A stretch of DNA of 64,000 bases, taken from contig NZ_CP071596.1 of NCBI RefSeq assembly GCF_017357105.1, positions 930,001 through 994,000 on the forward strand, given 5' to 3'. Shown here piece after piece: positions 1 to 64,000 of this stretch. How positions within the stretch are numbered: position 1 is the stretch's first letter; every line of letters begins with the position of its first letter. The notes beneath the pieces are model-generated. The model did no database searches. It was given only the letters and a program-made list of their open reading frames with translations, and had not been told where the DNA came from. The stretch is from Natronosalvus caseinilyticus (lineage in GTDB: Archaea; Halobacteriota; Halobacteria; Halobacteriales; Natrialbaceae). A program made the position numbers and the translations under genes.

Positions 1-1497
1 CGTCGAGATATCGTCCTCCTCGACGTAGACGACGGCACGGTTCTGGCTCTTCAGCTGGACGTCGACGTAGCCACGGGCGATCGACCGGATCTCGCGTTCG
101 ATCTCGGACTTGGCGATCCGATCGACGCCGCTCTCCGCAGTTTCGCCGCCGTCCTCGAGCGGAACCGTGACGACCTGCCGGTTGAACGTGTAGATCTCGT
201 AGGCGGGTTTGCCCGTCTGGAAGTCCGTCACCTGAATCACGGGGCGAGCGAGGTCCTCCTCGGTGAGCCCCGCGGGGACCTTCACCTCCGTCTTGACGTC
301 GTAGACGGTCGAAACTTCGCCGGCGTCGATGTAGACGACGGTGTCGACGACCTGCGGGATCATGCCGAGTTCGACGCGACCGACCAGTCGCTGGAGGGCG
401 TCGATCGGACGAGTCGCGTGGACGACGCCGATCATGCCGACGCCGGCCAGGCGCATGTCCGCGAAGACCTCGAAGTCGTCGGTTTTGCGGACCTCGTCGT
501 AGATTGTGTAGTCGGGCCGGACCATCAACAGGGCGTCGGCGGTCTTGTCCATCCGCCCACCGAGTTCGGTGTACTGGGTGATCTCGGGGCCGACCTGGAG
601 GTCGCGGGGCTTCTCCATCGTCTTGACCGCGTAGTCGTGATCGTTCAGGTACCGGGCGACCGACTGGGCGAACGTCGACTTCCCGGCCCCGGGCGACCCG
701 GAGATGAGGACGCCGCGCTGGCGCTCGAGCAGGCGCTCTTTCAATTCGTCGGCGTGTTCGTAGTCCTCGATGTCGGTCTGGACGATCGGTCTGACGGCGG
801 TGATCTCGATGCCGTCGGAAAAAGGCGGCCGAGCGATGGCAATCCGGTAGTCCCGAAACTGGACGATCTTCATCCCCGGTTCCGAGAGCTCGATGAAGCC
901 GCCGGTGGCCTCGCGGGCACCGTCGACGACCTCGCGGGCGTACTCGTCCATCGTGTCCTCGTCGAGGGGCTCGTCGGCGATCTCCTGGTAGTGCATGTCG
1001 CCGATCTCGCCGCGTTTGGCCTTCGGCCGCGTGTCCGTCTTGAGGTGGACGCTCATCGTCTGGTCGTCGAAGTACTCCTCGATGGCCAGGGTCCCCACTC
1101 GCCGCACTTCGGGGGAGAGGTAGTCCACCTCGAGGCCCTTCGCCTGGGCCACTTCGGCCTGGACGATGTCGCTCGTAACGAAGGTGGCCTCGAGGTCCTC
1201 GGCCAGGTCGCGGATGACGGCGTCGATTTCGCCCTCGGCGGCGTGACCGCGCTCGATGGCGGAGGGGCGCTCGCCGACGTACTCGAGGTCGATGCGGCCC
1301 TCGTCGGCGAACTCGGCGAGGCGTTTGAGCTCGCCCAGGCCGTCCCAGCCGCTGTCGAGGCCGTCGTTGGCCTGCGCCTCGAGTTCGGCGACGACGGCTT
1401 CCGGTACGGAGACCGTCGCTCCCTCGAACTGCCCGTCTTCGATCGCAGCGGAGACGCGGCCGTCGATGACCACGCTCGTGTCCGGCACGACATTCAT
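1..1497 (-). CDS. PIN-domain / VirB11-type ATPase / KH protein, 3' end outside window
   Basis: The minus-strand frame starts at ATG 1497 and stays open to base 1, so the C-terminus lies outside the window. The N-terminus has a PIN/VapC-like start (PDTSVVIDGR). A KH/PINc linker follows, then a secretion-type P-loop ATPase with Walker A GSPGAGKST near residue 265 and a later VVHATRPIDALQRL segment typical of VirB11/PilT-like ATPases. This order matches the conserved archaeal PINc/ATPase/KH family, whose members are thought to act on RNA or nucleic acids; the substrate is unknown. The gene diverges from the membrane protein that begins near 1700. The family call is secure; the role is not. Confidence 0.9.
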   Translation of the reverse strand, partial: MNVVPDTSVVIDGRVSAAIEDGQFEGATVSVPEAVVAELEAQANDGLDSGWDGLGELKRLAEFADEGRIDLEYVGERPSAIERGHAAEGEIDAVIRDLAEDLEATFVTSDIVQAEVAQAKGLEVDYLSPEVRRVGTLAIEEYFDDQTMSVHLKTDTRPKAKRGEIGDMHYQEIADEPLDEDTMDEYAREVVDGAREATGGFIELSEPGMKIVQFRDYRIAIARPPFSDGIEITAVRPIVQTDIEDYEHADELKERLLERQRGVLISGSPGAGKSTFAQSVARYLNDHDYAVKTMEKPRDLQVGPEITQYTELGGRMDKTADALLMVRPDYTIYDEVRKTDDFEVFADMRLAGVGMIGVVHATRPIDALQRLVGRVELGMIPQVVDTVVYIDAGEVSTVYDVKTEVKVPAGLTEEDLARPVIQVTDFQTGKPAYEIYTFNRQVVTVPLEDGGETAESGVDRIAKSEIEREIRSIARGYVDVQLKSQNRAVVYVEEDDIST

Positions 1498-1699
1498 AAC
1501 GGTAATTGCTCGACGGAGGCGTATAAGCGTGTCCACCGGCGATACCAGGTGTACGGCTGCCGGACGGGTAAGTACGCGGAAATCATCCAGTCGCGAACAG
1601 TCAGCGAGACGGAACGCGTTAAGAGGCGGTCGCTCGACCCGTACCTGGCAGATTGTCGATTGGAACAGCTATTTATCATCCGTTGTGATTGCCACGACT

Positions 1700-3118
1700 G
1701 TGGCTACGATCGACCAGCAACCGGCGTCGCCGCTCGTCTTCGACCGGAGCGACGGCTGGCTCGTGACCGGCGCGACCGGCCTCCTGTTCGCGTGCTACCT
1801 GGGACTGGTCGTCGTCGCAAACGCGACCGACTCGGTCCATGCGTGGCACCTCGCCGCCGTCGCGGTCGTCCCCGGGGCAGTCCTCGGCTGTCGACTCGCC
1901 GTGGCCTCGTCCCGAGAGGCCGTCCGCCGTGGACTCGGTCTCGCCATCATTTTCGCCGCGGCCGCCGCCGTCCTCGTCGTCGTCTACCAGAGCCGCTCGC
2001 CGGGCTTCGGACTCGAATCGACTCGACCGCTCTCGGTCGTCGCCGTCTTCGTCGCCATCGTCTCGTTCTTCCTCCTCGTCACCGACGCCAGGCAGTACTC
2101 GGTCGGCGAGTGGGTTGCGATCGGTTGTTTCGCCGTCCTCGCCGCCGTCTCGCTCGCACACACGCTGGCGTTCGTCCCCTCGAGTTCGCAGTCGCGATGG
2201 CCCGTGTGGGCCCTGGTCGTGATGGGGAGCAGCCTCGTCGTGATTCCGCGCCTCGTTCCCGAACGGGTGTTCCTCTGGACCATCTCTCGCCTGGCCGCGG
2301 CCGTCGTCCTGCTGGGACTGGTCACGTACCTCGTTGGCGACTACTCGCTGTGGCTCTTCGAGGTTCGCCAGTGGTCCGGCTCCCCGTCACTCCCGGGAAT
2401 CGAGACCGACGTCACGATCATGCGATCGATCTTCGTGAACCCGAACTCCCTTGGCGTGGTCACCTTCGCCGGATTCGTCGCCGCTATGGTGGAGTTCCAT
2501 CGGGCGGTCGCCACCAGACGCCCCCTCGGTGGGGCCGTCACCGCCGCCCTCGCCGGAATCTGCGGCCTCGGGTTATTTCTCTCGAACGCCCGGGCGTCGA
2601 TGCTCGCCGCGGCGACCGCCGTCGTGGTCTACGCCGGGTACGTCGTCTTCGGTCGACGCGCCGTCCCTGCGGTACTCGTCGCGACCGCCCTCACAATCGG
2701 CGGATTTCTCCTCGGAATGTACGTCGACGTCATCGGCATCTCCGACTCGAACCGCTTCGCCCTCTGGGCCGGGAGCCTCGCGGCGATCCGGGACGGCCCG
2801 CTCCTGTTCGGATACGGCGCTCCGGCGGGACACGTCATCGAACCCTACCTCGAGGGCGGACTGTCCGCGTCGCCGCACAACTCGTACCTCTCGGTGTTCG
2901 TCCGGTTCGGACTGGTCGGCGGCCTCGCGTACCTCGGCCTCGTCGTCGGCAGCGTCGTCGCCGGGGCGATCGAGTACCGCGAGGTCGACGTCGCGATGCT
3001 CGCGTTCGCCGCCGGCTGGGCCGTCCACCAGCTGTTCGAGTCCTATACCCTGTTCTGGTGGTCACCCGGCGCGGTGATCGGTTCGCTCGTCATCGGGTAC
3101 CTCCTGTTCGGGGACTGA
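1700..3118 (+). CDS. O-antigen ligase/polymerase-like multi-pass membrane protein
   Basis: A 472-residue protein with about ten to twelve hydrophobic segments. Two features recall the O-antigen ligase / Wzy superfamily: LSNARASMLAA in the middle, and a large loop ending in SPHNSYLSVFVRFGLVGG (the HNxxL pattern). In that family the protein acts in the membrane and transfers or polymerises lipid-linked glycans. GTG 1700 is chosen because a TATA-like tatttat at 1670-1676 lies about 25 nt upstream, which fits leaderless initiation. GTG 1685 is an alternative. No other glycan gene adjoins it, so the substrate cannot be inferred. Confidence 0.75.
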   Translation: MATIDQQPASPLVFDRSDGWLVTGATGLLFACYLGLVVVANATDSVHAWHLAAVAVVPGAVLGCRLAVASSREAVRRGLGLAIIFAAAAAVLVVVYQSRSPGFGLESTRPLSVVAVFVAIVSFFLLVTDARQYSVGEWVAIGCFAVLAAVSLAHTLAFVPSSSQSRWPVWALVVMGSSLVVIPRLVPERVFLWTISRLAAAVVLLGLVTYLVGDYSLWLFEVRQWSGSPSLPGIETDVTIMRSIFVNPNSLGVVTFAGFVAAMVEFHRAVATRRPLGGAVTAALAGICGLGLFLSNARASMLAAATAVVVYAGYVVFGRRAVPAVLVATALTIGGFLLGMYVDVIGISDSNRFALWAGSLAAIRDGPLLFGYGAPAGHVIEPYLEGGLSASPHNSYLSVFVRFGLVGGLAYLGLVVGSVVAGAIEYREVDVAMLAFAAGWAVHQLFESYTLFWWSPGAVIGSLVIGYLLFGD

Positions 3119-3227
3119 GCGCTCGAGCCGGCGGCAGTCGGGTCCACGTTCGATCTGGCGGCGGTCGGGTCCACTTTCGAAGACCGAATCCGGTGGACCC
3201 AACACCTCCACCGTCGTACTCGCCGCC

Positions 3228-4322
3228 ATGCACGTTCGCGAACTGACCCGCGACCTCGTCTCCATTCCCAGCCACCAGGACGAGACGGCCGCGGGCGACT
3301 ACGTCGAGGACTGGCTGCGACGCGAAACCGATGCCGACGTCATTCGAGACGAGGTGGGGAACGTGATCGCTCGCCGGGGAGAAGGCGGAGCGTCGCTGGC
3401 ACTCGTCGGCCACCACGACGTCGTCGACCCGGCGCCCTCACAGCTCGATACCAGTGGCGGGTACGTCGTCGACGAACGCAGCGGGCGTCTCTACGGCCGC
3501 GGCGCGGCCGACATGAAGGGGGCCGTCGCGGCGGCGATGCTCGCGTTTCGAGACGCCGACCCCGCTGGCGAACTCGTCTTCGCGAGCTTCGTCGGCGAGG
3601 AGGTGGGTGGCGTCGGCGCCCGCCACGCCATCGAGCACGGCTTCGCCCCCGACTACGCGGTCGTCGGGGAGGGGTCGACGAACTACTCCGGCCCGGGCGT
3701 GACCGACGTCGCCGTGGCCCACCGGGGTCGCCGCGGGAGCACGATCACCGCCCGCGGGACGGCGGCTCACGCCAGCGAACCCGACGTCGGCGAGAACGCC
3801 ATTTACCGCGCGGCTGACGCCGTCGATGCAATCCGAAAACTCGAGCCGCCAACGGTCGAGGTCGCGGGCGAACCACTCGAGGGACAGGTCACCGTCACCG
3901 AAATCGACGGCGGGTCGGGGATCAACGTCGTCCCCGACTCGTGTACGCTGACGGTCGACGAGCGAACCGTCCCCGGCGAGCGGGTCGATCTCGAGTCCGT
4001 CGCAGCCCTCCCGGGAATCGAGTGGACGGTCGACCAGGACCTGCCGCCGATGCGCTGTGGGGACGACGGATTCGCCGAGTCAGTGCTCGAGGTGGCTCGA
4101 GCAGTCCAGTCAGACGCGTCGACCCCGCCGGAACTCGTGACGAAACCCCACGCCACTGACGCCGGCTGGCTCGTCCAGGCCGGCACCGAGTGCGTCGTCT
4201 ACGGCCCGTCCGAACCCGGCGAGGCCCACACCGCCACGGAGAGCGTTTCGATCCGGGTGCTCGAGCGCTGTCTCGAGACGTACCGGCGGCTCGCGTCTAC
4301 GGGGTGGAAGCGAGGCGGGTGA
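3228..4322 (+). CDS. M20-family metallopeptidase / deacylase
   Basis: A 364-residue protein with the M20 (ArgE/DapE/carboxypeptidase G2) zinc-site pattern: GHHDVVDP, GRGAADMKGAV, FVGEEVGG, VVGEGS and a late GEAHTATES. A dimerisation-like insert sits in the middle (HRGRRGSTITARGTAAHAS). The family removes acyl groups or residues from small peptides and amino acids in the cytoplasm, using two zinc or cobalt ions. The length is normal for ArgE/DapE. There is no lysine or arginine biosynthesis cluster nearby, so LysK/ArgE naming would be a guess. Confidence 0.88.
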   Translation: MHVRELTRDLVSIPSHQDETAAGDYVEDWLRRETDADVIRDEVGNVIARRGEGGASLALVGHHDVVDPAPSQLDTSGGYVVDERSGRLYGRGAADMKGAVAAAMLAFRDADPAGELVFASFVGEEVGGVGARHAIEHGFAPDYAVVGEGSTNYSGPGVTDVAVAHRGRRGSTITARGTAAHASEPDVGENAIYRAADAVDAIRKLEPPTVEVAGEPLEGQVTVTEIDGGSGINVVPDSCTLTVDERTVPGERVDLESVAALPGIEWTVDQDLPPMRCGDDGFAESVLEVARAVQSDASTPPELVTKPHATDAGWLVQAGTECVVYGPSEPGEAHTATESVSIRVLERCLETYRRLASTGWKRGG

Positions 4323-4374
4323 ATCACAGGCCGACGCAACTACTGATCGAAGAAAACGAATCGAGAGTATTCAC

Positions 4375-4929
4375 CTACCCGAGGAAGTACCGCGTCCACG
4401 GGTAACGCTCGACGAGTGGCTGACCGCCGACCTCGTACTGCTCGATATAGGCGTCGAGCCCGAGGATGCGGCCGGCACCGAAGGCGGCGACCGACAGGAA
4501 GACGAGCATGTACGCGAAGTCGCCGTTGATGTAGCCGTGGGAGATGTCCCAGTTGCCCAGGTAGAACATGAGCATCATGAACGCGCCCCAGAAGGCCGCC
4601 AGGCGCGTCAGGACGCCGAAGATGAGCCCGAGACCGATGAGGACCTCGCCCCACGGGACGGCGACGTTCACGAAGTCGACGAACCAGCCGGTCTCGCCCA
4701 TCGCGACGAACAGGTCCGCGGCGGGACTCCCGTTGTTCGGTGCCGCCCCCGTGAGATAGCCCGCCGCACTGAACTCTCTGGAGAGGACCTTATCGACCCC
4801 GCTCTGGAAGAAGGCGAGTCCCATCATCAGTCGCAGGGCGAGGATGAACCAGACGCTGAGAGTGTGAAGCTTTCCGGTCGCCGTGTATCCTGCAACTGTG
4901 CTTTGCAGTTGTACTTCTTCTGTTGCCAT
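4375..4929 (-). CDS. DoxX-family membrane protein
   Basis: A 184-residue protein starting at ATG 4929. It has four hydrophobic helices and the DoxX-like features LRLMMGLAFFQSGVDKVL, PWGEVLIGLGLIFGVLTRLAAF and FMMLMFYLGNWD. DoxX proteins are small integral membrane proteins. Some are linked to thiosulfate:quinone oxidoreductase or to redox stress, but this subgroup has no settled function. The gene is convergent with the M20 hydrolase and divergent from the M32 carboxypeptidase. A longer in-frame extension upstream of 4929 exists but has the composition of antisense sequence. Confidence 0.9.
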   Translation of the reverse strand: MATEEVQLQSTVAGYTATGKLHTLSVWFILALRLMMGLAFFQSGVDKVLSREFSAAGYLTGAAPNNGSPAADLFVAMGETGWFVDFVNVAVPWGEVLIGLGLIFGVLTRLAAFWGAFMMLMFYLGNWDISHGYINGDFAYMLVFLSVAAFGAGRILGLDAYIEQYEVGGQPLVERYPWTRYFLG

Positions 4930-5094
4930 GGTTGAACAGTCGTCTGCTGATCCATTAAACGAGGGGACCGATTCCCAATACGTGGTATTCGTCTCGCCGG
5001 ATTCGTTTCGCTTCGCTCGTGACGTCGCCAGCGCCGCCTCGAGGCGTTCGCCGAAACCACGAGGTTGATAGCCCGCCGCAAGTATTGCAGTGAC

Positions 5095-6624
5095 ATGGCG
5101 ACAGTCTCGGATTCGGAGACGGAGACGGACGGTGCTTACGACGAACTTCTCACGCGCATCGAACGCATCACGAACGTCGGCAACGCCGCCGGGGTCCTCC
5201 GGTGGGACCAGGAGGTCGTGATGCCCGAAGGCGGCACGCCCGCCCGGGCGAAACAGCTCTCGACGCTCTCGGCGCTCGGCCACGAACTGCTGACCGACGA
5301 ACGAACCGGCGTGCTGCTCGAGGCACTCGAGGATACCGAACTCGACGGGGAGGAAGAAGCCGTCGTCCGCGAAATCCGACGGCGGTACGACCGAGCGACG
5401 AGTGTTCCCCAGGACCTCGTCGAAGAAATCTCGGAGACGACCGCGAACGCCCACCCGACGTGGGTCGAGGCCAAAGAAGAAGACGACTTCTCGATTTTCG
5501 AACCGACGCTCGAGAAACTGGTCGACCTACAGAAGGAGTACGCGAACCACATCGACCCGGACGCCGATCCCTACGAGGTCCTCTTTGCCGACTACGAGCC
5601 CTACCTCGACCTCGAAACCGCCGAGCGCGTCCTCGAGCGCCTGCGCGACGAACTCGTGCCGCTGCTCGAGGCCATCGACGACTCCGAGGCCGACGTCGAG
5701 ACCGACGCCTTTGCAGGCACGTTCGACGACGACGATCAGGAAGCGCTCGCTCGAGACGTGCTCGACTCGCTGGGCTACGACTGGGATCGCGGCCGTCTCG
5801 ACACCGCCCCGCACCCGTTCTCGACGGGCACCCAGTTCGACGCGCGCGTGACGACTCGCTTCGACGAGAACGACCTGCTGGGGTCGATCACGTCGACCAT
5901 CCACGAGTTCGGCCACGCCAACTACACCCTCGGCCTTCCCGACGAGGGGTACGGCACCCCGCTCGGTGAAGCGCGAGACCTGACCGTCCACGAGTCGCAG
6001 TCCCGCCTCTGGGAGAACCACGTCGGTCGTTCCCGCCCGTTCTGGGAGCACTTCCTGCCGATCGCCCGCGAGCGCTTCCCCGAACTCGAGGACGTCTCCC
6101 CGGAGGCGGCCTACGAGGCGGCCAACCAGGTCTACGACGACAACCTCATTCGGGTCGAGGCGGACGAACTCACCTACCACCTCCACATCGTCGTTCGCTT
6201 CGAGATCGAACGCGACCTGATCTCGGGCGACCTCGAGGTCTCTGGCGTCCCCGAGGCCTGGAACGACAAGTACGAGGAGTACCTCGGCATCCGCCCCGAA
6301 ACCGACGCCGAGGGCTGTCTGCAGGACATCCACTGGAGCCACGGCTCCTTCGGGTACTTCCCGACGTACTCGTTGGGGTCGGTGCTCGCCGCGCAACTGT
6401 ACGCCGCCGCCGAGGACGACCTCGGAGAGTTCGACGACCGCGTCCGCGAGGGCGACTTCGCCGACCTCAATGGCTGGCTGCGCGAGGAGATCCACGCTCA
6501 CGGCAAGCGCTACACCACGCCCGACCTCGTCGAGGAAGCCACCGGCGAGACCTACACGGCGGATTACTTCCTCGAGTACGCGAAAGACAAGTACGGCGAC
6601 CTGTACGATCTCGAGGACTACTGA
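5095..6624 (+). CDS. M32 carboxypeptidase, copy 1
   Basis: A 509-residue protein beginning MATVSDSETE. The zinc motif HEFGH is at residues 270-274 within a STIHEFGHANYTLGLP context, followed by ESQSRLWENHVGRS and IRPETDAEGCLQDIHWS, all typical of thermostable carboxypeptidase Taq (family M32). It removes C-terminal residues from peptides in the cytoplasm using a divalent metal. Length is normal for the family. A second, clearly paralogous copy lies at 9821-11374 in the same orientation. ATG 5095 is preferred over upstream in-frame alternatives because the conserved N-terminus is shared with copy 2 (MATVxE). Confidence 0.95.
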   Translation: MATVSDSETETDGAYDELLTRIERITNVGNAAGVLRWDQEVVMPEGGTPARAKQLSTLSALGHELLTDERTGVLLEALEDTELDGEEEAVVREIRRRYDRATSVPQDLVEEISETTANAHPTWVEAKEEDDFSIFEPTLEKLVDLQKEYANHIDPDADPYEVLFADYEPYLDLETAERVLERLRDELVPLLEAIDDSEADVETDAFAGTFDDDDQEALARDVLDSLGYDWDRGRLDTAPHPFSTGTQFDARVTTRFDENDLLGSITSTIHEFGHANYTLGLPDEGYGTPLGEARDLTVHESQSRLWENHVGRSRPFWEHFLPIARERFPELEDVSPEAAYEAANQVYDDNLIRVEADELTYHLHIVVRFEIERDLISGDLEVSGVPEAWNDKYEEYLGIRPETDAEGCLQDIHWSHGSFGYFPTYSLGSVLAAQLYAAAEDDLGEFDDRVREGDFADLNGWLREEIHAHGKRYTTPDLVEEATGETYTADYFLEYAKDKYGDLYDLEDY

Positions 6625-6774
6625 GGCTGAACCGTCCTCGAGGACGGCCAAGCGGACGCCAGTAATCCTGTATTGAGCCCGACGCAAGGCGATTTTTCGT
6701 CCTCGTAAGCCGGGGCTACTATACCCCTTTTCCAATAGAAGCGCTTTAGGGGACGTAACTCCTTGTACGTCTGT

Positions 6775-7377
6775 ATGTCCCAGCGACAGGGCGCAGACCT
6801 CTCCTACGAGGACGGGGCGCGTGCGGTCGAACTCGCACGCGAATCCGTCGAATCCTACGTACGGCACGGCCAACGAGAACACCCGGGAAGCATGCGCGAG
6901 ACTTTTTACGAGCGCACCGGCGCGTTCGTCCGGCTCGAATCCACCCGCGGTCGGGGCAGCCTTCGGGGCTGTGCCGGCGGCTATCGCTCGGGCGAACAGC
7001 TCGGTCACGTCATCGTCGACGCGGCGATCGAAGCCGCGAGCGGCGACTCCTGTGGCTCGGAGGTGACGCCCTCGGAACTCTCGAACCTGACAGTCTCGGT
7101 CTGTACAGTTCGGAACATCCTGCTCACCGACGACCCGCTCGAGGACCTCGAACTCGGTACCCACGGCGTCGCCATCGACGGCGGCGGCAACGCGGGGTGG
7201 CTCTACCCGACGATTCCAGTCGAAAACGGCTGGAGCGCCCGCGAGTACCTCGACCGAACGTGTCGCAAGGCCGGACTCCCCCCGACGGCCTGGCAGGACG
7301 ACGACGTCGTCGTCACCCTCTTCGAGGGACAGGTCTTCCGCGAGCGCTCGAGCGACGGGAGCATCGAGGAACTGTAA
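6775..7377 (+). CDS. AMMECR1-domain protein (TIGR00296 family)
   Basis: A 200-residue protein with the family's core motif RGSLRGCAGG near residues 65-74, and the later GWLYPTIPVENGW and TAWQDDDVVV segments. AMMECR1-like proteins are conserved from archaea to humans. The LRGC motif is thought to form a functional pocket, but no reaction is established. ATG 6775 is used; a TTG at 6763 is possible. The gene stands alone between the first carboxypeptidase and the calcium-binding-repeat gene. Confidence 0.92.
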   Translation: MSQRQGADLSYEDGARAVELARESVESYVRHGQREHPGSMRETFYERTGAFVRLESTRGRGSLRGCAGGYRSGEQLGHVIVDAAIEAASGDSCGSEVTPSELSNLTVSVCTVRNILLTDDPLEDLELGTHGVAIDGGGNAGWLYPTIPVENGWSAREYLDRTCRKAGLPPTAWQDDDVVVTLFEGQVFRERSSDGSIEEL

Positions 7378-7600
7378 CGTCTCCCGTCGCGTCGGTCCTG
7401 GCTCGATGTGGCCCGCGCTCGGTGCCCACTCACCGGACGGACGCACGTCGGAGGTGGCGCCTTCAGGTGGCGTCCACCAGGGGAGGGGGACACTACACTT
7501 TTTATAGCGAGCGGCGCATCGAAGAATCCATCGACGAACAGCATTTGACGCGTCGCCTGGCGCCTCGAGTCGGCAGTGAGGAGGGACGGCTGACGGGTGA
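7378..7600. other. Gap before the start-less surface-protein gene
   Basis: No convincing gene is visible. Runs such as ttttatagcgagcgg near 7500 could be a promoter relic. The lost 5' end of the following gene would have lain here or further upstream. Confidence 0.4.
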
Positions 7601-9553
7601 GACGAAGCGGATTTCAACCGGTACGAACTCGAGGCGACGGAGACGGTCCCACCCGACCCGGACAGCAACTCGACGTTCACGGACGGAAACGAGTCGGATC
7701 GGGGACTGCTCGACGATGACGACGATCACGAGGCTATTCCGACAACCCCTTCCCTCAAACGTGAGCATCAGCGAGCGTTAGGTAGGGTAGTTGACTTCTA
7801 CACGCGGTTGCGCGGAACCGGAGACGCCGAACTCAGGCTGATCGGTGACGACCGGACGAGAACGGTCTCTGCTCATACGGACTGGCACAACACATCGCTC
7901 ATCGTCTCTGATTTCGCCGGCCAGGAGGTGACCGTCCAGCTCCGGGCCGAGAACGACGAGGAACTCGAGGTCGACTACGTGAGTTTCCTCGAGGATACTG
8001 CGGACACCGGTATCCCCGACGAAGTCCAGACGATGCCCCTCAGGATGCGTCATGGTTCACCGGGCGTTTTCTGGTCCCCTCTCGACCTGGATCCGGCGGT
8101 TGCGGACACGAGCGGCGACGGGCTGACCGACGCCGAGGTCATCGACCTCGAATGGGATTTCGTCAGGTCCGATCGAGGCGACGGTGCCTGGGACCTCAAA
8201 GCCGTGGTCAACGGTGCTACTGCCCACCCCGCTCGTATCGACACCACCGGCGACGGATTGACCGATCGCCAGCAACTCGAGGGCTGGGAGATCAACGTCG
8301 TCGACGAGCACGGCGAGGCCAAAGCGATGATGGAGGCGCTCGCCGACCCGGACGACGACCGCGACCTGGGGCAGTTCTTCACCGAACGACCGGTGAAGGC
8401 GAACCCGCTGATCGACGACACCGACGGCGACGGATTGAGCGACGCCGAGGAGTTCGAACTGGGAACCGATCCCGAGCTTCGGGATACGACCGGTGACGGG
8501 ATTTCGGATCGAGACGCTCTCGAACTCGACAGGGAGGATCCGACGATGTTCACGGTGACGCCGCCAGCGGTGAGCCTGTCGTCAATCAACGAGGGGATAA
8601 ATAATGAAAAGTTCGAATTGCCGAAATACTGGGTGACCTATGGGTATGAACTCAGTGATTCCGCTGGCGTGGCGAGTGCTGAACTCAGGCGTGATTGTGC
8701 GAGATTTGACAAGAACACGTATCCTGGGAAGAAATCAGAATTCGACACCTCGACGTTCGAGTCGACCCTCGAGATCGCTCTCACTCCGTGGCGAGGCTCG
8801 CTGACGACGATCACCGTCGAAGACGTCCACGAGAACATAGGGACCGAGACGCTGTACTACAAACACCCGTACGCGGTCAAATTAGCGACCGAACTCAACT
8901 CGCCCGAGGAAGCAGGGGTTCTGACCGGTGTTACAATGGGTGCGGCCGAGTTGCCGGATTTCATCCGCCTGGTTCGGAAGGAGCCGCGAGAGATGGCGAC
9001 GGCGATGACCGAGTTCATCGAGGAGATGGGACGGGCCTCTGTGGATCCGATGCGGAATCCCTGGGTCGAGATCGCGAAGGATCTGCCACCGAGCATCTAT
9101 CACGATCAACAGCAGGCGAATCCGTATCCAGCTCCCTCGAGCGATCCACTCGAATCGTTCTCGACGTGTCTGGGAACGCTCGGTTACTCCGACGGCGACC
9201 ACCTGGGGCTCAGCGACGAGGAGTTCACCCACTGCCAGTTCGCCAACGGCTGGTATTCGGGGTACAGCGCGTTCCTCGTCATCGAGACGCTCGTCGGCGA
9301 CAAAGGGTTCTCGAAAGGGGCGACGAGTGCGAGCGACGTGGCCACCCAGCTGCGGCGGGCCTCGGACGACCTCGAGAGTGTCCTGCCGGCGGTTCGGTCG
9401 GGGCAGTCGATGCGGACGACCCAGGTCAGTCACCGACTGCTCACCGACGGTGGCCGGCAGCTAGACGATCTGTCGCCGCAGTTCCGGACGGCCGGGAAAA
9501 CCGTCCAGGGGGTCAAGCGACTCGAGGCGTCGTGCTCGAATCTGTATCTGTAG
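7601..9553 (+). pseudogene. Calcium-binding-repeat (TSP3-like) protein without a recognisable start
   Basis: The reading frame is open from just after a stop at 7598-7600 to 9553, but the first in-frame ATG is at 8033. Upstream there is only a TTG at 7808, although clearly coding-like sequence (acidic DDDDDHEAIP stretch, then a beta-rich domain) precedes it. Several DxDGDGLTD-type repeats (TSGDGLTD, TTGDGLTD, DGDGLSD, TTGDGISD) are calcium-binding thrombospondin-3-like motifs usual in haloarchaeal surface proteins. The C-terminal 300 residues are unrecognised. No signal peptide is visible, so the gene has probably lost its 5' end. Confidence 0.7.
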
Positions 9554-9820
9554 CCAATTCTATCGAAATTCACGAAAACATCGGTTTTCCATCACTTATG
9601 TCAAACGTATAGCGGAATCAATCCAAGGAGCCAGGCTCCGATCTCCTCCGTTCGACAGGGAACTCAAAATGGCTGGAACGAATTTTCAGCAAGTAAAACG
9701 TCGATCCGGACCGCCGAGTGGCTGTAAGCCTTCGCCGCCGAAGAACTCGCTTCTCTACACACGATGGTCGGATCGACCCGAGGATTTACTATCACTCACT
9801 CGAACCTTTCGAGACGAAAT
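9554..9820. other. Intergenic stretch, no gene seen
   Basis: The sequence is AT-richer than its surroundings and without an open frame of coding composition. It holds the promoter region of the second carboxypeptidase. Confidence 0.4.
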
Positions 9821-11374
9821 ATGGCAACTGTTGACGAGACTGCCATCGACCCGTCGGACGCCTACGAACGGCTTCTCGAGCGATCCGAGAAGCTGACGAA
9901 CGTCCGGATGGCGTCGATGGCACTGGGGTGGGATCAACGGGTAATGATGCCCGAAGGGGGAACGCCGGCGCGAGCGGGGCAACTGTCGACGCTCTCGTCG
10001 CTCGGACACGAACTGTTGACCGCCGACGAGGTGGCGACGTGGCTCGAGGCGCTCGAGTCCGATGGGGTGACGCGGGATACGGGTAACGCTGAATCTGCGG
10101 ACGGCCTCACCGACGAGCAGACGGCGGTCGTCCGGGAACTCCGCCGGGAGCACGACCGGGCGGTCGACGTCCCGGCCGACCTGATCGAGCGGTTGACGGC
10201 CCACCAGGCCGAGACTCAGCAGGTCTGGCAGGAGGTGAAGGCGGCCGACGACTTCGAGCGGTTCGCGCCGGCGCTCGAGGAACTCATCGCCCTCCATCGC
10301 GAGCGCGCGGCGGCGATCGACCCCGCGGAGAACCCCTATCGGGTGCTCTACGAGGATAGTTTGCCGTACCTGCCGCTCGAGACGGTCGAGCGCATCTTCG
10401 ACGAGTTGCGCGCCCATCTCGTTCCGCTGATCGACGAGATTCAAGAGCGGGGCCGCGAGTTGCCGACGCCGTTCGCGGGCCACACCTACGACGAGGAGAC
10501 CCAGATGGCGCTCTCGGAGGCCGTTCTGGACGTGCTGGGCTACGACCGAACCCACGGTCGTCTCGACACGGCTCCGCACCCGTTCATGTCCGGCAATCAG
10601 TTCGACGCCCGGATCACGACTCGCTTCCGGGAGGACGACCCGCTCGACGCGCTGACGGCGACGATTCACGAGTTCGGTCACGCGACCTACCAGCTCGGCC
10701 TCCCGAAGGATCAGTACGGAACTCCGCTCGGCTCCTCGCTCTCCTCGGGCGTCCACGAGTCCCAGTCTCGCTTCTGGGAGAACCACGTGGGTCGGACGAA
10801 GGCGTTCTGGGAGCTGATTCTCCCCACCGTCAAAGAGCACTTCCCGCACCTCGAGGACGTGACCGTCGACGAGGCCTACGCGGCGGTCAACCGGATCTAC
10901 CCCGAGAACCTGATCCGCGTCGAGGCGGACGAACTCACCTACCACCTGCACGTCATCCTCCGGTGTGAGATCGACCGGGCGTTCGTCGAGGGCGACCTCG
11001 AGGTCGCCGACGTCCCGCAGGTCTGGAACGACAAGATGGACGACTACCTCGGGGTTCGACCGGAGACCGACGCCGAGGGCTGTCTCCAGGACACCCACTG
11101 GTCGTACGGCTTCGCCGGCTTCCAGGGGTACACCGTCGGGAGCGTGCTCGCAGCCCAGCTCGACGCCGCGATGCGCGAGGACCTCGAGGTAGACGCGCTC
11201 GTTCGGGAGGGGGAGTTCGACCCCCTCCGCGAATGGATGACCGAGCACGTCCATCGTCACGGCCAGCGCTACCCGACCGAGGAGTTGATCGAGGTGGCGA
11301 CGGGCGAACCGCTCACCGCCGAGTACTTCCTCGAGTACGTCGACGAGAAGTTCCGGACGCTGTACGGCCTCTAG
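9821..11374 (+). CDS. M32 carboxypeptidase, copy 2
   Basis: A 517-residue paralogue of the gene at 5095. The zinc motif HEFGH is at residues 283-287 (ATIHEFGHATYQLGLP), with the same ESQSRFWENHVGRT and VRPETDAEGCLQDTHWS blocks. The central region is longer by about ten residues (DSDGVTRDTGNAES-type insert after residue 75). ATG 9821 follows an AT-rich stretch (gagacgaaat). The two copies differ throughout, so this is an old duplication rather than a recent repeat. The expected role is cytoplasmic peptide trimming from the C-terminus. Confidence 0.95.
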   Translation: MATVDETAIDPSDAYERLLERSEKLTNVRMASMALGWDQRVMMPEGGTPARAGQLSTLSSLGHELLTADEVATWLEALESDGVTRDTGNAESADGLTDEQTAVVRELRREHDRAVDVPADLIERLTAHQAETQQVWQEVKAADDFERFAPALEELIALHRERAAAIDPAENPYRVLYEDSLPYLPLETVERIFDELRAHLVPLIDEIQERGRELPTPFAGHTYDEETQMALSEAVLDVLGYDRTHGRLDTAPHPFMSGNQFDARITTRFREDDPLDALTATIHEFGHATYQLGLPKDQYGTPLGSSLSSGVHESQSRFWENHVGRTKAFWELILPTVKEHFPHLEDVTVDEAYAAVNRIYPENLIRVEADELTYHLHVILRCEIDRAFVEGDLEVADVPQVWNDKMDDYLGVRPETDAEGCLQDTHWSYGFAGFQGYTVGSVLAAQLDAAMREDLEVDALVREGEFDPLREWMTEHVHRHGQRYPTEELIEVATGEPLTAEYFLEYVDEKFRTLYGL

Positions 11375-11464
11375 CGCTGGATCGACCCGGTCTCGAGTGG
11401 GCGCCGCGAGCGACCCTGTGTATGCCGGGCGAGTACTTCTTTCTCCTGGCACCCTGGCTCGAGT

Positions 11465-12067
11465 ATGCGAGTCTCGATACCGGGGATGCCGGGCATCTAC
11501 TACGACACCGACGCCGAATCGACCGCGGTCACTCTCGCGCTCACCGCTGCGGGTCGCCGAGCGCCGAAACCACACGGGTACGCCGTACAGGCGCTCCCGT
11601 ACCTCTGGGGCTTCGACGTCGACCTCAACGACGTGCCGCCGGACCACCCGCTGCAGTATCTCCACCCGGACGGCGCCCGGAGTATTCAGGAGTTCGCCCC
11701 CGACGAGAACCTCGAGCGGCTGGCGGGCGACGCCGACCGACTCGGGCGAGTGCTGTGGGCGATCAACGAGGAGACGGAGCGCGGCATCGAGCAGTTGATC
11801 GGCAAACGGCGCGAGGAGGAGACTCGAGGAACGAAGATCGAAATCGAGTCCGGGGAGCCCGAGGGCCGCGACCGCGACCGGGGCCGAAATGGAGTTCAGA
11901 GCCAGGAGCAGAATCGGGATCGAGATCCGGGTGCGAAACGACCTCACGCTGACGAGTTCGGCGAAGACGTCGTCGAACCTGGACCAGGGCCCGACACCGA
12001 CGCCGACGCCGACGCTGACGTCGATCCCGACTCCAGCCACGACCCGGACTCCGACCCTCGAGCGTAG
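11465..12067 (+). CDS. Hypothetical acidic protein with low-complexity Asp/Ala tail
   Basis: A 200-residue protein from ATG 11465. The first 115 residues look globular (MRVSIPGMPGIYYDTDAES, then GYAVQALPYLWGFDVDLND). The rest is charged low-complexity sequence ending in a DADADADVDPDS tail encoded by a near-tandem gac-gcc run at 11997-12025. The family is not recognised. The tail length may vary between strains because of the repeat. The gene ends inside a cluster of short direct repeats. Confidence 0.65.
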   Translation: MRVSIPGMPGIYYDTDAESTAVTLALTAAGRRAPKPHGYAVQALPYLWGFDVDLNDVPPDHPLQYLHPDGARSIQEFAPDENLERLAGDADRLGRVLWAINEETERGIEQLIGKRREEETRGTKIEIESGEPEGRDRDRGRNGVQSQEQNRDRDPGAKRPHADEFGEDVVEPGPGPDTDADADADVDPDSSHDPDSDPRA

Positions 12068-12117
12068 TCACTGTTCGTAGTCACTGTCGTAGCCACCGCT
12101 CGTAGTCACTGCTCGAG
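12064..12117. repeat. Four tandem 12-13-bp repeats (CGTAGTCACTG-type)
   Basis: The unit cgtagtcactgt/ctcg occurs four times in a row, with one degenerate copy (cgtagccaccg). It overlaps the stop codon of the preceding gene and is followed by ctcgagtgactc, a partial inverted copy. It could arise by slippage or act as a terminator region; nothing in the sequence decides. Confidence 0.6.
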
Positions 12118-12185
12118 TGACTCCACCAGAGAGAATCCACACGTATCGGCTGCCGTCGAACACTCTGCCAGAAAATCGCCTACAC

Positions 12186-12686
12186 CTACAGCCGCGGCAA
12201 GAACGCGTACAACAGCAATCCGAACGCGAGGTGCTGGAGCATCGTTTGCTCGACGGTCGTTCGGACGTAGTCCTCGTCGGCGATGGCGTACTCCTTCGTG
12301 CGGACCTTCGCGTGCATCGAGAGCACACCCTCGTCCTCCAGCTCGTGGAGGCTCGGGTAGACCGTCCCGGGGCTGAGTTGGGCACCGAAGAGGTGCGTCA
12401 GGTCCGAGAGGAGTTCTTTGCCGTGGGTTTCGCCGTGGAGCGAGATGAGCATGAGGAGGATCTCGTCGAGATTCTCCTTGATGATGGCGTCGTCGAACTG
12501 GACATCGTCGGTCGGGAGCGCACTCGTGACCTCCGCCATGAGTTCGTCGAGTTCGCGCTCGACGGCCCGGCTGTCTTCTTTGGTCGTCCCGATCGTGATA
12601 TCGTACTGTGCTGACTGCCCTGCCGCAGTCGCCGCGCTCGAGAACTGCTCGAGGACGGACTTCGTATTGGGGGGTTGCTCACGCAT
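12186..12686 (-). CDS. PadR-family winged-helix transcriptional regulator
   Basis: A 166-residue protein from ATG 12686 (MREQPPNTKSVLEQF). The PadR fold is at the C-terminal half: ILLMLISLHGETHGKELL, LSPGTVYPSLHELEDEGVL, then the wing VRTKEYAIADEDY, ending in a hydrophobic TMLQHLAFGLLLYAFL helix. PadR proteins are dimeric repressors, often ligand-responsive. An N-terminal extension of about 65 residues precedes the domain, as in several haloarchaeal members. The target is unknown; it is encoded alone with an AT-rich upstream region (12690-12890). Confidence 0.85.
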   Translation of the reverse strand: MREQPPNTKSVLEQFSSAATAAGQSAQYDITIGTTKEDSRAVERELDELMAEVTSALPTDDVQFDDAIIKENLDEILLMLISLHGETHGKELLSDLTHLFGAQLSPGTVYPSLHELEDEGVLSMHAKVRTKEYAIADEDYVRTTVEQTMLQHLAFGLLLYAFLPRL

Positions 12687-12996
12687 TTTCGAACACCTGG
12701 GGGGTTCACGACCGAACGCACCACCCTTCCCCACGCACGGGAGAACGGTTGGATTGATTCCATTTCCGATCGTGAATTACTCAAGAGGATGAACTACCAC
12801 GTAATAAAGAACGTGGCCGATTCTTGCCGGTATGAAAACCGACTGTCCGAGAGCGAAAGTCGCGTTATAAGCACTTAGACTCCGGTTGAGAGGGTTTACG
12901 GAAGAACCTTAAATATGTATGCGAAATATCTCGTGTCGTCCATCTCGACAACCGAATTCGGACGGCCGGCGTCGTCGAAAAGATGACGATTCGTCG

Positions 12997-13548
12997 TCAG
13001 GAGAGGCTCGTCGCCTCGTCTCGGATGATGCTCACCATCTCGCTCGGCTGACTCGAGTCTTCCTCCTCGTCGTCCAGTCGACGCTCGACACGACGTTCGG
13101 CCATCCGCGCGATCATCACGTGTTCCTCGAGGTCGTCCCCGCTGATCTTCGAGATGTACTCGAGGCTCTGGGCGTGGGCGCCAAAGAGCGTCCCCGACAG
13201 CGATTCGAGGGGGTACTCGAGGCTCGCGGGTTCGTCGTAACGACGGTTGTGAATCTCGCCGAGCGAGAGGCCGCGCAGGTAGGAGGTCATCTGCTTGCGG
13301 ACGAGCGGGCTGATCCACCCGAGGGTTTCGTAGTACCGCAGGCAGTTGAGCGCGCCGGTGGTGCCGAAGGTCTCGCCGAGGTAGCGAGCCCACTTGATCG
13401 TCGCGTCGGCGTGGGCCGAGGACTGTTCGAGCGATTCGAGGTACGGGGTGGGGGTGGGGGATGACATGATGGGGGTGTAGGGTGCCTGGCTGCCTGGCTG
13501 CGTGTCTGTCGGGTTCTTCGGCGGAGCAGGCTTGAACATTCCCGTCAT
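12997..13548 (-). CDS. FlaD/E-domain protein (archaellum accessory-like), stand-alone
   Basis: A protein of up to 183 residues. Its core YLESL...ATIKWARYLGETFGTTGALNCLRYYETLGWISP is the FlaD/FlaE C-terminal domain found in archaellum accessory proteins. ATG 13467 (MSSPTPTPYLESLEQ) is an equally likely start, because the segment before it is a low-complexity stretch containing tandem gcctggct. In haloarchaea FlaCE/FlaD sit in the archaellum operon and link to chemotaxis. Here the gene is alone, next to SerA, so it may be a paralogue with a different partner. Confidence 0.75.
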   Translation of the reverse strand: MTGMFKPAPPKNPTDTQPGSQAPYTPIMSSPTPTPYLESLEQSSAHADATIKWARYLGETFGTTGALNCLRYYETLGWISPLVRKQMTSYLRGLSLGEIHNRRYDEPASLEYPLESLSGTLFGAHAQSLEYISKISGDDLEEHVMIARMAERRVERRLDDEEEDSSQPSEMVSIIRDEATSLS

Positions 13549-13680
13549 TTCGAGCGGTGAGTCGAGCGATGAGTTGCGGACGGCGCCGCTCGCTTTCGCG
13601 TCCCTGTGAGTTCCTCACACAGGGGACCAACATCTGCAGCCTTCGGAAGGGTTTACCCGTTGCACGCGATTGACTCGCGC

Positions 13681-15264
13681 ATGAAGATTCTGGTCACGGA
13701 CCCCATCGACGACGCGGGTCTGGACGTACTCCGCGACGCCGGCCACGAGGTCGAAACGGCCTACGAACTCGAGGGCGAGGCGCTCCTCGAGGCGATTTCG
13801 ACGGCACACGGGCTGATCGTACGCTCCGGGACAGAGGTCACGCGTGGGGTCCTCGAAGCTGGCGAGAACCTCGTGATCGTCGGGCGGGCGGGTATCGGGG
13901 TCGACAACATCGACATCGAGGCGGCCACCGACGAGGGGATCATCGTCGCCAACGCACCGGAGGGGAACGTTCGTGCGGCCGCCGAGCACACGGTCGCGAT
14001 GACCTTTGCCGCCGCCCGCTCGATCCCGCAGGCTCACGCCCGCCTCAAAGGCGGCGAATGGGCCAAAAGCGAGTTCCTGGGGACCGAACTCAACGGCAAG
14101 ACCCTCGGTATCATCGGCCTCGGTCGCGTCGGCCAGGAGGTCGCGAAGAAACTCGACGCGCTCGGCATGGACCTCGTCGCCTACGATCCCTACATCTCCG
14201 AGGAGCGCGCTGACCGCCTCGGCGCCGAACTCGTCGACCTCGAGACCTGCCTCGAGCGCGGCGACTTCCTGACGATCCACACCCCGCTGACCCCGGAGAC
14301 GGAGGGGTTGATCGGCGACGCCGAACTCGAGCGTTTCGGCCACGGCTACCTCGTGAACGTCGGCCGCGGCGGTATCGTCGACGAGGACGCCCTCGCGGCG
14401 AAGGTCGAGCAGGAAGTGGTCGCCGGGGCCGCCCTGGACGTCTTCCGCGAGGAACCGCTTCCCGAGGACTCCCCGCTGCTGTTCGTCGAGGACGTCATCG
14501 TCACGCCCCACCTCGGGGCCTCGACCGAGGCCGCCCAGGAGAACGTTGCGACCTCGACGGCCGAACAGGTCGTCGCCGCCCTCGCAGAGGAGCCAGTCGC
14601 GAACGCACTCAACGCGCCGTCGATCGACGAGAGCGCGTTCCCGCGCCTCGAGCCCTACATCAACATCGCCGAGACGGCGGGCAAGATTGCCGCCCAGGTG
14701 CTCGACGCCCGCATCGAGTCCATCGAAGTGCGCTACGAGGGCGACATCGCCGAGGAGGACGTCGAGTTCGTCACCGCCTCGGCGCTGAAGGGTGTCTTCG
14801 AGCCGCTCGAGTGGCAGGTCAACGCCGTCAACGCCCCCCAGATCGCTGAGGACCGGGGCGTCGACGTGACCGAGTCGAAGAGCCGCCAGAGCGAGGACTT
14901 CCAGAGCCTGATCTCGGTGACGGTCTCGAGCGGCGACGACGCGATCACGGTCGACGGTACCCTGTTCGCCGGCAACGACCCGCGGATCGTCCGCATCGAC
15001 GACTACCGCGTCGACGCCATCCCCCACGGGAAGATGGTCGTCACCCGGAACACGGACGAACCCGGTGTCATCGGCCTCATCGGGACCGTGATGGGCGCCC
15101 ACGGCGTCAACATCGCAGGGATGTTCAACGCTCGCGAGGCCCACGGTGGGGAGGCCCTGACCGTCTACAACGTCGACGGCGAAGTGCCCGACGAGGCGAG
15201 GGAAGAACTTGAGGCCGACGAACGGATCATCAGGGTTCGGTACATCACACTGAACGGGTCGTAG
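13681..15264 (+). CDS. serA: D-3-phosphoglycerate dehydrogenase
   Basis: A 527-residue protein with the long SerA architecture. The 2-hydroxyacid dehydrogenase domain carries the NAD-binding LGIIGLGRVGQEVA (about residues 141-154) and the catalytic PHLGAST. An intervening domain follows, then a C-terminal ACT domain (DEPGVIGLIGTVMGAHGVNI). It oxidises 3-phosphoglycerate to 3-phosphohydroxypyruvate, the first step of serine synthesis. The ACT domain suggests serine feedback. ATG 13681 is clear and gives the standard N-terminus (MKILVTDPIDDAGLD). Confidence 0.96.
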   Translation: MKILVTDPIDDAGLDVLRDAGHEVETAYELEGEALLEAISTAHGLIVRSGTEVTRGVLEAGENLVIVGRAGIGVDNIDIEAATDEGIIVANAPEGNVRAAAEHTVAMTFAAARSIPQAHARLKGGEWAKSEFLGTELNGKTLGIIGLGRVGQEVAKKLDALGMDLVAYDPYISEERADRLGAELVDLETCLERGDFLTIHTPLTPETEGLIGDAELERFGHGYLVNVGRGGIVDEDALAAKVEQEVVAGAALDVFREEPLPEDSPLLFVEDVIVTPHLGASTEAAQENVATSTAEQVVAALAEEPVANALNAPSIDESAFPRLEPYINIAETAGKIAAQVLDARIESIEVRYEGDIAEEDVEFVTASALKGVFEPLEWQVNAVNAPQIAEDRGVDVTESKSRQSEDFQSLISVTVSSGDDAITVDGTLFAGNDPRIVRIDDYRVDAIPHGKMVVTRNTDEPGVIGLIGTVMGAHGVNIAGMFNAREAHGGEALTVYNVDGEVPDEAREELEADERIIRVRYITLNGS

Positions 15265-15343
15265 CCCGTCTTGGCGATTCAGATTCGTTTTCGGTCGTCG
15301 TCGCTCGAGTTGTCAGAAACGCTCATTTGTTCCGTGCTTGGTG

Positions 15344-16120
15344 GTGTATACAGTGCAACACCAGTCGAGTCATGCCGTGCTCGTCGGCGACCCCGTGATC
15401 GGCACCGGTGCGCTCGATCGACTCCTGGTCGACGCCACCGTCGCGACAGCGACGGTCTCGGAGTCGATAGCGATCCGTCTCGAGCGGACCCACTTCGAAG
15501 ACGACTACGCCGACGTAATTTCGCTGCTCGAGGATCGATTCGACGTACGACCTGGCGGGAGCGACGTCGTCTACGAGGGGACCGCCGCCGAGGAGGTCGG
15601 CGATGCACTGACAGCACTGCTCACGATCGACTCCTGGCAGCGAGTGCACGCGCTCAGGTCGATTCGGCTCTTCCACGACGGTCGGTGCTGTCTCGAGTAC
15701 GTCCCGGAACACACGTCGTTCACCCTCGACGAGGACGCGAATCCCGCCGTAATTTCGGCCGTTCGCACGGCGCTCGAGGCCCATCCGGCGGGCGTGTTCT
15801 CGACAGAACCACTCGTCGAGTGGGAGCACGGCGAGACGTCGTACCGCATCGCGCCGCCGTCGCTCTGTGTGGGAAACACGTGCTTCGGCGTGCGGATGCT
15901 GGCCGGAATCGAACCTGACCGGGATCGACGAGTGATCGCGCTCTCCTGGCACGAGCCGTCAGCGGGCGTTCTCGGGCGCGTTCTCGAGAAATTGATTGGT
16001 CTCCTTGGGGAGCCTCGACCCAACGAACTCCGGTTCTCGTCGCTGGAGTCGTTCGAGTCGGCGCGGGACGTCCTCGAACGTATTACCGGGGTTACGGGTA
16101 TTGATGGCTCTCCCCGCTAG
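15344..16120 (+). CDS. Hypothetical protein, haloarchaeal type
   Basis: A protein of about 258 residues with an acidic soluble composition and no membrane segment. Several GTG/TTG starts cluster at 15338-15353; GTG 15344 is a compromise. Distinct stretches are ERTHFEDDYADVISLLEDRF and a C-terminal helix-rich VLGRVLEKLIGLLGEPRPNELRFSSL. No family is recognised. It follows SerA in the same direction after about 80 bases, but no functional link can be seen. Confidence 0.7.
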   Translation: MYTVQHQSSHAVLVGDPVIGTGALDRLLVDATVATATVSESIAIRLERTHFEDDYADVISLLEDRFDVRPGGSDVVYEGTAAEEVGDALTALLTIDSWQRVHALRSIRLFHDGRCCLEYVPEHTSFTLDEDANPAVISAVRTALEAHPAGVFSTEPLVEWEHGETSYRIAPPSLCVGNTCFGVRMLAGIEPDRDRRVIALSWHEPSAGVLGRVLEKLIGLLGEPRPNELRFSSLESFESARDVLERITGVTGIDGSPR

Positions 16121-16190
16121 TTCGTCGGGTTTCCCGGACTGTATCTTCGGTCACCGCCACAATTATTCCAGATGATGGATAATTAATTGT

Positions 16191-16358
16191 ATGGACTACA
16201 AGGATTTGGTCGTGACTGCGTCCGCCTTTTTGGGTGGCGTTCTCGGGAGCACGGTCGGTGGAATACTCGGACTCGGTGCGGGCATCGTGGTCGGTGCTGG
16301 GGTGAGTGCAGTATGGGCGTACGAGACCGACCGACGAAATGTGCGGGAAACATCGTAA
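16191..16358 (+). CDS. Small 55-residue membrane protein
   Basis: ATG 16191 to TAA 16358. After MDYKDLV comes one long hydrophobic, glycine-rich segment (ASAFLGGVLGSTVGGILGLG and a further glycine/valine-rich stretch), then a charged tail YETDRRNVRETS. The glycine pattern (GG..G...GG..G.G) resembles GxxxG-packed or YtxH/glycine-zipper membrane peptides. An AT-rich stretch (gatgatggataattaattgt) lies directly upstream. Function is unknown. It is supported by the clean start, composition and hydrophobicity, not by homology. Confidence 0.6.
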   Translation: MDYKDLVVTASAFLGGVLGSTVGGILGLGAGIVVGAGVSAVWAYETDRRNVRETS

Positions 16359-16444
16359 GAGGGCGTAGTACGATCTCTCTATCGACCAATCACGCTCTGG
16401 ATGCCTCCCGAAGAGTCATGCTTTTTGCATACGATATAACGTCA

Positions 16445-16951
16445 ATGAACCGAAGGCACATACTCGCTCTCGTCGGAGCGAGCGCCAGTGTTCCAGGCGG
16501 ATACGTCGCGTGGAACTGGTATCGAGCTCCGTCCCTGCCGGACGGAATGGACGTCGAAACGTTGTATGTCAGCGGAGACGTATTCGGCGAACCAGCGCCG
16601 CCTGATCGCATTCTAGGTCCAAGAGAAGAGCGACACAAGGTATTCGAAGACGAAGAGACGGGAACGAACGAGATTACCTTCGACGATTCTGCAATCACGT
16701 TCGTCGAAGAGACCGATTTCGACGCCTCGTCTCTCGTAATCGTCCAGACGGGAATGCAAACCGAACCCAACCTCGCACTCGAGGCGATCTCTCGAACCGA
16801 CGATGGGATTCACCTCGACGTAACCGTCGAACACCCGTGGTGGCGGGGTGGGAACGACGATCTGGGAATCCACTCGCTGCTCGTCAGGGTCACTGACGAA
16901 CGAGACGACACCCTCGAGTCGGTTTCGGTGGCTATCGAGGGATACGTCTAG
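16445..16951 (+). CDS. Hypothetical exported protein
   Basis: A 168-residue protein from ATG 16445. It begins MNRRHILALVGASASVPGGY, a short Arg-Arg signal-like N-terminus reminiscent of Tat or lipoprotein signals but without the lipobox cysteine. The mature part is acidic and beta-rich (DDSAITFVEETDFDASSLVIVQ) and resembles small haloarchaeal surface proteins. The frame extends further upstream, but that part overlaps the small membrane protein in another frame and is not needed. The gene at 39017 has a similar N-terminus. Confidence 0.7.
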   Translation: MNRRHILALVGASASVPGGYVAWNWYRAPSLPDGMDVETLYVSGDVFGEPAPPDRILGPREERHKVFEDEETGTNEITFDDSAITFVEETDFDASSLVIVQTGMQTEPNLALEAISRTDDGIHLDVTVEHPWWRGGNDDLGIHSLLVRVTDERDDTLESVSVAIEGYV

Positions 16952-16993
16952 ACTTTTAGTGCTGATCACTGACGCGGACGACGAGTGACGCAC

Positions 16994-18544
16994 CTACGCG
17001 AACTTCTGCACCGTGATCTCGAGCGTGTCGAGATCCACGATGGGCGCGTAGCCGGAGTCGGGGTCGATGTTGACGCTCTTCTGGAAGTCCGTCTGGGCCT
17101 GCCAGCACCCAGAGTTGATCGCGAGCACGTTGTGGTACTTCCCGAACCCGAGTTTGTGGACGTGGCCGGTGTGGAAGATGTCGGGCACCTCGTCGATGAT
17201 CAGGTGGTCTTTCTCCTCCGGGGCGAGGCGGGTGTGGCCCCCGAACTGGGGCGCGACGTGGCGCTTCTTGAGGAGGTGGTACATCGCCTTGTGCGGGTCG
17301 TCGTAGCTCGCCTTCTCCGCGGGGAGCTCGGCGATGACCTCGTCCAGGCTGACGCCGTGGTACATCAGGACGGAGACGCCCTCGACGGTGACCATCGCGG
17401 GGTTGCTCACGATCTGTGCGTCGTGGGCGGTCATAATCTCGCGCAGGTTCTCGTCGAACCCGGGCTGGGGTTCGGCCAGGCGAACCGCGTCGTGGTTGCC
17501 CGGGATCATCACGATCTCGAGGTCGCCCGGGACCTGCTTGAGGTACTCGCTGAAGCGCTCGTACTGGTCGTAGATGTCGATAATGTCGAGTTCCTCGTCC
17601 TGATTCGGGTAGATCCCGACGCCCTCGACCATGTCGCCGGCCAGCAGGAGGTACTCGACGTGCTGGGCGTCCTCGGTGTGGAGCCAGTCGGTAAAGCGAT
17701 TCCAGGCGTCGTGCATGAACTCCTGGCTGCCGACGTGGACGTCGCTGATGAGCGCCGCCTGCACGTGGCGGTCGGCCGTCGAGGGCTGGTGGGTCCGGGG
17801 CACGTCAGGGAAGTACATCGAGTCGACGAAGGCGATGCCCGCGTCGTCCGAGAGCGTTCCCTCCATCGCGAGCACCTCGTCACAGAGCAGTTCGTCGACC
17901 AGGTCGGCGTAGTCGCGGTCCTTCATCACCAGCCACGGGAACGTCCCGGTGGCGTCCTCGAGTTCGATCAGCCAGTGGCCGCTGGCCGTCGAGCGAATGT
18001 CGTTGACCAGCCCGACCATCCCGACCTCACCGCCGCCGGGCATCGACTGAATGGCGGTCGCCGGGCGGTGGTTGACCCGTCCCCGGAGTTTACCGCCGAG
18101 GCGCTCGAGGCGGTCGCGAAAGACCGCCACGAAGTCCTCGTACTCGCCGGTGCCGGTACTCTGGCCGGTCATGTCGTTGGCGACGTCGATCGACTGCCGA
18201 TTCGGGTCGAGGGGCGTTCTCGGAGCGGAATCCCCCTTCGTTTCGACTGGAGCGTTACCCTCGTCCTGTGGCGATACGTCGGGGCCGGTTCCAGTCGAAA
18301 CAGGGGGGTCCTGGCGAGCGGACGTCGGCTCGCTCGAGGCAGGCTGGTGGGTTGCGCCGTCGAGCGCCGTCCTGACGTCCTCGGTCCGGAGGACGAGCGC
18401 GTTCTCGGGGGCGGCGTCGATGGCGCGTTCGAGGACGCCGGCGGGGTCGTCCGCGGTGGCGATGAGCGTCACCGCCTCGCGGTCGGCGTTGTAGCCGCGG
18501 CTGGTGAGTTCGCTGACGATCCGGGCCGGCCCCTCGAGTGGCAC
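16994..18544 (-). CDS. polB: DNA polymerase D small subunit (DP1, proofreading exonuclease)
   Basis: A 516-residue protein. After an N-terminal region (SELTSRGYNADREAVTLIA) and an acidic linker comes an OB-fold region, then a calcineurin-like phosphoesterase with SDVHVGSQEF, LAGDMVEG, PGNHD, MYHG and HTGHVH. This is the Mre11-like 3'-5' exonuclease subunit of the archaeal replicative polymerase PolD. GTG 18544 is chosen because a TTTTAT box lies about 25-30 nt upstream, suggesting a leaderless start. The frame continues upstream into the divergent signal-peptidase region. All metal-binding motifs are intact. Confidence 0.95.
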   Translation of the reverse strand: MPLEGPARIVSELTSRGYNADREAVTLIATADDPAGVLERAIDAAPENALVLRTEDVRTALDGATHQPASSEPTSARQDPPVSTGTGPDVSPQDEGNAPVETKGDSAPRTPLDPNRQSIDVANDMTGQSTGTGEYEDFVAVFRDRLERLGGKLRGRVNHRPATAIQSMPGGGEVGMVGLVNDIRSTASGHWLIELEDATGTFPWLVMKDRDYADLVDELLCDEVLAMEGTLSDDAGIAFVDSMYFPDVPRTHQPSTADRHVQAALISDVHVGSQEFMHDAWNRFTDWLHTEDAQHVEYLLLAGDMVEGVGIYPNQDEELDIIDIYDQYERFSEYLKQVPGDLEIVMIPGNHDAVRLAEPQPGFDENLREIMTAHDAQIVSNPAMVTVEGVSVLMYHGVSLDEVIAELPAEKASYDDPHKAMYHLLKKRHVAPQFGGHTRLAPEEKDHLIIDEVPDIFHTGHVHKLGFGKYHNVLAINSGCWQAQTDFQKSVNIDPDSGYAPIVDLDTLEITVQKFA

Positions 18545-18678
18545 GTCCTGCGTATTCGCGAGTGACGATAAAAGGATGGCGGATACGACCGTCCGTTCGG
18601 GCGACGACCTGTCGGCGTGGGAACGCGACTCACCCTCGAACAGAAAATTGATTGCCGCGTCCCCCAAACCGGGAGTCG

Positions 18679-19881
18679 ATGAGCGGTGACGGCGGCGACG
18701 ACCGACAGGCGGACTCGAGTGAGCGCGCCGACGGCACCGGGCCGGAACGCCCGAGCGACCGGGCGGACGGCGATCAGTCGAGGGACGATGGTACCGAACG
18801 GGCCGGCTCGAGTCGATCACCTGCAGAAGACGACTCGAGTGCGGACCGAAGCGAATCCCCGCCGCCGGCACAGGCGTCCGGCGATGGTGGTGATGGAGAC
18901 GGTGTCGGTAGCGGTGGCGGCGATGTCGGTAGTGGCGGCGGCGGTAGCGGTGCCGACGTCAGTAGCGGTGGCGGCGGTAGCGGTGCCGACGTCGGTAACG
19001 GCAGTAGCGGTGGCAGCGACGGCGGTATTGACGGCTCGAGGCGCCAGTCGACACTCGCCAGCCAGACGACCCGGGAACGCGACCGGACACCGCCACCGCC
19101 ACAACGGGCGCGGCCGGACGACGACCGGGTGACGATCGAAGACGACGGCCCGATTCGCTGGTTCCTCCGGACCGACAACGGCACCGTCGTCGCGGTGCGC
19201 GACGTACTGAGCAGCGTCGCGCTCGTGGCCGTCATCGGCCTGGTGCTCTTTGGCATCAGCGGCATCTGGCCGCCGCTGGTCGCCGTCGAGAGCGGGAGCA
19301 TGGAACCCAACATGGAGCGCGGGGACATGATCTTCGTCGTCGCCGAGGATCGGTTCGTCGGCGACGGTTCGATCGACGGAACCGGAATCGTCACCCGCGA
19401 ATCGGGCCTCGAGAACGGCCACGAGAAGTTCGGCGGGGCCGGCGACGTGATCATCTTCCGACCGGACGGCAACGCACGCGAAACGCCGGTGATCCACCGC
19501 GCTCACTTCTGGGTCGAAGCCGACGAGAACTGGGTCGACGGGCAGGCGAACCCGGAGTTCGTCAACGGCGCCAGCTGCGATCGGGTTCGGGCCTGTCCGG
19601 CCCCCCACGACGGGTTCGTCACGAAGGGCGACGCCAACAGCGGCTACGACCAGACGGCGAACGTCGGCGCCGACACGTCGGTCGTCAAACCCGAGTGGAC
19701 CACCGGCAAGGGCATGTTCCGGATCCCGTGGCTCGGGCACGTCCGGCTGGGCTTCGAGAAACTCTTCCCGTTCGCGGTGATTCCGGACGTCTCGAGCGGC
19801 CTCTCCCTCCTGTCACCGACGCTCCTCGGGATGGTCGGCGCGACTGGATTCGCGTATCCGCCACGCTCGAGACGGCGCTGA
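18679..19881 (+). CDS. sec11: Signal peptidase I (S26, archaeal ER type) with Gly/Ser repeat N-terminus
   Basis: A 400-residue membrane protease. The first 150 residues are acidic, then repetitive Gly/Ser (SGGGGSGADVSS-type units). One transmembrane helix follows (SVALVAVIGLVLFGISGIW). The catalytic Ser is in ESGSMEPNM and the His in PVIHRAHFW, replacing the bacterial Lys, as in archaeal and eukaryotic Sec11. A second hydrophobic segment lies near the C-terminus. It cleaves Sec signal peptides outside the membrane. ATG 18679 follows gggagtcg. It is divergent from polymerase D small subunit, a linkage I recall from other haloarchaea. Confidence 0.93.
   Translation: MSGDGGDDRQADSSERADGTGPERPSDRADGDQSRDDGTERAGSSRSPAEDDSSADRSESPPPAQASGDGGDGDGVGSGGGDVGSGGGGSGADVSSGGGGSGADVGNGSSGGSDGGIDGSRRQSTLASQTTRERDRTPPPPQRARPDDDRVTIEDDGPIRWFLRTDNGTVVAVRDVLSSVALVAVIGLVLFGISGIWPPLVAVESGSMEPNMERGDMIFVVAEDRFVGDGSIDGTGIVTRESGLENGHEKFGGAGDVIIFRPDGNARETPVIHRAHFWVEADENWVDGQANPEFVNGASCDRVRACPAPHDGFVTKGDANSGYDQTANVGADTSVVKPEWTTGKGMFRIPWLGHVRLGFEKLFPFAVIPDVSSGLSLLSPTLLGMVGATGFAYPPRSRRR
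18885..19025. repeat. Gly/Ser-coding minisatellite inside signal peptidase gene
   Basis: Repeated ggtagcggtgg / ggcggtagcggtgccgacgtc units encode the GGGGSGADV repeats. At least two near-exact 30-bp copies are visible (18941-18970 and 18971-19000). Slippage would change the linker length in frame. Confidence 0.7.
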
Positions 19882-19968
19882 TCGTCTCGGCACTGATGTT
19901 TTGGCACTAATTGGCCGACTCGTGTATCGTCTCGATTCGTGTTTCGTATTGCCGTATCGCCTTCAGAC

Positions 19969-20529
19969 TCAAACTCGCCCGAACGTCTCGTTCGAGATGC
20001 GCACCGGCGACGGCGTCGGCCCAGACAGGGTGATGTCGGACTCGGTCCGGACTCGAAGCAGTCTCCCGGTTCGCCGCTGTCGGCGTTCGGTTCGGCCGTC
20101 GCTCCGATCCGACTCGCGACCGAAGACCGCCTGCCAGGACGACGGCAGTTCGCGAACGCGCTTTTCGACGGTCGTTTCCCCGACGCCGTCGGCTTCCTCG
20201 TAGCCCAGTTGCGTTCGTTCGGTCGTTTCCGTCGTGGATCCCGCCGTGAGCGCGCCCTCGGGTTCGCGTTCGACCGTGTCGGTCGCCTCGAGTTCGCGGG
20301 CGACGCGCCCGAGTTCGTCGAAGAGTTCGCTCGCGATGGTGTCGTCGGCGTCAATCGCGTCGTCGGTCGTGGGGTCGTGAGCGCCGTCACCGATGGCGGC
20401 GTCGGCGAGCAGGTCGTCGGGCGAATCGACGTCGAAGGCGTCGAGTACGGCGTCCGGATCGGGCGTGACGTCGTCGAAGACGTCCGAGGCGTCAGCGGCG
20501 TCCGGCTCGTCCCTGGAGTAGTCGCTCAT
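19969..20529 (-). CDS. Conserved acidic haloarchaeal hypothetical protein
   Basis: A 186-residue protein from ATG 20529. The N-terminal half is very acidic (DEPDAADASDVFDDVTPDPD). A more structured C-terminal half contains LGYEEADGVGETTVEKRVRELPSSWQAVFGR. It is convergent with signal peptidase I. No domain is recognised. The composition and clean start support a real gene. Confidence 0.75.
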   Translation of the reverse strand: MSDYSRDEPDAADASDVFDDVTPDPDAVLDAFDVDSPDDLLADAAIGDGAHDPTTDDAIDADDTIASELFDELGRVARELEATDTVEREPEGALTAGSTTETTERTQLGYEEADGVGETTVEKRVRELPSSWQAVFGRESDRSDGRTERRQRRTGRLLRVRTESDITLSGPTPSPVRISNETFGRV

Positions 20530-20664
20530 GGGTACTCGAGCGCTCCACCCCGCCCCTATTGGTTAGTCTCCTGTTAACCACTGTTTCGACGCGGCTGCAG
20601 GCGCTCTTCGTCTCGTTTGCCAGTGCCTAACGTAGTAGTTTCCGGACCGATTTCTCACCGCCGA

Positions 20665-21210
20665 TCACTCGAGTCCGTCGCCGTCCAGGCGAAACACGGC
20701 CCGCGTCTCCTCGTCAGTCCGCTCGGTCTCGACCCGGGTTACCGTCACGTCCGTCTCGAACTCGCGAGCCAGTCCCTCGAGGATGCCGTGGGCCATCGCC
20801 GGGTGATCGCGGTGGGATCGGTACGTGATCTGAAGACCCGATTCGGTCGACTTGCAGGTCACCGTCGGCGGCTGGTTATCGGCCGCCTTGGCCGCGAGTG
20901 CGGCGGTAATCTCCTCGAGCGCCTCGATGAGGTCGACGAGCGACCAGTCCTCTCGCCAGTGTGCGCGAAAGTTCTGGAGCAACGCGGGAGCGAGCGCCCG
21001 GCCGAAGTCGCGCTCGACGGCCGCCACCTCGTGACCCGACAGCTCGGCGACGGTCTCAAGAATCGTCGCGATCTCCTCGTCGGGGTAGTGCGAGACCGGC
21101 AGGTAGAGCCGGGGGTCGATCCCCGAGCGCTCGAGGACGACCGCCCAGCTCGCTTCGTCGGTCTTCTCGACGACGTAGGTCTTCAGCGTCTGGTGGACGA
21201 GTCCGTGCAT
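20665..21210 (-). CDS. H-NOX-fold (heme NO-binding domain) protein lacking the proximal histidine
   Basis: A 181-residue protein from ATG 21210 (MHGLVHQTLKTYV). The HNOB/H-NOX fold is indicated by the N-terminus, DWSLVDLIEALEE and the porphyrin-carboxylate motif YxSxR at residues 130-134 (YRSHR). An ungapped alignment with the remembered Thermoanaerobacter H-NOX places Thr102 where the heme-ligating His102 should be, and no other His is near it. H-NOX proteins sense NO or O2 through heme. This copy may bind heme differently, bind another ligand, or have lost the sensor role. There is no signalling partner next to it. Confidence 0.75.
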   Translation of the reverse strand: MHGLVHQTLKTYVVEKTDEASWAVVLERSGIDPRLYLPVSHYPDEEIATILETVAELSGHEVAAVERDFGRALAPALLQNFRAHWREDWSLVDLIEALEEITAALAAKAADNQPPTVTCKSTESGLQITYRSHRDHPAMAHGILEGLAREFETDVTVTRVETERTDEETRAVFRLDGDGLE

Positions 21211-21405
21211 CTGGGACGAGTGTGTGTCGCGTAGTCGATGATCCGCTGGCACTCCCGGCGTGTCTCCGGCGACTCTCTGGTGAGCCTTCCGTGAACCTCC
21301 GATGAGTCCCCCGTTCGGGTCGATGATTCGACCCAACCGTAATATGTCGTTCGACTCATGGGTCTTCGGCCGTCCGTTCGCGGCAATTTTCCCGGTGATC
21401 CGAGC

Positions 21406-22293
21406 TCAGTCGAGGTGGCCCGCGCTCTCGAGCGCCTCGGCGACGACTGGCGCGACGGAGACAGCACTCGCCGGCCGCTCGAGGGTATCGGTGCCGTAGA
21501 CGGCCTCGACCCCGGCGTTCGAGAGCCGCGTGTAGGCGTTCCGGACGAGCAGCGGGTGGACGCAGGTGACGAAGACGCGCCCGACGCCGCGCTCGCCGAG
21601 GACGCCGACGGCCTCGCTCATCGTGCCGCCGGTGGCGATGATGTCGTCGACGACGACGACGTCTCGATTCGCGACGTCGACGTCGCTCGGCGAGATTTCG
21701 ACGTCAGTGCCGGAATGACGGGTCTTCTCGAAGTAGTCCGTCTCCCCGCGGCCGTAGGCGTCGCGGACGGTTTCGGCCAGTTCGATCGCGCCCGCGTCAG
21801 GGGAGAGGAAGACCGGCTCTTCGAGGTCGGCCGGAAGGGGCTCGGCGAGGATGCTCGCGGCGTCGACCGGGGTTGCCGCCGGCTCGAAGAAGGCACAGAC
21901 CGACGTCTCGTGAGGCGTGACGACGAACGTCGCGTCGGTGCCAGTCGAGATCGACCGGGCGACGGCGCGCGCCGAGATGGGCTGGCCGGGCTCGAACGCC
22001 CTGTCCTGGCGGCCGTAGCCCATGTACGGGACGACGGTGACGACTTCGGACGCGCCGGCCTCCCGGGCGGCGTCTTGCAGGCAGAGCAGTTCGACGTGGG
22101 CGTCGCTCGAGGCCGTCGCGGCGACGACGACGACGCGTTCGCCCTCGAGGTCAGCCGACTCGCTCTCGAGGCTGACGAAGAGTTCGCCGTCGGGGAAGCG
22201 GTCGTAGGCGACGCTGGCGAGCGTCGTGTCGCGTTCGCGGGCCAGGGCAGCCGCGAGCGCCTGGGAACTCGAGGCGCTGACGATGGTGGTCAT
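21406..22293 (-). CDS. prs: Ribose-phosphate pyrophosphokinase (PRPP synthetase)
   Basis: A 295-residue protein from ATG 22293. Visible motifs are the N-terminal ASSSQALAAALA, YDRFPDGELFV, the ATP-site PYMGYGRQDRAFEPGQPIS and the PRPP-binding loop DVVVVDDIIATGGTMS near residue 215. It makes PRPP from ribose-5-phosphate and ATP for nucleotide, His and Trp synthesis. The length is that of the archaeal class. The H-NOX-fold gene lies downstream in the same direction after about 195 bases. Confidence 0.95.
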   Translation of the reverse strand: MTTIVSASSSQALAAALARERDTTLASVAYDRFPDGELFVSLESESADLEGERVVVVAATASSDAHVELLCLQDAAREAGASEVVTVVPYMGYGRQDRAFEPGQPISARAVARSISTGTDATFVVTPHETSVCAFFEPAATPVDAASILAEPLPADLEEPVFLSPDAGAIELAETVRDAYGRGETDYFEKTRHSGTDVEISPSDVDVANRDVVVVDDIIATGGTMSEAVGVLGERGVGRVFVTCVHPLLVRNAYTRLSNAGVEAVYGTDTLERPASAVSVAPVVAEALESAGHLD

Positions 22294-22416
22294 ACGCGTG
22301 GAAAGCGTGCCCGTGGTAAAACCCGTTTTCGTTCGTCGCTCGCGTCGCCCTGGTCTCCGCTTCACCGTTCGCGCCGTCCTCGCCGCCAGTTTACCCGACG
22401 ACGTCGACTTGAGTCT

Positions 22417-22947
22417 CTACTCGTCGCTCTCGTTCCCTTCCTCGGCGTCCTGAGCGGCCTCGATGTCCACGTCGCCCGATCCGCAGGGACCGCCCTCGGT
22501 GACGCCGGCGATGCGAACCGTGCCGTCCCGGCGGACCAGGACGATGAGGTTGAGGCAGTCGGGGTCGCTCCAGTTCGCCGGCGTCACCTGCGTGAAGTCC
22601 CCGCCGTCGATGCGGGCGGTCACCCGGAAGTCGCCCCGTTCGTCGGGCCAGTCGGCCTCGAGCGTGGCGCCGCCGGTCTCGTCGTCGAACTCGTGGGTCG
22701 ACCAGTGGGCGATTTCGCCGTCGTACTCGACGAGGACGTCGACCGTGTGGTCGGCGTCGTCGAGGTTCTCGACGGTGATTTCGCCGAGGCGCGTTCCGGT
22801 CGGTGCTGGTTCCTCGTCGTCCGGTCCGTCCCCATTTCCGTTCTCGTTCCCGTCACCTTCGTCAGCCGATCCCAGACAGCCAGCGGTCGCCATTGCACCG
22901 GCGATCCCCGTCGCTGCGAGCACCCGTCTGCGTGTCAATTCGGTCAT
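22417..22947 (-). CDS. Tat-exported lipoprotein, function unknown
   Basis: A 176-residue protein from ATG 22947. The N-terminus MTELTRRRVLAATGIAGAMATAG followed by CLGS is a Tat-type signal with a lipobox Cys. A flexible acidic/Gly/Asn linker (DEGDGNENGNGDGPDDEEP) leads to a beta-sandwich-like domain with a Cys pair (PDCLNLIV, GGPCGSG). It is probably anchored outside the cell membrane. No ligand can be inferred. Confidence 0.82.
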   Translation of the reverse strand: MTELTRRRVLAATGIAGAMATAGCLGSADEGDGNENGNGDGPDDEEPAPTGTRLGEITVENLDDADHTVDVLVEYDGEIAHWSTHEFDDETGGATLEADWPDERGDFRVTARIDGGDFTQVTPANWSDPDCLNLIVLVRRDGTVRIAGVTEGGPCGSGDVDIEAAQDAEEGNESDE

Positions 22948-23017
22948 ATTCGAGCGAATGGGGTGCCCTGTTGATAACTCCCCGTCAGACACCCGTCTGA
23001 CGCGGTTCGTTGGCGAC

Positions 23018-23929
23018 TCAGGCACGCTCGAGCGGAACGACGACGCCGGTCACCCCGCGGACGCCGATCGCGTGGGGCCGCCACCGGGCCTCGGTTCCCG
23101 GTTCTCGACCGGGGTCGGCTACCAGGACAGTTCCGTCCTCGGTAACTGCGTACACGCCGTCGCCGTAGGCGACGTCCACGAGGCCGGCGTCCGGTACGTC
23201 GAGACGTCGCCAGCCGTTTTCGCTCGCCGTTTCGGGGTCCTCCTCGTCCGTGCCGTGTTCGTACACCGCGTCGCCGAGCGCGTGGGCGCGGTCGAGCGAC
23301 CCGGGGTCGTTCAGCGGATCCGCCGCGACCCGGTCGAACGGTCCCTCGAGGTCGCACATCCAGCCGTTGCCGAGGCGGTAGAGGCCGCCCGCGGTCGCCG
23401 CCAGGGGGACGCCGGCGGCGGAGACGTCGCGGACGGCCGAGAGTCCGGCGTGTGCGAGTCGGGCTCCCGAGCGCCGGTAGACGCCCGCATCGGTCGCCAG
23501 GAGGTCGCCGTCGGCGGCCCGGACGGTCGGTTCCTCGGGGGCCTTCGCGTCGGCAAACGCGAGGTCGCGCCAGTCGTTCTCCGCGAGTGGCTCGAGGTCC
23601 AGACTGCCCGCTAGGCCGTTCGCGTCCGCGGCCAACACCGTCCCGTCGCGGATTCCGACGGCGACGGCGGGACCGAAGTTAGTTCGAGCGAACGCTGGCT
23701 CCTCGGACTCGCTCGACAGGTTGCAGACCAGCACGTCCTCGCCGGTCGCGACGACTAACCAACCAACGCCCGCCGCGAGGTCACGGGCGGTACAGCGCTC
23801 GAGCAGCGAGAACTCGCCGACGGCGTCGCCAGAAATCAGCACGCGGACGACGCCCATCTCGGCCGCGACGTAGGCCGCCGTCGCCCCCTCTCGAGCGCCG
23901 TAGACGCGCTTTTCGTCGATCGATACCAT
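23018..23929 (-). CDS. HVO_0234-type beta-propeller protein
   Basis: A 303-residue protein from ATG 23929 (MVSIDEKRVYGAREG). Repeated short strands with patterns such as GDGVYAVTEDGTVLVADPG and TAGGLYRLGNGWMCDLEG indicate a beta-propeller. The sequence resembles the haloarchaeal HVO_0234 family as I remember it. No enzymatic residues are evident and it has no signal peptide. It is divergent from glmM. Confidence 0.75.
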   Translation of the reverse strand: MVSIDEKRVYGAREGATAAYVAAEMGVVRVLISGDAVGEFSLLERCTARDLAAGVGWLVVATGEDVLVCNLSSESEEPAFARTNFGPAVAVGIRDGTVLAADANGLAGSLDLEPLAENDWRDLAFADAKAPEEPTVRAADGDLLATDAGVYRRSGARLAHAGLSAVRDVSAAGVPLAATAGGLYRLGNGWMCDLEGPFDRVAADPLNDPGSLDRAHALGDAVYEHGTDEEDPETASENGWRRLDVPDAGLVDVAYGDGVYAVTEDGTVLVADPGREPGTEARWRPHAIGVRGVTGVVVPLERA

Positions 23930-24098
23930 ACCTCGAGTCGGGCGGCGTGGGCCGAAAGGTTTGCTGTCTGTCGTTGGTCTCTGAAAACGCGCCAGAAATA
24001 CTATAGAAATTATAGTAAAAACGGAGCGCTCGAGCGGGCCCGAAGCCGACCAGACCGCTTCGGAACCACTTTGACGACGCCCGCTAAAGTTCCCGGCA

Positions 24099-25463
24099 AT
24101 GAAGGTATTCGGATCGAGCGGGACCCGCGGCGTCGCCAACGAGGAACTGACGCCGGCGTTCGTGCTCCGGGTCGCCAAAGCGGCGGGGACCGCCTGGGGG
24201 GTCGACCGGGTCGCGCTCGCTCGAGACACCCGGTACACGGGCCGGATGATGGCCGACGCGGCCACGAGCGGGCTGGCGAGTACGGGAACGGACGTCGACC
24301 GCCTCGGAATCGTCCCCACACCCGGTGCGCAGTTCTACGCCGAGCGCGAGGGAGTGCCGACCATCGTCATCACGGCCTCGCACAACCCGCCCCAGTACAA
24401 CGGCGTCAAACTCGTGGGTGCCGACGGGGTCGAACTCGCGGTGTCCGACCTCGAGGAGATCGAACAGACCTTGCTGGGAGAGACGTTCTCGGTCGCGTCG
24501 TGGGACGAGACGGGCCGCGTTCGTGAGGTCGACGGCGTGCGTGAGGACTACGTCGACGAGTTGCTGGCGAACGTCGACCGCGAGAAGATCGCCGACGCCG
24601 GGCTGACGGTCGCGCTCGATCCCGGCCACGGTGCCGGCTCGCTCACGAGCCCCGGCTTCTTCCGGGCGCTCGGTTGCCGCGTCGTCACGGTCAACGCCCA
24701 GGTCGACGGCCACTTCCCTGGCCGGGACCCGGAGCCGGTCAGCCAGAACCTCACCGATCTCGGTCGACTCGTCCGCGCGACCGACGCCGACCTCGGAGTG
24801 GCCCACGACGGGGACGCCGACCGGGCCATCTTCTTCGACGAGACCGGCACCTACGTCGAGGGCGACGCCACCCTGGCCGCCCTCGCCGCCGCGGAACTCG
24901 AGCCCGACGACGTCACCGTCTCCGCGGTCAACGTCTCCCAGCGGCTGGTCGACGTGGCCAACGACGTCGGCGCCGATCTCGAGTTGACGCCGATCGGCTC
25001 GACGAACATCATCACCCGGATCGAGGAACTCGAGTTGAACGACCGCCACGTCCCGATCGCGGGCGAGGGCAACGGCGGGATCTTCTTCCCCGACTTCCGG
25101 CTGGCGAGGGACGGCGGCTACACGGCCGCGCGATTCCTCGAACTCGTCGCCGATCGCCCGGTGAGCGAGATCGTCGCGCCCTACGACGGCTACGCGAACG
25201 TTCGCCGGAACGTCGCCTACGAGTCGACCGCCGAGCGCGACGCGATGCTCGACGCGGCGGCCAACCAGGCCCAGTCGTCCGACGCCGAACTCAACACGCG
25301 CGACGGCTATCGCCTGGATCACGGCGACGCGTGGGTGCTCGCTCGCCCCTCGGGCACCGAGCCGCTCGTCCGGATCTACGCCGAGGCGCGCGAGCGAGAG
25401 CGGGCCGAGGCGCTCGTCACCGAGATGCACGAGGCGCTGATCGAGGCGAAAGAGCAAGCCTGA
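24099..25463 (+). CDS. glmM: Phosphoglucosamine mutase
   Basis: A 454-residue alpha-D-phosphohexomutase. FGSSGTRG is at the N-terminus, the catalytic phosphoserine loop is TASHNPPQYNG, the metal loop is DGDADR, the sugar loop is AGEGNGG and the phosphate loop is RPSGTEP. It interconverts glucosamine-6-P and glucosamine-1-P (or related hexoses) for UDP-sugar and surface glycan synthesis. The related enzyme at 29598-31046 has slightly different motifs; which of the two prefers glucosamine is inferred from family resemblance only. Confidence 0.9.
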   Translation: MKVFGSSGTRGVANEELTPAFVLRVAKAAGTAWGVDRVALARDTRYTGRMMADAATSGLASTGTDVDRLGIVPTPGAQFYAEREGVPTIVITASHNPPQYNGVKLVGADGVELAVSDLEEIEQTLLGETFSVASWDETGRVREVDGVREDYVDELLANVDREKIADAGLTVALDPGHGAGSLTSPGFFRALGCRVVTVNAQVDGHFPGRDPEPVSQNLTDLGRLVRATDADLGVAHDGDADRAIFFDETGTYVEGDATLAALAAAELEPDDVTVSAVNVSQRLVDVANDVGADLELTPIGSTNIITRIEELELNDRHVPIAGEGNGGIFFPDFRLARDGGYTAARFLELVADRPVSEIVAPYDGYANVRRNVAYESTAERDAMLDAAANQAQSSDAELNTRDGYRLDHGDAWVLARPSGTEPLVRIYAEARERERAEALVTEMHEALIEAKEQA

Positions 25464-25533
25464 TCTGTCCGTCGATCACGAAGGTGGTCCCCGGAGCGAC
25501 GCATTCGAGTAGGCTCCCGCCACACTACGAACC

Positions 25534-26301
25534 ATGCGCGAGTTACTCGAGGCCGTGGCCGCGGGGGAGTGTTCGCCCGCCGAAGCCGAGGCCCAGCTCA
25601 GCGGATACGTCACGGGCGAAGCGGGCCGCTTCGACGCTGCGAGAGACACCCGTCGAGGGATCCCCGAGGCGATCCTCGCGGAAGGAAAGACACCGGAACA
25701 GGTCGCGAGCCTGGCAACGACTGCCCTCGAGACAACGGGCCGGGCGCTCGTGACCCGGCTCCAGGACGCTCACGTCGACGCACTCGAGGAACGTCTGGAG
25801 GAGACCGTCCCGGGGGCCATGGTCGACCGCCGGGGAACGACCCTCCTCGCGAGCGCGGCGGACCACGACCGACCGGCCCTCGAGGCGACCGTGGCCATCG
25901 TCACCGCGGGTACGGTCGACGGCCCGGTCGCCGACGAGGCCGCCCTGGTCTGCGTCGACGCCGGCCTCGAGGTCGACCGGCTCGACGACGTGGGCGTCGC
26001 CGCGCTCACCCGGCTGATCGACCAGGTCGAGCGAGTCCGTGCGGCCGACGTGGCGATCGTCGCGGCCGGCCGCGAAGGGGCGCTCCCGACGGTCGTCGCT
26101 GGCCTCGTCGACACCCCAATCATCGCCGTGCCGGTCTCGAGCGGGTACGGCCACGGCGGCGACGGCGAGGCCGCCCTGGCGGGGATGCTTCAGTCGTGTA
26201 CCGTCCTTTCGGTCGTGAACGTCGACGCCGGTTTCGTCGCCGGTGCCCAGGCGACGCTGATCGCTCGAGCGATCGACGAGGCCCGAACCGGCGAGTCGTA
26301 A
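25534..26301 (+). CDS. larB: LarB-like pyridinium carboxylase (nickel-pincer cofactor synthesis)
   Basis: A 255-residue protein with the LarB layout: an N-terminal helical part (RELLEAVAAGECSPAEAEAQL, DAARDTRRGIPEAILAEGKT) and a C-terminal PurE-like domain with AAGREGALPTVVAGL and SSGYGHGGDGEAALAGML. LarB carboxylates and hydrolyses nicotinic-acid adenine dinucleotide during synthesis of the lactate-racemase nickel-pincer cofactor. LarC and LarE are not in the window. It starts about 70 bases after glmM in the same direction. Confidence 0.88.
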   Translation: MRELLEAVAAGECSPAEAEAQLSGYVTGEAGRFDAARDTRRGIPEAILAEGKTPEQVASLATTALETTGRALVTRLQDAHVDALEERLEETVPGAMVDRRGTTLLASAADHDRPALEATVAIVTAGTVDGPVADEAALVCVDAGLEVDRLDDVGVAALTRLIDQVERVRAADVAIVAAGREGALPTVVAGLVDTPIIAVPVSSGYGHGGDGEAALAGMLQSCTVLSVVNVDAGFVAGAQATLIARAIDEARTGES

Positions 26302-26412
26302 GTCGCAGTAACGAAAGATAATGTTTCTTTCTGTAAAAACTTGGCAGCGTTTGGCAAAGGCTATTTATCGATCGGGCACTAATTCGAGATGCCGGCATCG
26401 TCCCGGCATACC

Positions 26413-26562
26413 ATGCCAACGTGTACCCACTGCGGCGCGCACGTCTCCGAGCGCTTCGCACGCGTCTTCGCCGACGAAGATGGCAAGATCCACGCGTGTA
26501 TCAGCTGTTCGGCCAACGCTGGGATCGCGGAAGCGGCGAGAGAACGCGCCACCAGTTCCTGA
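26413..26562 (+). CDS. Small zinc-finger protein, DUF7563-like
   Basis: A 49-residue protein, MPTCTHCGAHVSERFARVFA followed by a DEDGKIHACISCS stretch. Two CxxC knuckles (CTHC, CISC) form a likely treble-clef or zinc-ribbon site. It matches the small haloarchaeal DUF7563 proteins as I recall them. A TATA-like ggctatttatcg at 26360-26371 precedes it, followed by about 40 bases of leader. Confidence 0.8.
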   Translation: MPTCTHCGAHVSERFARVFADEDGKIHACISCSANAGIAEAARERATSS

Positions 26563-26645
26563 GCGGCAAGCCCAGACGAACACCGGCGGACCCCACGCCG
26601 TAGCGAGGCTTTTTGATATCGCCCACCTATTGATCGGCGAATCCG

Positions 26646-26903
26646 ATGACCGAGCGACACACGGTGTATGTCCTCGAGTGCGCCGACGGCAGCCTCTACA
26701 CCGGCTACACGACCGACCTCGAGCGACGCGTCGACGAGCACAACGCGGGAACGGGGGCGAAGTACACCCGTGGTCGCGGGCCCGTGGAAGTCGTCCACGT
26801 CGAACGCTACTCCTCGAGGTCGGTTGCTATGAGCAGGGAGTACGAGATCAAGCAGTTCGCTCGCACGCGGAAGGAGCGACTGGTCGGTCTCGAGAGCGAG
26901 TAA
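26646..26903 (+). CDS. GIY-YIG nuclease-domain protein (YhbQ/UPF0213-like)
   Basis: An 85-residue protein. The GIY-YIG signature is present as VYVLECADGSLYTGYT with the catalytic-type Tyr and an Arg in DLERRVDEHN, followed by GAKYTRGRGPVEVVHVE. Single-domain proteins of this size are thought to act on nucleic acid, but the substrate is not established. It lies just before the IS element. Confidence 0.9.
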   Translation: MTERHTVYVLECADGSLYTGYTTDLERRVDEHNAGTGAKYTRGRGPVEVVHVERYSSRSVAMSREYEIKQFARTRKERLVGLESE

Positions 26904-27044
26904 GGCGTGTTGGGAGGAGAGGCTGGACAGAGTGGACAGGGCGAGCGAAACGACGGTGCTGACCCCGAGTTCGTCTTCGGCCGGACGACTGGATATTCCA
27001 CACCAATCCGTACCATTAAATAATCTTACCGACATGGATTATGT

Positions 27045-28325
27045 ATGGCGGAACAGGTCGTCACCCGAACCTACACTGCGTCCATTCGGAATCAGCAACG
27101 TGTGTCCGACGACCTTGACGCCCTCGGGTTCTCGGCCTCGAAACTCTGGAACGTCGGGCGGTGGACGTGTAGTCGCGTCTGGGATGAAATCGGCTACATT
27201 CCTGAACACAACGAACTCACCGCGTACCTGAAGTCGCACAAACGCTACGGTGACCTGCATTCTCAGTCAAGTCAGCGAGTCCTTCAAGAACTCGCTGAAG
27301 CGTTCAACGGCTGGTACGGCAAACGACGCAACGGAGACACGAACGCGAACCCGCCCGGCTACCGCAAACACAGAGACGAACATCCGCGTTCCACGGTCAC
27401 ATTCAAGACCAAAGGCTTCAAACTCGACACCAAGTACAACCGCGTCCGCCTCTCCAAAGGTTCAAACCTCAAGGAGTACTGGTCGGACTTCATCCTCTGC
27501 GAGTACCAGATGCGCCCCGGTGTTGACCTCTCCACCGTAGAGAACGTCCAACAAGTTCGGATAGTCTGGGATGGTGAGGAGTGGGAACTCCACTTCGTCT
27601 GCAAAGTCGAAATCGAAGTGACTGAATCCCCCGGTGAGAAGACTGTGGGTATTGACCTCGGTATCAATAATTTCGCCGCCCTTTCCTACGAAGACGGCTA
27701 CAGCGAACTATATCCGCTGAATTGTCTGAAACAGGATGACTACTACTTCAGCAAACGCATCGCTCGCTGTGACGATTCGGACTCCAAGCAGGCGACGCGG
27801 TTGAATCAGACGAAATCGGCCCGCCGCACCTACCACTTCCATACACTCTCGAAACACATCGTTGAACGGTGTGTTGACGAGGGAGTTGGAACGATTGTAG
27901 TGGGAGACCTCTCCGGCATCCGTGAGGGCGAGAAGAGCGGTGAGTCGAAGAACTGGGGCAAGCATGGCAACCTTGACCTACATTCGTGGGCGTTCGACCG
28001 CTTCACGTCGATGCTTGACTACAAGGCCGAGATGGAGGGAATCACGGTTGAGCAAGTGTCTGAGCGTGATACGTCGAAGTCGTGTTCGTGCTGTGGTCGC
28101 AAGCGTGCAGCGAACCGTGTTGAACGCGGATTGTACGTCTGCGATAAGTGTGATGCGGTGGCGAATGCGGACGTGAACGGAGCTGAGAACATTCGACAGA
28201 AAGTATCTCCGAGTCTCGCCTGCGATGGCGGAGATAGGAGTAACGGCTGGTTGGCACAGCCTTCGACGTTCTTGTTTAACAAGGAAACTGGTGCGTTTGC
28301 ACCTCAAGAACAGGCCACGTCGTAA
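27045..28325 (+). CDS. tnpB: TnpB, RNA-guided nuclease of IS200/IS605 element
   Basis: A 426-residue protein. The RuvC-type Asp204 is in VGIDLGINNF and the third Asp376 in NADVNGAENI. The zinc finger has C347-x2-C350 and C366-x2-C369. The second acidic motif, normally xEDL, reads IVVGDLSGIRE here, so Gly287 sits where the catalytic Glu is expected if the motifs are aligned directly. TnpB uses an RNA from the element's right end to cut DNA and maintain the transposon. No tnpA partner is present, so movement would need one in trans. Base composition is lower in GC than the neighbours. Confidence 0.9.
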   Translation: MAEQVVTRTYTASIRNQQRVSDDLDALGFSASKLWNVGRWTCSRVWDEIGYIPEHNELTAYLKSHKRYGDLHSQSSQRVLQELAEAFNGWYGKRRNGDTNANPPGYRKHRDEHPRSTVTFKTKGFKLDTKYNRVRLSKGSNLKEYWSDFILCEYQMRPGVDLSTVENVQQVRIVWDGEEWELHFVCKVEIEVTESPGEKTVGIDLGINNFAALSYEDGYSELYPLNCLKQDDYYFSKRIARCDDSDSKQATRLNQTKSARRTYHFHTLSKHIVERCVDEGVGTIVVGDLSGIREGEKSGESKNWGKHGNLDLHSWAFDRFTSMLDYKAEMEGITVEQVSERDTSKSCSCCGRKRAANRVERGLYVCDKCDAVANADVNGAENIRQKVSPSLACDGGDRSNGWLAQPSTFLFNKETGAFAPQEQATS

Positions 28326-28349
28326 ACCATAATATCCCAAACGCGATCA

Positions 28350-28384
28350 GGAATCCTCGCGCTTCAGCGCGGGGAGGATGTCAA
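28350..28384 (+). ncRNA. Right-end hairpin / probable 3' part of TnpB guide RNA
   Basis: The sequence cctcgcgc-ttca-gcgcggggagg (28354-28376) folds into a strong hairpin, followed by atgtcaa. This is the conserved right end of haloarchaeal IS1341-type elements. In TnpB systems the guide (omega) RNA spans the 3' part of tnpB and this end, and continues into the flank as the guide. Extent towards tnpB is not determined. Confidence 0.6.
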
Positions 28385-28498
28385 ACGCCGCGGTACAGCG
28401 CGATGATTCAGGCACAGGACTACGACCTCGAGACCTTCTACGGGGAGGCCGAGCAAATCGCCGCCCACGTGCAGGATGGGGCGGCTGGCGACGACTGA
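28385..28498 (+). pseudogene. Orphan 3' fragment of a gene right of the IS element
   Basis: A frame ending at TGA 28496-28498 encodes MIQAQDYDLETFYGEAEQ and then IAAHVQDGAAGDD, with typical haloarchaeal coding composition. No convincing start or matching 5' part is visible left of the IS. It is likely the remaining C-terminus of a disrupted gene, or a short peptide starting at ATG 28402. Confidence 0.4.
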
Positions 28499-28524
28499 GG
28501 GAGGCGACTAACGGAGACAACTAC

Positions 28525-28698
28525 ATGACGACAGCACACAAACTCGACTGCGAATCGGCAGCGAACGATTGCCGATTCGTCGTCCAGTCCGAAGACGAGG
28601 GAGAGGCGATCGAACTGGCGAGAAATCACATGAAGGAGGTCCACGGGAAGGACTATACGGACGAGGAACTGCAGACCGAGTACCTACAATCGGTCTAA
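28525..28698 (+). CDS. DUF1059 small protein
   Basis: A 57-residue protein, MTTAHKLDCESAANDCRFVV followed by a QSEDEGEAIELARNH helix and DYTDEELQ. This is the DUF1059 pattern (two early Cys, then EDEGEAIELARNHMKEVHG). Function is unknown. ATG 28525 follows a purine-rich ggagacaac. Confidence 0.85.
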   Translation: MTTAHKLDCESAANDCRFVVQSEDEGEAIELARNHMKEVHGKDYTDEELQTEYLQSV

Positions 28699-28726
28699 GT
28701 GCCGTCCGGCGATTCGGTTTTTTTGC

Positions 28727-29356
28727 TCAGTCGCCTGAGCCCGAACTCGACTCCGCACCCGAACCCGAACTCGACTCCGACGCCCGCGGCGTCGTCACCT
28801 CCGGCGAGATGAACGCGTACTCGACCAACAAACGGCCGAGTTTCTCGACGCGCTCCTCGAGGTCGGGGTCGACGAACGCCCGGCCGTCGGTGGCGTTCGG
28901 ATCGTCCTCGAACTGGCTGGACGCGTTCCGGATGCCGACCTGGTGTGGGAGGACCCAGCCGTGAACACCCCGGACGGTGATCCGGAGGTGGTCCAGGGTC
29001 GACCCGTAGCTGCCGCCGCCGGCGGTCGCCAGCAGGCCGACGGTGGTGTCCTCGTACTCGTCCCAGCCGCAGTAGTCGTGGAAGTTCTTCAGCGCTCCCG
29101 AGTACGATCCGTGGTAGACGGGCGTGCCGAGGACGACCGCGTCGGCGTCGCGGACGATTCGTTTCACGGCGGTCCCGTCCCCCTGGCCGTCGACGTCGGG
29201 GTCGTAGACGGGGAGGTCGTACTCGCGGAGGTCGAGCAGCGTCGTTTCGGCGCCGGCGTCCGCTGCAGCCTCGAGAACGTACCGGAGGGCCGTTCGGGTC
29301 GTACTCCTCTCGCGGAAGCTCCCCGAGACGGCGACGACGTGTGGAGCGGCGTCCAT
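28727..29356 (-). CDS. NADPH-dependent FMN reductase family protein
   Basis: A 209-residue flavodoxin-fold protein from ATG 29356. The FMN phosphate loop is SGSFRERSTTR, followed by ADAVVLGTPVYHGSYSGALKNFHDY and LLATAGGGSYGSTLDHLR. These enzymes reduce flavins, quinones or dyes with NAD(P)H. The C-terminal 18 residues are Ser/Gly/Glu repeats (SSSGSGAESSSGSGD) encoded by short direct repeats, probably an unstructured tail. Confidence 0.9.
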   Translation of the reverse strand: MDAAPHVVAVSGSFRERSTTRTALRYVLEAAADAGAETTLLDLREYDLPVYDPDVDGQGDGTAVKRIVRDADAVVLGTPVYHGSYSGALKNFHDYCGWDEYEDTTVGLLATAGGGSYGSTLDHLRITVRGVHGWVLPHQVGIRNASSQFEDDPNATDGRAFVDPDLEERVEKLGRLLVEYAFISPEVTTPRASESSSGSGAESSSGSGD

Positions 29357-29597
29357 ACGCGCTCTACCGGGTCGCGCGGTAAAACGGACTCGATACAGCC
29401 AGTCGTTACTTCTTCCGGCCGCGTTTCGGATCGACCGTGGTTCGACCGCGTGCCGGAACGATCGCGGTTCAATTCTCGAGGCCGATGGCTCTGGACCCCG
29501 GACGCCACGCCGTCACAGTCGCCTTCGTGTGCGTTCGTCACCGTCGCCCCCGTGTGCGTGCGTCGGTTTTTTCGACCAGGGCGACGACAGTCCGCGT

Positions 29598-31046
29598 ATG
29601 GATCCGGAGACGGAAACGGACGCGACGACGGCCGACGACAGGGCAGCGATCTCCTTCGGCACCGATGGCTGGCGAGCCACGCTCGAGGAGTTCACCGCAC
29701 CCCGCGTGCGGATGGTCGCCCAGGCCATCGCGACGACGCTCCGCGAGGAGGGGAAGACGGCGCCAGTCGTCGTCGGCTACGACGCCCGCGAGACCTCCCG
29801 CGGGTTCGCCGAAGAGGTCAGCCGCGTCCTGTGTGCCAACGGCTTCGACGTCCTGTTGAGCGACCGCGACCGACCGACACCGCTGTGTGCCCACGCAGTC
29901 GTCGACCGGAGCCTCTCGGCGGCGGTCGTGATCACGGCCTCGCACAACCCGCCGTCGTACAACGGCATCAAGTTCATTCCCGACGACGGTGCCCCGGCGC
30001 TTCCCCCGATCATGGACGCCATCGCGGACTCGCTCGCCGTCCCCGATCCGCTGCCCGAGGCTGAGCACGGGTCGGTTCGCGAGGTCGACCTCGTCGACGC
30101 GCACGCCGAGGCCTGTCTCGAGGTCGTCCGCTCGGTCGCGGGAGACCAGGCCCTCGACCCCAAGGACGCACTCGAGGGACTGCCCATCGCCTACGACGCG
30201 ATGCACGGCAGCGGCCGGGGGACGACCGACGCCCTCCTCGAGCGCGTCGGGGCGAGCGTCGAGCGCCTCCGGTGTACTCGCGATCCCGAGTTCGGTGGCG
30301 GGTCGCCGGAACCCGCGGCGGAGAACCTCGAGGAACTGGTCGAGGCGGTCACCGAGGGGGACGCAGCGCTCGGGATCGCCAACGACGGCGACGCCGACCG
30401 CGTGGCAGTCGTCACGCCCGATCGCGGTCTCCTCGACGAGAACCTCTTCTTCGCCGCGCTCTACGACTTCCTGCTCGAGTCGAACGACGGGCCGGCGATC
30501 CGGACGGTGTCGACGTCCTTCCTGATCGACCGGATCGCCGAAGCCCACGGCGAGTCGGTCCACGAGGTGCCCGTCGGCTTCAAGTGGGTCGCCGAAGCGA
30601 TGGCCGACTACGACGCCCTCGTCGGCGGCGAGGAGTCGGGCGGGTTCACCGTCCGCGGCCACGTCCGCGAGAAAGACGGCGTGCTGATGGGCCTGCTCGC
30701 GGCCGTGATGCACGCCGCGGAACCGATCGACGACCGGGTCGACCGCCTGCTCGAGACCCACGGCGACGTCACGCAGGGAAAGATCAGCGTCGCCTGCCCC
30801 GACGACGAGAAGGCCGCCGTTCTGGCGGCGCTCGAGGACGAAATCCCCGACGCGGTCGCGGGAACGCCGGTCGCGACCGTGAACACGGCCGACGGGTTCA
30901 AACTGACCCTCGAGGACGGCTCCTGGGTGCTCGTTCGGCCGAGCGGGACCGAACCCGTCCTGCGCGTCTACGCCGAGGCTGAGCGCGACGAGCGCGTCCG
31001 GGAACTGCTCGAGGCAGGTGAGGAACTGCTCGAGCCGCTCGTCTGA
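29598..31046 (+). CDS. Phosphoglucomutase / phosphomannomutase family protein
   Basis: A 482-residue phosphohexomutase. It has FGTDGWRA near the N-terminus, the catalytic serine loop TASHNPPSYNG, the metal loop DGDADR, the sugar loop GGEESGG and the phosphate loop RPSGTEP. Interconversion of hexose 1- and 6-phosphates is expected. The FGTDGWR start and GGEESGG loop fit the phosphoglucomutase-2-like branch better than GlmM. ATG 29598 is preferred over an upstream in-frame start, because the residues before it look like untranslated sequence. Confidence 0.92.
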   Translation: MDPETETDATTADDRAAISFGTDGWRATLEEFTAPRVRMVAQAIATTLREEGKTAPVVVGYDARETSRGFAEEVSRVLCANGFDVLLSDRDRPTPLCAHAVVDRSLSAAVVITASHNPPSYNGIKFIPDDGAPALPPIMDAIADSLAVPDPLPEAEHGSVREVDLVDAHAEACLEVVRSVAGDQALDPKDALEGLPIAYDAMHGSGRGTTDALLERVGASVERLRCTRDPEFGGGSPEPAAENLEELVEAVTEGDAALGIANDGDADRVAVVTPDRGLLDENLFFAALYDFLLESNDGPAIRTVSTSFLIDRIAEAHGESVHEVPVGFKWVAEAMADYDALVGGEESGGFTVRGHVREKDGVLMGLLAAVMHAAEPIDDRVDRLLETHGDVTQGKISVACPDDEKAAVLAALEDEIPDAVAGTPVATVNTADGFKLTLEDGSWVLVRPSGTEPVLRVYAEAERDERVRELLEAGEELLEPLV

Positions 31047-31160
31047 AGCGGTGCGCGGATCCCCTCCCTCCCGCGGTAATCGTTCTCTTCCTCCGGTAAT
31101 CGACCCCTTACGCCGTGATTCGGGGCCAAGGTTTTTGCGACCGGTCGTGGCCCGTAGCCC

Positions 31161-31412
31161 ATGGCCGACACGACGACCTACAAGGACGAACTCACGAGAG
31201 AGGAAGTAGCCGACCGGCTGCAGGAACTCGCCCGAGAAATCCGAAGCGGCGGCGACGCCAACATCTCCGTCGGGAACAAGGTGGTGACGCTCTCGCCGGA
31301 CGCCCAGGTCACCTACGACCTCGAGGTCGAGGAACGGTCTCCGATGCTCGGCGGCCGCCGCGAGGAGATCGACCTGACGCTGGCCTGGGGCGTGAAGAAA
31401 GAAAAAGAGTGA
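31161..31412 (+). CDS. Amphi-Trp domain protein
   Basis: An 83-residue protein with the amphi-Trp pattern: YKDELTREEVADRLQELA, then alternating strands (ANISVGNKVVTLSPDAQVTY), and the C-terminal DLTLAWGVKKEKE. The domain is common in archaea and proposed to bind a ligand or a protein; its role is unproven. It starts about 115 bases after the phosphomutase. Confidence 0.88.
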   Translation: MADTTTYKDELTREEVADRLQELAREIRSGGDANISVGNKVVTLSPDAQVTYDLEVEERSPMLGGRREEIDLTLAWGVKKEKE

Positions 31413-31477
31413 GTGCTCGAGTCCGGGGTTGCTCTCGCCGGGTTGATGATTATCCCTCGAGAACCCGTTTATCCGCT

Positions 31478-31840
31478 ATGACGAAACACGACACCGAGGA
31501 CGCGGCCTATATGGATCTGACGCCCGATAGCTGGCACCAGCACGACGGCAGCTACGCGATCGACTGCCCGGAGTGTGGGTCGTTGGCGTCGCTCTCGAAC
31601 GTCATCGAGCACAACCGGTGTAACGGGTTCCTCGCTCGCCACTCCGAGGGCGAATCGGAGGGGACGGACTGTACGGCGAAGCTGTGGTTCGAACTGGGCT
31701 ACAGCGAGGAACCGCCCTCCTCGGACGAGAGCGCGACCGAGTCGACCGCGACCACGACGGCGGAGGACGACGACGTCGAGGACAAGCACGGCAGTCCGGC
31801 GGGCACCGACGGCACGGTCGACGAGTCCCAGCGCGGGTGA
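31478..31840 (+). CDS. Small zinc-ribbon-like protein with acidic tail
   Basis: A 120-residue protein. Two Cys pairs (IDCPECGSLA and NRCNGF...GTDC) in the first 70 residues suggest a zinc-binding domain. The last 45 residues are a Ser/Thr/Asp/Glu-rich disordered tail. ATG 31478 follows a TATA-like gtttatccg. No family is recognised beyond haloarchaeal hypothetical. Confidence 0.75.
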   Translation: MTKHDTEDAAYMDLTPDSWHQHDGSYAIDCPECGSLASLSNVIEHNRCNGFLARHSEGESEGTDCTAKLWFELGYSEEPPSSDESATESTATTTAEDDDVEDKHGSPAGTDGTVDESQRG

Positions 31841-31994
31841 GCGACGAGCCGTCGTCGCTGGATGGGGCCAGGACTCGCCTCGAGTTGGTCGGATCGGTCG
31901 CTCCCCTCGGGTCAGACGGACCGGTCTCTTGCCTCGAGCGAACTCCACCGCACCGTTCGCACACCGTTCGCGCTCAATTCAGGCCAGACTCGCT

Positions 31995-32654
31995 TCACTC
32001 GCCTCGAGCCAACCGCGTCCCGATCTTTTCGGGAAGCCCTGCCTCCGCTACCGCCTGCTGCACGCGCTCGACGTCGTAGGCGACGCGACGGGTCTCGACC
32101 TCGAGCGCGTCAAGGTCGAGGACGGCGTAGGCCGCCCGGGGGTCGCCGTCTCGCGGCTGCCCGATGCTGCCCGGATTCACGACGACCCCCTCGGCGTAGC
32201 GCTCGACGTGCTGGACGTGGGTGTGGCCGAGCACCAGCACCGACTCGTCCTCGAGCAGCCGCGGCGAGAAGTCCCGCGGGTAGGTGTACCGGTCTGGATC
32301 TGCGGGGTGACCGTGGACGATTTTCACCTGGCTGTCGAACGCGAGGCGCTCGTCGGGCAACTCGGCGAGCCACCCCCGCTGGTCGTCGGTCAGGCGCTCG
32401 CGGGCGAGTTCGACCCCCGCCGCGGCCATCGAGTTGAACCGGAACGTCGTCTCTCGAGCGACCGCCCGGTCGTGGTTTCCCATCACCGTCGGCACCTCGA
32501 GGTCTCGTAGCCGCTCGACGCACTCGGCCGGCCAGGGATTGTAGCCCACGACGTCGCCCGCACAGATCAGCGCGTCGACGTCGGGGAGGTCCGCGAGGAC
32601 GGCCTCGAGTGCGGGGAGGTTCCCGTGTACGTCAGCACAGAGTCCGATCTGCAT
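31995..32654 (-). CDS. YfcE/MJ0936-type metallophosphoesterase
   Basis: A 219-residue calcineurin-like phosphoesterase from ATG 32654. Metal motifs are ADVHGNLPAL, CAGDVVGYNP, MGNHDRA, KIVHGHP and LGHTHVQHV, complete for this family. It hydrolyses phosphodiesters or phosphomonoesters with Mn or Ni; the natural substrate is unknown. It is divergent from the DUF7504 gene. Confidence 0.93.
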   Translation of the reverse strand: MQIGLCADVHGNLPALEAVLADLPDVDALICAGDVVGYNPWPAECVERLRDLEVPTVMGNHDRAVARETTFRFNSMAAAGVELARERLTDDQRGWLAELPDERLAFDSQVKIVHGHPADPDRYTYPRDFSPRLLEDESVLVLGHTHVQHVERYAEGVVVNPGSIGQPRDGDPRAAYAVLDLDALEVETRRVAYDVERVQQAVAEAGLPEKIGTRLARGE

Positions 32655-32808
32655 GGCTGTTCTTACTGACGTGAGATACATGTATGTAGGGGCGATCGAA
32701 CGTCAGGCGGAGACCGGCCACAACGGTTATATCGCGAGTATCAGGGGCCAGAACAGTAATGTGCGGGGCCTGTGACCCTTCGCCTAACGTCGACTCGACG
32801 TCGCCACC

Positions 32809-33522
32809 ATGGAACCGAGTATCCCCGAATCGATCGAGGCACCGTCGAACGTGCTCCTCGTTCACGAGACGAACCAGCCAGTAGACGCCTGCCACGACCT
32901 CTGTCAGTCGTGTTCGGAGGTCGCCGAGCTGCGCGTCTCGTTCGCCGGGGCGCAGACGGACTGTCGGCCGACGGCCAGCGACGGTCCCGCGAAACTCGGC
33001 ATCGTCTCCGTCGGCGACGTCCTCCGTGCGGCCGAGGCCACCGTGGGCCCGGATTACTCCGCCCCGTTCGTCGTCGATGCGATCGACGACCCGACCGACC
33101 TGTCGGCCCTCGGCGTCACGATCAGCGAATTCTGCGAGCAGTGGGGCGACGCCTACCACGTCCGAATCTGCTTTCACTCCCTAGACATGCTCCTGCGCTA
33201 CGCCCCGCCGAAGCAGGTGTTTCACTTCGCGTACGTCCTCACCAAACGACTCTCGAGCGTCGGCGCGATCGCGCACTTCCACCTCGACCCGACGGCACAC
33301 GAGGACCGCATCGTCGCGACGTTCGGCTCGATTTTCGACGAGATGGTCGTCGACGAAAGCGTCCAGGACGACCTGCCGGAGGCGACCGACGAGGACGTCG
33401 CGGCGTTGCTGTCGAACTGGGACGACGAAGACGGAGACGAGTACGAGTCCTGGCCCACGACCGATCCGGCCGACTTCGACGAAGCCACCGACGACGACGT
33501 CGCTCGCGTGCTCGAGAACTGA
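32809..33522 (+). CDS. DUF7504-like haloarchaeal protein
   Basis: A 237-residue protein from ATG 32809. The RecA-like degenerate fold of DUF7504/HTR-like proteins is suggested by APSNVLLVHETN, GIVSVGDVLRAA, ICFHSLDMLLRYA and FHFAYVLTKRL, with no Walker A lysine. The acidic C-terminus has two DDVAxxL(S/E)N repeats. This family is often near signal-transduction genes in haloarchaea; none is seen here. Confidence 0.75.
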   Translation: MEPSIPESIEAPSNVLLVHETNQPVDACHDLCQSCSEVAELRVSFAGAQTDCRPTASDGPAKLGIVSVGDVLRAAEATVGPDYSAPFVVDAIDDPTDLSALGVTISEFCEQWGDAYHVRICFHSLDMLLRYAPPKQVFHFAYVLTKRLSSVGAIAHFHLDPTAHEDRIVATFGSIFDEMVVDESVQDDLPEATDEDVAALLSNWDDEDGDEYESWPTTDPADFDEATDDDVARVLEN

Positions 33523-33587
33523 TTTTGCCTATCCGGTTCGTCACTCGATGCAATACTCGAGCGGCGACCACGTCGTCTCGAGGCACC

Positions 33588-33881
33588 CTAGACGAAGGCA
33601 ACCCCGGTAATCGACAGCAACACGATTAGCAGCGCTCCGGGAACGCCGCCCAGAGCGACGATCACGAGCACGATCGGGGTGATGGTAATCTCGAAGACGA
33701 ACATCCACTGCACGGCCAGGAGGACGAGCAACCCGGCGACCGCGTTGGCGAAGAGCGGTCGAACGGTGTCGATGAGTCGCGACGCGCCGAAGACGAACGC
33801 GAGGGCGACGACCAGGATCAGGATCTCGAGACCGGTGACCATGTCGGCTGACACACCGCCGGAGGTGAAAAGCGCGTCCAT
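33588..33881 (-). CDS. BofA-like (sigma-K processing inhibitor family) membrane protein
   Basis: A 97-residue protein from ATG 33881. Three hydrophobic segments and the IDTVRPLFANAVAGLLVLL stretch match the archaeal pro-sigmaK-processing-inhibitor BofA family. In bacteria BofA restrains an intramembrane protease. In archaea the partner is unknown. It lies just upstream of tRNA-Pro, on the opposite strand. Confidence 0.88.
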   Translation of the reverse strand: MDALFTSGGVSADMVTGLEILILVVALAFVFGASRLIDTVRPLFANAVAGLLVLLAVQWMFVFEITITPIVLVIVALGGVPGALLIVLLSITGVAFV

Positions 33882-33926
33882 TCACAAACGAAAGCCTTTA
33901 CGCACCGCGCCCAGAAGTACGGACAC

Positions 33927-33999
33927 GGGACCGTGGGTTAGCCTGGTATACTTCGGGCCTTGGGTGCCCGTGACCCCGGTTCAAATCCGGGCGGTCCCA
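33927..33999 (+). tRNA. tRNA-Pro (anticodon TGG)
   Basis: The acceptor stem GGGACCG pairs with CGGTCCC. The anticodon stem CGGGC/GCCCG encloses loop CTTGGGT, with TGG at positions 34-36. The T-arm is CCCGG-TTCAAAT-CCGGG, the discriminator base is A, and CCA is not encoded. The D-arm is short with a G-T closing pair. The 3' half is the attachment site of the element to its right, and the tRNA is kept intact. Confidence 0.95.
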
Positions 34000-34007
34000 T
34001 CCTCTTA
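33978..34007. repeat. attL: tRNA 3' end plus CCTCTTA
   Basis: The sequence from GGTTCA through CCTCTTA spans the T-arm and acceptor 3' strand of tRNA-Pro and the first seven bases after it. The copy at 55220-55250 matches it with one inserted and one substituted base. A shorter copy is at 55115-55136. Confidence 0.8.
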
Positions 34008-34086
34008 TACGAAAATTCGCGAGAAATCCGTCCATATGCGGGGTTTACAACCACCCTCTCGGTAGCCCTCGCCAGGGGTGGTCGCG

Positions 34087-34197
34087 GTGAGCCTCACCGT
34101 CGAACTCGAGCCACCCGTGTGCGAGTTCTGCGGGTGCTACATCATCGAGGACGACCAGCTGTGCCCCGCCCTCGATAATGGGAGGTGTGCGCCATGA
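34087..34197 (+). CDS. 36-residue cysteine peptide overlapping the replication gene
   Basis: GTG 34087 to TGA 34195-34197, which overlaps the next gene's ATG (ATGA). The peptide starts MSLTVELEPPVCEFCGCY and ends LCPALDNGRCAP. CxxC plus later Cys residues form a likely zinc site. The overlap implies translational coupling with the primase-helicase. The gene is too short to be found by length alone. Support comes from the coupling, the Cys spacing and the same design at the integrase (53769-53993). Confidence 0.6.
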   Translation: MSLTVELEPPVCEFCGCYIIEDDQLCPALDNGRCAP

Positions 34198-37160
34198 CCG
34201 GCGTCCCAGCGCCGCTCGCCGACCTCGGGAAGGTGTTCATCCCGATCCCGCCCGGGGAGAAGGGCACCGATCGCGAGCGCACCGAGGAGACGCTGTTCGA
34301 GGGCGACGATCCCATCCTCGACGCCTACCTCGAGGCGGGCCACAACTACGGGATCGCCGCCCGGGGGGACCTCGCGATCGTCGACGAGGACGAGCCCGAC
34401 GCCCTGGCCGACCTCGTCGATCGCCTCCCCGAGACGCCGTGGCAGGTGTCGGGCTCGCGCTCAAGCAACCACCGATTTCTGCTGGTGCCCGGCCTCGAAA
34501 ACGACATCCCACTCGACGACCCTGAGACGGGCGAAAACCTGGGGCACATCAAGGCGGCCCCGCAGTCCTACGTCGTAGGCCCCGGCTCGCGCCACCCGTC
34601 GGGCAACTACTACGGCCCGCTGCGCGGCCCCGACGAACTCGCCACCATCGACGAGGACGACCTTCGCGACCTCCTCGAACCCTGGACAACCGACGACGAC
34701 GAGCCCGACCACGGCCACGGGACCGGGCGGTGCACCCACGGTGACCGGGATCGGGACGCCGACGTCGGGGTGTACGACGTCCTCTCGCGGCGACGCTACC
34801 CCGAGGGCAAGCGATGCGAACACCCGTTCCACGGCTCGAGCACCGGCTCGAACTTCATGGTAAGCGAGGATGGCGAGACCTTTCGCTGCTGGCGCCACGG
34901 CGCCACGGGCAACGGCCTCCACCTGCTCGGGATGGAACTGGGCGTAATCTCGTGCGGTGACTGGGTGCCCGGCGGTCTCTCGACGGACACCTGGCGCGAG
35001 GTGTTCGACACGGCGCGTGAACGCGGCTACGCCGACCAGCTCCCCGACCCGATCGAGTCCATCGAACCCGAGGACGTTGAACACCACGCCATCCTCCCGA
35101 ACGCACTCCGTCACCACGCGGTCACCGACGGCTGGGACTGGACCTCCGACGGCTACCGCGGCGAGGACGCCCTCACGATTGAGGCCGCCCGCGACCGGAC
35201 CACCGACGCCATCACCAACGCCATCGAGGGGTGTGACGACGTGTTGATCGAGGCGCTGCCGACGATGGGCAAGACCTACGGCGAGGTCGCCGCCACCGCC
35301 GCGGCGGGCGAGCCTACGACGATCCTCACCTGCCGGGGCAACAACGAACAGTACGAGAAACTCGAGGAGTGGTGCGCCGACCACGGCCTCACGGCGAAGC
35401 GTCTCCCGTCGTTCTTCGACAAATGCGACACGGCGAACGGGGAATACGGCGATGACTGGGTCGACGCCGTCGAACGCTGGTACGATCGCGGCGCCACCGG
35501 CCAGGACATCCACAAGCACCATGCCGGCGACCTCCCCTGCCAGAACCAGCCCCACGAGTGCCCGTACACGAGCGCCTGGCGCTTCGACCCCGACGACTAC
35601 GACATCCTTATCGGCCACTACAGCCACGCATACGTCCCCCGGGTGACCGCCGGCCGGACCGTCCTCATCGACGAGTTCCCCGGAGACGACTACGAGACGA
35701 CGCTCGACCTCGGCCTTGAGCGCGCCGTGAGCCGGTTCCTCGAGACGACGCCCGCCCTCCCGTTCGACGACTACACCGACCTCCTCGAGGGGCGTGCCGA
35801 CGACGACCGGCGCGTTGAGGCGCTCGACTGGTTCGACGGCGACGCCGACCGCGATCCCCTTCAGGCGTTCGACGACGGCGGCCACGCGGCGGCCCCGATC
35901 GCCGTCTACGCCCTGCTGACCGGCGACGACCTCGGCAACGGCTGGGAGCGCGCCCTCCTGGGGAACGGCTTCGACGGCCACGTCGCCACGTTCGACCGTG
36001 CTCGGGGCGCGATCCACCTGCTTGAGCCCCCCGCGTTCGAGGCCGCCCGTAACGTCATCGGCCTCGACGGAACGCCCACCGTGACCATGTGGCGCCTGGC
36101 ACTGGGGCGCTCGCGGCTGAATCACCGTCAGGTGCTCACCGACGACGAGCGCGTGGAGTACATCCGGGACGTTCTCGGGCTCCACCTGGTGCGGACGACC
36201 GACGCCGTCAAAGGGTACGCCGCGGGCGAGGCCGAGATTGCCAACCGGGTGACCCTCGACGACGACCGCGCCCTCCTCGAGGGGATCGCCGCCGAACACG
36301 GCCAGCAACCCGCGCTCATCACCACGAAACGCGCCAAGGAACACGTCTACGAGCCCGAGGGCGTCCTCGACCTAGTCACGGAGACGAAACACTACGGCGA
36401 CGTCCTCGGGAGCAACGAGTACGCCAGCACCCGCCTGGGCGCCGTCATCGGCTCGCGCAACTACGGCCCGGACTTCGTCGCGAAGTGGGGCGCCTACCAC
36501 GGGACCGCCGTCGAGCCGCGGTTCCCCGGTGAGGACCTCCCGCTCGAGGCGGGCGTTCGCACCGACTACGGCGACGTCGGGAACGAAATCCGCCAGCATA
36601 TGACCGAACACCAAACGCTCCAGGCGGCAATGCGCTTCGGCCGGGACGGCAACGGCGCCGTCGTCTACGTCCACACCAACACCCTCCCCGACTGGGTGCC
36701 GATCGCTGGCGAGGGGCGCGTCCTCCGCACCCGGAGCCAGGGCGAACGCGAGGTGGTCGCTGCCCTCAACGCGCTCCCCGGGACCGCCTGGACCACCGCC
36801 GAGGTGGCCGCCCACCCGGACGTCAACATCACGCGGCAACAGGTGTTCACTCACCTCGAGCGGTTGTACGACCGCGGCTACCTCGACCGCGAACAGAACC
36901 CCCAGGACGGCCGGGGCTACCGGTGGCTCGACGACGACCTCCACCGAGTGACCGAGCACGGCGAGGTCGAACTCGAGCCGGTCGAACTCGACGACCTGGA
37001 CGAAGTTCGTCAAGTGGTACGTATGAGTACCTATACGTGGAACTTGACGAACTCACCCTCCGAGGGTGCTCCTGGAGCGTGCCAGAGTCCTGGTGTACGC
37101 TCTCTCCCGGGGAGGGCGGGTCGTGAAGGTGGTGATCCACCCGATTCACCCGCCGATTGA
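34194..37160 (+). CDS. Primase-polymerase / helicase replication protein of the element
   Basis: A 988-residue protein. The N-terminal prim-pol (AEP) domain is suggested by LAIVDEDEPDA (residues 60-70), SGSRSSNHRFLLVPG and SYVVGPGSRHPSGNYYG. A CHC2-like finger follows (CEHPFH... FRCWRHG, residues 208-236). A helicase core has Walker A EALPTMGKTYG (353-363) and Walker B TVLIDEFPGD. A winged helix lies near residues 850-920. It probably primes and unwinds the element's own DNA. A Shine-Dalgarno GGAGGTG precedes ATG 34194. The last 60 residues, past a 50-bp palindrome, look unlike the rest. Confidence 0.85.
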   Translation: MTGVPAPLADLGKVFIPIPPGEKGTDRERTEETLFEGDDPILDAYLEAGHNYGIAARGDLAIVDEDEPDALADLVDRLPETPWQVSGSRSSNHRFLLVPGLENDIPLDDPETGENLGHIKAAPQSYVVGPGSRHPSGNYYGPLRGPDELATIDEDDLRDLLEPWTTDDDEPDHGHGTGRCTHGDRDRDADVGVYDVLSRRRYPEGKRCEHPFHGSSTGSNFMVSEDGETFRCWRHGATGNGLHLLGMELGVISCGDWVPGGLSTDTWREVFDTARERGYADQLPDPIESIEPEDVEHHAILPNALRHHAVTDGWDWTSDGYRGEDALTIEAARDRTTDAITNAIEGCDDVLIEALPTMGKTYGEVAATAAAGEPTTILTCRGNNEQYEKLEEWCADHGLTAKRLPSFFDKCDTANGEYGDDWVDAVERWYDRGATGQDIHKHHAGDLPCQNQPHECPYTSAWRFDPDDYDILIGHYSHAYVPRVTAGRTVLIDEFPGDDYETTLDLGLERAVSRFLETTPALPFDDYTDLLEGRADDDRRVEALDWFDGDADRDPLQAFDDGGHAAAPIAVYALLTGDDLGNGWERALLGNGFDGHVATFDRARGAIHLLEPPAFEAARNVIGLDGTPTVTMWRLALGRSRLNHRQVLTDDERVEYIRDVLGLHLVRTTDAVKGYAAGEAEIANRVTLDDDRALLEGIAAEHGQQPALITTKRAKEHVYEPEGVLDLVTETKHYGDVLGSNEYASTRLGAVIGSRNYGPDFVAKWGAYHGTAVEPRFPGEDLPLEAGVRTDYGDVGNEIRQHMTEHQTLQAAMRFGRDGNGAVVYVHTNTLPDWVPIAGEGRVLRTRSQGEREVVAALNALPGTAWTTAEVAAHPDVNITRQQVFTHLERLYDRGYLDREQNPQDGRGYRWLDDDLHRVTEHGEVELEPVELDDLDEVRQVVRMSTYTWNLTNSPSEGAPGACQSPGVRSLPGRAGREGGDPPDSPAD
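37004..37053. repeat. 50-bp imperfect palindrome inside the 3' end of the replication gene
   Basis: The left arm agttcgtcaagtggtacgta (from 37004) and the right arm ending cgtggaacttgacgaact are reverse complements at 20 of 25 positions, centred on gtac. It lies within the coding frame, where long palindromes are not expected by chance. It could be an origin, a regulator site or a transcription stop. Confidence 0.7.
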
Positions 37161-37460
37161 CACCGGATCAAAGCCGTGTTTCCGGCCCGGGTAGAGCGAC
37201 GGCGTCGGCCAAAAACCCACCAAAAACGACCGGAAATGGCAGAGTCTATCGGTTTGGTCAACCCTCGAGCGACTGGCTCTCTTCGTGTCGAATAGAGCGA
37301 GCTCCAGTGATTGATAGTCGACCGCTACTGGGGACCGTTCCGACGGTGAATATCTCATTTCTCACGGATCGTCGCCCGGTTCGACGGATGGTGCCGCCTA
37401 CGATCTATTTGGATATTATTATTAAAGCAGTGGTGTACAGTCGTCGACAATTGTATTAGC
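37161..37460. other. Intergenic region before the Q/N-repeat gene
   Basis: No gene is seen. The last 80 bases are AT-rich and hold the likely promoter (tattattattaaag). Confidence 0.5.
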
Positions 37461-38672
37461 ATGAAACAATACATTCTGGCCTCTGTGACGATGCTCGTGG
37501 CCGGCCTGCTGGTAACTGGTCTGGTCGCATCCGCCGGAGGACTCGCGGCGGCGAATAGCCAAACTACCGAGCTGAACGAAGATGACCCGGTTGTCGAACC
37601 CACACACCCGTACGCGAGCGGATACGCCGACTCGCTGTTCACGACGAATCAGCCACACACGAGCGAGGAGGAGCAGACAACGCTCGCCACTGAGCAGACG
37701 CATACGAATGACGGTGATGATATCGAATCGGCCACCGTCGTGACGGAGGAGGGGGAAATCCCCATCGAGCAAGCGCTCGCATCGACGGACGACAACACTC
37801 GGGAGGCAATCGTGATCGAGTCGAACACGGTCGGCAACGAGACCCAGACGAACGTGTATGCGCTGGACGACCAGTCGGCGGAGTCCGTCTGGTCGATGCT
37901 GGTCGAGGACGAGTCGGAGACGAGCCAGTCGGAGCTGCTGGCGATCAGTGAGGCAATCGACGAGACGGCAGCCGAGGACAGGTCGGTGACGGCTGGCGCG
38001 AACGACGACGCGTCGATCATGACCGATCATGGTACGGAAGTGACGGTCGAGCAGGTTGCCGTCGACCGAAACGAACAGAACGGGAGTGCCTCGGCGACCG
38101 GCCAGGACGCCAGCGCGGTCGTCACCCAATCGAACGAACAGGTCACAGAACAGCGGGCGGAGGTTTTGGTCACCGCCGAGAAGGCATCCGTCCTCGTCGT
38201 CCAGTTGAACGTCCAGGAGAGCTCTCAGACCGGCAACGCTGCCGCTGCAGGCGAGAACGCTTCGGCACTCGTCGAGCAGACGAACGACCAACGCGCCGTC
38301 CAGACCGCGAACGTCAGCGTCATCGCTGATGACGCCGTCGTCGTCGTGGCCCAATTGAATGTACAGGTCAGCGAGCAGCACGCGAGAGCCGCAGCTGCAG
38401 GGCCGGGAGCGACGGCGGACGCTACCCAAGAGAGTAACCAGCACAGCGATCAGTCGGTCGACGTCTTCACCTCGACCGACGACGCCGCGGTGTACGTAAC
38501 GCAGGAAAACGTTCAGATCAGCGAGCAAACCGAACACGTCACCACGAGCGACGGCGTTGACGACGGCGACGACAAAGATGATGATAAAAATGGCGACAAA
38601 GATGACGACGAGGACACCCGCAAGTGTGGCGACCCGAAGCCCCCGAAGAAGAAGGGGACTTCCTCGCGATAA
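37461..38672 (+). CDS. Secreted Q/N-ladder repeat protein (curlin-like beta-solenoid, six 25-residue repeats)
   Basis: A 403-residue protein. Residues 1-32 are a Sec signal (AGLLVTGLVASAGGLAAA). An acidic region follows, then six exact 25-residue repeats at 214-363 with pattern GxxAxxxVxQxNxQxxxQ. Gln recurs at repeat positions 10, 14 and 18, and Asn at 12 in five of six. The spacing recalls curli subunits (QxGxxN...Q). A Lys/Asp-rich tail ends in CGDPKPPKKKG. An extracellular stacked-beta fibre or adhesin is inferred. The AT-rich promoter region (ggatattattattaaagc) is about 45 bases upstream. The family is not otherwise recognised. Confidence 0.75.
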   Translation: MKQYILASVTMLVAGLLVTGLVASAGGLAAANSQTTELNEDDPVVEPTHPYASGYADSLFTTNQPHTSEEEQTTLATEQTHTNDGDDIESATVVTEEGEIPIEQALASTDDNTREAIVIESNTVGNETQTNVYALDDQSAESVWSMLVEDESETSQSELLAISEAIDETAAEDRSVTAGANDDASIMTDHGTEVTVEQVAVDRNEQNGSASATGQDASAVVTQSNEQVTEQRAEVLVTAEKASVLVVQLNVQESSQTGNAAAAGENASALVEQTNDQRAVQTANVSVIADDAVVVVAQLNVQVSEQHARAAAAGPGATADATQESNQHSDQSVDVFTSTDDAAVYVTQENVQISEQTEHVTTSDGVDDGDDKDDDKNGDKDDDEDTRKCGDPKPPKKKGTSSR

Positions 38673-39016
38673 CCAGCGGTAACACACTTCGAATGGGATA
38701 CCGGCGGTTCGGCGATGACCGCCCGGGATCCGACCTCATTGTGACAGACGACTCGTAGGGATCGCACGCGACAGTGACAACAAATCGACGGTCGGTACGT
38801 GCGTCGGCGTCTCGAAACCGATCCCATCCGACCCACCGTATCAGATTCGAAACGTGTGATCGCCAGTAATCGACGTTACCGCGACCGTGGCTCCGAAACG
38901 ATCGAAACGGCTATGTCTCGCGGTGGTGGACCGTCACCGAATCGACACGACGGGGTGCTCGAGCGACGTTCTGACCGAACGGCGAAAGAGCTCTCGTCAG
39001 TCGACTCCGTTTGATC
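38673..39016. other. Gene-free stretch
   Basis: Short open frames exist, but none has a coding-like composition or a plausible start. No repeats or strong hairpins are noted. Confidence 0.4.
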
Positions 39017-39556
39017 ATGAACCGACGCAATCTCTTCATTCACATCGGCGCGGCTACGGTAACCGGAGGGGCCGCCTACTGCTTCGAGAACTTCGAAGCG
39101 AGACGAGCGACGGACGGTGGCTCGAACCGGGATGGAACACGTGGTGAGAACGGATCTGATCAGGAATCAGATCTCTCCGACGACGACGATGGCCTGCACG
39201 AGCGGTACGAACTCGGTCGGTCGGACGAGGGGGACGAGCCGACCGAAACTGACGCACACGAAGTCCACGTGCGGAACGAGAGTGAAGACGAACGTACACT
39301 CTCAATTCGAATCGCTCGCGACGGCGAGCCCCGCTTCGATAGCACCGAATCCATCCCGGCAGGCGAACGCCTCGAGTTCGCGTTCGTCCGCCCGGGTTCC
39401 TACGAGATCGAGATCGCGTCCGACGGAACGAGGACGAAAACGAGGGTCGATCATTCGGAATCCGACGCCGTCTGTGCCCAGTCACGGACGACCGTGACGG
39501 TACGGTCGACCGGAATCACCACGCGAACGCGATCGGTGCAGTCGTCCTGTGACTGA
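39017..39556 (+). CDS. Hypothetical exported acidic protein
   Basis: A 179-residue protein from ATG 39017. The MNRRNLFIHIGAATVTGGAA start is signal-like with twin Arg. The next 70 residues are a Ser/Asp/Gly linker, then a small beta-sandwich-like domain (VRNESEDERTLSIRIARDG, SIPAGERLEFAF, PGSYEIEIASDG). Two late Cys residues could pair. It sits between the two repeat proteins and might share their surface location. No family is recognised. Confidence 0.65.
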   Translation: MNRRNLFIHIGAATVTGGAAYCFENFEARRATDGGSNRDGTRGENGSDQESDLSDDDDGLHERYELGRSDEGDEPTETDAHEVHVRNESEDERTLSIRIARDGEPRFDSTESIPAGERLEFAFVRPGSYEIEIASDGTRTKTRVDHSESDAVCAQSRTTVTVRSTGITTRTRSVQSSCD

Positions 39557-39566
39557 TTCTGACGCT

Positions 39567-39707
39567 CTAACTCTCGTCGATCGGACGCCCCTCTCGAGCG
39601 ACTTCTTCGAGGAGCAACGTTCGCAGTCGCTCAAGGGTAGCACGGGTGGCACAGTTGATTTCCAGTGGTACTTCGTCGTCTCGCTGTCGAGTCAACTGGC
39701 CCGCCAT
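39567..39707 (-). CDS. Possible 46-residue protein
   Basis: ATG 39707 to TAG 39567. The peptide MAGQLTRQRDDEVPLEINCA continues TRATLERLRTLLLEEVARE, an acidic, helix-forming sequence with haloarchaeal codon use. It has no homologue I recognise and no clear promoter, so it is listed with low confidence. Confidence 0.3.
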   Translation of the reverse strand: MAGQLTRQRDDEVPLEINCATRATLERLRTLLLEEVAREGRPIDES

Positions 39708-40005
39708 ATCGCTCGCGTTCCATCGGTTCGTTTCGCATTTCTCTAGGTGAACAGTCGCTGGCGATGGTCTACAGCTACCGTTGTGGTGTCTCGTCGGCTG
39801 ATCTTCGCGTCTTCGTCTGGACGAATCGCAATCGATGACGACTGTTAGCGTAAAAGATAGTTGTCGTTCGATAACGATCAACCGTGAAATCGTTTCGTCC
39901 AGCCTCACAGGTCGTAATCCCGATTACGGAATTGATGTGGCCTGGCTAACAATATAGGGGTCTATCCTCCATTATCGAGACGGCCATCGGGCCGTGGAAA
40001 ATACA
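39708..40005. other. Promoter region of the giant acidic repeat gene
   Basis: No gene is seen. The AT-rich ctaacaatataggggtct at 39945-39962 is the likely promoter for the gene at 40006. Confidence 0.45.
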
Positions 40006-42633
40006 ATGGGAGAACACAGTATAACGCGAATCGTAACGCTTGCGCTGGTCGTGATGATGATGATCAGCGGGGCGGCTATCGGGATGACTGGCGCAGCAGT
40101 TGCAAACGACTCGGACGACAATTGTCAAGATACGGACCAAAGTGTCGAAGGAGACGTCACTCAGGATCAATACACGGACGGGGACGATAACGATCAACGG
40201 TTGCTCCAGCTCCTCGAGATACTTCTGGGCTCGAACCAAGATATCGAGGACGGGGATGACAACTGTCAGTACGCCGACCAGGACAACGACGTCGACGTCG
40301 ACGCCGAACAGGAAATCGACGGCGACAACAACGTCCAGGACGCCGATCAGGCGACCGACGGTGACGAGGCGAACACGCTCGAGAGCGAGAACGAGCAGAC
40401 GATCGAGGATGGCGACGACAACGAGCAGGACGCCGAGCAAGAACACGAACTCGAGCAGGAGAGCGAGCAAGAGATCGACGGCGACGACAACGAACAGTAC
40501 GCCGACCAGGAGGCCGAACTCGAGAACGAGAACGAGCAGGAGATCGAGGACGGTGACGACAACGAGCAGGAAGCAGAACAGGAGAACGAGCTCGAGCAGG
40601 AGAACGAGCAAGAGATCGACGGCGACGACAACGAACAAGACGCCGAGCAGGAAGCCGAGCAGGAGAACGAGAACGAGCAGGAGATCGAGGACGGCGACGA
40701 CAACGAACAAGAAGTAGAACAGGAGAACGAAGGCGAACAAGAGAGCGAGCAGGAAGTCGAGAACAGCGACGACAACGAGCAGGAGACCGAGCAGGAGTTA
40801 GAACAGGAGAACGAAGCCGAGCAAGAAGTCGAAGACGGTGACGACAACGAACAAGAAGCTGAGCAGGAGAACGAACTCGAGCAAGATAGTGAGCAGGAAG
40901 TCGAAAACGGTCTGCTCGCTGCCTTACTCGGCTTCTCAGACAATGAGCAGGAGACCGAACAGGAAGCCGAGCAGGAGAACGAGGTCGAACAGGAAGTCGA
41001 AGATGGTGACGACAACGAGCAGGAGGCCGAACAGGAGAACGAAGGCGAACAAGAAGTCGAGCAGGAAATCGAGGACGGAGATAACAACGAACAGGAGGCC
41101 GAACAAGAGTTAGAACAGGAGAACGAGGCCGAGCAGGAAGTCGAAGACGGTGACGACAACGAGCAGGAGGCCGAACAGGAGAACGAAGGCGAACAAGAAG
41201 TCGAGCAGGAAGTCGAGGCTGGCGTCGACAACGAGCAAGAGGCCGAACAGGAAGCCGAGCAGGAGAACGAGGCTGAACAGGAAGTCGAAGACGGCGACGA
41301 CAACGAACAGGAAGCCGAGCAGGAGAACGAAGCCGAGCAGGAGGCTGAACAGGAAGTCGAAGCTGGCGCCGACAACGAGCAGGAAGCCGAGCAGGAAGCC
41401 GAGCAAGAGAACGAAGTCGAGCAGGAAGTCGAAGACGGTGACGACAACGAGCAGGAGGCAGAACAGGAGAACGAGGTCGAACAAGAAACCGAACAGGAAG
41501 TCGAGAACGGGTACGACAACGAACAGGAAGCCGAGCAGGAAGCCGAGCAGGAGAACGAGGCCGAGCAGGAAGTCGAAGACGGTGACGACAACGAACAAGA
41601 AACTGAACAGGAGAACGAAGCCGAGCAGGAGGCTGAGCAGGAAGTCGAAGACGGCGACGACAACGAACAGGAGGCCGAACAGGAGGTCGAACAAGAGAAC
41701 GAAGCCGAGCAGGAAGTTGAAGACGGCGACGACAACGAGCAGGAAGCCGAACAGGAGAACGAGGCCGAACAGGAGGTCGAGCAAGAGGCTGAGGGCGACG
41801 ACAACGAACAGGAGGCCGAACAGGAGGTCGAACAAGAGAACGAAGCCGAGCAGGAAGTTGAAGACGGCGACGACAACGAGCAGGAAGCCGAGCAGGAGAA
41901 CGAGGCCGAACAGGAAGTCGAGCAGGAAGCCGACGGTGACGACAACGAGCAGGAAGCTGAGCAAGAAATAGAACAGGAAAACGAAGCCGAGCAAGAAGTC
42001 GAAGACGGTGACGACAACGAGCAGGAAGCCGAGCAGGAGAACGAAGCCGAGCAGGAAGTAGAGCAGGAGGCTGAGGGCGACGCCAACGAGCAGGAGGCTG
42101 AACAGGAAGTCGAGCAAGAGAACGAAGTCGAGCAAGAGGCTGAGGGCGACGATAACGAACAGGAAGCTGAGCAGAAGAACGAGGCCGAACAGGAAGTCGA
42201 GCAAGAGGCTGAGGGCGACGATAACGAACAGGAAGCCGAGCAAGAAGTCGAGCAAGAGAACGAAATCGAGCAGGAGGCTGAGGGCGACGACAACGAACAG
42301 GACGCCGAGCAGAACTCCGACGTCGATCAGGAGATCGAGCAGGAAGCCGACGGTGACGACAACGAGCAGGAGGCCGAACAGGAAGCCGAAGTCGATCAGG
42401 AGATCGATCAGGAAGCCGACGGTGACGACAACGAGCAGGACGCCGAACAGAACGTCGAGGTCGACCAGAACACTGAGCAGGAAGCCGACGGTGACGACAA
42501 CGAGCAGAGCTCGACCAATGAGGTCGAGGTCAGCCAGGACACGACGCAGGAAGCCGAGGGTGACGACAACACCCAGAGCTCCACTTCGAGTGTCAGCGTC
42601 TCGAGCAACCAGTCCCAGAGCGCCTCGAGCTAA
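40006..42633 (+). CDS. Giant secreted Glu-alternating repeat protein (putative acidic beta-solenoid)
   Basis: An 876-residue protein with a Sec signal at residues 1-33. The rest is about thirty repeats of GDDNEQEAEQENEAEQEVED type. Between the GDDN turns every second residue is Glu, and the others are Q, A, N or V. That period of two fits beta-strands with Glu outside and a Q/N/A core, not a heptad coiled coil. The GxxN-x5-Q spacing matches curlin repeats. Two hydrophobic interruptions (RLLQLLEILLGS at 65-76, GLLAALLGFS at 302-311) and a Ser-rich C-terminus (VSVSSNQSQSASS) stand out. A surface fibre or calcium-binding matrix protein is inferred. Confidence 0.8.
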   Translation: MGEHSITRIVTLALVVMMMISGAAIGMTGAAVANDSDDNCQDTDQSVEGDVTQDQYTDGDDNDQRLLQLLEILLGSNQDIEDGDDNCQYADQDNDVDVDAEQEIDGDNNVQDADQATDGDEANTLESENEQTIEDGDDNEQDAEQEHELEQESEQEIDGDDNEQYADQEAELENENEQEIEDGDDNEQEAEQENELEQENEQEIDGDDNEQDAEQEAEQENENEQEIEDGDDNEQEVEQENEGEQESEQEVENSDDNEQETEQELEQENEAEQEVEDGDDNEQEAEQENELEQDSEQEVENGLLAALLGFSDNEQETEQEAEQENEVEQEVEDGDDNEQEAEQENEGEQEVEQEIEDGDNNEQEAEQELEQENEAEQEVEDGDDNEQEAEQENEGEQEVEQEVEAGVDNEQEAEQEAEQENEAEQEVEDGDDNEQEAEQENEAEQEAEQEVEAGADNEQEAEQEAEQENEVEQEVEDGDDNEQEAEQENEVEQETEQEVENGYDNEQEAEQEAEQENEAEQEVEDGDDNEQETEQENEAEQEAEQEVEDGDDNEQEAEQEVEQENEAEQEVEDGDDNEQEAEQENEAEQEVEQEAEGDDNEQEAEQEVEQENEAEQEVEDGDDNEQEAEQENEAEQEVEQEADGDDNEQEAEQEIEQENEAEQEVEDGDDNEQEAEQENEAEQEVEQEAEGDANEQEAEQEVEQENEVEQEAEGDDNEQEAEQKNEAEQEVEQEAEGDDNEQEAEQEVEQENEIEQEAEGDDNEQDAEQNSDVDQEIEQEADGDDNEQEAEQEAEVDQEIDQEADGDDNEQDAEQNVEVDQNTEQEADGDDNEQSSTNEVEVSQDTTQEAEGDDNTQSSTSSVSVSSNQSQSASS
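40380..42560. repeat. Tandem DNA repeats (about 48-72 bp units) encoding the Glu-rich repeats
   Basis: Units such as gacaacgaacaggaagccga and gaacgaggccgagcaggaag recur dozens of times with silent variation. Copy number probably varies by recombination or slippage. It is a coding repeat, not a CRISPR array, because there are no unique spacers. Confidence 0.85.
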
Positions 42634-43342
42634 ACGTGCGCGCCTCGATGGGATAGGAACGGATTGAATCCGAGAATCGCGGTCGGGGATGGCCCGAACG
42701 CGGACCGTCCTCGACCGATTCATCCTTTTTTGCGGCGTCATAACCGCGCGGAAACGGATGCAGATACACTCTTTTCGTCCAGCACCGCGACCGGATATCG
42801 AGCCGTCGTGAATCCCGCTTCGCATCGCCGACGGTGGTTGCCGCCGTACCGGACGCGGTAGGCCCCGAACGAATCAGTATTATGTTCGGAACGGACTCGA
42901 GACTGACGACGGCGCCGGTGGGCGTCTCGCTCGATGAATCTGTGAACGCACTCACGACGCCTCGATCACAATCCGTTCGACTCCGGTCTCCGGTTTCAGT
43001 CTGCCTATCACAGTGCGGAGCGAATAATCCGCCACGTGCATGGTGATGAACTGGAATGGGTCCACCCCCGTTGGCGGTGGTCGTAATCCGTTCTGGGAAC
43101 ACAATCTACTCACACCCATACCGCCCGCCATTTCTTCTCGATTGGATCTGGTGAAGTTCTTAACCAGTGATAAGTTTCAGGAGTCGTGCTGATTAGAAGG
43201 CGCGAATGTAGCACTTGCCTGTTGAAGATCAGAGGACTCCCGCTAACAACTACAGAACAATAGCGTATCATTCTCGTTTATGCCAATCCACGATAGTAGC
43301 ACTATATGCTATATGGTGACATAGTTCATTCGGGATGAGATC
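42634..43342. other. Gene-poor stretch, likely terminator at its start
   Basis: A T-tract (catccttttttgcgg, 42719-42733) follows the repeat gene and is a likely terminator. A few short frames are present, but none is convincing. From about 43100 the sequence turns AT-rich and looks like decayed accessory DNA. Confidence 0.45.
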
Positions 43343-43471
43343 ATGGGAGACAGAAACCACCTACATGTGTGCCGCCACTGCGGAATTGTTATGGCTACCT
43401 CATCACCGGTGCCTCCTCGAAAATGTACCACGTGTGATGATAGTAACTTCTCTCCGTATACTCCTCAATAA
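43343..43471 (+). CDS. 42-residue zinc-finger peptide
   Basis: ATG 43343 to TAA 43469-43471. The peptide is MGDRNHLHVCRHCGIVMATS then SPVPPRKCTTCDDSNFSPYTPQ. Two CxxC knuckles 16 residues apart form a rubredoxin-like zinc site. It lies isolated in AT-rich DNA; the competing frame there has no such structure. Confidence 0.55.
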   Translation: MGDRNHLHVCRHCGIVMATSSPVPPRKCTTCDDSNFSPYTPQ

Positions 43472-44267
43472 CGGAGAACCGATGTTCGGCTACTTATCAA
43501 ATTCATCAATTAAATTATTGGAAAGAGTGTTCTAACGCCATTCATTGACGATATTTGTGAAAAGCAGGCGGCATGCTGAATATATCCTGTATCGATCACG
43601 GCGTTTCTGACAGAAGCCGAGCAATTCGTACTGCCCGTGCTGAATACATAGTTCGAATGTGATATGTGCTGAAGGTCGATCTGTGAAGAGTGGCGAGGTC
43701 AGTGTAGGTGATCACAGGAACGCGCTTGATATCTAATAACCAGAGATATATCGGAAAGTTGGAAAAAGGCATTTGTCTGTTCGGATTGTCGGGGATAATA
43801 CGGCAGGGTGTGCCTCTGACACCGACATTCCTGCCGTTTTAGCAGTACTGCTCTAACTATAAGACTATACTCAATAAGATCTCTACCGAGCTATTGATTC
43901 ATTAGTTCATCGTGCAACAAACTCGATCAGCGTGCTGAACTCATCCTCTATATTCAGCAGACCTAATCTCTCAACTACTATATAGAAATGAATCATAACT
44001 ATGGGTTGCGTTGTTAATCTCTATGAGAAATCACTGCAAGCCTCACACACCACTTTGGCCTCTCGTAGCTCCCCACATTCGGGGCTCAGCCTCTGGGAGG
44101 GAGTCCCAGTATCGACTTCCAGATCGAGATCAATTCCCCTCACTACCGGTTTGAAACTCCACGAACACCCTCCATGAGAGAGCATTTTCGGGTTGAAACC
44201 GTCGACATGGACAAACGACCCTATTCTAAAGCATGACGAATAGGCCGATCCCTAACTGGGGCGAATC
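43472..44267. other. AT-rich region with transposon-end remnants
   Basis: No gene is seen. The sequences gtgctgaatacatag (43637) and ctatattcagc (43948-43958) form imperfect inverted ends about 320 bases apart. They match the ends of the element at 49829-50504, so this is a decayed relative of it. Confidence 0.5.
43637..43958. mobile_element. Degenerate MITE-like remnant
   Basis: The left motif gtgctgaatacatagttcga and right motif catcctctatattcagca are shared, in the same arrangement, with the 676-bp element further right. No open frame remains between them. Confidence 0.45.
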
Positions 44268-44525
44268 TCACCGTCCATATATGATCGCTCCTGGCGACTC
44301 CAGATCGATTCCACCAGCGGTCCATGCCTCGAGCCGCGTTTGGCGCGTCTCTTCGAGGACGGGGTCGACGTGGCGCCACCGCGCCCGGCAGCGGAGCCCG
44401 CAGAACTCGCGGAGCCGATCATTCGCGGCGCCGAACCCGAGCGACTCCCGGGCACGGGCGATCTCGTCCTCGGGGACCAGCGAAAGTGCCCGCCCGCAAG
44501 CGAAACACGTCGACGACGCCGTCAT
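44268..44525 (-). CDS. Zinc-finger protein C, cassette copy 1
   Basis: An 85-residue protein from ATG 44525. It has CFACGRAL and FCGLRCRARWRHVDP, a C-x2-C...C-x3-C zinc site, closely matching the 85-residue protein at 51976-52233. Its ATG overlaps the previous gene's TGA (ATGA), so it is the third gene of a coupled operon. A fourth start (ATGGAC) overlapping its stop leads only to an eight-codon frame, suggesting a lost fourth gene. Confidence 0.8.
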   Translation of the reverse strand: MTASSTCFACGRALSLVPEDEIARARESLGFGAANDRLREFCGLRCRARWRHVDPVLEETRQTRLEAWTAGGIDLESPGAIIYGR

Positions 44526-44740
44526 GAGCGCGTCACCCCTGGGGTATTACCCTCGAAGATGGGTCCCTGGAATACCTCAACACCGTCAGATCGGCGATTG
44601 CGCACCAGATGACCGCCTTCGCGGCAGGCGTCACATCGAAAGTGCTCGAGCACTCGGTCGGCGTCGAGGCCGTCCGCGCGGACGAACCGAACGGCGCCGC
44701 CGCATGCCGCGCACGCTCGTAGAGTGGTTGCGTCTTTCAT
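44522..44740 (-). CDS. Zinc-finger protein B, cassette copy 1
   Basis: A 72-residue protein from ATG 44740, whose A is the last base of the preceding stop (TGATG). CAACGGAVRFVRADG and FRCDACREGGHLVR give two CxxC knuckles, a zinc-ribbon-like site. It is about 75 percent identical by eye to the protein at 51764-51979. Function is unknown; translational coupling implies equal amounts with its neighbours. Confidence 0.8.
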   Translation of the reverse strand: MKDATTLRACAACGGAVRFVRADGLDADRVLEHFRCDACREGGHLVRNRRSDGVEVFQGPIFEGNTPGVTRS

Positions 44741-45261
44741 CACGCCCACCCGCTGCGCCGTTCGAGCGCGCGCTCGCGTCGAGCGTCGAGCACGGCCTCG
44801 TGCTCGATCTCGAGTCGGGCGTCGGCGGCCTCCGCCTCGTCGATCGCAGGCGTCATCCGCTCGAGGTCGCAGGCCGCCCGGCGCTGGGCGGCCGTCACGG
44901 GCGCGCCATCGACGTGCTGGCCATGCTGGGGGCAGACGTCGTCTTCAAGGCCCTCGGGGACGGGGAGGCGCCCCGTCGCCGTGAGCGCGGCGTAGAAGTG
45001 CTTGCACCCGCGGTCGGCACCGAGGCAGTCGTTCTGCGCGTCGGGGCAGTCACATCGGTCGTCGGGCTCGTCGGCCAGGACGTCCACCCGGTACTCCCGG
45101 CCGCTCGCGGAGACGACGCGGTACTCACCGTCCTCGAGGTCCGGGTAGACCGGGCGTCCCAGCACCGACATCTCCTGGGTGACTCCGCGGTAGCGGCGAG
45201 CAGTGATCGCGTGGTCAGCAGCCTTTTCGTGGTCAGCGGCGTAGGTGGTAGTGGTCGTCAT
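44740..45261 (-). CDS. SWIM zinc-finger protein, cassette copy 1
   Basis: A 173-residue protein (MTTTTTYAADHEKAADHAIT). The SWIM motif CxCx(n)CxH is present as DRCDCPDA and GCKHFYAA. SWIM domains bind DNA or protein, and occur in Rad51 partners and MuDR-type proteins. A Shine-Dalgarno ggtga precedes ATG 45261. An in-frame leaderless start at ATG 45351 would add MNEDGRSPRGAGTPGRWNAR and ten more residues. It faces its regulator at 45464 across three operator-like palindromes. Confidence 0.8.
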   Translation of the reverse strand: MTTTTTYAADHEKAADHAITARRYRGVTQEMSVLGRPVYPDLEDGEYRVVSASGREYRVDVLADEPDDRCDCPDAQNDCLGADRGCKHFYAALTATGRLPVPEGLEDDVCPQHGQHVDGAPVTAAQRRAACDLERMTPAIDEAEAADARLEIEHEAVLDARRERALERRSGWA

Positions 45262-45333
45262 TGACTTCACCTGGATTCGGACGACCGATCCCCGGGCGTT
45301 CCAGCGCCCGGGTGTTCCAGCACCCCGAGGGGA
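45253..45333 (-). promoter_or_regulatory. 81-nt leader identical in both cassettes
   Basis: The sequence is identical, base for base, with 51162-51242. It contains two adjacent hairpins with the same CTGGAA loop and a third before the Shine-Dalgarno sequence. The flanking coding DNA of the two copies has diverged. Confidence 0.75.
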
Positions 45334-45350
45334 TCGGCCATCCTCATTCA

Positions 45351-45462
45351 TACCCACGTGGGCAATAACCATAAAGGGCGTTCTCTAATCGCCAGACAGT
45401 GTGGATATCTTACCTACGTGGGTAGCTATTTACCGTGAGAGACTGCACTACCTACGAGGGCA
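45351..45462. promoter_or_regulatory. Three palindromic operators, TACCYACGTGGGYA type
   Basis: Sites are tacccacgtgggca (45351-45364), tacctacgtgggta (45411-45424) and tacctacgagggca (45449-45462). The outer two touch the possible leaderless ATG of the SWIM frame and the ATG of the regulator. A TATA-like ctttatgg (reverse strand, near 45372-45379) precedes the cassette. Autoregulation by the protein encoded at 45464 is inferred. Confidence 0.7.
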
Positions 45463-45463
45463 A

Positions 45464-45757
45464 ATGACTAACACTGCAGTAGTCGAAGTGGAGAGTATGC
45501 CAGGACGGATCGAGGAGACGACGCCCGAGGACGTCCTCGAGGTGTTTCGGTTGCGAAGCGACGCGGCCGAGCCGCTCATCGCCACGGAGATTGCAGAATC
45601 GCTCGAGTGCTCGCGGCGGACGGCGCTCAACAAACTCAACGAACTCGCGGCGGACGGCCACCTCCAGAGCAAGCAGGTTGGAGGCCGCTCGAAGGTCTTC
45701 TGGCAGCCAATCGACAGTGAGGAGGCCGACACCCATCGAGATTCCTCCGAATCCTGA
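45464..45757 (+). CDS. Winged-helix regulator of cassette copy 1
   Basis: A 97-residue protein. The HTH is IATEIAESLECSRRTALNKL, followed by a wing (QSKQVGGRSKVFW). It is divergent from the SWIM operon, and its start abuts the third operator. It has the same overall design as the regulator at 50760-51017, but the recognition helices differ, as do the operators. ATG 45497 is an alternative start. Confidence 0.8.
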   Translation: MTNTAVVEVESMPGRIEETTPEDVLEVFRLRSDAAEPLIATEIAESLECSRRTALNKLNELAADGHLQSKQVGGRSKVFWQPIDSEEADTHRDSSES

Positions 45758-45953
45758 CCGCAGTCGGCCAACCAGAGCGACGTCAACCCGCTTAGCGCGA
45801 CGACCACGAAAGGGGCTCACTGGACTCGTGGAGTTGGCGAGACGAAGACGGTCAATCACATGGCCAGAATTACCCCGTGGGCCAAGAGACTCTCCGGCCT
45901 ATAAATCCGCACCCCCTTGTTAATAAGTCCCATCGTGGTGTAATGGATGCAAT

Positions 45954-47006
45954 ATGACCATCGAGGTTGTCAAGACGGATAAACAAGAAGAATGGGACTC
46001 ATATGTCACCCAAGCATCTCATGCGACGCCTTTTCACCAGTACGCGGCTCTTGATCTGTTTGCTGACCACACTAATACCGACCTTCATCTCCTGATCGGC
46101 TACAAGGGACAAGAACCCGTGGAGCTGCTTCCGCTTTTCGAGACGAGGCGAGGGCCTTTTAACAAGATACACTCTCCACCCGACGCGGCAGAAATCGCGC
46201 ATCTCGGCCCGGTGCGACTACACTCGAACGGTGTGAAACAGCGGAAGACCGAGAAAGACCACCGACGGTTCGTTAACGCCTGTTGGGAGTGGATCGAAAC
46301 CTCGATTGAGCCCGATTTTGTGTCGTTGTGGAGCAGTGATCGGTACACCGACGTCCGACCCTACCTTTGGAATGATTTTGAAGCCTCGCCCAGATACATC
46401 TACATCATCGAACTTGGCAGCGGTGTCGAAGCACTCTTCAGTGAGTTGACTAAGGAGACGCGGCGACGAATCCGGAATACCGATGAGCAAGCCTACGAGA
46501 TCGTTGAAGGAGATCTCGACACTACTCAACTGATCGTTCGACAACTCCAGAACCGCCACGAAGAACAGGGGATGAGCTACGGCCTCACCCCCGAGTTGAT
46601 GGCGGAACTCCACGCTCGACTTCCCGAGGAGCAACTGCATCCTTACTGCCTCTGCATTGATGAAAAAATGGTGAGTGGGTTGCTGGCGTTGGAGTTCGGC
46701 GACACGATGCACGTCTGGATCGGCGGCGTGAAAACTGATGTCGATCTCCCAGTGAATGAACTCCTCTACTGGCACGTCATCGAACAGGCCGCGGCGAAAG
46801 ACCTCGATCGTGTAGACCTAACGACGGCAATGATTCCCAGTCTGGCAGACTACAAATCCAAGTTTGGTCCTGAACCTCGAGTCATGTTCGAATTGCGATG
46901 GGAGTCGCAGATCTGGCAGGCGACCAAGTTCGGTTATCGACGCCTTCCAAAGAGAAGCCACGAACTCATTCAATCTTTCTTATCTCGAATACAACATTAC
47001 AATTAA
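45954..47006 (+). CDS. FemAB/BioF2-like GNAT acyltransferase
   Basis: A 350-residue protein of two tandem GNAT-like halves: HATPFHQYAALDLFADH early, then LFSELTKETRRRIRNT and CLCIDEKMVSGLLALEFGDT later, ending ADYKSKFGPEP. This fits haloarchaeal FemAB-like proteins, usually linked to surface polysaccharide or amino-acyl transfer. Its GC content is lower than the backbone's and it has no glycan neighbours, so it looks like carried cargo. AT-rich promoter sequence (cttgttaataag) precedes ATG 45954. Confidence 0.8.
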   Translation: MTIEVVKTDKQEEWDSYVTQASHATPFHQYAALDLFADHTNTDLHLLIGYKGQEPVELLPLFETRRGPFNKIHSPPDAAEIAHLGPVRLHSNGVKQRKTEKDHRRFVNACWEWIETSIEPDFVSLWSSDRYTDVRPYLWNDFEASPRYIYIIELGSGVEALFSELTKETRRRIRNTDEQAYEIVEGDLDTTQLIVRQLQNRHEEQGMSYGLTPELMAELHARLPEEQLHPYCLCIDEKMVSGLLALEFGDTMHVWIGGVKTDVDLPVNELLYWHVIEQAAAKDLDRVDLTTAMIPSLADYKSKFGPEPRVMFELRWESQIWQATKFGYRRLPKRSHELIQSFLSRIQHYN

Positions 47007-47451
47007 AGGGTGTAGAATTCACTGGAGAACTTCGCACTTCACTGGATGGGGCCGAGCTGGTCCTCATTAGTCATCTCGCTCAAGTGAACGTATGCCCATA
47101 GTTTCGGTGGACCTCAGAAGACTGTATAATTCCCGGCCACATTCGTCGTGGTCTATTCGACAGCACGGCCGCCTCTGGTTCGACCACTTAAGCCCTGCGA
47201 GGACGAGGTGCCGTGTAAGCCAGTGACTTGAGGGTTCAGATACGTCAAACGGTAGGCAGCGGCCACCCAGGTGGAGATGGCCGTCTTCTGATGGTGTTAT
47301 CCGCCGGATGCTGACACCTACCGCTGGTCTGTCTCCCTGAGGATTTTAGACCAATTCAACCAGTGGTAACCAGTGACAAGGTTGTTGGCCTGTCGTATGC
47401 ATGCACCAATCGCCGACGTGTTAGGGCCTCGATTTCAGTGCATAGAATCAG
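47007..47451. other. Gene-free stretch
   Basis: No coding frame of likely composition and no strong repeat is seen. It may hold decayed sequence. Confidence 0.4.
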
Positions 47452-47622
47452 TTACTCGGCGTCGTCCTTTCGCATCCGGGATTGGCGATAGACAGTATCT
47501 TCGAAACCATCGTCGTATCCGTTCGCGTAGCCCCAGCGGTATCCGTGATAGAGCGCGGCGAATATCCCGGCGACGGCTTTCCCCGGCCGCGTCGAACCAC
47601 CGGTAATACCCGTCTTGGCCAA
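47452..47622 (-). CDS. Small Gly/aromatic-periodic protein
   Basis: A 56-residue frame from TTG 47622 to TAA 47452. It encodes LAKTGITGGSTRPGKAVAGI and then FAALYHGYRWGYANGYDDGF with a basic tail. A G-aromatic pair repeats every four residues, which would line one face of a helix. A reverse-strand TATA (ttataaac) lies upstream. The start codon is uncertain and no family is recognised. Confidence 0.4.
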   Translation of the reverse strand: MAKTGITGGSTRPGKAVAGIFAALYHGYRWGYANGYDDGFEDTVYRQSRMRKDDAE

Positions 47623-47724
47623 AACGTTTATAAGAAAGACTTATGTCCGCCCGGCTATAAGAAGGGGAAAGTCCCTTATGCAGTCGCCCGCTTCCCTCCT
47701 ATCAGCTCTCCCGGAGGACCGCCG

Positions 47725-48165
47725 ATGACCCAGGCGGCCTCCGAGGTTGCGTCGGATAGCACCCAGCCCGATTACAGCGCCCTCAAAATCCCCAGCAAGC
47801 CCCTCGAGGAGTACCATTACACCGAGCGACGGGCCTACCTCGCGGCGGAGATTGCAACCGCAGGCCACCCCGACCTCGTCTCCCGGACCGAGATGGCCGA
47901 GCGGTTCGGCGTTTCACACCAGCAAATCTCGAAAGACATCGACCGGATCGCCTCGAGCGTCGTCGAGCGCGGCCGTGATCGTGACCGCCGCGCCCTCGAG
48001 TGCGAGACGGTGGTCCGCAAGTCGATCAAAGGACTGCTCGAGGACGAAAACTGGGCGAAGGCGGCCCGCCTGGCCCTGGATTACGAGGAGTGGCTCGTCG
48101 AGTTCTACGACCTCGAGGACATTGAGGCCCGCCTGGAGGCGCTCGAGGACGGTGGTGACCGATGA
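47725..48165 (+). CDS. HTH-domain protein of the element
   Basis: A 146-residue protein from ATG 47725 with Shine-Dalgarno ggagg. The HTH is SRTEMAERFGVSHQQISKDI, followed by charged helices. It resembles small DNA-binding proteins of haloarchaeal plasmids and proviruses. First gene of a three-gene overlapping operon. The upstream region carries TATA-like elements on both strands (cgtttataag, ggctataag), giving divergent promoters with the gene at 47452-47622. Confidence 0.75.
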   Translation: MTQAASEVASDSTQPDYSALKIPSKPLEEYHYTERRAYLAAEIATAGHPDLVSRTEMAERFGVSHQQISKDIDRIASSVVERGRDRDRRALECETVVRKSIKGLLEDENWAKAARLALDYEEWLVEFYDLEDIEARLEALEDGGDR

Positions 48166-48461
48166 CGCGCCGCCGGTCCTGGGACGACTTCGAGGAGCGC
48201 CTCGAGCAGATCGAGGACGACGCGAACACGGACGGTGACGTCGAGTCCGGCCTCGTGGTGACGATCGAGTCCTGGGCCGTGGACGAGGACGGTGAGCCCA
48301 TCGGCCGTATGGCCCGCCAGCGGACGACGGCGACCGGGGAGCGTGACATCCAGTGGTACGACCCGGAGACGGGTGACCCGATCGAGCCCGGCGAGTTGCT
48401 CGACTTGGAGGACACCGAGGCCGACCCCGACGTCGACGCCGATCCCCGAGGTGAGCGATGA
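48162..48461 (+). CDS. Acidic hypothetical protein, second in HTH operon
   Basis: A 99-residue protein; its ATG overlaps the upstream TGA (ATGA). The sequence RRRSWDDFEERLEQIEDD is followed by a beta-rich part (GLVVTIESWAVDEDGEPIG, IQWYDPETGDPIEPGE) and an Asp/Glu tail. No domain is recognised. Confidence 0.72.
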   Translation: MTRRRSWDDFEERLEQIEDDANTDGDVESGLVVTIESWAVDEDGEPIGRMARQRTTATGERDIQWYDPETGDPIEPGELLDLEDTEADPDVDADPRGER

Positions 48462-48565
48462 GCCCTGACTCTACCCCAAACGCCGACGCTGACGCTGACC
48501 CTGGCCCAAAGGTCGACCTGAACGCCCGCCACGAGCACGCCCTCGAACACCGCGATTCGGCGTGA
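48458..48565 (+). CDS. 35-residue peptide, third in HTH operon
   Basis: ATG 48458 overlaps the upstream TGA. The peptide MSPDSTPNADADADPGPKVD continues LNARHEHALEHRDSA. It is supported by the overlap and haloarchaeal codon use. The NADADADP stretch copies the Asp/Ala style of the previous gene's tail. Confidence 0.55.
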   Translation: MSPDSTPNADADADPGPKVDLNARHEHALEHRDSA

Positions 48566-48724
48566 TGCCGACCGGGGCGACGACGCCGGCCCCGGCGCCG
48601 ATCCCCACGCCGGCACGTCCGTGCCAGTCACGTTATATCAAAAGGAGATATTCTAACAGAACTGTTGAAAAAAACACACAAGAAATCCGAACATTCATAT
48701 TGAATTATTGAGTCAGTCCAGTAG

Positions 48725-49258
48725 ATGGCAGTAACACAACAACAAGAACAAGTATCTGAACAACAGTCCGGGGCTGAACAGCGGGTACAGGAGTATATGT
48801 TAAATAGCGAGGAAATAACCTACTCTCTCCGATTTCGGCCGAGAGGAGTTATCAATTGGTTTGAATCATTACTGGGGTACGGCGTTACCTATTGGTTTAT
48901 CACTAACGAGAGGGTGATAGAGACGACTAAAGAAAGCGGTGGATTCACGTTTCGAGACGTGCCACACGGTAAAATTAGCTCTATTGAGTATGGCAGGAAG
49001 CTGTCGCTTGTGACAATTGCTCTTGGGGCTCTTCTCGGCTTCACTGGACTGCTAACCCTAAGTTCGGCTGATGCTATTGGCGGACTTCTTCTCATCGTCG
49101 GGCTTGGTTTAATCGGCTACGCGTACTTCTGGCGCCAACAGGTGTTAGCGATCAAGGCGTCCGGCGGCGTGAGTATGGTGTTAAACATCTCAAAAGGTGA
49201 TCAGATTGATAAATTCATCTGGTATCTCCACGCTGAACGTAGCAAGCATACGGATTAG
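48725..49258 (+). CDS. Membrane protein with bacterial PH-like domain
   Basis: A 177-residue protein. An N-terminal Gln-rich start (MAVTQQQEQVSEQQSG) leads to a PH-like core (SLRFRPRGVIN, YWFITNERVIETT, DVPHGKISSIEYGRK), then two helices (LVTIALGALLGFTGLLTL, GGLLLIVGLGLIGYAYFW), then a return strand (VLAIKASGGVSMVL). The pattern matches bPH_2/YdbT-like proteins. It is lower in GC and AT-flanked, so probably recently acquired cargo. Confidence 0.7.
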   Translation: MAVTQQQEQVSEQQSGAEQRVQEYMLNSEEITYSLRFRPRGVINWFESLLGYGVTYWFITNERVIETTKESGGFTFRDVPHGKISSIEYGRKLSLVTIALGALLGFTGLLTLSSADAIGGLLLIVGLGLIGYAYFWRQQVLAIKASGGVSMVLNISKGDQIDKFIWYLHAERSKHTD

Positions 49259-49281
49259 CCGTTAGAGAGTAAGTCAGATAG

Positions 49282-49591
49282 GCCCTTATTGAGTACGCTT
49301 ACGACCACGCGGATGCCGAGTCCGGCCGGATCTGGGCGCTCGACGACGAGCTGGCCACCAGCACCCTGCAGTCGCGCTGAGATCGACCTCGGCCTTCCTC
49401 CACCGGACGCCTGAGACGCCGCTCTCGAGCCCGCCGTCGGACGGTGAGGCCGGCCCTCCGCACCGGAGTCGCTCGCCGAGGTGTTCGACGTGATCGATGC
49501 GGACACCCGTGAGCAGGCCGCGGACATCCTCGGCGTCGACCAAGACGTCCTCGAGGCCGAGGCCGACGGCGTTGAACTCATCCGGTTCTGA
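49282..49591 (+). pseudogene. Decayed coding fragments
   Basis: Two short frames with clear haloarchaeal composition remain. One ends at TGA 49378-49380 (ALIEYAYDHADAESGRIWAL then DDELATSTLQSR). The other ends at TGA 49589-49591 (ESLAEVFDVIDADTREQAAD then ILGVDQDVLEAEADGVELIRF). Neither has a start, and stops and frame changes separate them. Confidence 0.5.
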
Positions 49592-49828
49592 GCCCCACCA
49601 CTCGGCGGGACTCCCACCGCGGATTAGATTTCTTATCTCGAACGCCGTACCCACGAGTTGAATCTCCCGATTTCACGCTCGAGCGGGGCGCTGGACACCG
49701 GTTTTCGAGGCGCGATCCTGGGGTTCGACCCGGGAAAACGGGGTTCCACCGTCGCTCGACCCCGGTTTCTGGACGTCCGTCGGCCCGCCCGCTCGAAAAG
49801 TGGACGGTGGAAACGTATATTAGGCTTT
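49592..49828. other. Stretch without a gene
   Basis: GC-rich sequence with no supported frame, directly left of the MITE-like element. Confidence 0.35.
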
Positions 49829-50504
49829 GTTGAAACCCTCATACTGTTACAGATTTTAGTAGCCGTGCTGAATACACAGCGCGAATGTGCCACGGGCTGA
49901 GGAGAGATCAACGCAGAAGATTGAACGCTCAATACAGATGGTTCATGCACCGCTATCGCTTTCGAACCACACCCACTTCACAAAGTAAACGGAAACGACC
50001 GCAATATGTGGAAAAGTTCCGATTATCATTGCTATTAATAGCAAAGGCGGGTAGAAGAATAACCCGGGTGGTAGACCATCATCATATTTATTGAGTATAT
50101 CAAAGGCGACAGCTGGGATGGCGAAGATTGTTGCTGGAAATAAAAACAGTACACCGAACGTTTCTAGCGCCCATACTGGAGCAGCTGTGAAATAAGCCAG
50201 AAACGTGAGCAAAGCAGCACTGCCACCAGATAGTGCCGGTAGATACCACCACTTGTCAGTCTTAGCAGCAAAGGTCTCGAGAGAGTGGAGGACCGTTCCT
50301 GATGAGTCAATCTGGGAAACCATATTATGAGATGACGGCCATTTAATTTAAATTAATTGATTTTATTCGTGGGATTGGTGCTATGTTCGCAGCCGTATGT
50401 ATCGGTTGGTTCCATACTTGGTGAGTGAAATAAACAACGCGACCGTGCTGCATCCATCCTCTATATTCAGCACAGAACATTTATCAGTTTCTGAGGATTT
50501 CAAC
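49829..50504. mobile_element. 676-bp MITE-like element carrying a membrane-protein gene
   Basis: The terminal inverted repeats begin gttgaaaccctca (49829-49841) and end tgaggatttcaac (50492-50504), and continue imperfectly through gtgctgaata. Motifs at both ends recur at 43637-43958. There is no transposase. Inside is a 126-residue membrane protein on the minus strand. No obvious target duplication is visible. Confidence 0.6.
49943..50323 (-). CDS. Four-helix membrane protein inside the MITE-like element
   Basis: A 126-residue protein from ATG 50323 (MVSQIDSSGTVLHSLE). Hydrophobic segments include WWYLPALSGGSAALLTFLAY, LETFGVLFLFPATIFAIPAV and YPPLLLIAMIIGTFPHIAVV. No family is recognised. 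It fills most of the element, so it may be the passenger of a non-autonomous transposon. Confidence 0.6.
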   Translation of the reverse strand: MVSQIDSSGTVLHSLETFAAKTDKWWYLPALSGGSAALLTFLAYFTAAPVWALETFGVLFLFPATIFAIPAVAFDILNKYDDGLPPGLFFYPPLLLIAMIIGTFPHIAVVSVYFVKWVWFESDSGA

Positions 50505-50523
50505 CCGCGGCGTCTTCTGGACG

Positions 50524-50730
50524 TCATCGGCTTCGAGCGATTTCCTCCTTGGGGGTGACGGTCGACGGGAACTCGTCGCCGACGTCTTCCAAGCCCCCTA
50601 CGGTCGCCCCCTGGCGCCTCGCCCCCGCCCAGAGGTTTGTGGGGTCGGGTTCGGCGCCGGTGTCACCAGCGGCCTCCTGGGGACTCTGAGAGGACTCGTC
50701 GACGGCCGGTCCGTCGACGTGGGTGGGTAT
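50524..50730 (-). pseudogene. Truncated gene fragment next to the regulator
   Basis: The minus-strand frame GRHIPTHVDGPAVDESSQSP continues through NLWAGARRQGATVGGLEDVG to TGA at 50524. It has good coding composition but no start. The MITE-like element lies just beyond its end. It may be the relic of a gene once following the regulator at 50760. Confidence 0.45.
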
Positions 50731-50759
50731 GTGACGCCCTGGCGATTACCCGGGGCGTC

Positions 50760-51017
50760 CTACTGGCCCTCAAGCAGCCATAGGCGGGCGTTCCCCACCT
50801 TCCGACTCGAGACGTGGCCGGCGTCTTCGAGGGCGACCAGACGCTTGTACGCGAGTTCGTAGCTACAGCCAACGCGGTCAGTGACGTCCTGGGTGCCGGC
50901 CATGCCCCCCTCGACGTCGAGTGCTTCGAGGAAGTCGGCGTCGGCGTAGGTCGTCCGGTATCGTCCGCTCTCGTCGTCGCGATCGGCATCGGGCATGGGT
51001 GCGGGGTTCGCGTCCAT
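50760..51017 (-). CDS. Winged-helix regulator of cassette copy 2
   Basis: An 85-residue protein from ATG 51017. The HTH is TQDVTDRVGCSYELAYKRL and the wing VSSRKVGNARLWLLEGQ. It is divergent from the SWIM operon of copy 2. Its ATG is flush with operator 1 (51018). The same fold and position as the regulator at 45464, with different recognition-helix residues. Confidence 0.8.
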   Translation of the reverse strand: MDANPAPMPDADRDDESGRYRTTYADADFLEALDVEGGMAGTQDVTDRVGCSYELAYKRLVALEDAGHVSSRKVGNARLWLLEGQ

Positions 51018-51143
51018 TACAGTTAGCTGTATGGGGTGTGGGATATTAGCCTTTCCAGGTAGCTTTCAAGGTCCTTTACAGTAGCCTGTATTTGATAGTC
51101 TTGCCCACCATGAAAGCCCTTTAAGCCATTACAGGTAAAAGTA
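51018..51143. promoter_or_regulatory. Three palindromic operators, TACAG-N4-CTGTA type
   Basis: Sites are tacagttagctgta (51018-51031), tacagtagcctgta (51077-51090) and the weaker tacaggtaaaagta (51130-51143). The outer two abut the regulator ATG (51017) and the possible leaderless ATG of the SWIM frame (51144). A cctttaagcc TATA-like box at 51116-51125 lies about 25 bases before that ATG. Confidence 0.72.
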
Positions 51144-51161
51144 ATGGATGAGGACGGCCGG

Positions 51162-51242
51162 TCCCCTCGGGGTGCTGGAACACCCGGGCGCTGGAACGCC
51201 CGGGGATCGGTCGTCCGAATCCAGGTGAAGTCAATGACGACC
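51162..51242 (+). promoter_or_regulatory. 81-nt leader with twin hairpins, identical to copy 1
   Basis: Hairpin A GGGTG-CTGGAA-CACCC (51170-51185) and hairpin B GGGCG-CTGGAA-CGCCC (51186-51201) are adjacent and share their loop. One stem pair differs in a compensatory way (T-A versus C-G). Hairpin C (51204-51222) follows, then aggtga and ATG 51234. Confidence 0.72.
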
Positions 51243-51758
51243 GCTACCACCTATGCCGCTGACCACGAAAAGGCTACTGACCACGCGATCACAGCCCGCC
51301 GCTACCGCGGCATCACCCAGGAAATGAGCGTCCTCGGGCGCCCCGTCTACCACGACCTCGACGACGGCGAGTACCGCGTCGTGAGCGCCTCCGGCAAGGA
51401 GTACCGGGTGAACGTCCTGGGCGACGAGCCCGAGGACCGCTGCGATTGCCCGGACGCCCGGAATGGCTGCCGAGGCGCCGATCGCGCGTGCAAGCACTGG
51501 TACGCCGCCGTGACAGCCACCGGCACCCTCCCCGTCCCGGAGGGGCTCGAGGACTCGATTTGCAGCCAACACGGCCAGCACGTCGACAGCGAGCCTGTGT
51601 TCGCCCGTGACCTCCGGGCGGCCCGCGACCTCGAGCGGATGGCGCCCGCAATCGACGCCGAGGCGGAAGCCGTCGACGCCCGCCTCGAGATCGAGCACGA
51701 GGCCGGACTCGACGCCGCGAGAGAGCGCGTCCTCGAGCGCCGCGGTGGGTGGGCGTGA
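51234..51758 (+). CDS. SWIM zinc-finger protein, cassette copy 2
   Basis: A 174-residue protein from ATG 51234 (Shine-Dalgarno aggtga). The SWIM motif is DRCDCPDARNGCRGADRACK then HWY. A long helical, acidic C-terminus follows (ARDLERMAPAIDAEAEAVDA). It is about 80 percent identical by eye to copy 1. The frame is open back to ATG 51144, where a leaderless start is possible. Synonymous differences in codons 4 and 6 of that extension between the copies favour it being translated. Confidence 0.82.
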   Translation: MTTATTYAADHEKATDHAITARRYRGITQEMSVLGRPVYHDLDDGEYRVVSASGKEYRVNVLGDEPEDRCDCPDARNGCRGADRACKHWYAAVTATGTLPVPEGLEDSICSQHGQHVDSEPVFARDLRAARDLERMAPAIDAEAEAVDARLEIEHEAGLDAARERVLERRGGWA

Positions 51759-51763
51759 GCGTG

Positions 51764-51979
51764 ATGACCGACGCGATTCCCCGGACCTGCCGGGCGTGCG
51801 GAGGTGCCGTTCGGTTCGTCCGCGCGGACGGGTTCGACGCCGATCGAGTGGTCGAGCACTTCCGATGCGGCGCGTGCCGCGAAGGCGGCCACCTGGTCCG
51901 CGATCGCCGGTCTGACGGCGTTGACGCCCTCCAGGGGCCCGTTTTCGAGGGTCAGACCCCAGGGGTGGCTCGTCCATGA
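51764..51979 (+). CDS. Zinc-finger protein B, cassette copy 2
   Basis: A 71-residue protein. TCRACGGAVRFVRADG and FRCGACREGGHLVR carry two CxxC knuckles. It starts six bases after the SWIM stop (GTG 51755, overlapping that stop, is an alternative). Its stop overlaps the next ATG. The order and couplings are the same as in copy 1. Confidence 0.8.
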   Translation: MTDAIPRTCRACGGAVRFVRADGFDADRVVEHFRCGACREGGHLVRDRRSDGVDALQGPVFEGQTPGVARP

Positions 51980-52233
51980 CCGCCTCGTCGACGTGTTTCG
52001 AGTGCGGTCGGTCGTTCGGGTTGGTTCCCGAGGACGAAATCGTCCGGGCTCGGGAGTCGCTCGGGTTCGGCGCCGCGAATGATCGGCTCCGCGAGTTCTG
52101 CTCGGTTCGGTGCCGGGCGCGGTGGCGCCACGTCGATCCCGTCCTCGAGGAGACGCGCCAGACGCGGCTCGCGGCCTGGATCACCGGTGGGATCGACCTG
52201 GAGGCGCCGGGGGCGATCGCCTATGGTCAGTGA
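51976..52233 (+). CDS. Zinc-finger protein C, cassette copy 2
   Basis: An 85-residue protein with CFECGRSFGLVPEDE and FCSVRCRARWRHVDPVLEE. The C-x2-C...C-x3-C spacing is TRASH-like. Only about a dozen residues differ from copy 1. It overlaps the B gene by ATGA, and its stop overlaps a fourth, broken start at 52223. Confidence 0.8.
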   Translation: MTASSTCFECGRSFGLVPEDEIVRARESLGFGAANDRLREFCSVRCRARWRHVDPVLEETRQTRLAAWITGGIDLEAPGAIAYGQ

Positions 52234-52347
52234 CCCGTCCGTCCCCGGTCAGGGGACGCCGACGACGACGGCCACGGCGGCCAGAAACTCGTCGACGTCC
52301 CCCCGGAGGCGCCACGCTTCACCTCGACCCAGCGATCCAAGCTATGA
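52223..52347 (+). pseudogene. Frameshifted fourth cassette gene
   Basis: ATG 52223 (ATGGTCAGTGA overlaps the previous stop) begins MVSDPSVPGQG. After that point the coding-like frame is another one (GDADDDGHGGQKLVDVPPEA then PRFTSTQRSKL, stop at 52345-52347). One frameshift would join them. Copy 1 has only an eight-codon relic at the same place. Confidence 0.45.
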
Positions 52348-52433
52348 CCCCGTGGCGCCACCGTTCGCCCCATCACGGGTGGTGCTCTGGAAGTCGTCTC
52401 ACCCTCGCAACCAGATCTCGAAAAAAGCCGGCG

Positions 52434-52781
52434 CTATCGCCAGTCCGGGTGGATCCACTCCAGTTCGTCGTGGTTGGCTTCGAGCCACTCACCTGGCCCA
52501 TCCGCGGCGTCGTAAGTTTCTCCCGTGGCTTCGAGGAAGCCCCCTCGCGGGAGGTCGTAGACGACAATCTCCTGGTGGGTCCGCCAGTAGACCAGCACTT
52601 CGTGTCCGCCGTTGCGGAGTGCGACGACCGTCTTCGGCTCGAGATGCTCCCGGAGGATGTAGGTCACCATCGCCGAGACGTCACCCCCTCGTAGTTTGAG
52701 CAGGCGCTCGCCGAGTTCGTAGCGCAACACACGGCGTTCTGCCTCGACCCCGGCCTCCCGCAACCTCCGTTCTGACCCCAT
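52434..52781 (-). CDS. Hypothetical 115-residue protein
   Basis: From ATG 52781: MGSERRLREAGVEAERRVLR, a helical start, then VVALRNGGHEVLVYWRTHQE and YDLPRGGFLEATGETYDAAD. Soluble, with mixed strands; family not recognised. It is convergent with cassette copy 2. Confidence 0.65.
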   Translation of the reverse strand: MGSERRLREAGVEAERRVLRYELGERLLKLRGGDVSAMVTYILREHLEPKTVVALRNGGHEVLVYWRTHQEIVVYDLPRGGFLEATGETYDAADGPGEWLEANHDELEWIHPDWR

Positions 52782-53355
52782 ACCTGAAGGGTTGTTGTCG
52801 CTCCAGATACGTGTACGTTAGCTTGGAACGCCCTGGATTCACGCGTAAGGTATCCATCCACCTCTCGGCCAGATCCTCATCTCGGCGCGAGTGGCGGGTT
52901 CAACGATACTACACTGGTGATGAGGGGGTGCCGAAATCGACTCGACTGTCGGCTCGGTGGCTGAGGTGGTCCTTCAGTGCGTCCTGGAATTTTTATATGA
53001 TGACGTAGCCAGCCCCAGTGATGCGCCACCCCCAGGACGATCTGCTCATCGTCGAAGCGCTCGTCGAGTACGCGGCGTCTGCTCTGGCCTCAAGGTCGAA
53101 CAGCACCCTCATTTCATCTTGCCACCTTTTTCATAACACTCAGAAAAGAGAACACTACAGCAAAAAGATATAGGTTCGCCCCCCCCTTCCCCGAGGTCGC
53201 CTGCTACGTCGAACGGACCTGGTTGGCCTCGACGATCCTATTGCGGAATCAGTTGCCTGCCAACTACTAACAGAATTTTTATGTTGGTTATTATATGTTA
53301 CCGAAAACGGCCGCTAGAGCCCCTATATAATACGTTCTCAATTAGGAAATTCATA
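52782..53355. other. Gene-poor stretch with a possible 50-codon fragment
   Basis: A frame at 53021-53173 (MRHPQDDLLIVEALVEYAAS, preceded by a TATA-like ttttatatga) may be the start of a truncated gene, but its second half is noncoding in character. A C-run (about nine) lies at 53178-53186. The last 150 bases are AT-rich. Confidence 0.4.
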
Positions 53356-53411
53356 TCGGTATATTGCCCAATACCGAGAATGTTATAACTACCCATCTCT
53401 ATTGGTATACC
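53356..53411. promoter_or_regulatory. Operator-like inverted repeats before the RHH-like gene
   Basis: The sites are tcggtat (53356-53362) with ataccga (53371-53377), then the palindrome ggtatacc (53404-53411). A TATA-like gttataac lies between. The start codon at 53424 follows, so autorepression by the small protein is likely. Confidence 0.55.
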
Positions 53412-53423
53412 AGAGTGATCCCG

Positions 53424-53558
53424 ATGAGCAGGTACACGACGGTCGGGCTCCGCGCGGGCTCTGACGTCCGATCCCGGTTGTCTCTCTACCGCGACGACAA
53501 CGATCTGTGCAGTCTGCACGATGCGGTCGAGCAACTGCTCAACGAAGCCGGGTACTGA
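53424..53558 (+). CDS. 44-residue ribbon-helix-helix-like protein
   Basis: MSRYTTVGLRAGSDVRSRLS continues LYRDDNDLCSLHDAVEQLLN. An N-terminal strand (YTTVGLR) followed by two helices is the RHH/CopG layout. Its promoter has matching inverted repeats. It may be a copy-control or antitoxin-like regulator; no toxin gene is recognised beside it. Confidence 0.6.
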   Translation: MSRYTTVGLRAGSDVRSRLSLYRDDNDLCSLHDAVEQLLNEAGY

Positions 53559-53589
53559 AAATAGCCCTGATCGCTCACCATGCATCGAA

Positions 53590-53768
53590 CGACTCGCGCA
53601 TTAAATGGGGTGTGTTGGAGACACACCCCGTGCCGAGTCGAATTAGCATACACCCCGACCGTCTTCCGACGGACGAGACCGACACCGAGTTGGTGTCACT
53701 TTACTCTACAGTCCGCGAGAGTAAAGCCGTTTCGTCGGTTCGGCGGGTTCGGGATCCACATCCGAACC
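53590..53768 (+). ncRNA. Run of five hairpins upstream of the integrase operon
   Basis: Hairpin 1 spans 53590-53640: outer stem CGACTCG...CGAGTCG and inner 9-bp stem GGGGTGTGT/ACACACCCC. Hairpins 2 to 5 are ccgtc/gacgg (53659-53672), gacacc/ggtgtc (53681-53697), ctttactct/agagtaaag (53699-53726) and ggttcgg/ccgaacc (53746-53768). The last ends at the ATG. It is either a structured leader RNA or a DNA recombination/packaging site. Confidence 0.6.
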
Positions 53769-53993
53769 ATGACAAAATCTTCGAACAAACACAACTCGTA
53801 CGAAACGACCGCAGCCAGCTGCGAACTCTGCCCACGTCCCGCGTCAACCACGATCAGCTCAGATGGGTGTGGCCCCATGCTTGTGTGTGGGATCCACGCC
53901 TCATCTCTTGAGGCTATTTCAGAGCCAGCCGCCTCGAACAGCTGGGACCACCCAAGCCAAAAGAACGGGCCTCAGAACAGGTGGGAGCTATGA
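53769..53993 (+). CDS. Small cysteine/histidine protein coupled to the integrase
   Basis: A 74-residue protein: MTKSSNKHNSYETTAASCEL, then CPRPASTTISSDGCGPMLVC, then GIHASS. Cys-x2-Cys, Cys, Cys-x2-His residues suggest a zinc site. Its stop overlaps the integrase ATG (ATGA), so both are probably made together. It could be an excisionase-like or directionality partner, but that is inference. Confidence 0.65.
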   Translation: MTKSSNKHNSYETTAASCELCPRPASTTISSDGCGPMLVCGIHASSLEAISEPAASNSWDHPSQKNGPQNRWEL

Positions 53994-55114
53994 GTTCGGC
54001 CCCAGACGTCTTTGAGGCCTCCCTGGACGAGCCACCCAAGTACGAAGTCCCCATCGAGGGAACAACGGATGGAGGTGACCGTGTCCCCGACCTCTCCCCA
54101 CGGGAAGCGCTCGAGCGATGGCTTAACAAACTCCGAGTGTCCAGGAGTGAATCCACCGTTTCAGCGTACCACTACCGGTTGAAACATTTCGTTGAGTGGT
54201 GTGAAGAGGTGGGCATCTCCGAGGTCGGCCAGGTGAACGGGTGGGACATCGAGTCCTACGAGACCTCCCGGCGGGAACAGGGGTTAGAGCCAATTACCCT
54301 CAACAACGAGTTGGGCACCCTGCAAAGTTTCTTCGAGTACTGCGTTAAGGTCGAACTCGTCGACGAAGGGCTCCCAACGAAGGTTGACCCACCGGTCGTT
54401 CCCGCTGCCGATCAGGTGAGCAAGGTGCGACTCCACACCGACCGCGCTCAGGCGTTACTCACCCACTACGTGGCGACTGAGTGTGGTTCACGCGCGCACA
54501 CGTTGCTCGCGCTGGCGTGGTTTACCGGCGCACGTTTGGGCGCACTTCGCGGCCTCGATCTCGAGGACTACGACCGAGAGCAACAGTGCCTCAAGTTCAC
54601 TCACCGCCCGCGCGAAGAGACCCCATTGAAGAATGGAGCCGACGGTGAACGCTTCGTTGGCCTCCCGAAGCAGGCGTGTGACGTTGTCGACGCGTACATT
54701 CAGAAACATCGACTCGAAAAGTACGACGACTATGGTCGGCGGCCACTGTTGACGAGTGAGCGTGGCCGTCCCTCGACGAATGCCGTTCGGGCCTGGATGT
54801 ACCTGGCCACCGTCCCATGTCTCCACTCACCGTGCCCCCACGGAAACGACCCGGACACGTGTAATTTTCTGGATTACTCGGCGGCGAGCAAGTGTCCCTC
54901 GTCGCGGAGTCCCCACCAGGTTCGGACTGGCTCGATCACGTGGCAACTCAACCGAGGGATTCCCCCAGAACGTGTCGCCGAACGGGTGAACACGTCGATC
55001 GAGGTCCTCCTCCGACATTACGATCAACCGACCAGGATGGAGGAGATGCGCGAGCGTCGGCGCCCATACCTGGATCGCCTCTCATTCGGCGACGAGGAGG
55101 GTGATGACCGATGA
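53990..55114 (+). CDS. int: Tyrosine recombinase (integrase) of the element
   Basis: A 374-residue protein. The N-terminal SAM-like core-binding domain (ALERWLNKLRVSRSESTVSAY) is followed by the catalytic domain: R182 in TGARLGALRG, H309-x2-R312 in SPHQVRTGS and Y344 in LLRHYDQPT. A four-Cys insertion (C277, C282, C291, C302) is common in haloarchaeal integrases. It cuts and joins at tRNA-Pro. The stop codon directly precedes the right att copy, so the intact gene sits at the element's edge. Confidence 0.93.
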   Translation: MSSAPDVFEASLDEPPKYEVPIEGTTDGGDRVPDLSPREALERWLNKLRVSRSESTVSAYHYRLKHFVEWCEEVGISEVGQVNGWDIESYETSRREQGLEPITLNNELGTLQSFFEYCVKVELVDEGLPTKVDPPVVPAADQVSKVRLHTDRAQALLTHYVATECGSRAHTLLALAWFTGARLGALRGLDLEDYDREQQCLKFTHRPREETPLKNGADGERFVGLPKQACDVVDAYIQKHRLEKYDDYGRRPLLTSERGRPSTNAVRAWMYLATVPCLHSPCPHGNDPDTCNFLDYSAASKCPSSRSPHQVRTGSITWQLNRGIPPERVAERVNTSIEVLLRHYDQPTRMEEMRERRRPYLDRLSFGDEEGDDR

Positions 55115-55136
55115 GGTTGAAACCCGGGCGGTCCCA
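55115..55136. repeat. attR copy 1
   Basis: The sequence ggttgaaacccgggcggtccca matches the tRNA-Pro 3' end (33978-33999) at 20 of 22 bases, directly after the integrase stop. The inner boundary is likely here. Confidence 0.75.
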
Positions 55137-55141
55137 CTTCT

Positions 55142-55250
55142 GTCGTCGCGAGCAATCCCGCGAGCGACGCCAACGTGAAAAGCCGGATTTGAACCAGGGA
55201 GGAGTTCCGCTCCGACCGTGGTTCACAATCCGGGCGGCCCCATCCTCTTA
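55142..55250. repeat. Right-flank repeat 1, containing attR copy 2
   Basis: The block starts gtcgtcgcgagcaatcccg and ends with an att-like ggttcacaatccgggcgg continuing to catcctctta (55220-55250). It resembles 55871-55978 along its length. It holds an inverted T-arm relic (ccggatttgaacc, 55183-55195). Confidence 0.7.
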
Positions 55251-55456
55251 ATTCGAATTGAGCCATCACACTCTTTCTTTCACCTCCACCAGCGCCGGCC
55301 CTCAACCGACCGGGCAGTATTGGCGGCCTTTACCGTCAAACTCGTGGCGCCCAGCGAGCCCAGCGGATGCTTCGCAAGGCTAACCCGGAGATAACCTCGA
55401 AGCTGTACTCTCCACCACTAGCACTTATAGCACGAGCTGTCGTGTTATACGTTACC

Positions 55457-55852
55457 ATGAATGACGGACTCGAGTCAGCGTTCGCAGATGCAATACTCAG
55501 CGTGTGTCGGACGGTAGTCGGGGATGAATTACGAAGTATCACGTATTTCACCGAGGATCAGGTTGAGCAAATCTACCTCCGGTCTGATCTCGATCGGACG
55601 GCTGATCTCATCGGATTCGCCGAGTTGGAACGGAACGGCTTTCGAGCGGACGAGCTATACCGAGATACGCAGTTGGGTGAGTATCAAGCCACTGTTCGAA
55701 TGTTCGAATACGGGTATCTGACACGCGTTATTCACGACCGCTATGGTGCCTGGGTGACGACTGACTCAATGTCGATGGATCGGTTCGAAGAACTCACCAC
55801 TGCTCTCAAATCGGTCCTGGTAACGCATACGGGTGACACTGCTGAGGAGTGA
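55457..55852 (+). CDS. DUF7522-like protein
   Basis: A 131-residue protein from ATG 55457. It contains DAILSVCRTVVGDELRSITY, FTEDQVEQIYLRSDLDRTAD, YQATVRMFEYGYLTRVI and WVTTDSMSMDRFEELTTAL, matching the haloarchaeal DUF7522 family as I recall it. Function is unknown. It lies between two att-like repeats, so it may have come with a former element. Confidence 0.82.
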   Translation: MNDGLESAFADAILSVCRTVVGDELRSITYFTEDQVEQIYLRSDLDRTADLIGFAELERNGFRADELYRDTQLGEYQATVRMFEYGYLTRVIHDRYGAWVTTDSMSMDRFEELTTALKSVLVTHTGDTAEE

Positions 55853-55870
55853 GTGAACCTCCTTATTTGG

Positions 55871-55978
55871 TCTCGTCGCGAACAAACCCGCGAGCGACGC
55901 GACCTAAGGAGTCCGAATTTGAACAAGGAGAACGTCCGATCCGGCATAATTCACGATTGGTGGTCCTATCCTCAACCC
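55871..55978. repeat. Right-flank repeat 2 with a degenerate att-like end
   Basis: The sequence tcgtcgcgaacaaacccgcg and then aattcacgattggtggtcct is a diverged copy of 55142-55250. Its end (55949-55975) keeps the att-like ggtcctatcctcaa. Confidence 0.6.
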
Positions 55979-56090
55979 GCTAGTGCGAGTTCTCCCTTCG
56001 CCGGACTACAACGCAATCGATCGGGGACTGATGCGACGATCACCGGGAGGTTGCGCCGCTGCGCAACTCCTGTGCCGAGTACGAGTCGCG

Positions 56091-56372
56091 TCACTCCGTT
56101 CGCTCCGTCTCGAGCGAGAGCCACCAGAGGTGCCACCGTCCTTCCACGTGCAGGTGCTCGAGCGTTCCGTCCTCGACCATGGCCGACAGCTGTTTGTGCA
56201 TCTCCTCGACTGAAGTCGAGTACTGGCCGGCCAGGTACTGCGTGTTGACGACGGGCACGGGTGCGGCCAGGATCGAATCGACGATCGCCTGTGGAGTGAC
56301 CGAGCTGTCGTCGCTGTCGCCGGACTCTGAACCACCGTCCGCCCGCAGTCGATGCTCGCTATCAATTGGCAT
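56091..56372 (-). CDS. Small winged-helix-like protein
   Basis: A 93-residue protein from ATG 56372 (MPIDSEHRLRADGGSESGDS). After a Ser/Asp linker comes an HTH-like part: TPQAIVDSILAAPVPVVNTQ, then AGQYSTSVEEMHKQLSAMVE, then the wing GTLEHLHVEGRWHLWW. A transcription factor is likely; target unknown. Confidence 0.65.
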   Translation of the reverse strand: MPIDSEHRLRADGGSESGDSDDSSVTPQAIVDSILAAPVPVVNTQYLAGQYSTSVEEMHKQLSAMVEDGTLEHLHVEGRWHLWWLSLETERTE

Positions 56373-56532
56373 AGATGAGCTACTCCCCCGGACGTGTTGA
56401 ACCCTCCACCTGGCCGTCACCGTGATGTCGTCTACGGCCGCGCCGTCACGTTCCGCAGACGAGTCACCTGGCGTGACCGTCATCGCGAGGGCGAGTAGGC
56501 ATTATCAGTGCGACGGTAGTACGACGGGTGCC

Positions 56533-56739
56533 ATGACGGCAGTCAAAGTAATCCGCGTGATGGGTACGTCAGAGGAGTCCTGGGAAGAAGCCGCTCGAGA
56601 AGCGTTCCGCGAGGCGAGTCAGACGGTCGACGACATCTCCGGTATCAACGTCGAAAACTGGACGGCCAACGTCGAGGACGGCGAAATCGTGGAGTACAAG
56701 GCGACGACTGAGATCGCGTTCCCGGTCGAGCACTCGTAG
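56533..56739 (+). CDS. Dodecin-family protein lacking the usual flavin-stacking Trp
   Basis: A 68-residue protein (MTAVKVIRVMGTSEESWEEA). It aligns without gaps to the Halobacterium dodecin I remember, over the core TVDDISGINVENWTANVEDG. The Trp that stacks on riboflavin (W36) is Gly here, and a Trp stands six residues later. Dodecins are dodecameric flavin stores. This member may bind flavin differently or another ligand. Confidence 0.85.
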   Translation: MTAVKVIRVMGTSEESWEEAAREAFREASQTVDDISGINVENWTANVEDGEIVEYKATTEIAFPVEHS

Positions 56740-56884
56740 TCGCACTCGAGGGGTGCGTCGTCCGCCGACGCCTCGAGACGGGACGGCCGGTTGGCGGCCA
56801 GACGAACCGAACGCTGACGAGAGTCGAACGACCGGCCATCGCGACGCGACACGTTTTTCTCACCGCCACCGCCTCTTCGATACT

Positions 56885-57364
56885 ATGTTCCGTTCTGGTG
56901 CGTTCGTCGCCGAGCACGTCTCGCCGGTGATCGACGAACAGGTACAGCCCAACGGCGTGGACCTCACCGTCGACGTCGTCTTCGACCAGCTCGAGCCGGG
57001 CCGGATAACCCGTGACGGCAAGGAGATCGGTGACCGGGTCGCCCGTCCGCTCGAGGAACTCGAGCGCAAGGACCCCGACAGGTACTACCTGCCGGTCGGC
57101 TCCTACATCGTGCGGTACGGCGAGCGGATTCGGGTACCTGACGGTCACGTCGGGTTCGTCTACCCGCGGTCGTCGCTCATGCGAAACTCGTGTATGCTCA
57201 ACACGGCCGTCTGGGACGCGGGCTACGAGGGTCGCGGCGAGGGGCTCTTGCAGGTCCACCACGACGTCGAACTCGAGCGCGGGGCGCGGATCGCCCAGCT
57301 CGTCTTCGCGCAGGCCGACCACGACGAGACGTACGACGGGAGCTACCAGGGCGAGAATCTCTGA
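56885..57364 (+). CDS. dut: dUTP diphosphatase / dCTP deaminase-like protein
   Basis: A 159-residue protein from ATG 56885. Family motifs are VQPNGVDLTVD, YPRSSLMRNSCML, TAVWDAGYEGRGEG, ARIAQLVF and the C-terminal GSYQGE. It hydrolyses dUTP to dUMP (or deaminates dCTP), keeping uracil out of DNA. In the stretch GRGEGLLQVHH a Gln replaces the deaminase Glu, favouring dUTPase over deaminase. Confidence 0.85.
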   Translation: MFRSGAFVAEHVSPVIDEQVQPNGVDLTVDVVFDQLEPGRITRDGKEIGDRVARPLEELERKDPDRYYLPVGSYIVRYGERIRVPDGHVGFVYPRSSLMRNSCMLNTAVWDAGYEGRGEGLLQVHHDVELERGARIAQLVFAQADHDETYDGSYQGENL

Positions 57365-57386
57365 TCGAGAGGGTCTTCGGCACCAA

Positions 57387-58268
57387 TCACCGTTTCCTGG
57401 TCGTCATTCCGAGCGCGTTTCTCGACATCGTCACCGGCCGACTCATCGCCCGAATCGCTTCGTCGGCAGCCGAGCGTACGCGCCCTTGCGCCCGGTGGAG
57501 CGGCACCACGGCTCGTTTTCCGGCCTCGGCGGCGACGTCCCAGCTCACTCGCTCGACGAACTCGCCGCGCGAGCGCGCCCACCGACTCGGGTGTGCAAGG
57601 ACGTACAGCCGCGGACAGGCGCCCGACTCGAGCAGCTCGACGAGGTCGTCGGTGGTGTCGACGCGGCCGACGGTCGGGTCGACGATACCCCAGTGGCGAC
57701 CGGTGTCCGAGACGTACGTCGGCTTCCGCGGATCCGCGTCGTCCGTTTCGATCGTTCCGTAGGCGGTCCCGACGAGTCCGTACTGTTCGGGCGGGCGGGC
57801 CTCGTCCCACATGTCGGTGTTGAGGTGAGGCGAGAGCGGACTGCCGTGTGAACACGCCGTCGTCACGTCGACGTGGGCGCGAAACCGCTCGAGGTTTCGC
57901 TCGAACGCTTCGTAGGCGAGCTCCCGATTTCCCCTCGCCCGTGCGAGGTCCTCGTAGTGGTAGCCGACCTCGTGGCCGAGGTCCACGAGGGCGCGAGCGA
58001 ACTCGGGACTGAACGTCGACGTCCGGAGGTAGTAGGTCGCCTCGATGCCGTACTCGGCCTCGAGGTGAGCCATCGAGCGGGCGATACTCGGTCGCCGGTC
58101 GACGTCGTGGCGAACGATTGCGTACCGTTCGGAGACCGTCTCCGCCTCGAGAAACGACGCCACGGAGTACGTCTCGTACCCCCGTTCGTTCAGGGTCTGG
58201 AGCAGTCGTTCGTAGGCGTCGAACGTAAAGTCCTGTACGACGAACTGTCCGTCTCCGATGAGGGTCAT
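57387..58268 (-). CDS. Polysaccharide-deacetylase-like (NodB fold) protein
   Basis: A 293-residue protein. NodB motif 1 is YAIVRHDVDRRPSIA. Later come GHEVGYHYEDLARARG and CSHGSPLSPHLN, a variant metal site. These proteins deacetylate glycans or have unknown substrates. It has no signal peptide, so it is cytoplasmic. It is convergent with the dUTPase gene. Confidence 0.82.
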   Translation of the reverse strand: MTLIGDGQFVVQDFTFDAYERLLQTLNERGYETYSVASFLEAETVSERYAIVRHDVDRRPSIARSMAHLEAEYGIEATYYLRTSTFSPEFARALVDLGHEVGYHYEDLARARGNRELAYEAFERNLERFRAHVDVTTACSHGSPLSPHLNTDMWDEARPPEQYGLVGTAYGTIETDDADPRKPTYVSDTGRHWGIVDPTVGRVDTTDDLVELLESGACPRLYVLAHPSRWARSRGEFVERVSWDVAAEAGKRAVVPLHRAQGRVRSAADEAIRAMSRPVTMSRNALGMTTRKR

Positions 58269-58407
58269 GTGCTGGCGATACTCCCTTCCCAGTGATTACT
58301 ATCGACGCACTACTCTCACGTCGGGTGAGCGTATGGTCTCCATACCGGAGGAACGAGCAGGTCGACGGTGGTCGCTCTTTTTACGCGCCGGACCCTTCCG
58401 TCCGAGC

Positions 58408-58962
58408 ATGATGGCCACGACGCACGTCTTCGTCGGGCTCGCCCTCGTGACCCCTGCGGCCGTCGTCGTTCCGGAACTCGCGACGCCGCTCGCCATCGGC
58501 GCAATCGTTGGCGGCCTCCTCCCGGACGTCGACCTCGTGTTGAGCCACCGGAAGACGTTGCACTTCCCCGCCTTCGGAGTCGTCGCCGCCGGTTTGGCCG
58601 TCGGACTCGCGGCGGTCGTGCCTTCGGCGAGTACGGCTGCTCTCGCAGCGTGCGTCGTCAGCGCCTGGGTCCACGCCGTCAGCGACGCCCTGGGTGGGGG
58701 TCCGGAGATGGATCCCTGGCGAAACCCGAGCGAGCGCGCCGTCTACGACCACGCTCGAGGGGCGTGGATTCGACCGCGACGGCTGATCCGGTACGACGGT
58801 GCACCGGAGGACGCCCTCCTCGCGACGATGCTGGCCGTTTCCGCGCTCGTCGCCTTCTCGGGCCCGGTTCGATGGCTGATCGTCACCGGCGTGGTCGTCT
58901 CCCTCGCATACGCGCTCTGCAGACGCCGACTGGTCGAGTGGGTCCCGGACTGGATCGAGTGA
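58408..58962 (+). CDS. YdjM-like membrane-bound metal-dependent hydrolase
   Basis: A 184-residue protein (MMATTHVFVGLALVTPAAVV). His residues in TTHVF, PDVDLVLSHRKTLHFP and WVHAVSDALGGG form the metal-site pattern of the YdjM/LexA-regulated family. Several hydrophobic helices. Substrate unknown. ATG 58411 is an equal choice. Confidence 0.82.
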   Translation: MMATTHVFVGLALVTPAAVVVPELATPLAIGAIVGGLLPDVDLVLSHRKTLHFPAFGVVAAGLAVGLAAVVPSASTAALAACVVSAWVHAVSDALGGGPEMDPWRNPSERAVYDHARGAWIRPRRLIRYDGAPEDALLATMLAVSALVAFSGPVRWLIVTGVVVSLAYALCRRRLVEWVPDWIE

Positions 58963-59020
58963 CTGTCGTCGACGCCGACGAGTCGCAACGCTGATACGGT
59001 CGGTCGGCGACCGGGCGAAC

Positions 59021-59500
59021 ATGCTCGTGGACATCGCCTCCCGGATCGCCCACCTGCTGTTCGCCGCAATCTGGGCCGGGAGCGTCTTCTACGTCGCGTT
59101 CGTGGTGTTGCCGCTGGCTCGAGACGGCGCGTTCAACACGACGAAACCGCTTGAGGGAATCACGACTCGACTCACGACGATTTCGCGCGTGAGCGCGGTC
59201 GCACTCTTGCTCACTGGCGGGCACCTCGCCGGGACCGGCTACTCGTTCGACGGCGTCGGCAAACCGAGTCTGCTCTCCTCGCCGAACGGGCGGCTCGTCG
59301 TGCTCATGGTCGTCTGCTGGTTGCTCCTCGCCGCCTTGGTCGAGGTCGGTGCGAAGCGCCTCGAATCGGGACTCAACGGCAAGAAGCTCCGCGAACCGGC
59401 CCAGCGTGCGCTTCCGCTGTTCCGGGCCGGAGCGGTCGTCGGTCTGCTCTTGCTCGCCATCGGCGGCGTCATCACCTCGGGCGCTGTCTACGTCCTGTAG
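59021..59500 (+). CDS. CopD-like small membrane protein
   Basis: A 159-residue protein with four helices (ASRIAHLLFAAIWAGSVFYV, ISRVSAVALLLTGGHLAGTG, RLVVLMVVCWLLLAALVEVG, GAVVGLLLLAIGGVITSGAV). The His in IAHLLFA and GGHLAG and the layout resemble the CopD copper-resistance/heme-membrane superfamily. The transported or bound species is not clear. Confidence 0.75.
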   Translation: MLVDIASRIAHLLFAAIWAGSVFYVAFVVLPLARDGAFNTTKPLEGITTRLTTISRVSAVALLLTGGHLAGTGYSFDGVGKPSLLSSPNGRLVVLMVVCWLLLAALVEVGAKRLESGLNGKKLREPAQRALPLFRAGAVVGLLLLAIGGVITSGAVYVL

Positions 59501-59605
59501 CACCGTCTGCCGCCGTCTATCCTCGATGCGGCTTCTGCTAAAGATGTCAGGCACGTGAGTTCTTGCCGAAAGATACTTAGTCGGTTACTGTTAGGTAGCT
59601 TCATA

Positions 59606-60040
59606 ATGATTAGAGGAAAGGACGTGGCCGTGTCGCTTCTCTTCGTTGGCTCCGCGGCCGCCGCTGGCTATCTCCTTCGATCCGCCGGAAGGCGCGACCC
59701 CGACGCCCGGTCGAAGGCCGACGTCGGAGCGCGAATCGTCGACGACGTCCCCCGCAACGCGACCGTCGTCGATAGCTCGAGCCGCCAACTCCGTCGCCTA
59801 CCCGGCGTCTCGCGAGCGATCCGTCGCGCGGTCCGCAACGACGCCCGCGAGGAGTGGGAACACGTCACGCTCGAGCGCGACGGCTCCTGGGAAATCGTCG
59901 ACGCGATTCGCCGTTCGTTCCCGTACTACGACGGGCGCGATGGCGAGTACAACGGCGTCTACGTCAAACACGGCGACCACGTGATCGTTCTGGACGCGAT
60001 CGGCTGGGCGCGTATCGAAGGGCAAGAACCGGTCCAGTAG
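59606..60040 (+). CDS. Membrane-anchored hypothetical protein
   Basis: A 144-residue protein. One N-terminal helix (VAVSLLFVGSAAAAGYLL), then a basic/acidic soluble part (WEHVTLERDGSWEIVDAIRR, EYNGVYVKHGDHVIVLDAIG). Family not recognised. It is convergent with orc1. Confidence 0.7.
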   Translation: MIRGKDVAVSLLFVGSAAAAGYLLRSAGRRDPDARSKADVGARIVDDVPRNATVVDSSSRQLRRLPGVSRAIRRAVRNDAREEWEHVTLERDGSWEIVDAIRRSFPYYDGRDGEYNGVYVKHGDHVIVLDAIGWARIEGQEPVQ

Positions 60041-60058
60041 CGTGAGCCAGTACTAGTA

Positions 60059-61642
60059 CTAGTTCTCGAAGCGTGCCTGCACGAACGGCTGGACGTCGTC
60101 GATGTCGGAGAGTCGGGAGTCCGAAATGAGGACCGCCTCGGTCTCCTCGAGCGGGACCGAGAGGCTAATTTCTTTGGTGCGGCCGTACCGCCCCTTCGAG
60201 ACGACGACGGCGTTGACGATGCCGAGCATGTCGAGTTCGCTGATGAGGTCGGTGACCCGTCGCTGGGTCAGGATGTCGGCGTCGATCTCGTCGCACAGGC
60301 GCTTGTAGATGTTGAACACCTCGCCGGTGTTGATGCTGTGAACGCCGTTTTTCTCGAGGGAGATGATCGCGAAGAGGACGAGTTTGCTCTGGGTCGGGAG
60401 GGTGCGGACGACCTCGACCACGCGGTCGAGTTCGATCTTGTCCTGGGCCTGGCGGACGTGTTCTTCGACGATCGTCTCGGCCTGGGAGCGCTCGGCGAGT
60501 TCGCCTGCGGTTCGGAGCAAGTCGAGCGCGCGTCGGGCGTCGCCGTGTTCCTGGGCGGCGAAGGCCGCACACAGCGGGATGACGTCCGCAGACAGGGCGT
60601 CTCCCTTGAACGCGACCTCCGAACGGTGCTGGAGGATGTCCCGGAGCTGGTTGGCGTCGTAGGGTGGGAAGACGATCTCCTCTTCCCCGAGACTGGACTT
60701 GACGCGTGGATCGAGGAAGTCCGTGAACTTCAGGTCGTTCGAGATGCCGATGATCGACACCCGCGAGTTGGTGAGTTCCGAGTTCATCCGCGAGAGGTTG
60801 TAGAGCGTGTCATCGCCCGACTTCTCGACCAGTTTGTCGATCTCGTCGAGCATGATGACGACGACGCGTTCGGAGTAGTCGACGGCGTCGAAGAAGACGC
60901 TGTAGACGCGGTCGGTCGGCCAGCCGGTCATCGGCACTTCCTCGAACTCCTCGCGGTCGGCCTCGAGCGAGTCGATCTCCTCGTTCACGTCTTCGATGGA
61001 GTCGAGCGGTTCGTCCTCGAGGGCTGGTGACGCTTCGGCTTCCGTCTCGCTCGAGTTCTCGTTCGTCCAGTCGACGTCGTCTTCGTCCGACCCGTCGACG
61101 CCGTCATCGTCCATCTCGTCATTTGTCTCCTCGAGCGCCGCCCGCATCGACTCCAGTTCCTCGATTCGCTCGTCGATTCGCGCCTCATTCTCCTCGATGA
61201 ACTTGTTGGCGAGCTGGGCGAGCACGCGGTACTGCGTGTCGGTGACCTCGCAGTTGATGTACTCGACGTCACACGGGACGCTGTACTTCTGGGAGGTGCT
61301 CTCGAGTTCCTTGCTGACGAACTTCGCGCTCGCGGTCTTGCCGGTCCCGGTTTTCCCGTAGATCAGGATGTTCGACGGAGTCTCCCCGCGAAGGGCCGCG
61401 ACGAGAATCGTCGCCATCTTGTTGATCTGGTCGCTTCGATGGGGCAGTTCGTGGGGCGTGTACGACGGTCGCAGCACTTCCTTGTTCTCGAAAATCGGTT
61501 CGCCGCTGAGCAGGTCGTCGAACAGCCCCTGATTCGACTCCTCGCCCTCGGTGGCGCTCTCGAGGTCTGCCATGAAGCCAGCCGGCAACTCTCGATCGCC
61601 CGAACGGCCCGAATCCGTGGTATCTGATTTCTCGTCTGACAT
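60059..61642 (-). CDS. orc1: Orc1/Cdc6 replication initiator
   Basis: A 527-residue protein from ATG 61642. Walker A GKTGTGKT is at residues 96-103, Walker B VVVIMLDEIDKL, then sensor and C-terminal winged helix (ADILTQRRVTDLISELDMLG). An 80-residue acidic insertion (160-245) separates Walker A and B, a halophilic feature. It binds origin recognition boxes and loads MCM. Two ORB-like boxes lie upstream in its own 5' gap, so this is likely the initiator of an adjacent origin. Confidence 0.95.
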   Translation of the reverse strand: MSDEKSDTTDSGRSGDRELPAGFMADLESATEGEESNQGLFDDLLSGEPIFENKEVLRPSYTPHELPHRSDQINKMATILVAALRGETPSNILIYGKTGTGKTASAKFVSKELESTSQKYSVPCDVEYINCEVTDTQYRVLAQLANKFIEENEARIDERIEELESMRAALEETNDEMDDDGVDGSDEDDVDWTNENSSETEAEASPALEDEPLDSIEDVNEEIDSLEADREEFEEVPMTGWPTDRVYSVFFDAVDYSERVVVIMLDEIDKLVEKSGDDTLYNLSRMNSELTNSRVSIIGISNDLKFTDFLDPRVKSSLGEEEIVFPPYDANQLRDILQHRSEVAFKGDALSADVIPLCAAFAAQEHGDARRALDLLRTAGELAERSQAETIVEEHVRQAQDKIELDRVVEVVRTLPTQSKLVLFAIISLEKNGVHSINTGEVFNIYKRLCDEIDADILTQRRVTDLISELDMLGIVNAVVVSKGRYGRTKEISLSVPLEETEAVLISDSRLSDIDDVQPFVQARFEN

Positions 61643-61653
61643 TCGTCGTACGC

Positions 61654-61677
61654 ATACCCCCTCATTTCGTGTGGAGC
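61654..61677 (-). promoter_or_regulatory. ORB-like box 1
   Basis: The minus-strand gctccacacgaaatgagggg continues gtat. It lies 12 bases upstream of the orc1 start and is therefore also placed to repress or regulate orc1. Confidence 0.55.
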
Positions 61678-62002
61678 GCTCGACCCAAAACGGCCTGTAG
61701 ATGGCATAAATCCCCGATCAAGTGGCGATTTGAGTACAGCGCGTATTCTCCGGCGTCCAGTTGATGCAAACGAACCAAAGGAACACATACCTAATAAACG
61801 CTTCCCTTCAATCCAGGTGACGTTCCTCGGCGTGGTACTTTCTGTCTCGTCGATCGACACGTGACTAAAATCTCTGCCTGCTCTTATCGGCACATACTGG
61901 GCTATTCGGGCCGGTTTTGTCTCGACCGGCGCTTCGAGATCTCGATATCGCTCGATCTCGGGCGACCAGTTCGGATCGATTTGCCGTCCGAATCGATCGC
62001 CG

Positions 62003-62025
62003 ATACCCCTTCTTCGCGTGGAACC
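62003..62025 (-). promoter_or_regulatory. ORB-like box 2
   Basis: The minus-strand gttccacgcgaagaaggggt continues atc. Same orientation as box 1, about 345 bases away. Confidence 0.5.
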
Positions 62026-62177
62026 GGCGTTCGCTCCCGAGGTGTCCTGGTGAGCCGTTCGACCGGGGCGCGTCTCGAGCGGCATCGCTCGGGCGAACGA
62101 CGTTCAGTACCCTCGGGACGTCAGCTCGTGCGCCGACAGTCGGACCGTTTTTCTCGTCGCCGCCTGTCGGGGATTCC

Positions 62178-62975
62178 ATGGACCTTCCGGACGGCTGGTC
62201 GACGGGAACCGTTCGAACGAACGGTGTCGACCTCCAGTACTATCGAACCGGCGAGGGCGAGCCGATAGTGCTGGCGCACGGCTTCTACGACACCGGCCGC
62301 TGCTGGGAACGGCTCGCGGCGGGGCTCGCCGCGGATGGCTACGAGGTGATCACGTACGACGCGCGCGGCCACGGCCGATCCGACGCGCCCGAAACCGGGT
62401 ACGGGATCGAGGACCGGGTGGCCGACCTTCGCGGCCTCGTCGACGAACTCGGCCTCGAGCGCCCGCTCTTGCTCGGCCACTCCATGGGCGGCTCGACCGT
62501 CGCGTGGGCGGCCGCGACCCACCCCGACCTGGCGCGAGCGATCGTCCTCGAGGACCCCGCCGGGATGTACGGCGATCCCGATCTCGGCCCCGACGAACGG
62601 GTCGCCGTCGTCGAGGAGCGGTGTGCCGAGTGGATGAGTCAGTCCCTCGAGGAACGAATGGCGGCGTTCGACGATCTCGACAAACCCCTCGCCCGGCGCC
62701 TCGCCGTCGCTCGCGAGGAGTTTCACCCTCACAGCGCCGAAATCGCCCGTACCGGGTACCCGCTCCTCGAGGACGCGTTCGCGGGGACCACCTGTCCGAC
62801 GCTGGTGCTGAAGGCCGACGCCGGGACTCCCCGTCGAGTGCGAGACCTCGAGGCGGCCGCGGCGCTGTCGAACGGGCGACTGGTCCACGTTCCCGGCGCC
62901 GGCCACTGCGTCTTTCGCGACGAGTACGAAGCGGCCTTCGCGGAGCTACAGGCGTTTCTCTCTCGGCACGGGTAA
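62178..62975 (+). CDS. Alpha/beta-hydrolase
   Basis: A 265-residue protein from ATG 62178. The oxyanion-region HGFYDTGRCW, the nucleophile elbow GHSMGGS (Ser), the Asp near LKADAGTP and the His in PGAGHCVF complete the triad. The sequence is most like esterases and haloperoxidase-like hydrolases. Cytoplasmic; substrate unknown. Confidence 0.92.
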   Translation: MDLPDGWSTGTVRTNGVDLQYYRTGEGEPIVLAHGFYDTGRCWERLAAGLAADGYEVITYDARGHGRSDAPETGYGIEDRVADLRGLVDELGLERPLLLGHSMGGSTVAWAAATHPDLARAIVLEDPAGMYGDPDLGPDERVAVVEERCAEWMSQSLEERMAAFDDLDKPLARRLAVAREEFHPHSAEIARTGYPLLEDAFAGTTCPTLVLKADAGTPRRVRDLEAAAALSNGRLVHVPGAGHCVFRDEYEAAFAELQAFLSRHG

Positions 62976-63068
62976 TTGAGCGATCGTCGTCCTGTTTCGC
63001 CGTTCTATCTCGCTACCCTGCCTCGCTGTCTTCCCTCGCCACCCTGTCTCGTCGTCCGACCCACACAT

Positions 63069-63623
63069 CTACGACCGGTCCCGGCCCCGGTCCAGGGCCG
63101 CCCGCGCACTGTCCACCCACCACCGCAGGTCCCGGTACTCGGTCGGCCAGCTGGTGAGGAGTTCGTCTCGAGCGGCCTCGAGTTCGGCCGGCGTCCAGAA
63201 CCGGGCGGCGGCCACCTCGTCGTCGGCTCGCGGCGTACCGTGGACGTCCGCGACGTCGACCGCGTAGACGAGGTACGTCTTGTGGACCGTCTCGAACTTC
63301 GCGAACGTTCGAACGTCGAACAACACGAGGTCGTCCGGATCGACGGTGAGCGTCGTCTCCTCCGCCAGTTCTCGAGCGCCCGCTTCGTCCGGATCCTCGC
63401 CCGCCTCGACCATGCCACCCGGCGTCCCCCACATGTCGCGCTCCGGGAGGTCGACCTTCACGAGCAGGATCGATTCACCGTCGACGACCGCGACCCGCGA
63501 ACAGGGGCTGGGGTTGTAGAAAACGTGCTCCCCGCAGGCGGCACAACGATGGACCGTCGGCGGGTCGACTGGCGTCAGTTCTTCACCGCAGTAGTGACAG
63601 AACGTCGGCGGTTCGTTGCCCAT
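63069..63623 (-). CDS. Nudix hydrolase with N-terminal zinc ribbon
   Basis: A 184-residue protein from ATG 63623. A zinc ribbon (FCHYCGEEL...HRCAACGEH) is followed by a Nudix box GGMVEAGEDPDEAGARELAEE with a variant end (EETT rather than EExG). Such proteins hydrolyse nucleoside diphosphates linked to other groups; NADH pyrophosphatases have a similar ribbon. Confidence 0.9.
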   Translation of the reverse strand: MGNEPPTFCHYCGEELTPVDPPTVHRCAACGEHVFYNPSPCSRVAVVDGESILLVKVDLPERDMWGTPGGMVEAGEDPDEAGARELAEETTLTVDPDDLVLFDVRTFAKFETVHKTYLVYAVDVADVHGTPRADDEVAAARFWTPAELEAARDELLTSWPTEYRDLRWWVDSARAALDRGRDRS

Positions 63624-63790
63624 ACGAACGCGAATGAGGGGGTGGCGACAAGAGTGTTTGCCGGACGACGAGCACTTCACCGAAAGCGATCGTCTCGAGT
63701 GCCGTACACGGGCAAGAGCAACGCGTGGAACGTGAGCGCCCTCGTCTCACCAGTGCATCTGTGGTGCCCGATCACGCGACACGGTGGATC

Positions 63791-64000
63791 TCACTGGTCG
63801 GTGGTGTGCCCACCGTCGACGTCGGTCGCCTCCGTGTACCGCTCCACGTTCGCGGCCGTCTGCCGCTGGGCGCCGTCGTAGGACGCCCCGAGCGCGATGA
63901 GGAAGCCGATGATCGCAGTCACGAGTGCGATCCCACCGAGGGCGACGACGGCGATCGAGAGCACCGGTCCCGAGAGGGCCTGCGCCGAGGTCAGCAAAGA
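63791..64000 (-). CDS. Membrane protein, 5' end outside window
   Basis: The minus-strand frame is open at base 64000. The visible C-terminus has one long hydrophobic segment (GPVLSIAVVALGGIALVTAI then IGFLIALGASYDG) and an acidic tail (ERYTEATDVDGGHTTDQ). It resembles haloarchaeal DUF-type small membrane proteins; not named. Confidence 0.6.
   Translation of the reverse strand, partial: SLLTSAQALSGPVLSIAVVALGGIALVTAIIGFLIALGASYDGAQRQTAANVERYTEATDVDGGHTTDQ

Follow-up and report, generated by a model that had tools for sequence, protein, structure and literature searches.

The minimal repeat of curli has been given as X6QXGX2NX10 in a survey of 2012, which noted curli-like repeats in just one archaeal protein (PMC3521004), and the curlin kernel as N-x-Psi-x-Psi-x-Q (PMC10192328). 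Among archaea, a study of 2014 reported that Haloferax volcanii biofilms stain with amyloid dyes and offered no more than a distant candidate gene (PMC4180959), and the sheath protein SH of Methanospirillum provides an archaeal surface of amyloid-like beta-arches with antiparallel strands (PMC10593813). We find bona fide curlin-repeat proteins in two other haloarchaea (genomes G161 and G034; loci L025 and L026), with PF07012 matches at E about 1e-46 and 10-11 QxGxxN motifs; these proteins are halophilic curlins. In the L025 protein the outward positions are nearly all Asp.

Here we compare with these systems a locus in a 64,000-nucleotide stretch of haloarchaeal DNA (the window), centred on a secreted ladder protein that we call P0001. 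Restricted to one genus, P0001 is a new protein of cross-beta repeats and not a curlin. Its parts and neighbours are listed in Table 1. The signal peptide and charged tail that a preliminary description placed on either side of the repeats are both present by inspection, the tail being acidic; in the family alignment C389 is conserved and followed by Lys. The N-terminal region contains no known Pfam domain.

Table 1. Features of the P0001 locus and of loci used for comparison. Positions are those of the window unless a locus is named.
Feature	Position	Strand	Basis
tRNA-Pro gene, upstream context	33927..33999	+	
Primase-polymerase domain protein between tRNA-Pro and P0001	34185..37160	+	PF09250, E 7.7e-7
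P0001, 403 aa secreted ladder protein	37461..38672	+	ORF translation, purifying selection in family
Sec-type signal peptide, residues 1-31, end ..GGLAAA	37461..37553	+	by inspection
P0001 N-terminal region, residues ~65-187	37653..38021	+	invariant columns in 4/4 family members
Unit 0, degenerate (residues 189-213), with Q10 and Q18	38025..38099	+	
Six 25-residue ladder units, residues 214-363	38100..38549	+	
Acidic tail, conserved Cys (C389), Lys-rich end	38550..38669	+	
Exported protein of 181 aa with twin-arginine-like start and, by inspection, beta-rich C-terminal half; may be an accessory	39011..39556	+	
Secreted 879 aa E/Q-ladder protein, ~33 units of 23-24 residues GDDNEQEAEQ...	39994..42633	+	
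FG-GAP and Q-ladder proteins, directly upstream of E/Q-ladder gene	L043:1565-5722, L044:545-5308, L068:4054-7686, L069:2174-6106, L073:2341-6693		
~255 aa two-domain secreted accessory	L044:10381-11184, L069:6166-6927, L073:6776-7555, L075:6178-6954		
Haloarchaeal curlin-repeat proteins, 13 and 10 stretches	L025:1222-2265, L026:1300-2037	-	PF07012

The ladder divides, as had been described, into six gapless blocks of 25 residues that all keep Q10, Q14 and Q18 and of which five keep N12; A at position 4 (6/6) and V at position 8 (5/6) are retained as well. In the degenerate seventh unit that precedes them, Q198 (position 10) and Q206 (position 18) are both invariant in orthologues. Self-identity reaches 0.297 at a lag of 25 residues and 0.433 at a lag of 50, exceeding the maximum found in 2000 shuffles over lags 5-59 (0.226, mean 0.160), so that the repeat is beyond chance; and because identity is higher at lag 50 than at lag 25, the true period is 50, with odd and even units alternating. 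When the units of window P0001 and its paralogue are taken together, every even position from 4 to 24 is more conserved than any odd one (mean entropy 0.91 versus 2.44 bit, no overlap, p=6e-5), and Gly and Pro are almost confined to positions 25 and 1-3 (11/48 versus 2/252 elsewhere, p=4e-8). Judged from sequence, a beta-strand conserved on one of its faces, with a turn once in every unit, has this pattern: each unit looks like a single strand of ~20 residues plus a turn.

How such strands would be arranged is less easily read. A single-sequence AF2 model of residues 61-387 is unusable (pLDDT 41.6); for residues 186-365, where one of five models rose above 50 pLDDT, we obtained a strand of 15-21 residues for every unit, seven in all (pLDDT 61.7, pTM 0.52). 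Foldseek searches with the model against the PDB and viral models returned nothing at E<0.001, and the weak matches of this low-confidence model were mostly antiparallel sheets and barrels (FyuA, TMq 0.48) rather than solenoids. The side-chain classes of adjacent units fit best in an antiparallel register with p+q=28 (0.75 and 0.78 versus a null of 0.39-0.40; p=0.02 and 0.005), a register set by a 4-residue turn and to which an arch within the unit gives a nearly equal value. On balance we lean towards long strands. Of the stacked beta-solenoid or functional amyloid originally proposed, then, a secreted cross-beta Q/N-ladder repeat is well supported by sequence, whereas the stacked solenoid is unproven: each unit has one turn-like site, inward and outward residues alternate without a break over positions 4-24, the units alternate with a period of 50 residues, and the weak model has long strands.

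These results bear directly on an alternative in which P0001 would be a globular or oligomeric antiparallel beta-sheet, soluble or attached to the surface, acting as an adhesin or binding protein and not as a fibre subunit. The seven modelled strands and the antiparallel character of the weak matches point that way, as do the single turn site per unit, the 50-residue alternation and the 4-residue hairpin of the best register. However, confidence in the model is low, no structural match passes the threshold, the register is indistinguishable from a within-unit arch, and the constant linkage to a curlin-like ladder protein (see below) hints at a role in fibres; we consider this alternative somewhat unlikely.

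Is P0001 nonetheless a curlin in disguise? One might imagine a curli-type beta-solenoid, a highly diverged curlin whose 19-residue unit was lengthened by six residues inserted between Q18 and the arc Gly. Its ladder positions A/S4-A6-V8-Q10-N12-S16-Q18 do coincide with N4-A6-V8-Q10-N12-V16-Q18 of the haloarchaeal curlin unit; the kernel described for curlin is N-x-Psi-x-Psi-x-Q (PMC10192328). Yet QxGxxN, present 10-11 times in the true haloarchaeal curlins, occurs in none of the four members of the P0001 family, which thus lack the minimal curli repeat, and PF07012 finds no match above cut-off in P0001 or anywhere else in its genome. The curlin profile score of P0001 (15.9) lies inside the shuffled range (maximum 16.1), 85/100 and 25/100 permutations that kept period and composition score as high against the G161 curlin as P0001 itself does, and there is but one Gly/Pro turn site per unit. 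With a likeness to curlins no greater than that of permuted controls, the label "curli-like" finds no support in P0001, and we regard a diverged curlin solenoid as improbable. The CsgG pore (PF03783) was not found in any of 21 genomes including that of the window, while an E. coli control was positive; its absence is expected since haloarchaea have no outer membrane.

The family to which P0001 belongs is small. A paralogue lies in the same genome (at 2.02 Mb on contig C1; 53% over 319 residues) and orthologues are found in two further genomes of the genus, giving four copies in three of the eight genus genomes; none turned up in the other five or in 53 genomes from outside the genus. When a profile was run against 293 genomes of the order, the sole additions were three weak matches (G190, G070 and G302, E 3e-4 to 8e-4), all spurious and attributable on reading to signal peptides or low complexity, and a search for related loci among genome contigs and viral contigs returned none. 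Nor does P0001 match any sequence in Pfam, NCBIfam or the PDB, which bears out the earlier statement that it belongs to no recognised archaeal family. Restriction to one genus, and absence from five of the eight genomes there, mean that the family is dispensable. The gene is nevertheless real, as dN/dS is 0.14-0.24 among orthologues (0.39 between the window copy and the paralogue). A 421 aa open reading frame on the opposite strand (37422-38687) was rejected as a shadow frame, given this selection and the acidic composition and signal peptide of the + frame.

All four copies adjoin, on one side and as the nearest large neighbour, a gene for a secreted E/Q-ladder protein of 879-1056 aa. The pair is thus present at 4/4 copies in three genomes, in tandem in the window and convergent at the three other loci. 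In the window 1.3 kb and a third gene separate the two, so that a shared transcript is not evident; the protein encoded by this third gene has no significant family match and was not seen at the other three loci. Units of the E/Q-ladder proteins beside the P0001 family measure 23-25 residues (at the paralogue locus, GDDNDQEAEQNDNDIDQQSVQLVLF). In the window protein Glu or Asp fills nearly all odd positions, N4, Q6, A8, Q10 and Q20 are nearly invariant, and two N-terminal Cys lie 47 residues apart; a Cys pair at a spacing of 46-50 residues, equal to two units, recurs in ten of ten E/Q-ladder proteins examined. Among orthologues dN/dS is 0.10-0.16. The family as a whole is present in 7/243 genomes of the order, and named records from HArc-gm2 and Halorussus amylolyticus contain it too; weak matches in G012 were discarded as signal-peptide or low-complexity hits. 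At three loci (L044:5938-8754, L069:7476-9950, L073:7944-10619) the C-terminus passes from an acidic run into a short hydrophobic tail (..VAPVAL, ..IAPLAL, ..TAPPLGF) that is absent in the window genus and is perhaps a sorting signal.

It is this neighbour, absent from the preliminary description, that, judging by comparison of the repeats, appears to be the curlin-like protein, and not P0001. For 7/7 long E/Q-ladder proteins, only 0-2 of 100 permutations that preserve the period reach their score against the two haloarchaeal curlins, and the window protein matches a curlin-repeat protein in the PDB (8c50, E 1.7e-5, with a HMMER composition bias of 40.8 bits that exceeds the score). The window E/Q-ladder protein contains no QxGxxN motif and has no Pfam match, and testing the long proteins for palindromes gave no significant result. 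Between P0001 and the long proteins there is no significant sequence relation (7.9-11.5 bits): among 100 permutations, 0-1 score as high against two of the seven and 8-82 against the other five.

What might the two proteins do together? The explanation we tentatively favour, and hold to be a serious possibility if not quite a probable one, is that P0001 is the smaller partner in a two-protein, curli-analogous system of extracellular surface fibres. We find no more economical reading than an amyloid-like surface fibre of two proteins. The sequences show the genes, the repeats, the linkage of the two genes in all four known copies, the purifying selection and the curlin likeness of the neighbour; we infer fibre formation itself, along with export, the division of labour and a role in biofilms. 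P0001 would be exported through Sec to the surface, where its C-terminal half would stack seven strand-turn units of 25 residues in cross-beta fashion, presenting a conserved A-A-V-Q-N-Q-S-Q-A-V-V array on one face and a variable face on the other. It could then serve as anchor, nucleator or minor subunit, comparable to CsgB, while the adjacent protein, halophilic and curlin-like, would supply the major component of the fibre. Both would fold and stack outside the cell, held together by Q/N side-chain ladders and the pairing of edge strands and kept soluble in high salt by acidic outer faces, and the resulting fibres would belong to the matrix or make cells adhere to one another.

Outside the window genus the E/Q-ladder gene has a different companion. 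It directly adjoins a gene for a secreted protein of 1200-1590 aa that combines FG-GAP repeats with a Q ladder, at five distinct loci plus one near-duplicate (L043 and L072 being near-duplicates, with L044, L068, L069 and L073); at L070 this companion is absent. Two of the proteins were tested and match FG-GAP in Pfam at E 5e-20 and 5e-29. Their order is FG-GAP, acidic linker, Q-x-Q-x-Q ladder (23/25 periodicity) and an acidic or Thr-rich tail, with two Cys 43-45 residues apart. Pfam detects no FG-GAP repeats in P0001 or in the window genome, and homology between the P0001 ladder and those of the FG-GAP proteins was sought and not detected; P0001 may stand in their place. A third component is suggested by a secreted two-domain family of ~255 aa, which has strong matches (E < 1e-99) in exactly 4/243 genomes: three copies lie beside an E/Q-ladder gene and one ~100 bp from the true curlin gene of G034. 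We consider it a candidate assembly accessory; its match to the CsgH chaperone model is not significant (E 0.4). An exported protein of twin-arginine-like type, whose C-terminal domain is CAP/YkwD, recurs nearby as well (L044:8878-10308, L069:10070-11521, L073:622-2211). Halobacteria may conceivably possess an undescribed two-component amyloid-like fibre system, made of a halophilic curlin-like E/Q-ladder protein and a lineage-specific ladder partner and sharing an accessory with true haloarchaeal curlins. The partner would be of the P0001 type in the window genus and of the FG-GAP/Q-ladder type elsewhere, and P0001 would bring in a new kind of cross-beta architecture, with one long strand to every 25-residue unit; the proposal, taken as a whole and including this assignment of partners, strikes us as possible but doubtful.

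The surroundings of the window copy include transposase and integrase genes. One transposase is of the TnpB type (OrfB_IS605/Cas12f1-like TNB, 27045-28325), and integrase genes related to one another are found no more than about 16 kb from the ladder genes at two loci (window 53981-55114 and L021:15810-16820), which would fit mobility of the ladder module. With the tRNA-Pro and primase-polymerase genes close by as well, the window copy is perhaps mobile; a direct repeat of the tRNA end, such as would mark an integrated element, has no copy in the window. That P0001 is a low-complexity halophilic spacer or stalk, cargo of an element integrated at tRNA-Pro and devoid of a specific assembly function, fits the tRNA and Prim-Pol genes directly upstream, the integrase further downstream and the patchy distribution, but is very unlikely, given the missing tRNA-end copy, the invariant ladder positions, and a paralogue that, with its orthologues, sits in a different, syntenic setting under purifying selection.

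Should the fibre reading be true, the pair would represent a Q/N-ladder fibre design for molar salt, with one face of Q, N, A and V and the other almost entirely Glu. P0001 and the E/Q-ladder protein are, on sequence grounds, good candidates for the amyloid-like matrix fibres whose presence in haloarchaeal biofilms has long been suspected, and if the module does make fibres then named genes are now available for deletion or expression.

The comparison with known systems can be drawn accordingly. The sheath protein SH can be likened to P0001 by description, but differs in its helical cap domain and in the rings that it builds in a methanogen (PMC10593813). The FG-GAP/Q-ladder proteins share with P0001 secretion, a Q ladder (theirs of 23/25-residue periodicity), an acidic (or, in theirs, Thr-rich) tail and a place beside an E/Q-ladder gene; they differ in their far greater length, their FG-GAP propeller and ladders without detectable homology. 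Like CsgA and CsgB (PF07012), P0001 is secreted and built of short exact repeats with invariant inward Q/N and alternating inward and outward residues, and is encoded together with a second, unequal putative subunit. Unlike them, it has a unit of 25 residues rather than 19-23, a Q10-N12-Q14-Q18 ladder in place of N-x-Psi-x-Psi-x-Q or QxGxxN, and one turn site per unit, with neither PF07012 nor CsgG to accompany it. The haloarchaeal curlins, finally, come from the same order and are likewise secreted N/Q-ladder proteins, yet they carry the true curlin motif, of which the window genome has none; if our reading is true, P0001 would be a separate, genus-level solution to the same fibre task.

Follow-up and report, generated by a model that had tools for sequence, protein, structure and literature searches.

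What could five hairpins, packed one after another immediately upstream of an integrase operon, be for? The question is raised by positions 53590–53768 of the window (i.e., the whole 64-kb stretch of haloarchaeal DNA analysed here), in which the original prediction had recognised stems of 9, 5, 6, 9 and 7 bp, the first of them enclosed by a bulged outer stem. All five, and the bulged outer stem as well, are indeed found at these places (Table 1). The fifth hairpin, which has two alternative 5′ arms (GGTTCGG at 53737–53743 and at 53746–53752), ends at 53768, and the ATG of the small ORF coupled to the integrase occupies positions 53769–53771, directly behind it, as had been claimed. The answer that we favour, and to which we would assign a probability of roughly 0.55, is that the array acts as structured 5′ leader RNA for the operon encoding a small Cys-rich protein and the integrase, with the last hairpin (P3) tuning the start of translation.

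The earlier contention that such a density of hairpins exceeds what base composition would yield is borne out by comparison with shuffled sequences: the array folds with −83.8 kcal/mol as opposed to −61.4 ± 4.4 kcal/mol for the shuffles (z = −5.05), none of the 200 being as good, and it contains three perfect stems of at least 7 bp, the shuffles having on average 0.14 and none out of 1000 reaching three. The minus strand of the array gives a similar value (z = −5.64). Among 710 segments of 180 nt covering the 64 kb, the array region occupies rank 5 for excess folding; it is rare, though not unique, other stretches of the window folding comparably. At 36901–37170 and at 60301–60480 the folding excess equals or surpasses that of the array.

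Table 1. Positions in the window of the hairpins, of the neighbouring genes and att cores, and of two further leaders of the same element
Feature	Position	Strand	Remarks
Left att core, 13 bp	33987–33999	+	CCGGGCGGTCCCA; 3′ end of tRNA-Pro(TGG)
SWIM leader, copy 2	45279..45343	−	near-identical to copy 1; before second SWIM-like gene
SWIM leader, copy 1	51152..51216	+	15-bp P0 around twin CTGGAA-loop hairpins; ATG of SWIM-like gene at 51234
44-aa ORF upstream of hairpins	53424..53558	+	ribbon-helix-helix-like by eye; no convincing Pfam match
Hairpin 1 with outer stem	53590..53640	+	outer stem with one bulged base
Hairpin 1, inner stem, 9 bp	53607–53629	+	sequence GGGGTGTGTTGGAGACACACCCC
Hairpin 2, 5 bp	53659–53672	+	competes with 5′ arm of P0
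Possible closing stem P0	53666..53738	+	encloses hairpins 3 and 4 in minimum free energy fold
Hairpin 3, 6 bp	53681–53697	+	occupies P1 position
Hairpin 4, 9 bp	53699–53726	+	occupies P2 position
Hairpin 5 (P3)	53746–53768; with alternative arm 53737..53768	+	7 bp perfect (8 in another count)
Small Cys-pair ORF, 74 aa	53769..53993	+	first gene of int operon; from sequence
Tyrosine recombinase, SNJ2/pleolipovirus type, 374 aa	53990..55114	+	from Pfam and relatives
Right att core, same 13 bp	55124–55136	+	CCGGGCGGTCCCA; just past integrase stop

The first gene behind the array shares its last 4 nt with the integrase gene, which starts at 53990. Of its earlier designation as a “small zinc protein”, the ORF and its coupling to the integrase stand, whereas the zinc-binding nature relies on Cys pairs recognised by eye, no Pfam family being matched and the protein search returning weak similarities, the best outside match having E = 9e-4. 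The integrase itself matches Phage_int_SAM_1 with 41.4 bits (cut-off 22.3) and Phage_integrase with 23.8 bits, under the cut-off of 27.1. Its relatives among the phage records number 12, each with less than 60% identity, and the named ones belong to the pleolipoviruses SNJ2, HRPV9, HHPV4, Humcor2, Harhisp1 and Halfgib1, as well as to Haloferax virus LSV-48N and plasmid pHK2; no viral contig was confirmed to carry the integrase of the window itself. Both the combination of a SAM-like with a tyrosine recombinase domain having relatives in pleolipoviruses and the short att adjoining int, taken from the 3′ end of a tRNA, are features that the element shares with those of SNJ2 type, and SNJ2 att sites are short and located at a tRNA according to the available part of a review (PMC8371274), with which the att of the window agrees. 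An att search with 14 bases came back empty because the core is 13 bp long; its two copies place the array inside an integrated element of ~21 kb in tRNA-Pro, in which the first long ORF encodes a Prim-Pol domain. Some 100 bp beyond the right att, at 55221–55252, there is a second, diverged piece of a tRNA-Pro 3′ end together with the native downstream flank, which may be the mark of an older or second integration.

Archaeal termination depends on U-tracts, and this bears on the possibility that the array terminates or insulates the small ORF upstream of it. The array does come after the stop of this 44-aa ORF (53558), but no T-run, the mark of an intrinsic terminator, follows any of its hairpins in the sequence 53590–53771, and the relatives having structure over the start codon have other genes upstream. 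This is the least probable of all the readings considered here, and the “terminator array” envisaged earlier is not supported in view of the missing T-runs.

At the DNA level the array stands by itself. A search of its own genome and of 8 genomes of the genus returned only the array or chance matches of 20–40 nt, and apart from such chance matches no relative was found in 392 genomes of the order, plasmids and phages; furthermore, neither the array stretch nor 15 relative loci gave an Rfam match at the gathering score. Since the array has no DNA relatives and therefore offers no covariation test on itself, the leaders of related integrases were examined, the sample consisting of 73 integrase loci after exclusion of two fragments (L040 and L053). 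Leader windows with z below −2.5 were found in four of the six testable close relatives of the integrase (L024, L025, L027 and L029), located around −450 to −525 relative to the integrase match, L026 being marginal (z = −2.4) and L028 negative, with L030, too short for the test, standing outside the six. Over 33 loci the excess is modest, z = −2.5 being passed by 21 of 226 upstream windows vs. 16 of 297 windows inside int.

A more telling regularity concerns the start codon. A loose score for hairpins at the ATG proved too permissive, leaving signal and background unseparated, and a strict count was used instead. Upstream of the 73 integrases the strict count yields 126 hairpins, 13 of which end exactly at an ATG where ~2 would be expected, most of these 13 forming a single homologous family and hence not being independent; a second cluster ends 22–24 nt before the ATG. 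As a control, a single one of 132 hairpins of the window is flush with an ATG, at 53354, just upstream of the array, whose own last hairpin (7 bp perfect) is below the 8-bp limit of the strict count. Reading the contexts of the ATG hairpins led to two conserved structured leaders, designated families A and B. A hairpin GGTCCC...GAGACC flush with the ATG also precedes an int-operon gene in L011, L039, L041 and L075, and in the first three of these it constitutes a second structured start, situated downstream of the family B leader.

In family A a closing helix, P0, surrounds a conserved single-stranded stretch and the hairpin P2 (apex GTGCTGGAACAC), and is followed by P3, which contains the ATG, and by the hairpin P4 within the first codons. 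In family B, P0 surrounds P1 and P2 and is followed by P3, flush with the ATG, and then by P4, the register of which is ambiguous, a slide by one column pairing better (85.4% vs. 77.1%). In both families the 3′ arm of P0 is at the same time the 5′ arm of P3, so that only one of the two helices can form, and both are possible in 50 of 60 family B and 25 of 39 family A sequences. The pairing is supported by covariation. In the larger alignments, which were fitted to the models and are thereby biased towards structure, family A, represented by 39 sequences with 93.7% of the cells paired and 130 double-change cells, has a covariation of 0.423 as opposed to at most 0.074 in slid controls, and family B (62 sequences, 60 of them distinct, 85.3% paired, 187 double-change cells) has 0.310 as opposed to at most 0.086. 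Alignments made from sequence alone give 0.420 vs. at most 0.095 for family A (14 sequences) and, for family B (10 sequences), 0.208 vs. at most 0.131 with P0 and 0.156 vs. at most 0.120 with P3.

Covariance models of family B (R1) and family A (R2) detect 93 matches in 42 and 31 matches in 25 of 117 genomes, respectively, unseeded R1 members scoring up to 98.8 bits. The association with integrases is tight in the case of R2, 27 of the 31 matches having an integrase on the same strand within ~4.3 kb downstream (one has it on the opposite strand and three have none), a proportion that becomes 19 of 23 when the 8 seed loci are left aside. With R1 an integrase is present in 17 of 30 loci with 1.5-kb flanks, and in three (one of them a repeat) of 20 further hand-picked places, mostly without a locus and including one shortened stretch; R1 loci being often devoid of an integrase, family B precedes other genes as well. 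Indeed, one low-GC haloarchaeal genome contains six scattered, near-identical units (L207–L212) made of a family B leader, a 42-aa ORF and a gene for a 299-aa coiled-coil protein. Applied to 246 genomes of the phylum, R1 was positive in 25, without exception members of one and the same order. Of 12 named virus and plasmid loci, seven match R1 or R2 at E = 1e-8 or better: the R1 scores are 115.8 bits for SNJ2, 102 for pHK2, 97.3 for Halfgib1, 70.4 for HRPV9 and 43.9 for Humcor2, whereas with R2 HHPV4 scores 85.6 bits and a Halobacterium plasmid, found by DNA similarity, 107.6 bits. In SNJ2 the leader end given by the model coincides exactly with the annotated start of orf3.

Are these helices made of RNA, and do they represent two states? 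In the alignments made from sequence alone, the non-Watson–Crick pairs of P0 amount on the coding strand to 39 G-U vs. 5 A-C in family A, a bias which supports this helix as coding-strand RNA, and to 35 G-U vs. 29 A-C in family B, with little strand bias. The departures are reversed in P3 (1 G-U vs. 60 A-C in family B, 9 vs. 31 in family A), and this surplus of A-C weakens the case for P3 as a strong coding-strand helix in either family; in our reading it would reflect a 3′ arm that is nearly fixed while the strand shared with P0 follows the latter. The computed energies of the P0 and P3 states lie 0.3 to 6.5 kcal/mol apart in seven family members, gaps that are compatible with two states without proving them, and it is possible that the mutually exclusive P0 and P3 of families A and B constitute a translational switch.

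The same counts weigh on the idea that the inverted repeats are a DNA operator to which dimeric regulators (wHTH or ribbon-helix-helix) would bind in the int operon's promoter region. The lack of strand bias in family B P0 and the equally good folding of both strands of the array would suit an operator, as would the location of the structured stretch, which in pHK2, SNJ2, HRPV9 and Halfgib1 has a divergent regulator gene on one side and the int operon on the other. On the other hand, the stem sequences vary among the relatives with the pairing being kept, the structure crosses the start codon and enters the coding sequence (P4), and the prevalence of G-U in family A P0 points to RNA, all of which makes an operator rather unlikely.

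Leaderless mRNAs are common in haloarchaea, a circumstance favouring yet another interpretation, namely that the hairpin before the ATG is a processing signal directing a cleavage that would free a leaderless mRNA starting at AUG. Such a cleavage would agree with the hairpin abutting the ATG without a gap, as it does both in family B and in the window, and also with the two alternative start sites of the SNJ2 orf1–3 operon mentioned in the available part of the review (PMC8371274). In family A, however, the ATG is inside P3 and not flush with it, and we regard processing as decidedly improbable.

Still less probable is a DNA structure belonging to the origin, the transfer or the recombination arms of the element. 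Rolling-circle origins typically contain clusters of hairpins and the att sites indicate that the element is mobile, yet the att cores are found beyond the integrase end, outside the array. Moreover, the available part of PMC13107129 places the origin of SNJ2 at a hairpin lying downstream of orf19, with the replication operon beginning inside int, so that this origin is distinct from the int leader; in the same work orf4–orf10 were deleted, orf3 being kept in the plasmids, by which the leader is not cleanly removed. The suggestion of a DNA structure for transfer or replication, made when the hairpins were first noticed, has found no support, and the operator, origin and terminator readings are all less likely than a structured leader.

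To return to the leader interpretation, how does the array of the window compare with families A and B? It shares their order, i.e., in the minimum free energy fold a closing stem surrounds hairpins and precedes another one located at the start codon, and the apex of hairpin 1 (GTGTTGGAGACAC) differs by one base from the P2 apex of SNJ2 (GTGCTGGAGACAC), the pattern GTGYTGGARACAC occurring a single time in the 64 kb. With the filters off, R1 scores at best 2.5 bits on the array, which amounts to no family B match, and R2 scores 9.2 bits (E = 0.013 in 3.5 kb, both strands) over hairpin 1 only. P0 and P3 of the array coexist at −84.2 kcal/mol, the best fold having −84.3, and overlap only in the alternative register of P3 (−83.2); therefore, there is no exclusive switch in this leader. 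In addition, no P4 hairpin appears in the fold close after the ATG. Membership in family A or B is ruled out by the failure of R1 and R2, the coexistence of P0 and P3 and the missing P4. Covariation, for which a search in related integrases had been suggested, is present in their family A and B leaders but does not extend to the array, which neither model matches; the “RNA switch controlling integrase” of the original prediction gains from the covarying leaders over int-operon start codons and from the G-U bias of family A P0, and loses from the coexistence of P0 and P3 in the array.

The best reading is, in our opinion, that of a structured 5′ leader, either diverged or convergent, with which the translation of the small Cys-pair protein and integrase genes would be controlled, the array being real and rare, and probably functional as such a leader. 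It most likely works like the leaders of families A and B. If, as we infer, the array is transcribed, the hairpins would form in the transcript, P0 would close a three-way junction with hairpins 3 and 4, and P3, abutting the start codon, would set the efficiency with which translation begins; a signal or a binding protein may act upon the leader. The array would then be one instance of a broader practice among haloarchaeal mobile elements, that of placing structured RNA over the start codons of int operons and of some other genes.

The int operons of pleolipoviruses SNJ2, HRPV9, HHPV4, Halfgib1 and Humcor2 and of pHK2 share with the window the integrase family, an att of ~13 bp located at the 3′ end of a tRNA, in most cases one or more small genes coupled to int, and a structured stretch before the ATG of the first gene. 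They differ from it in that their leaders match R1 or R2, the leader of the window matching neither, and the window element encodes a Prim-Pol protein. Bacterial riboswitches and protein-autoregulated leaders have alternative helices beside the translation start within a structured 5′ leader; families A and B have such a leader too, but extend into the first codons and belong to archaeal hosts, and a ligand or protein can only be conjectured. To our knowledge structured regulatory leaders have seldom been documented in archaea. The leader class of families A and B appears to be undescribed: no description was found in the literature covered, to which the original SNJ2 integrase and isolation papers do not belong, and the available parts of PMC8371274, PMC13107129 and PMC3119063 contain no account of it. 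A covarying int leader would represent an additional RNA class for Rfam and, being present in the genetically tractable SNJ2 and pHK2, offers a directly testable means of adjusting integrase levels that temperate archaeal viruses may employ; the leader may also govern the timing of element integration, and many haloarchaeal small ORFs may have N-termini shaped by RNA structure instead of protein function.

The same element contains two further leaders, each preceding a SWIM-like gene. Their twin hairpins carry the family A apex GCTGGAAC, they account for four of the five places at which GGNNGCTGGAACNNCC occurs in the 4.2-Mb genome, and the two copies differ at two stem bases, both changes keeping the pairing; the stem of each relies on coding-strand G-U pairs. 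A DNA search in 293 genomes returned only these two copies. The recurrence of the same kinds of hairpin within one element favours a shared mechanism, and tentatively we would go as far as to propose that families A and B, together with the array and the twin SWIM leaders as diverged cases, could belong to an undescribed archaeal two-state regulatory RNA, one strand of which would pair either upstream, with P0 leaving the start open, or downstream, with P3 holding it, and that would time pleolipovirus-like integration and be used by other mobile-element genes as well. A two-state switch in the SWIM leaders themselves was considered and rejected, the P3 state being ~20 kcal/mol worse than P0.

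Elsewhere in the window, 39994–42633 encodes a strongly acidic repeat protein of 879 aa (EQEAEQENEAEQEVEDGDDN...), which accounts for an AT skew of 0.69 at 40–42 kb. Finally, 28201–28375 matches the Rfam family sot0042 (RF02656) with 181 bits; this haloarchaeal RNA, linked to IS605-type elements, is likewise tied to a mobile element but represents another family, its match being at a different place in the window from the array.
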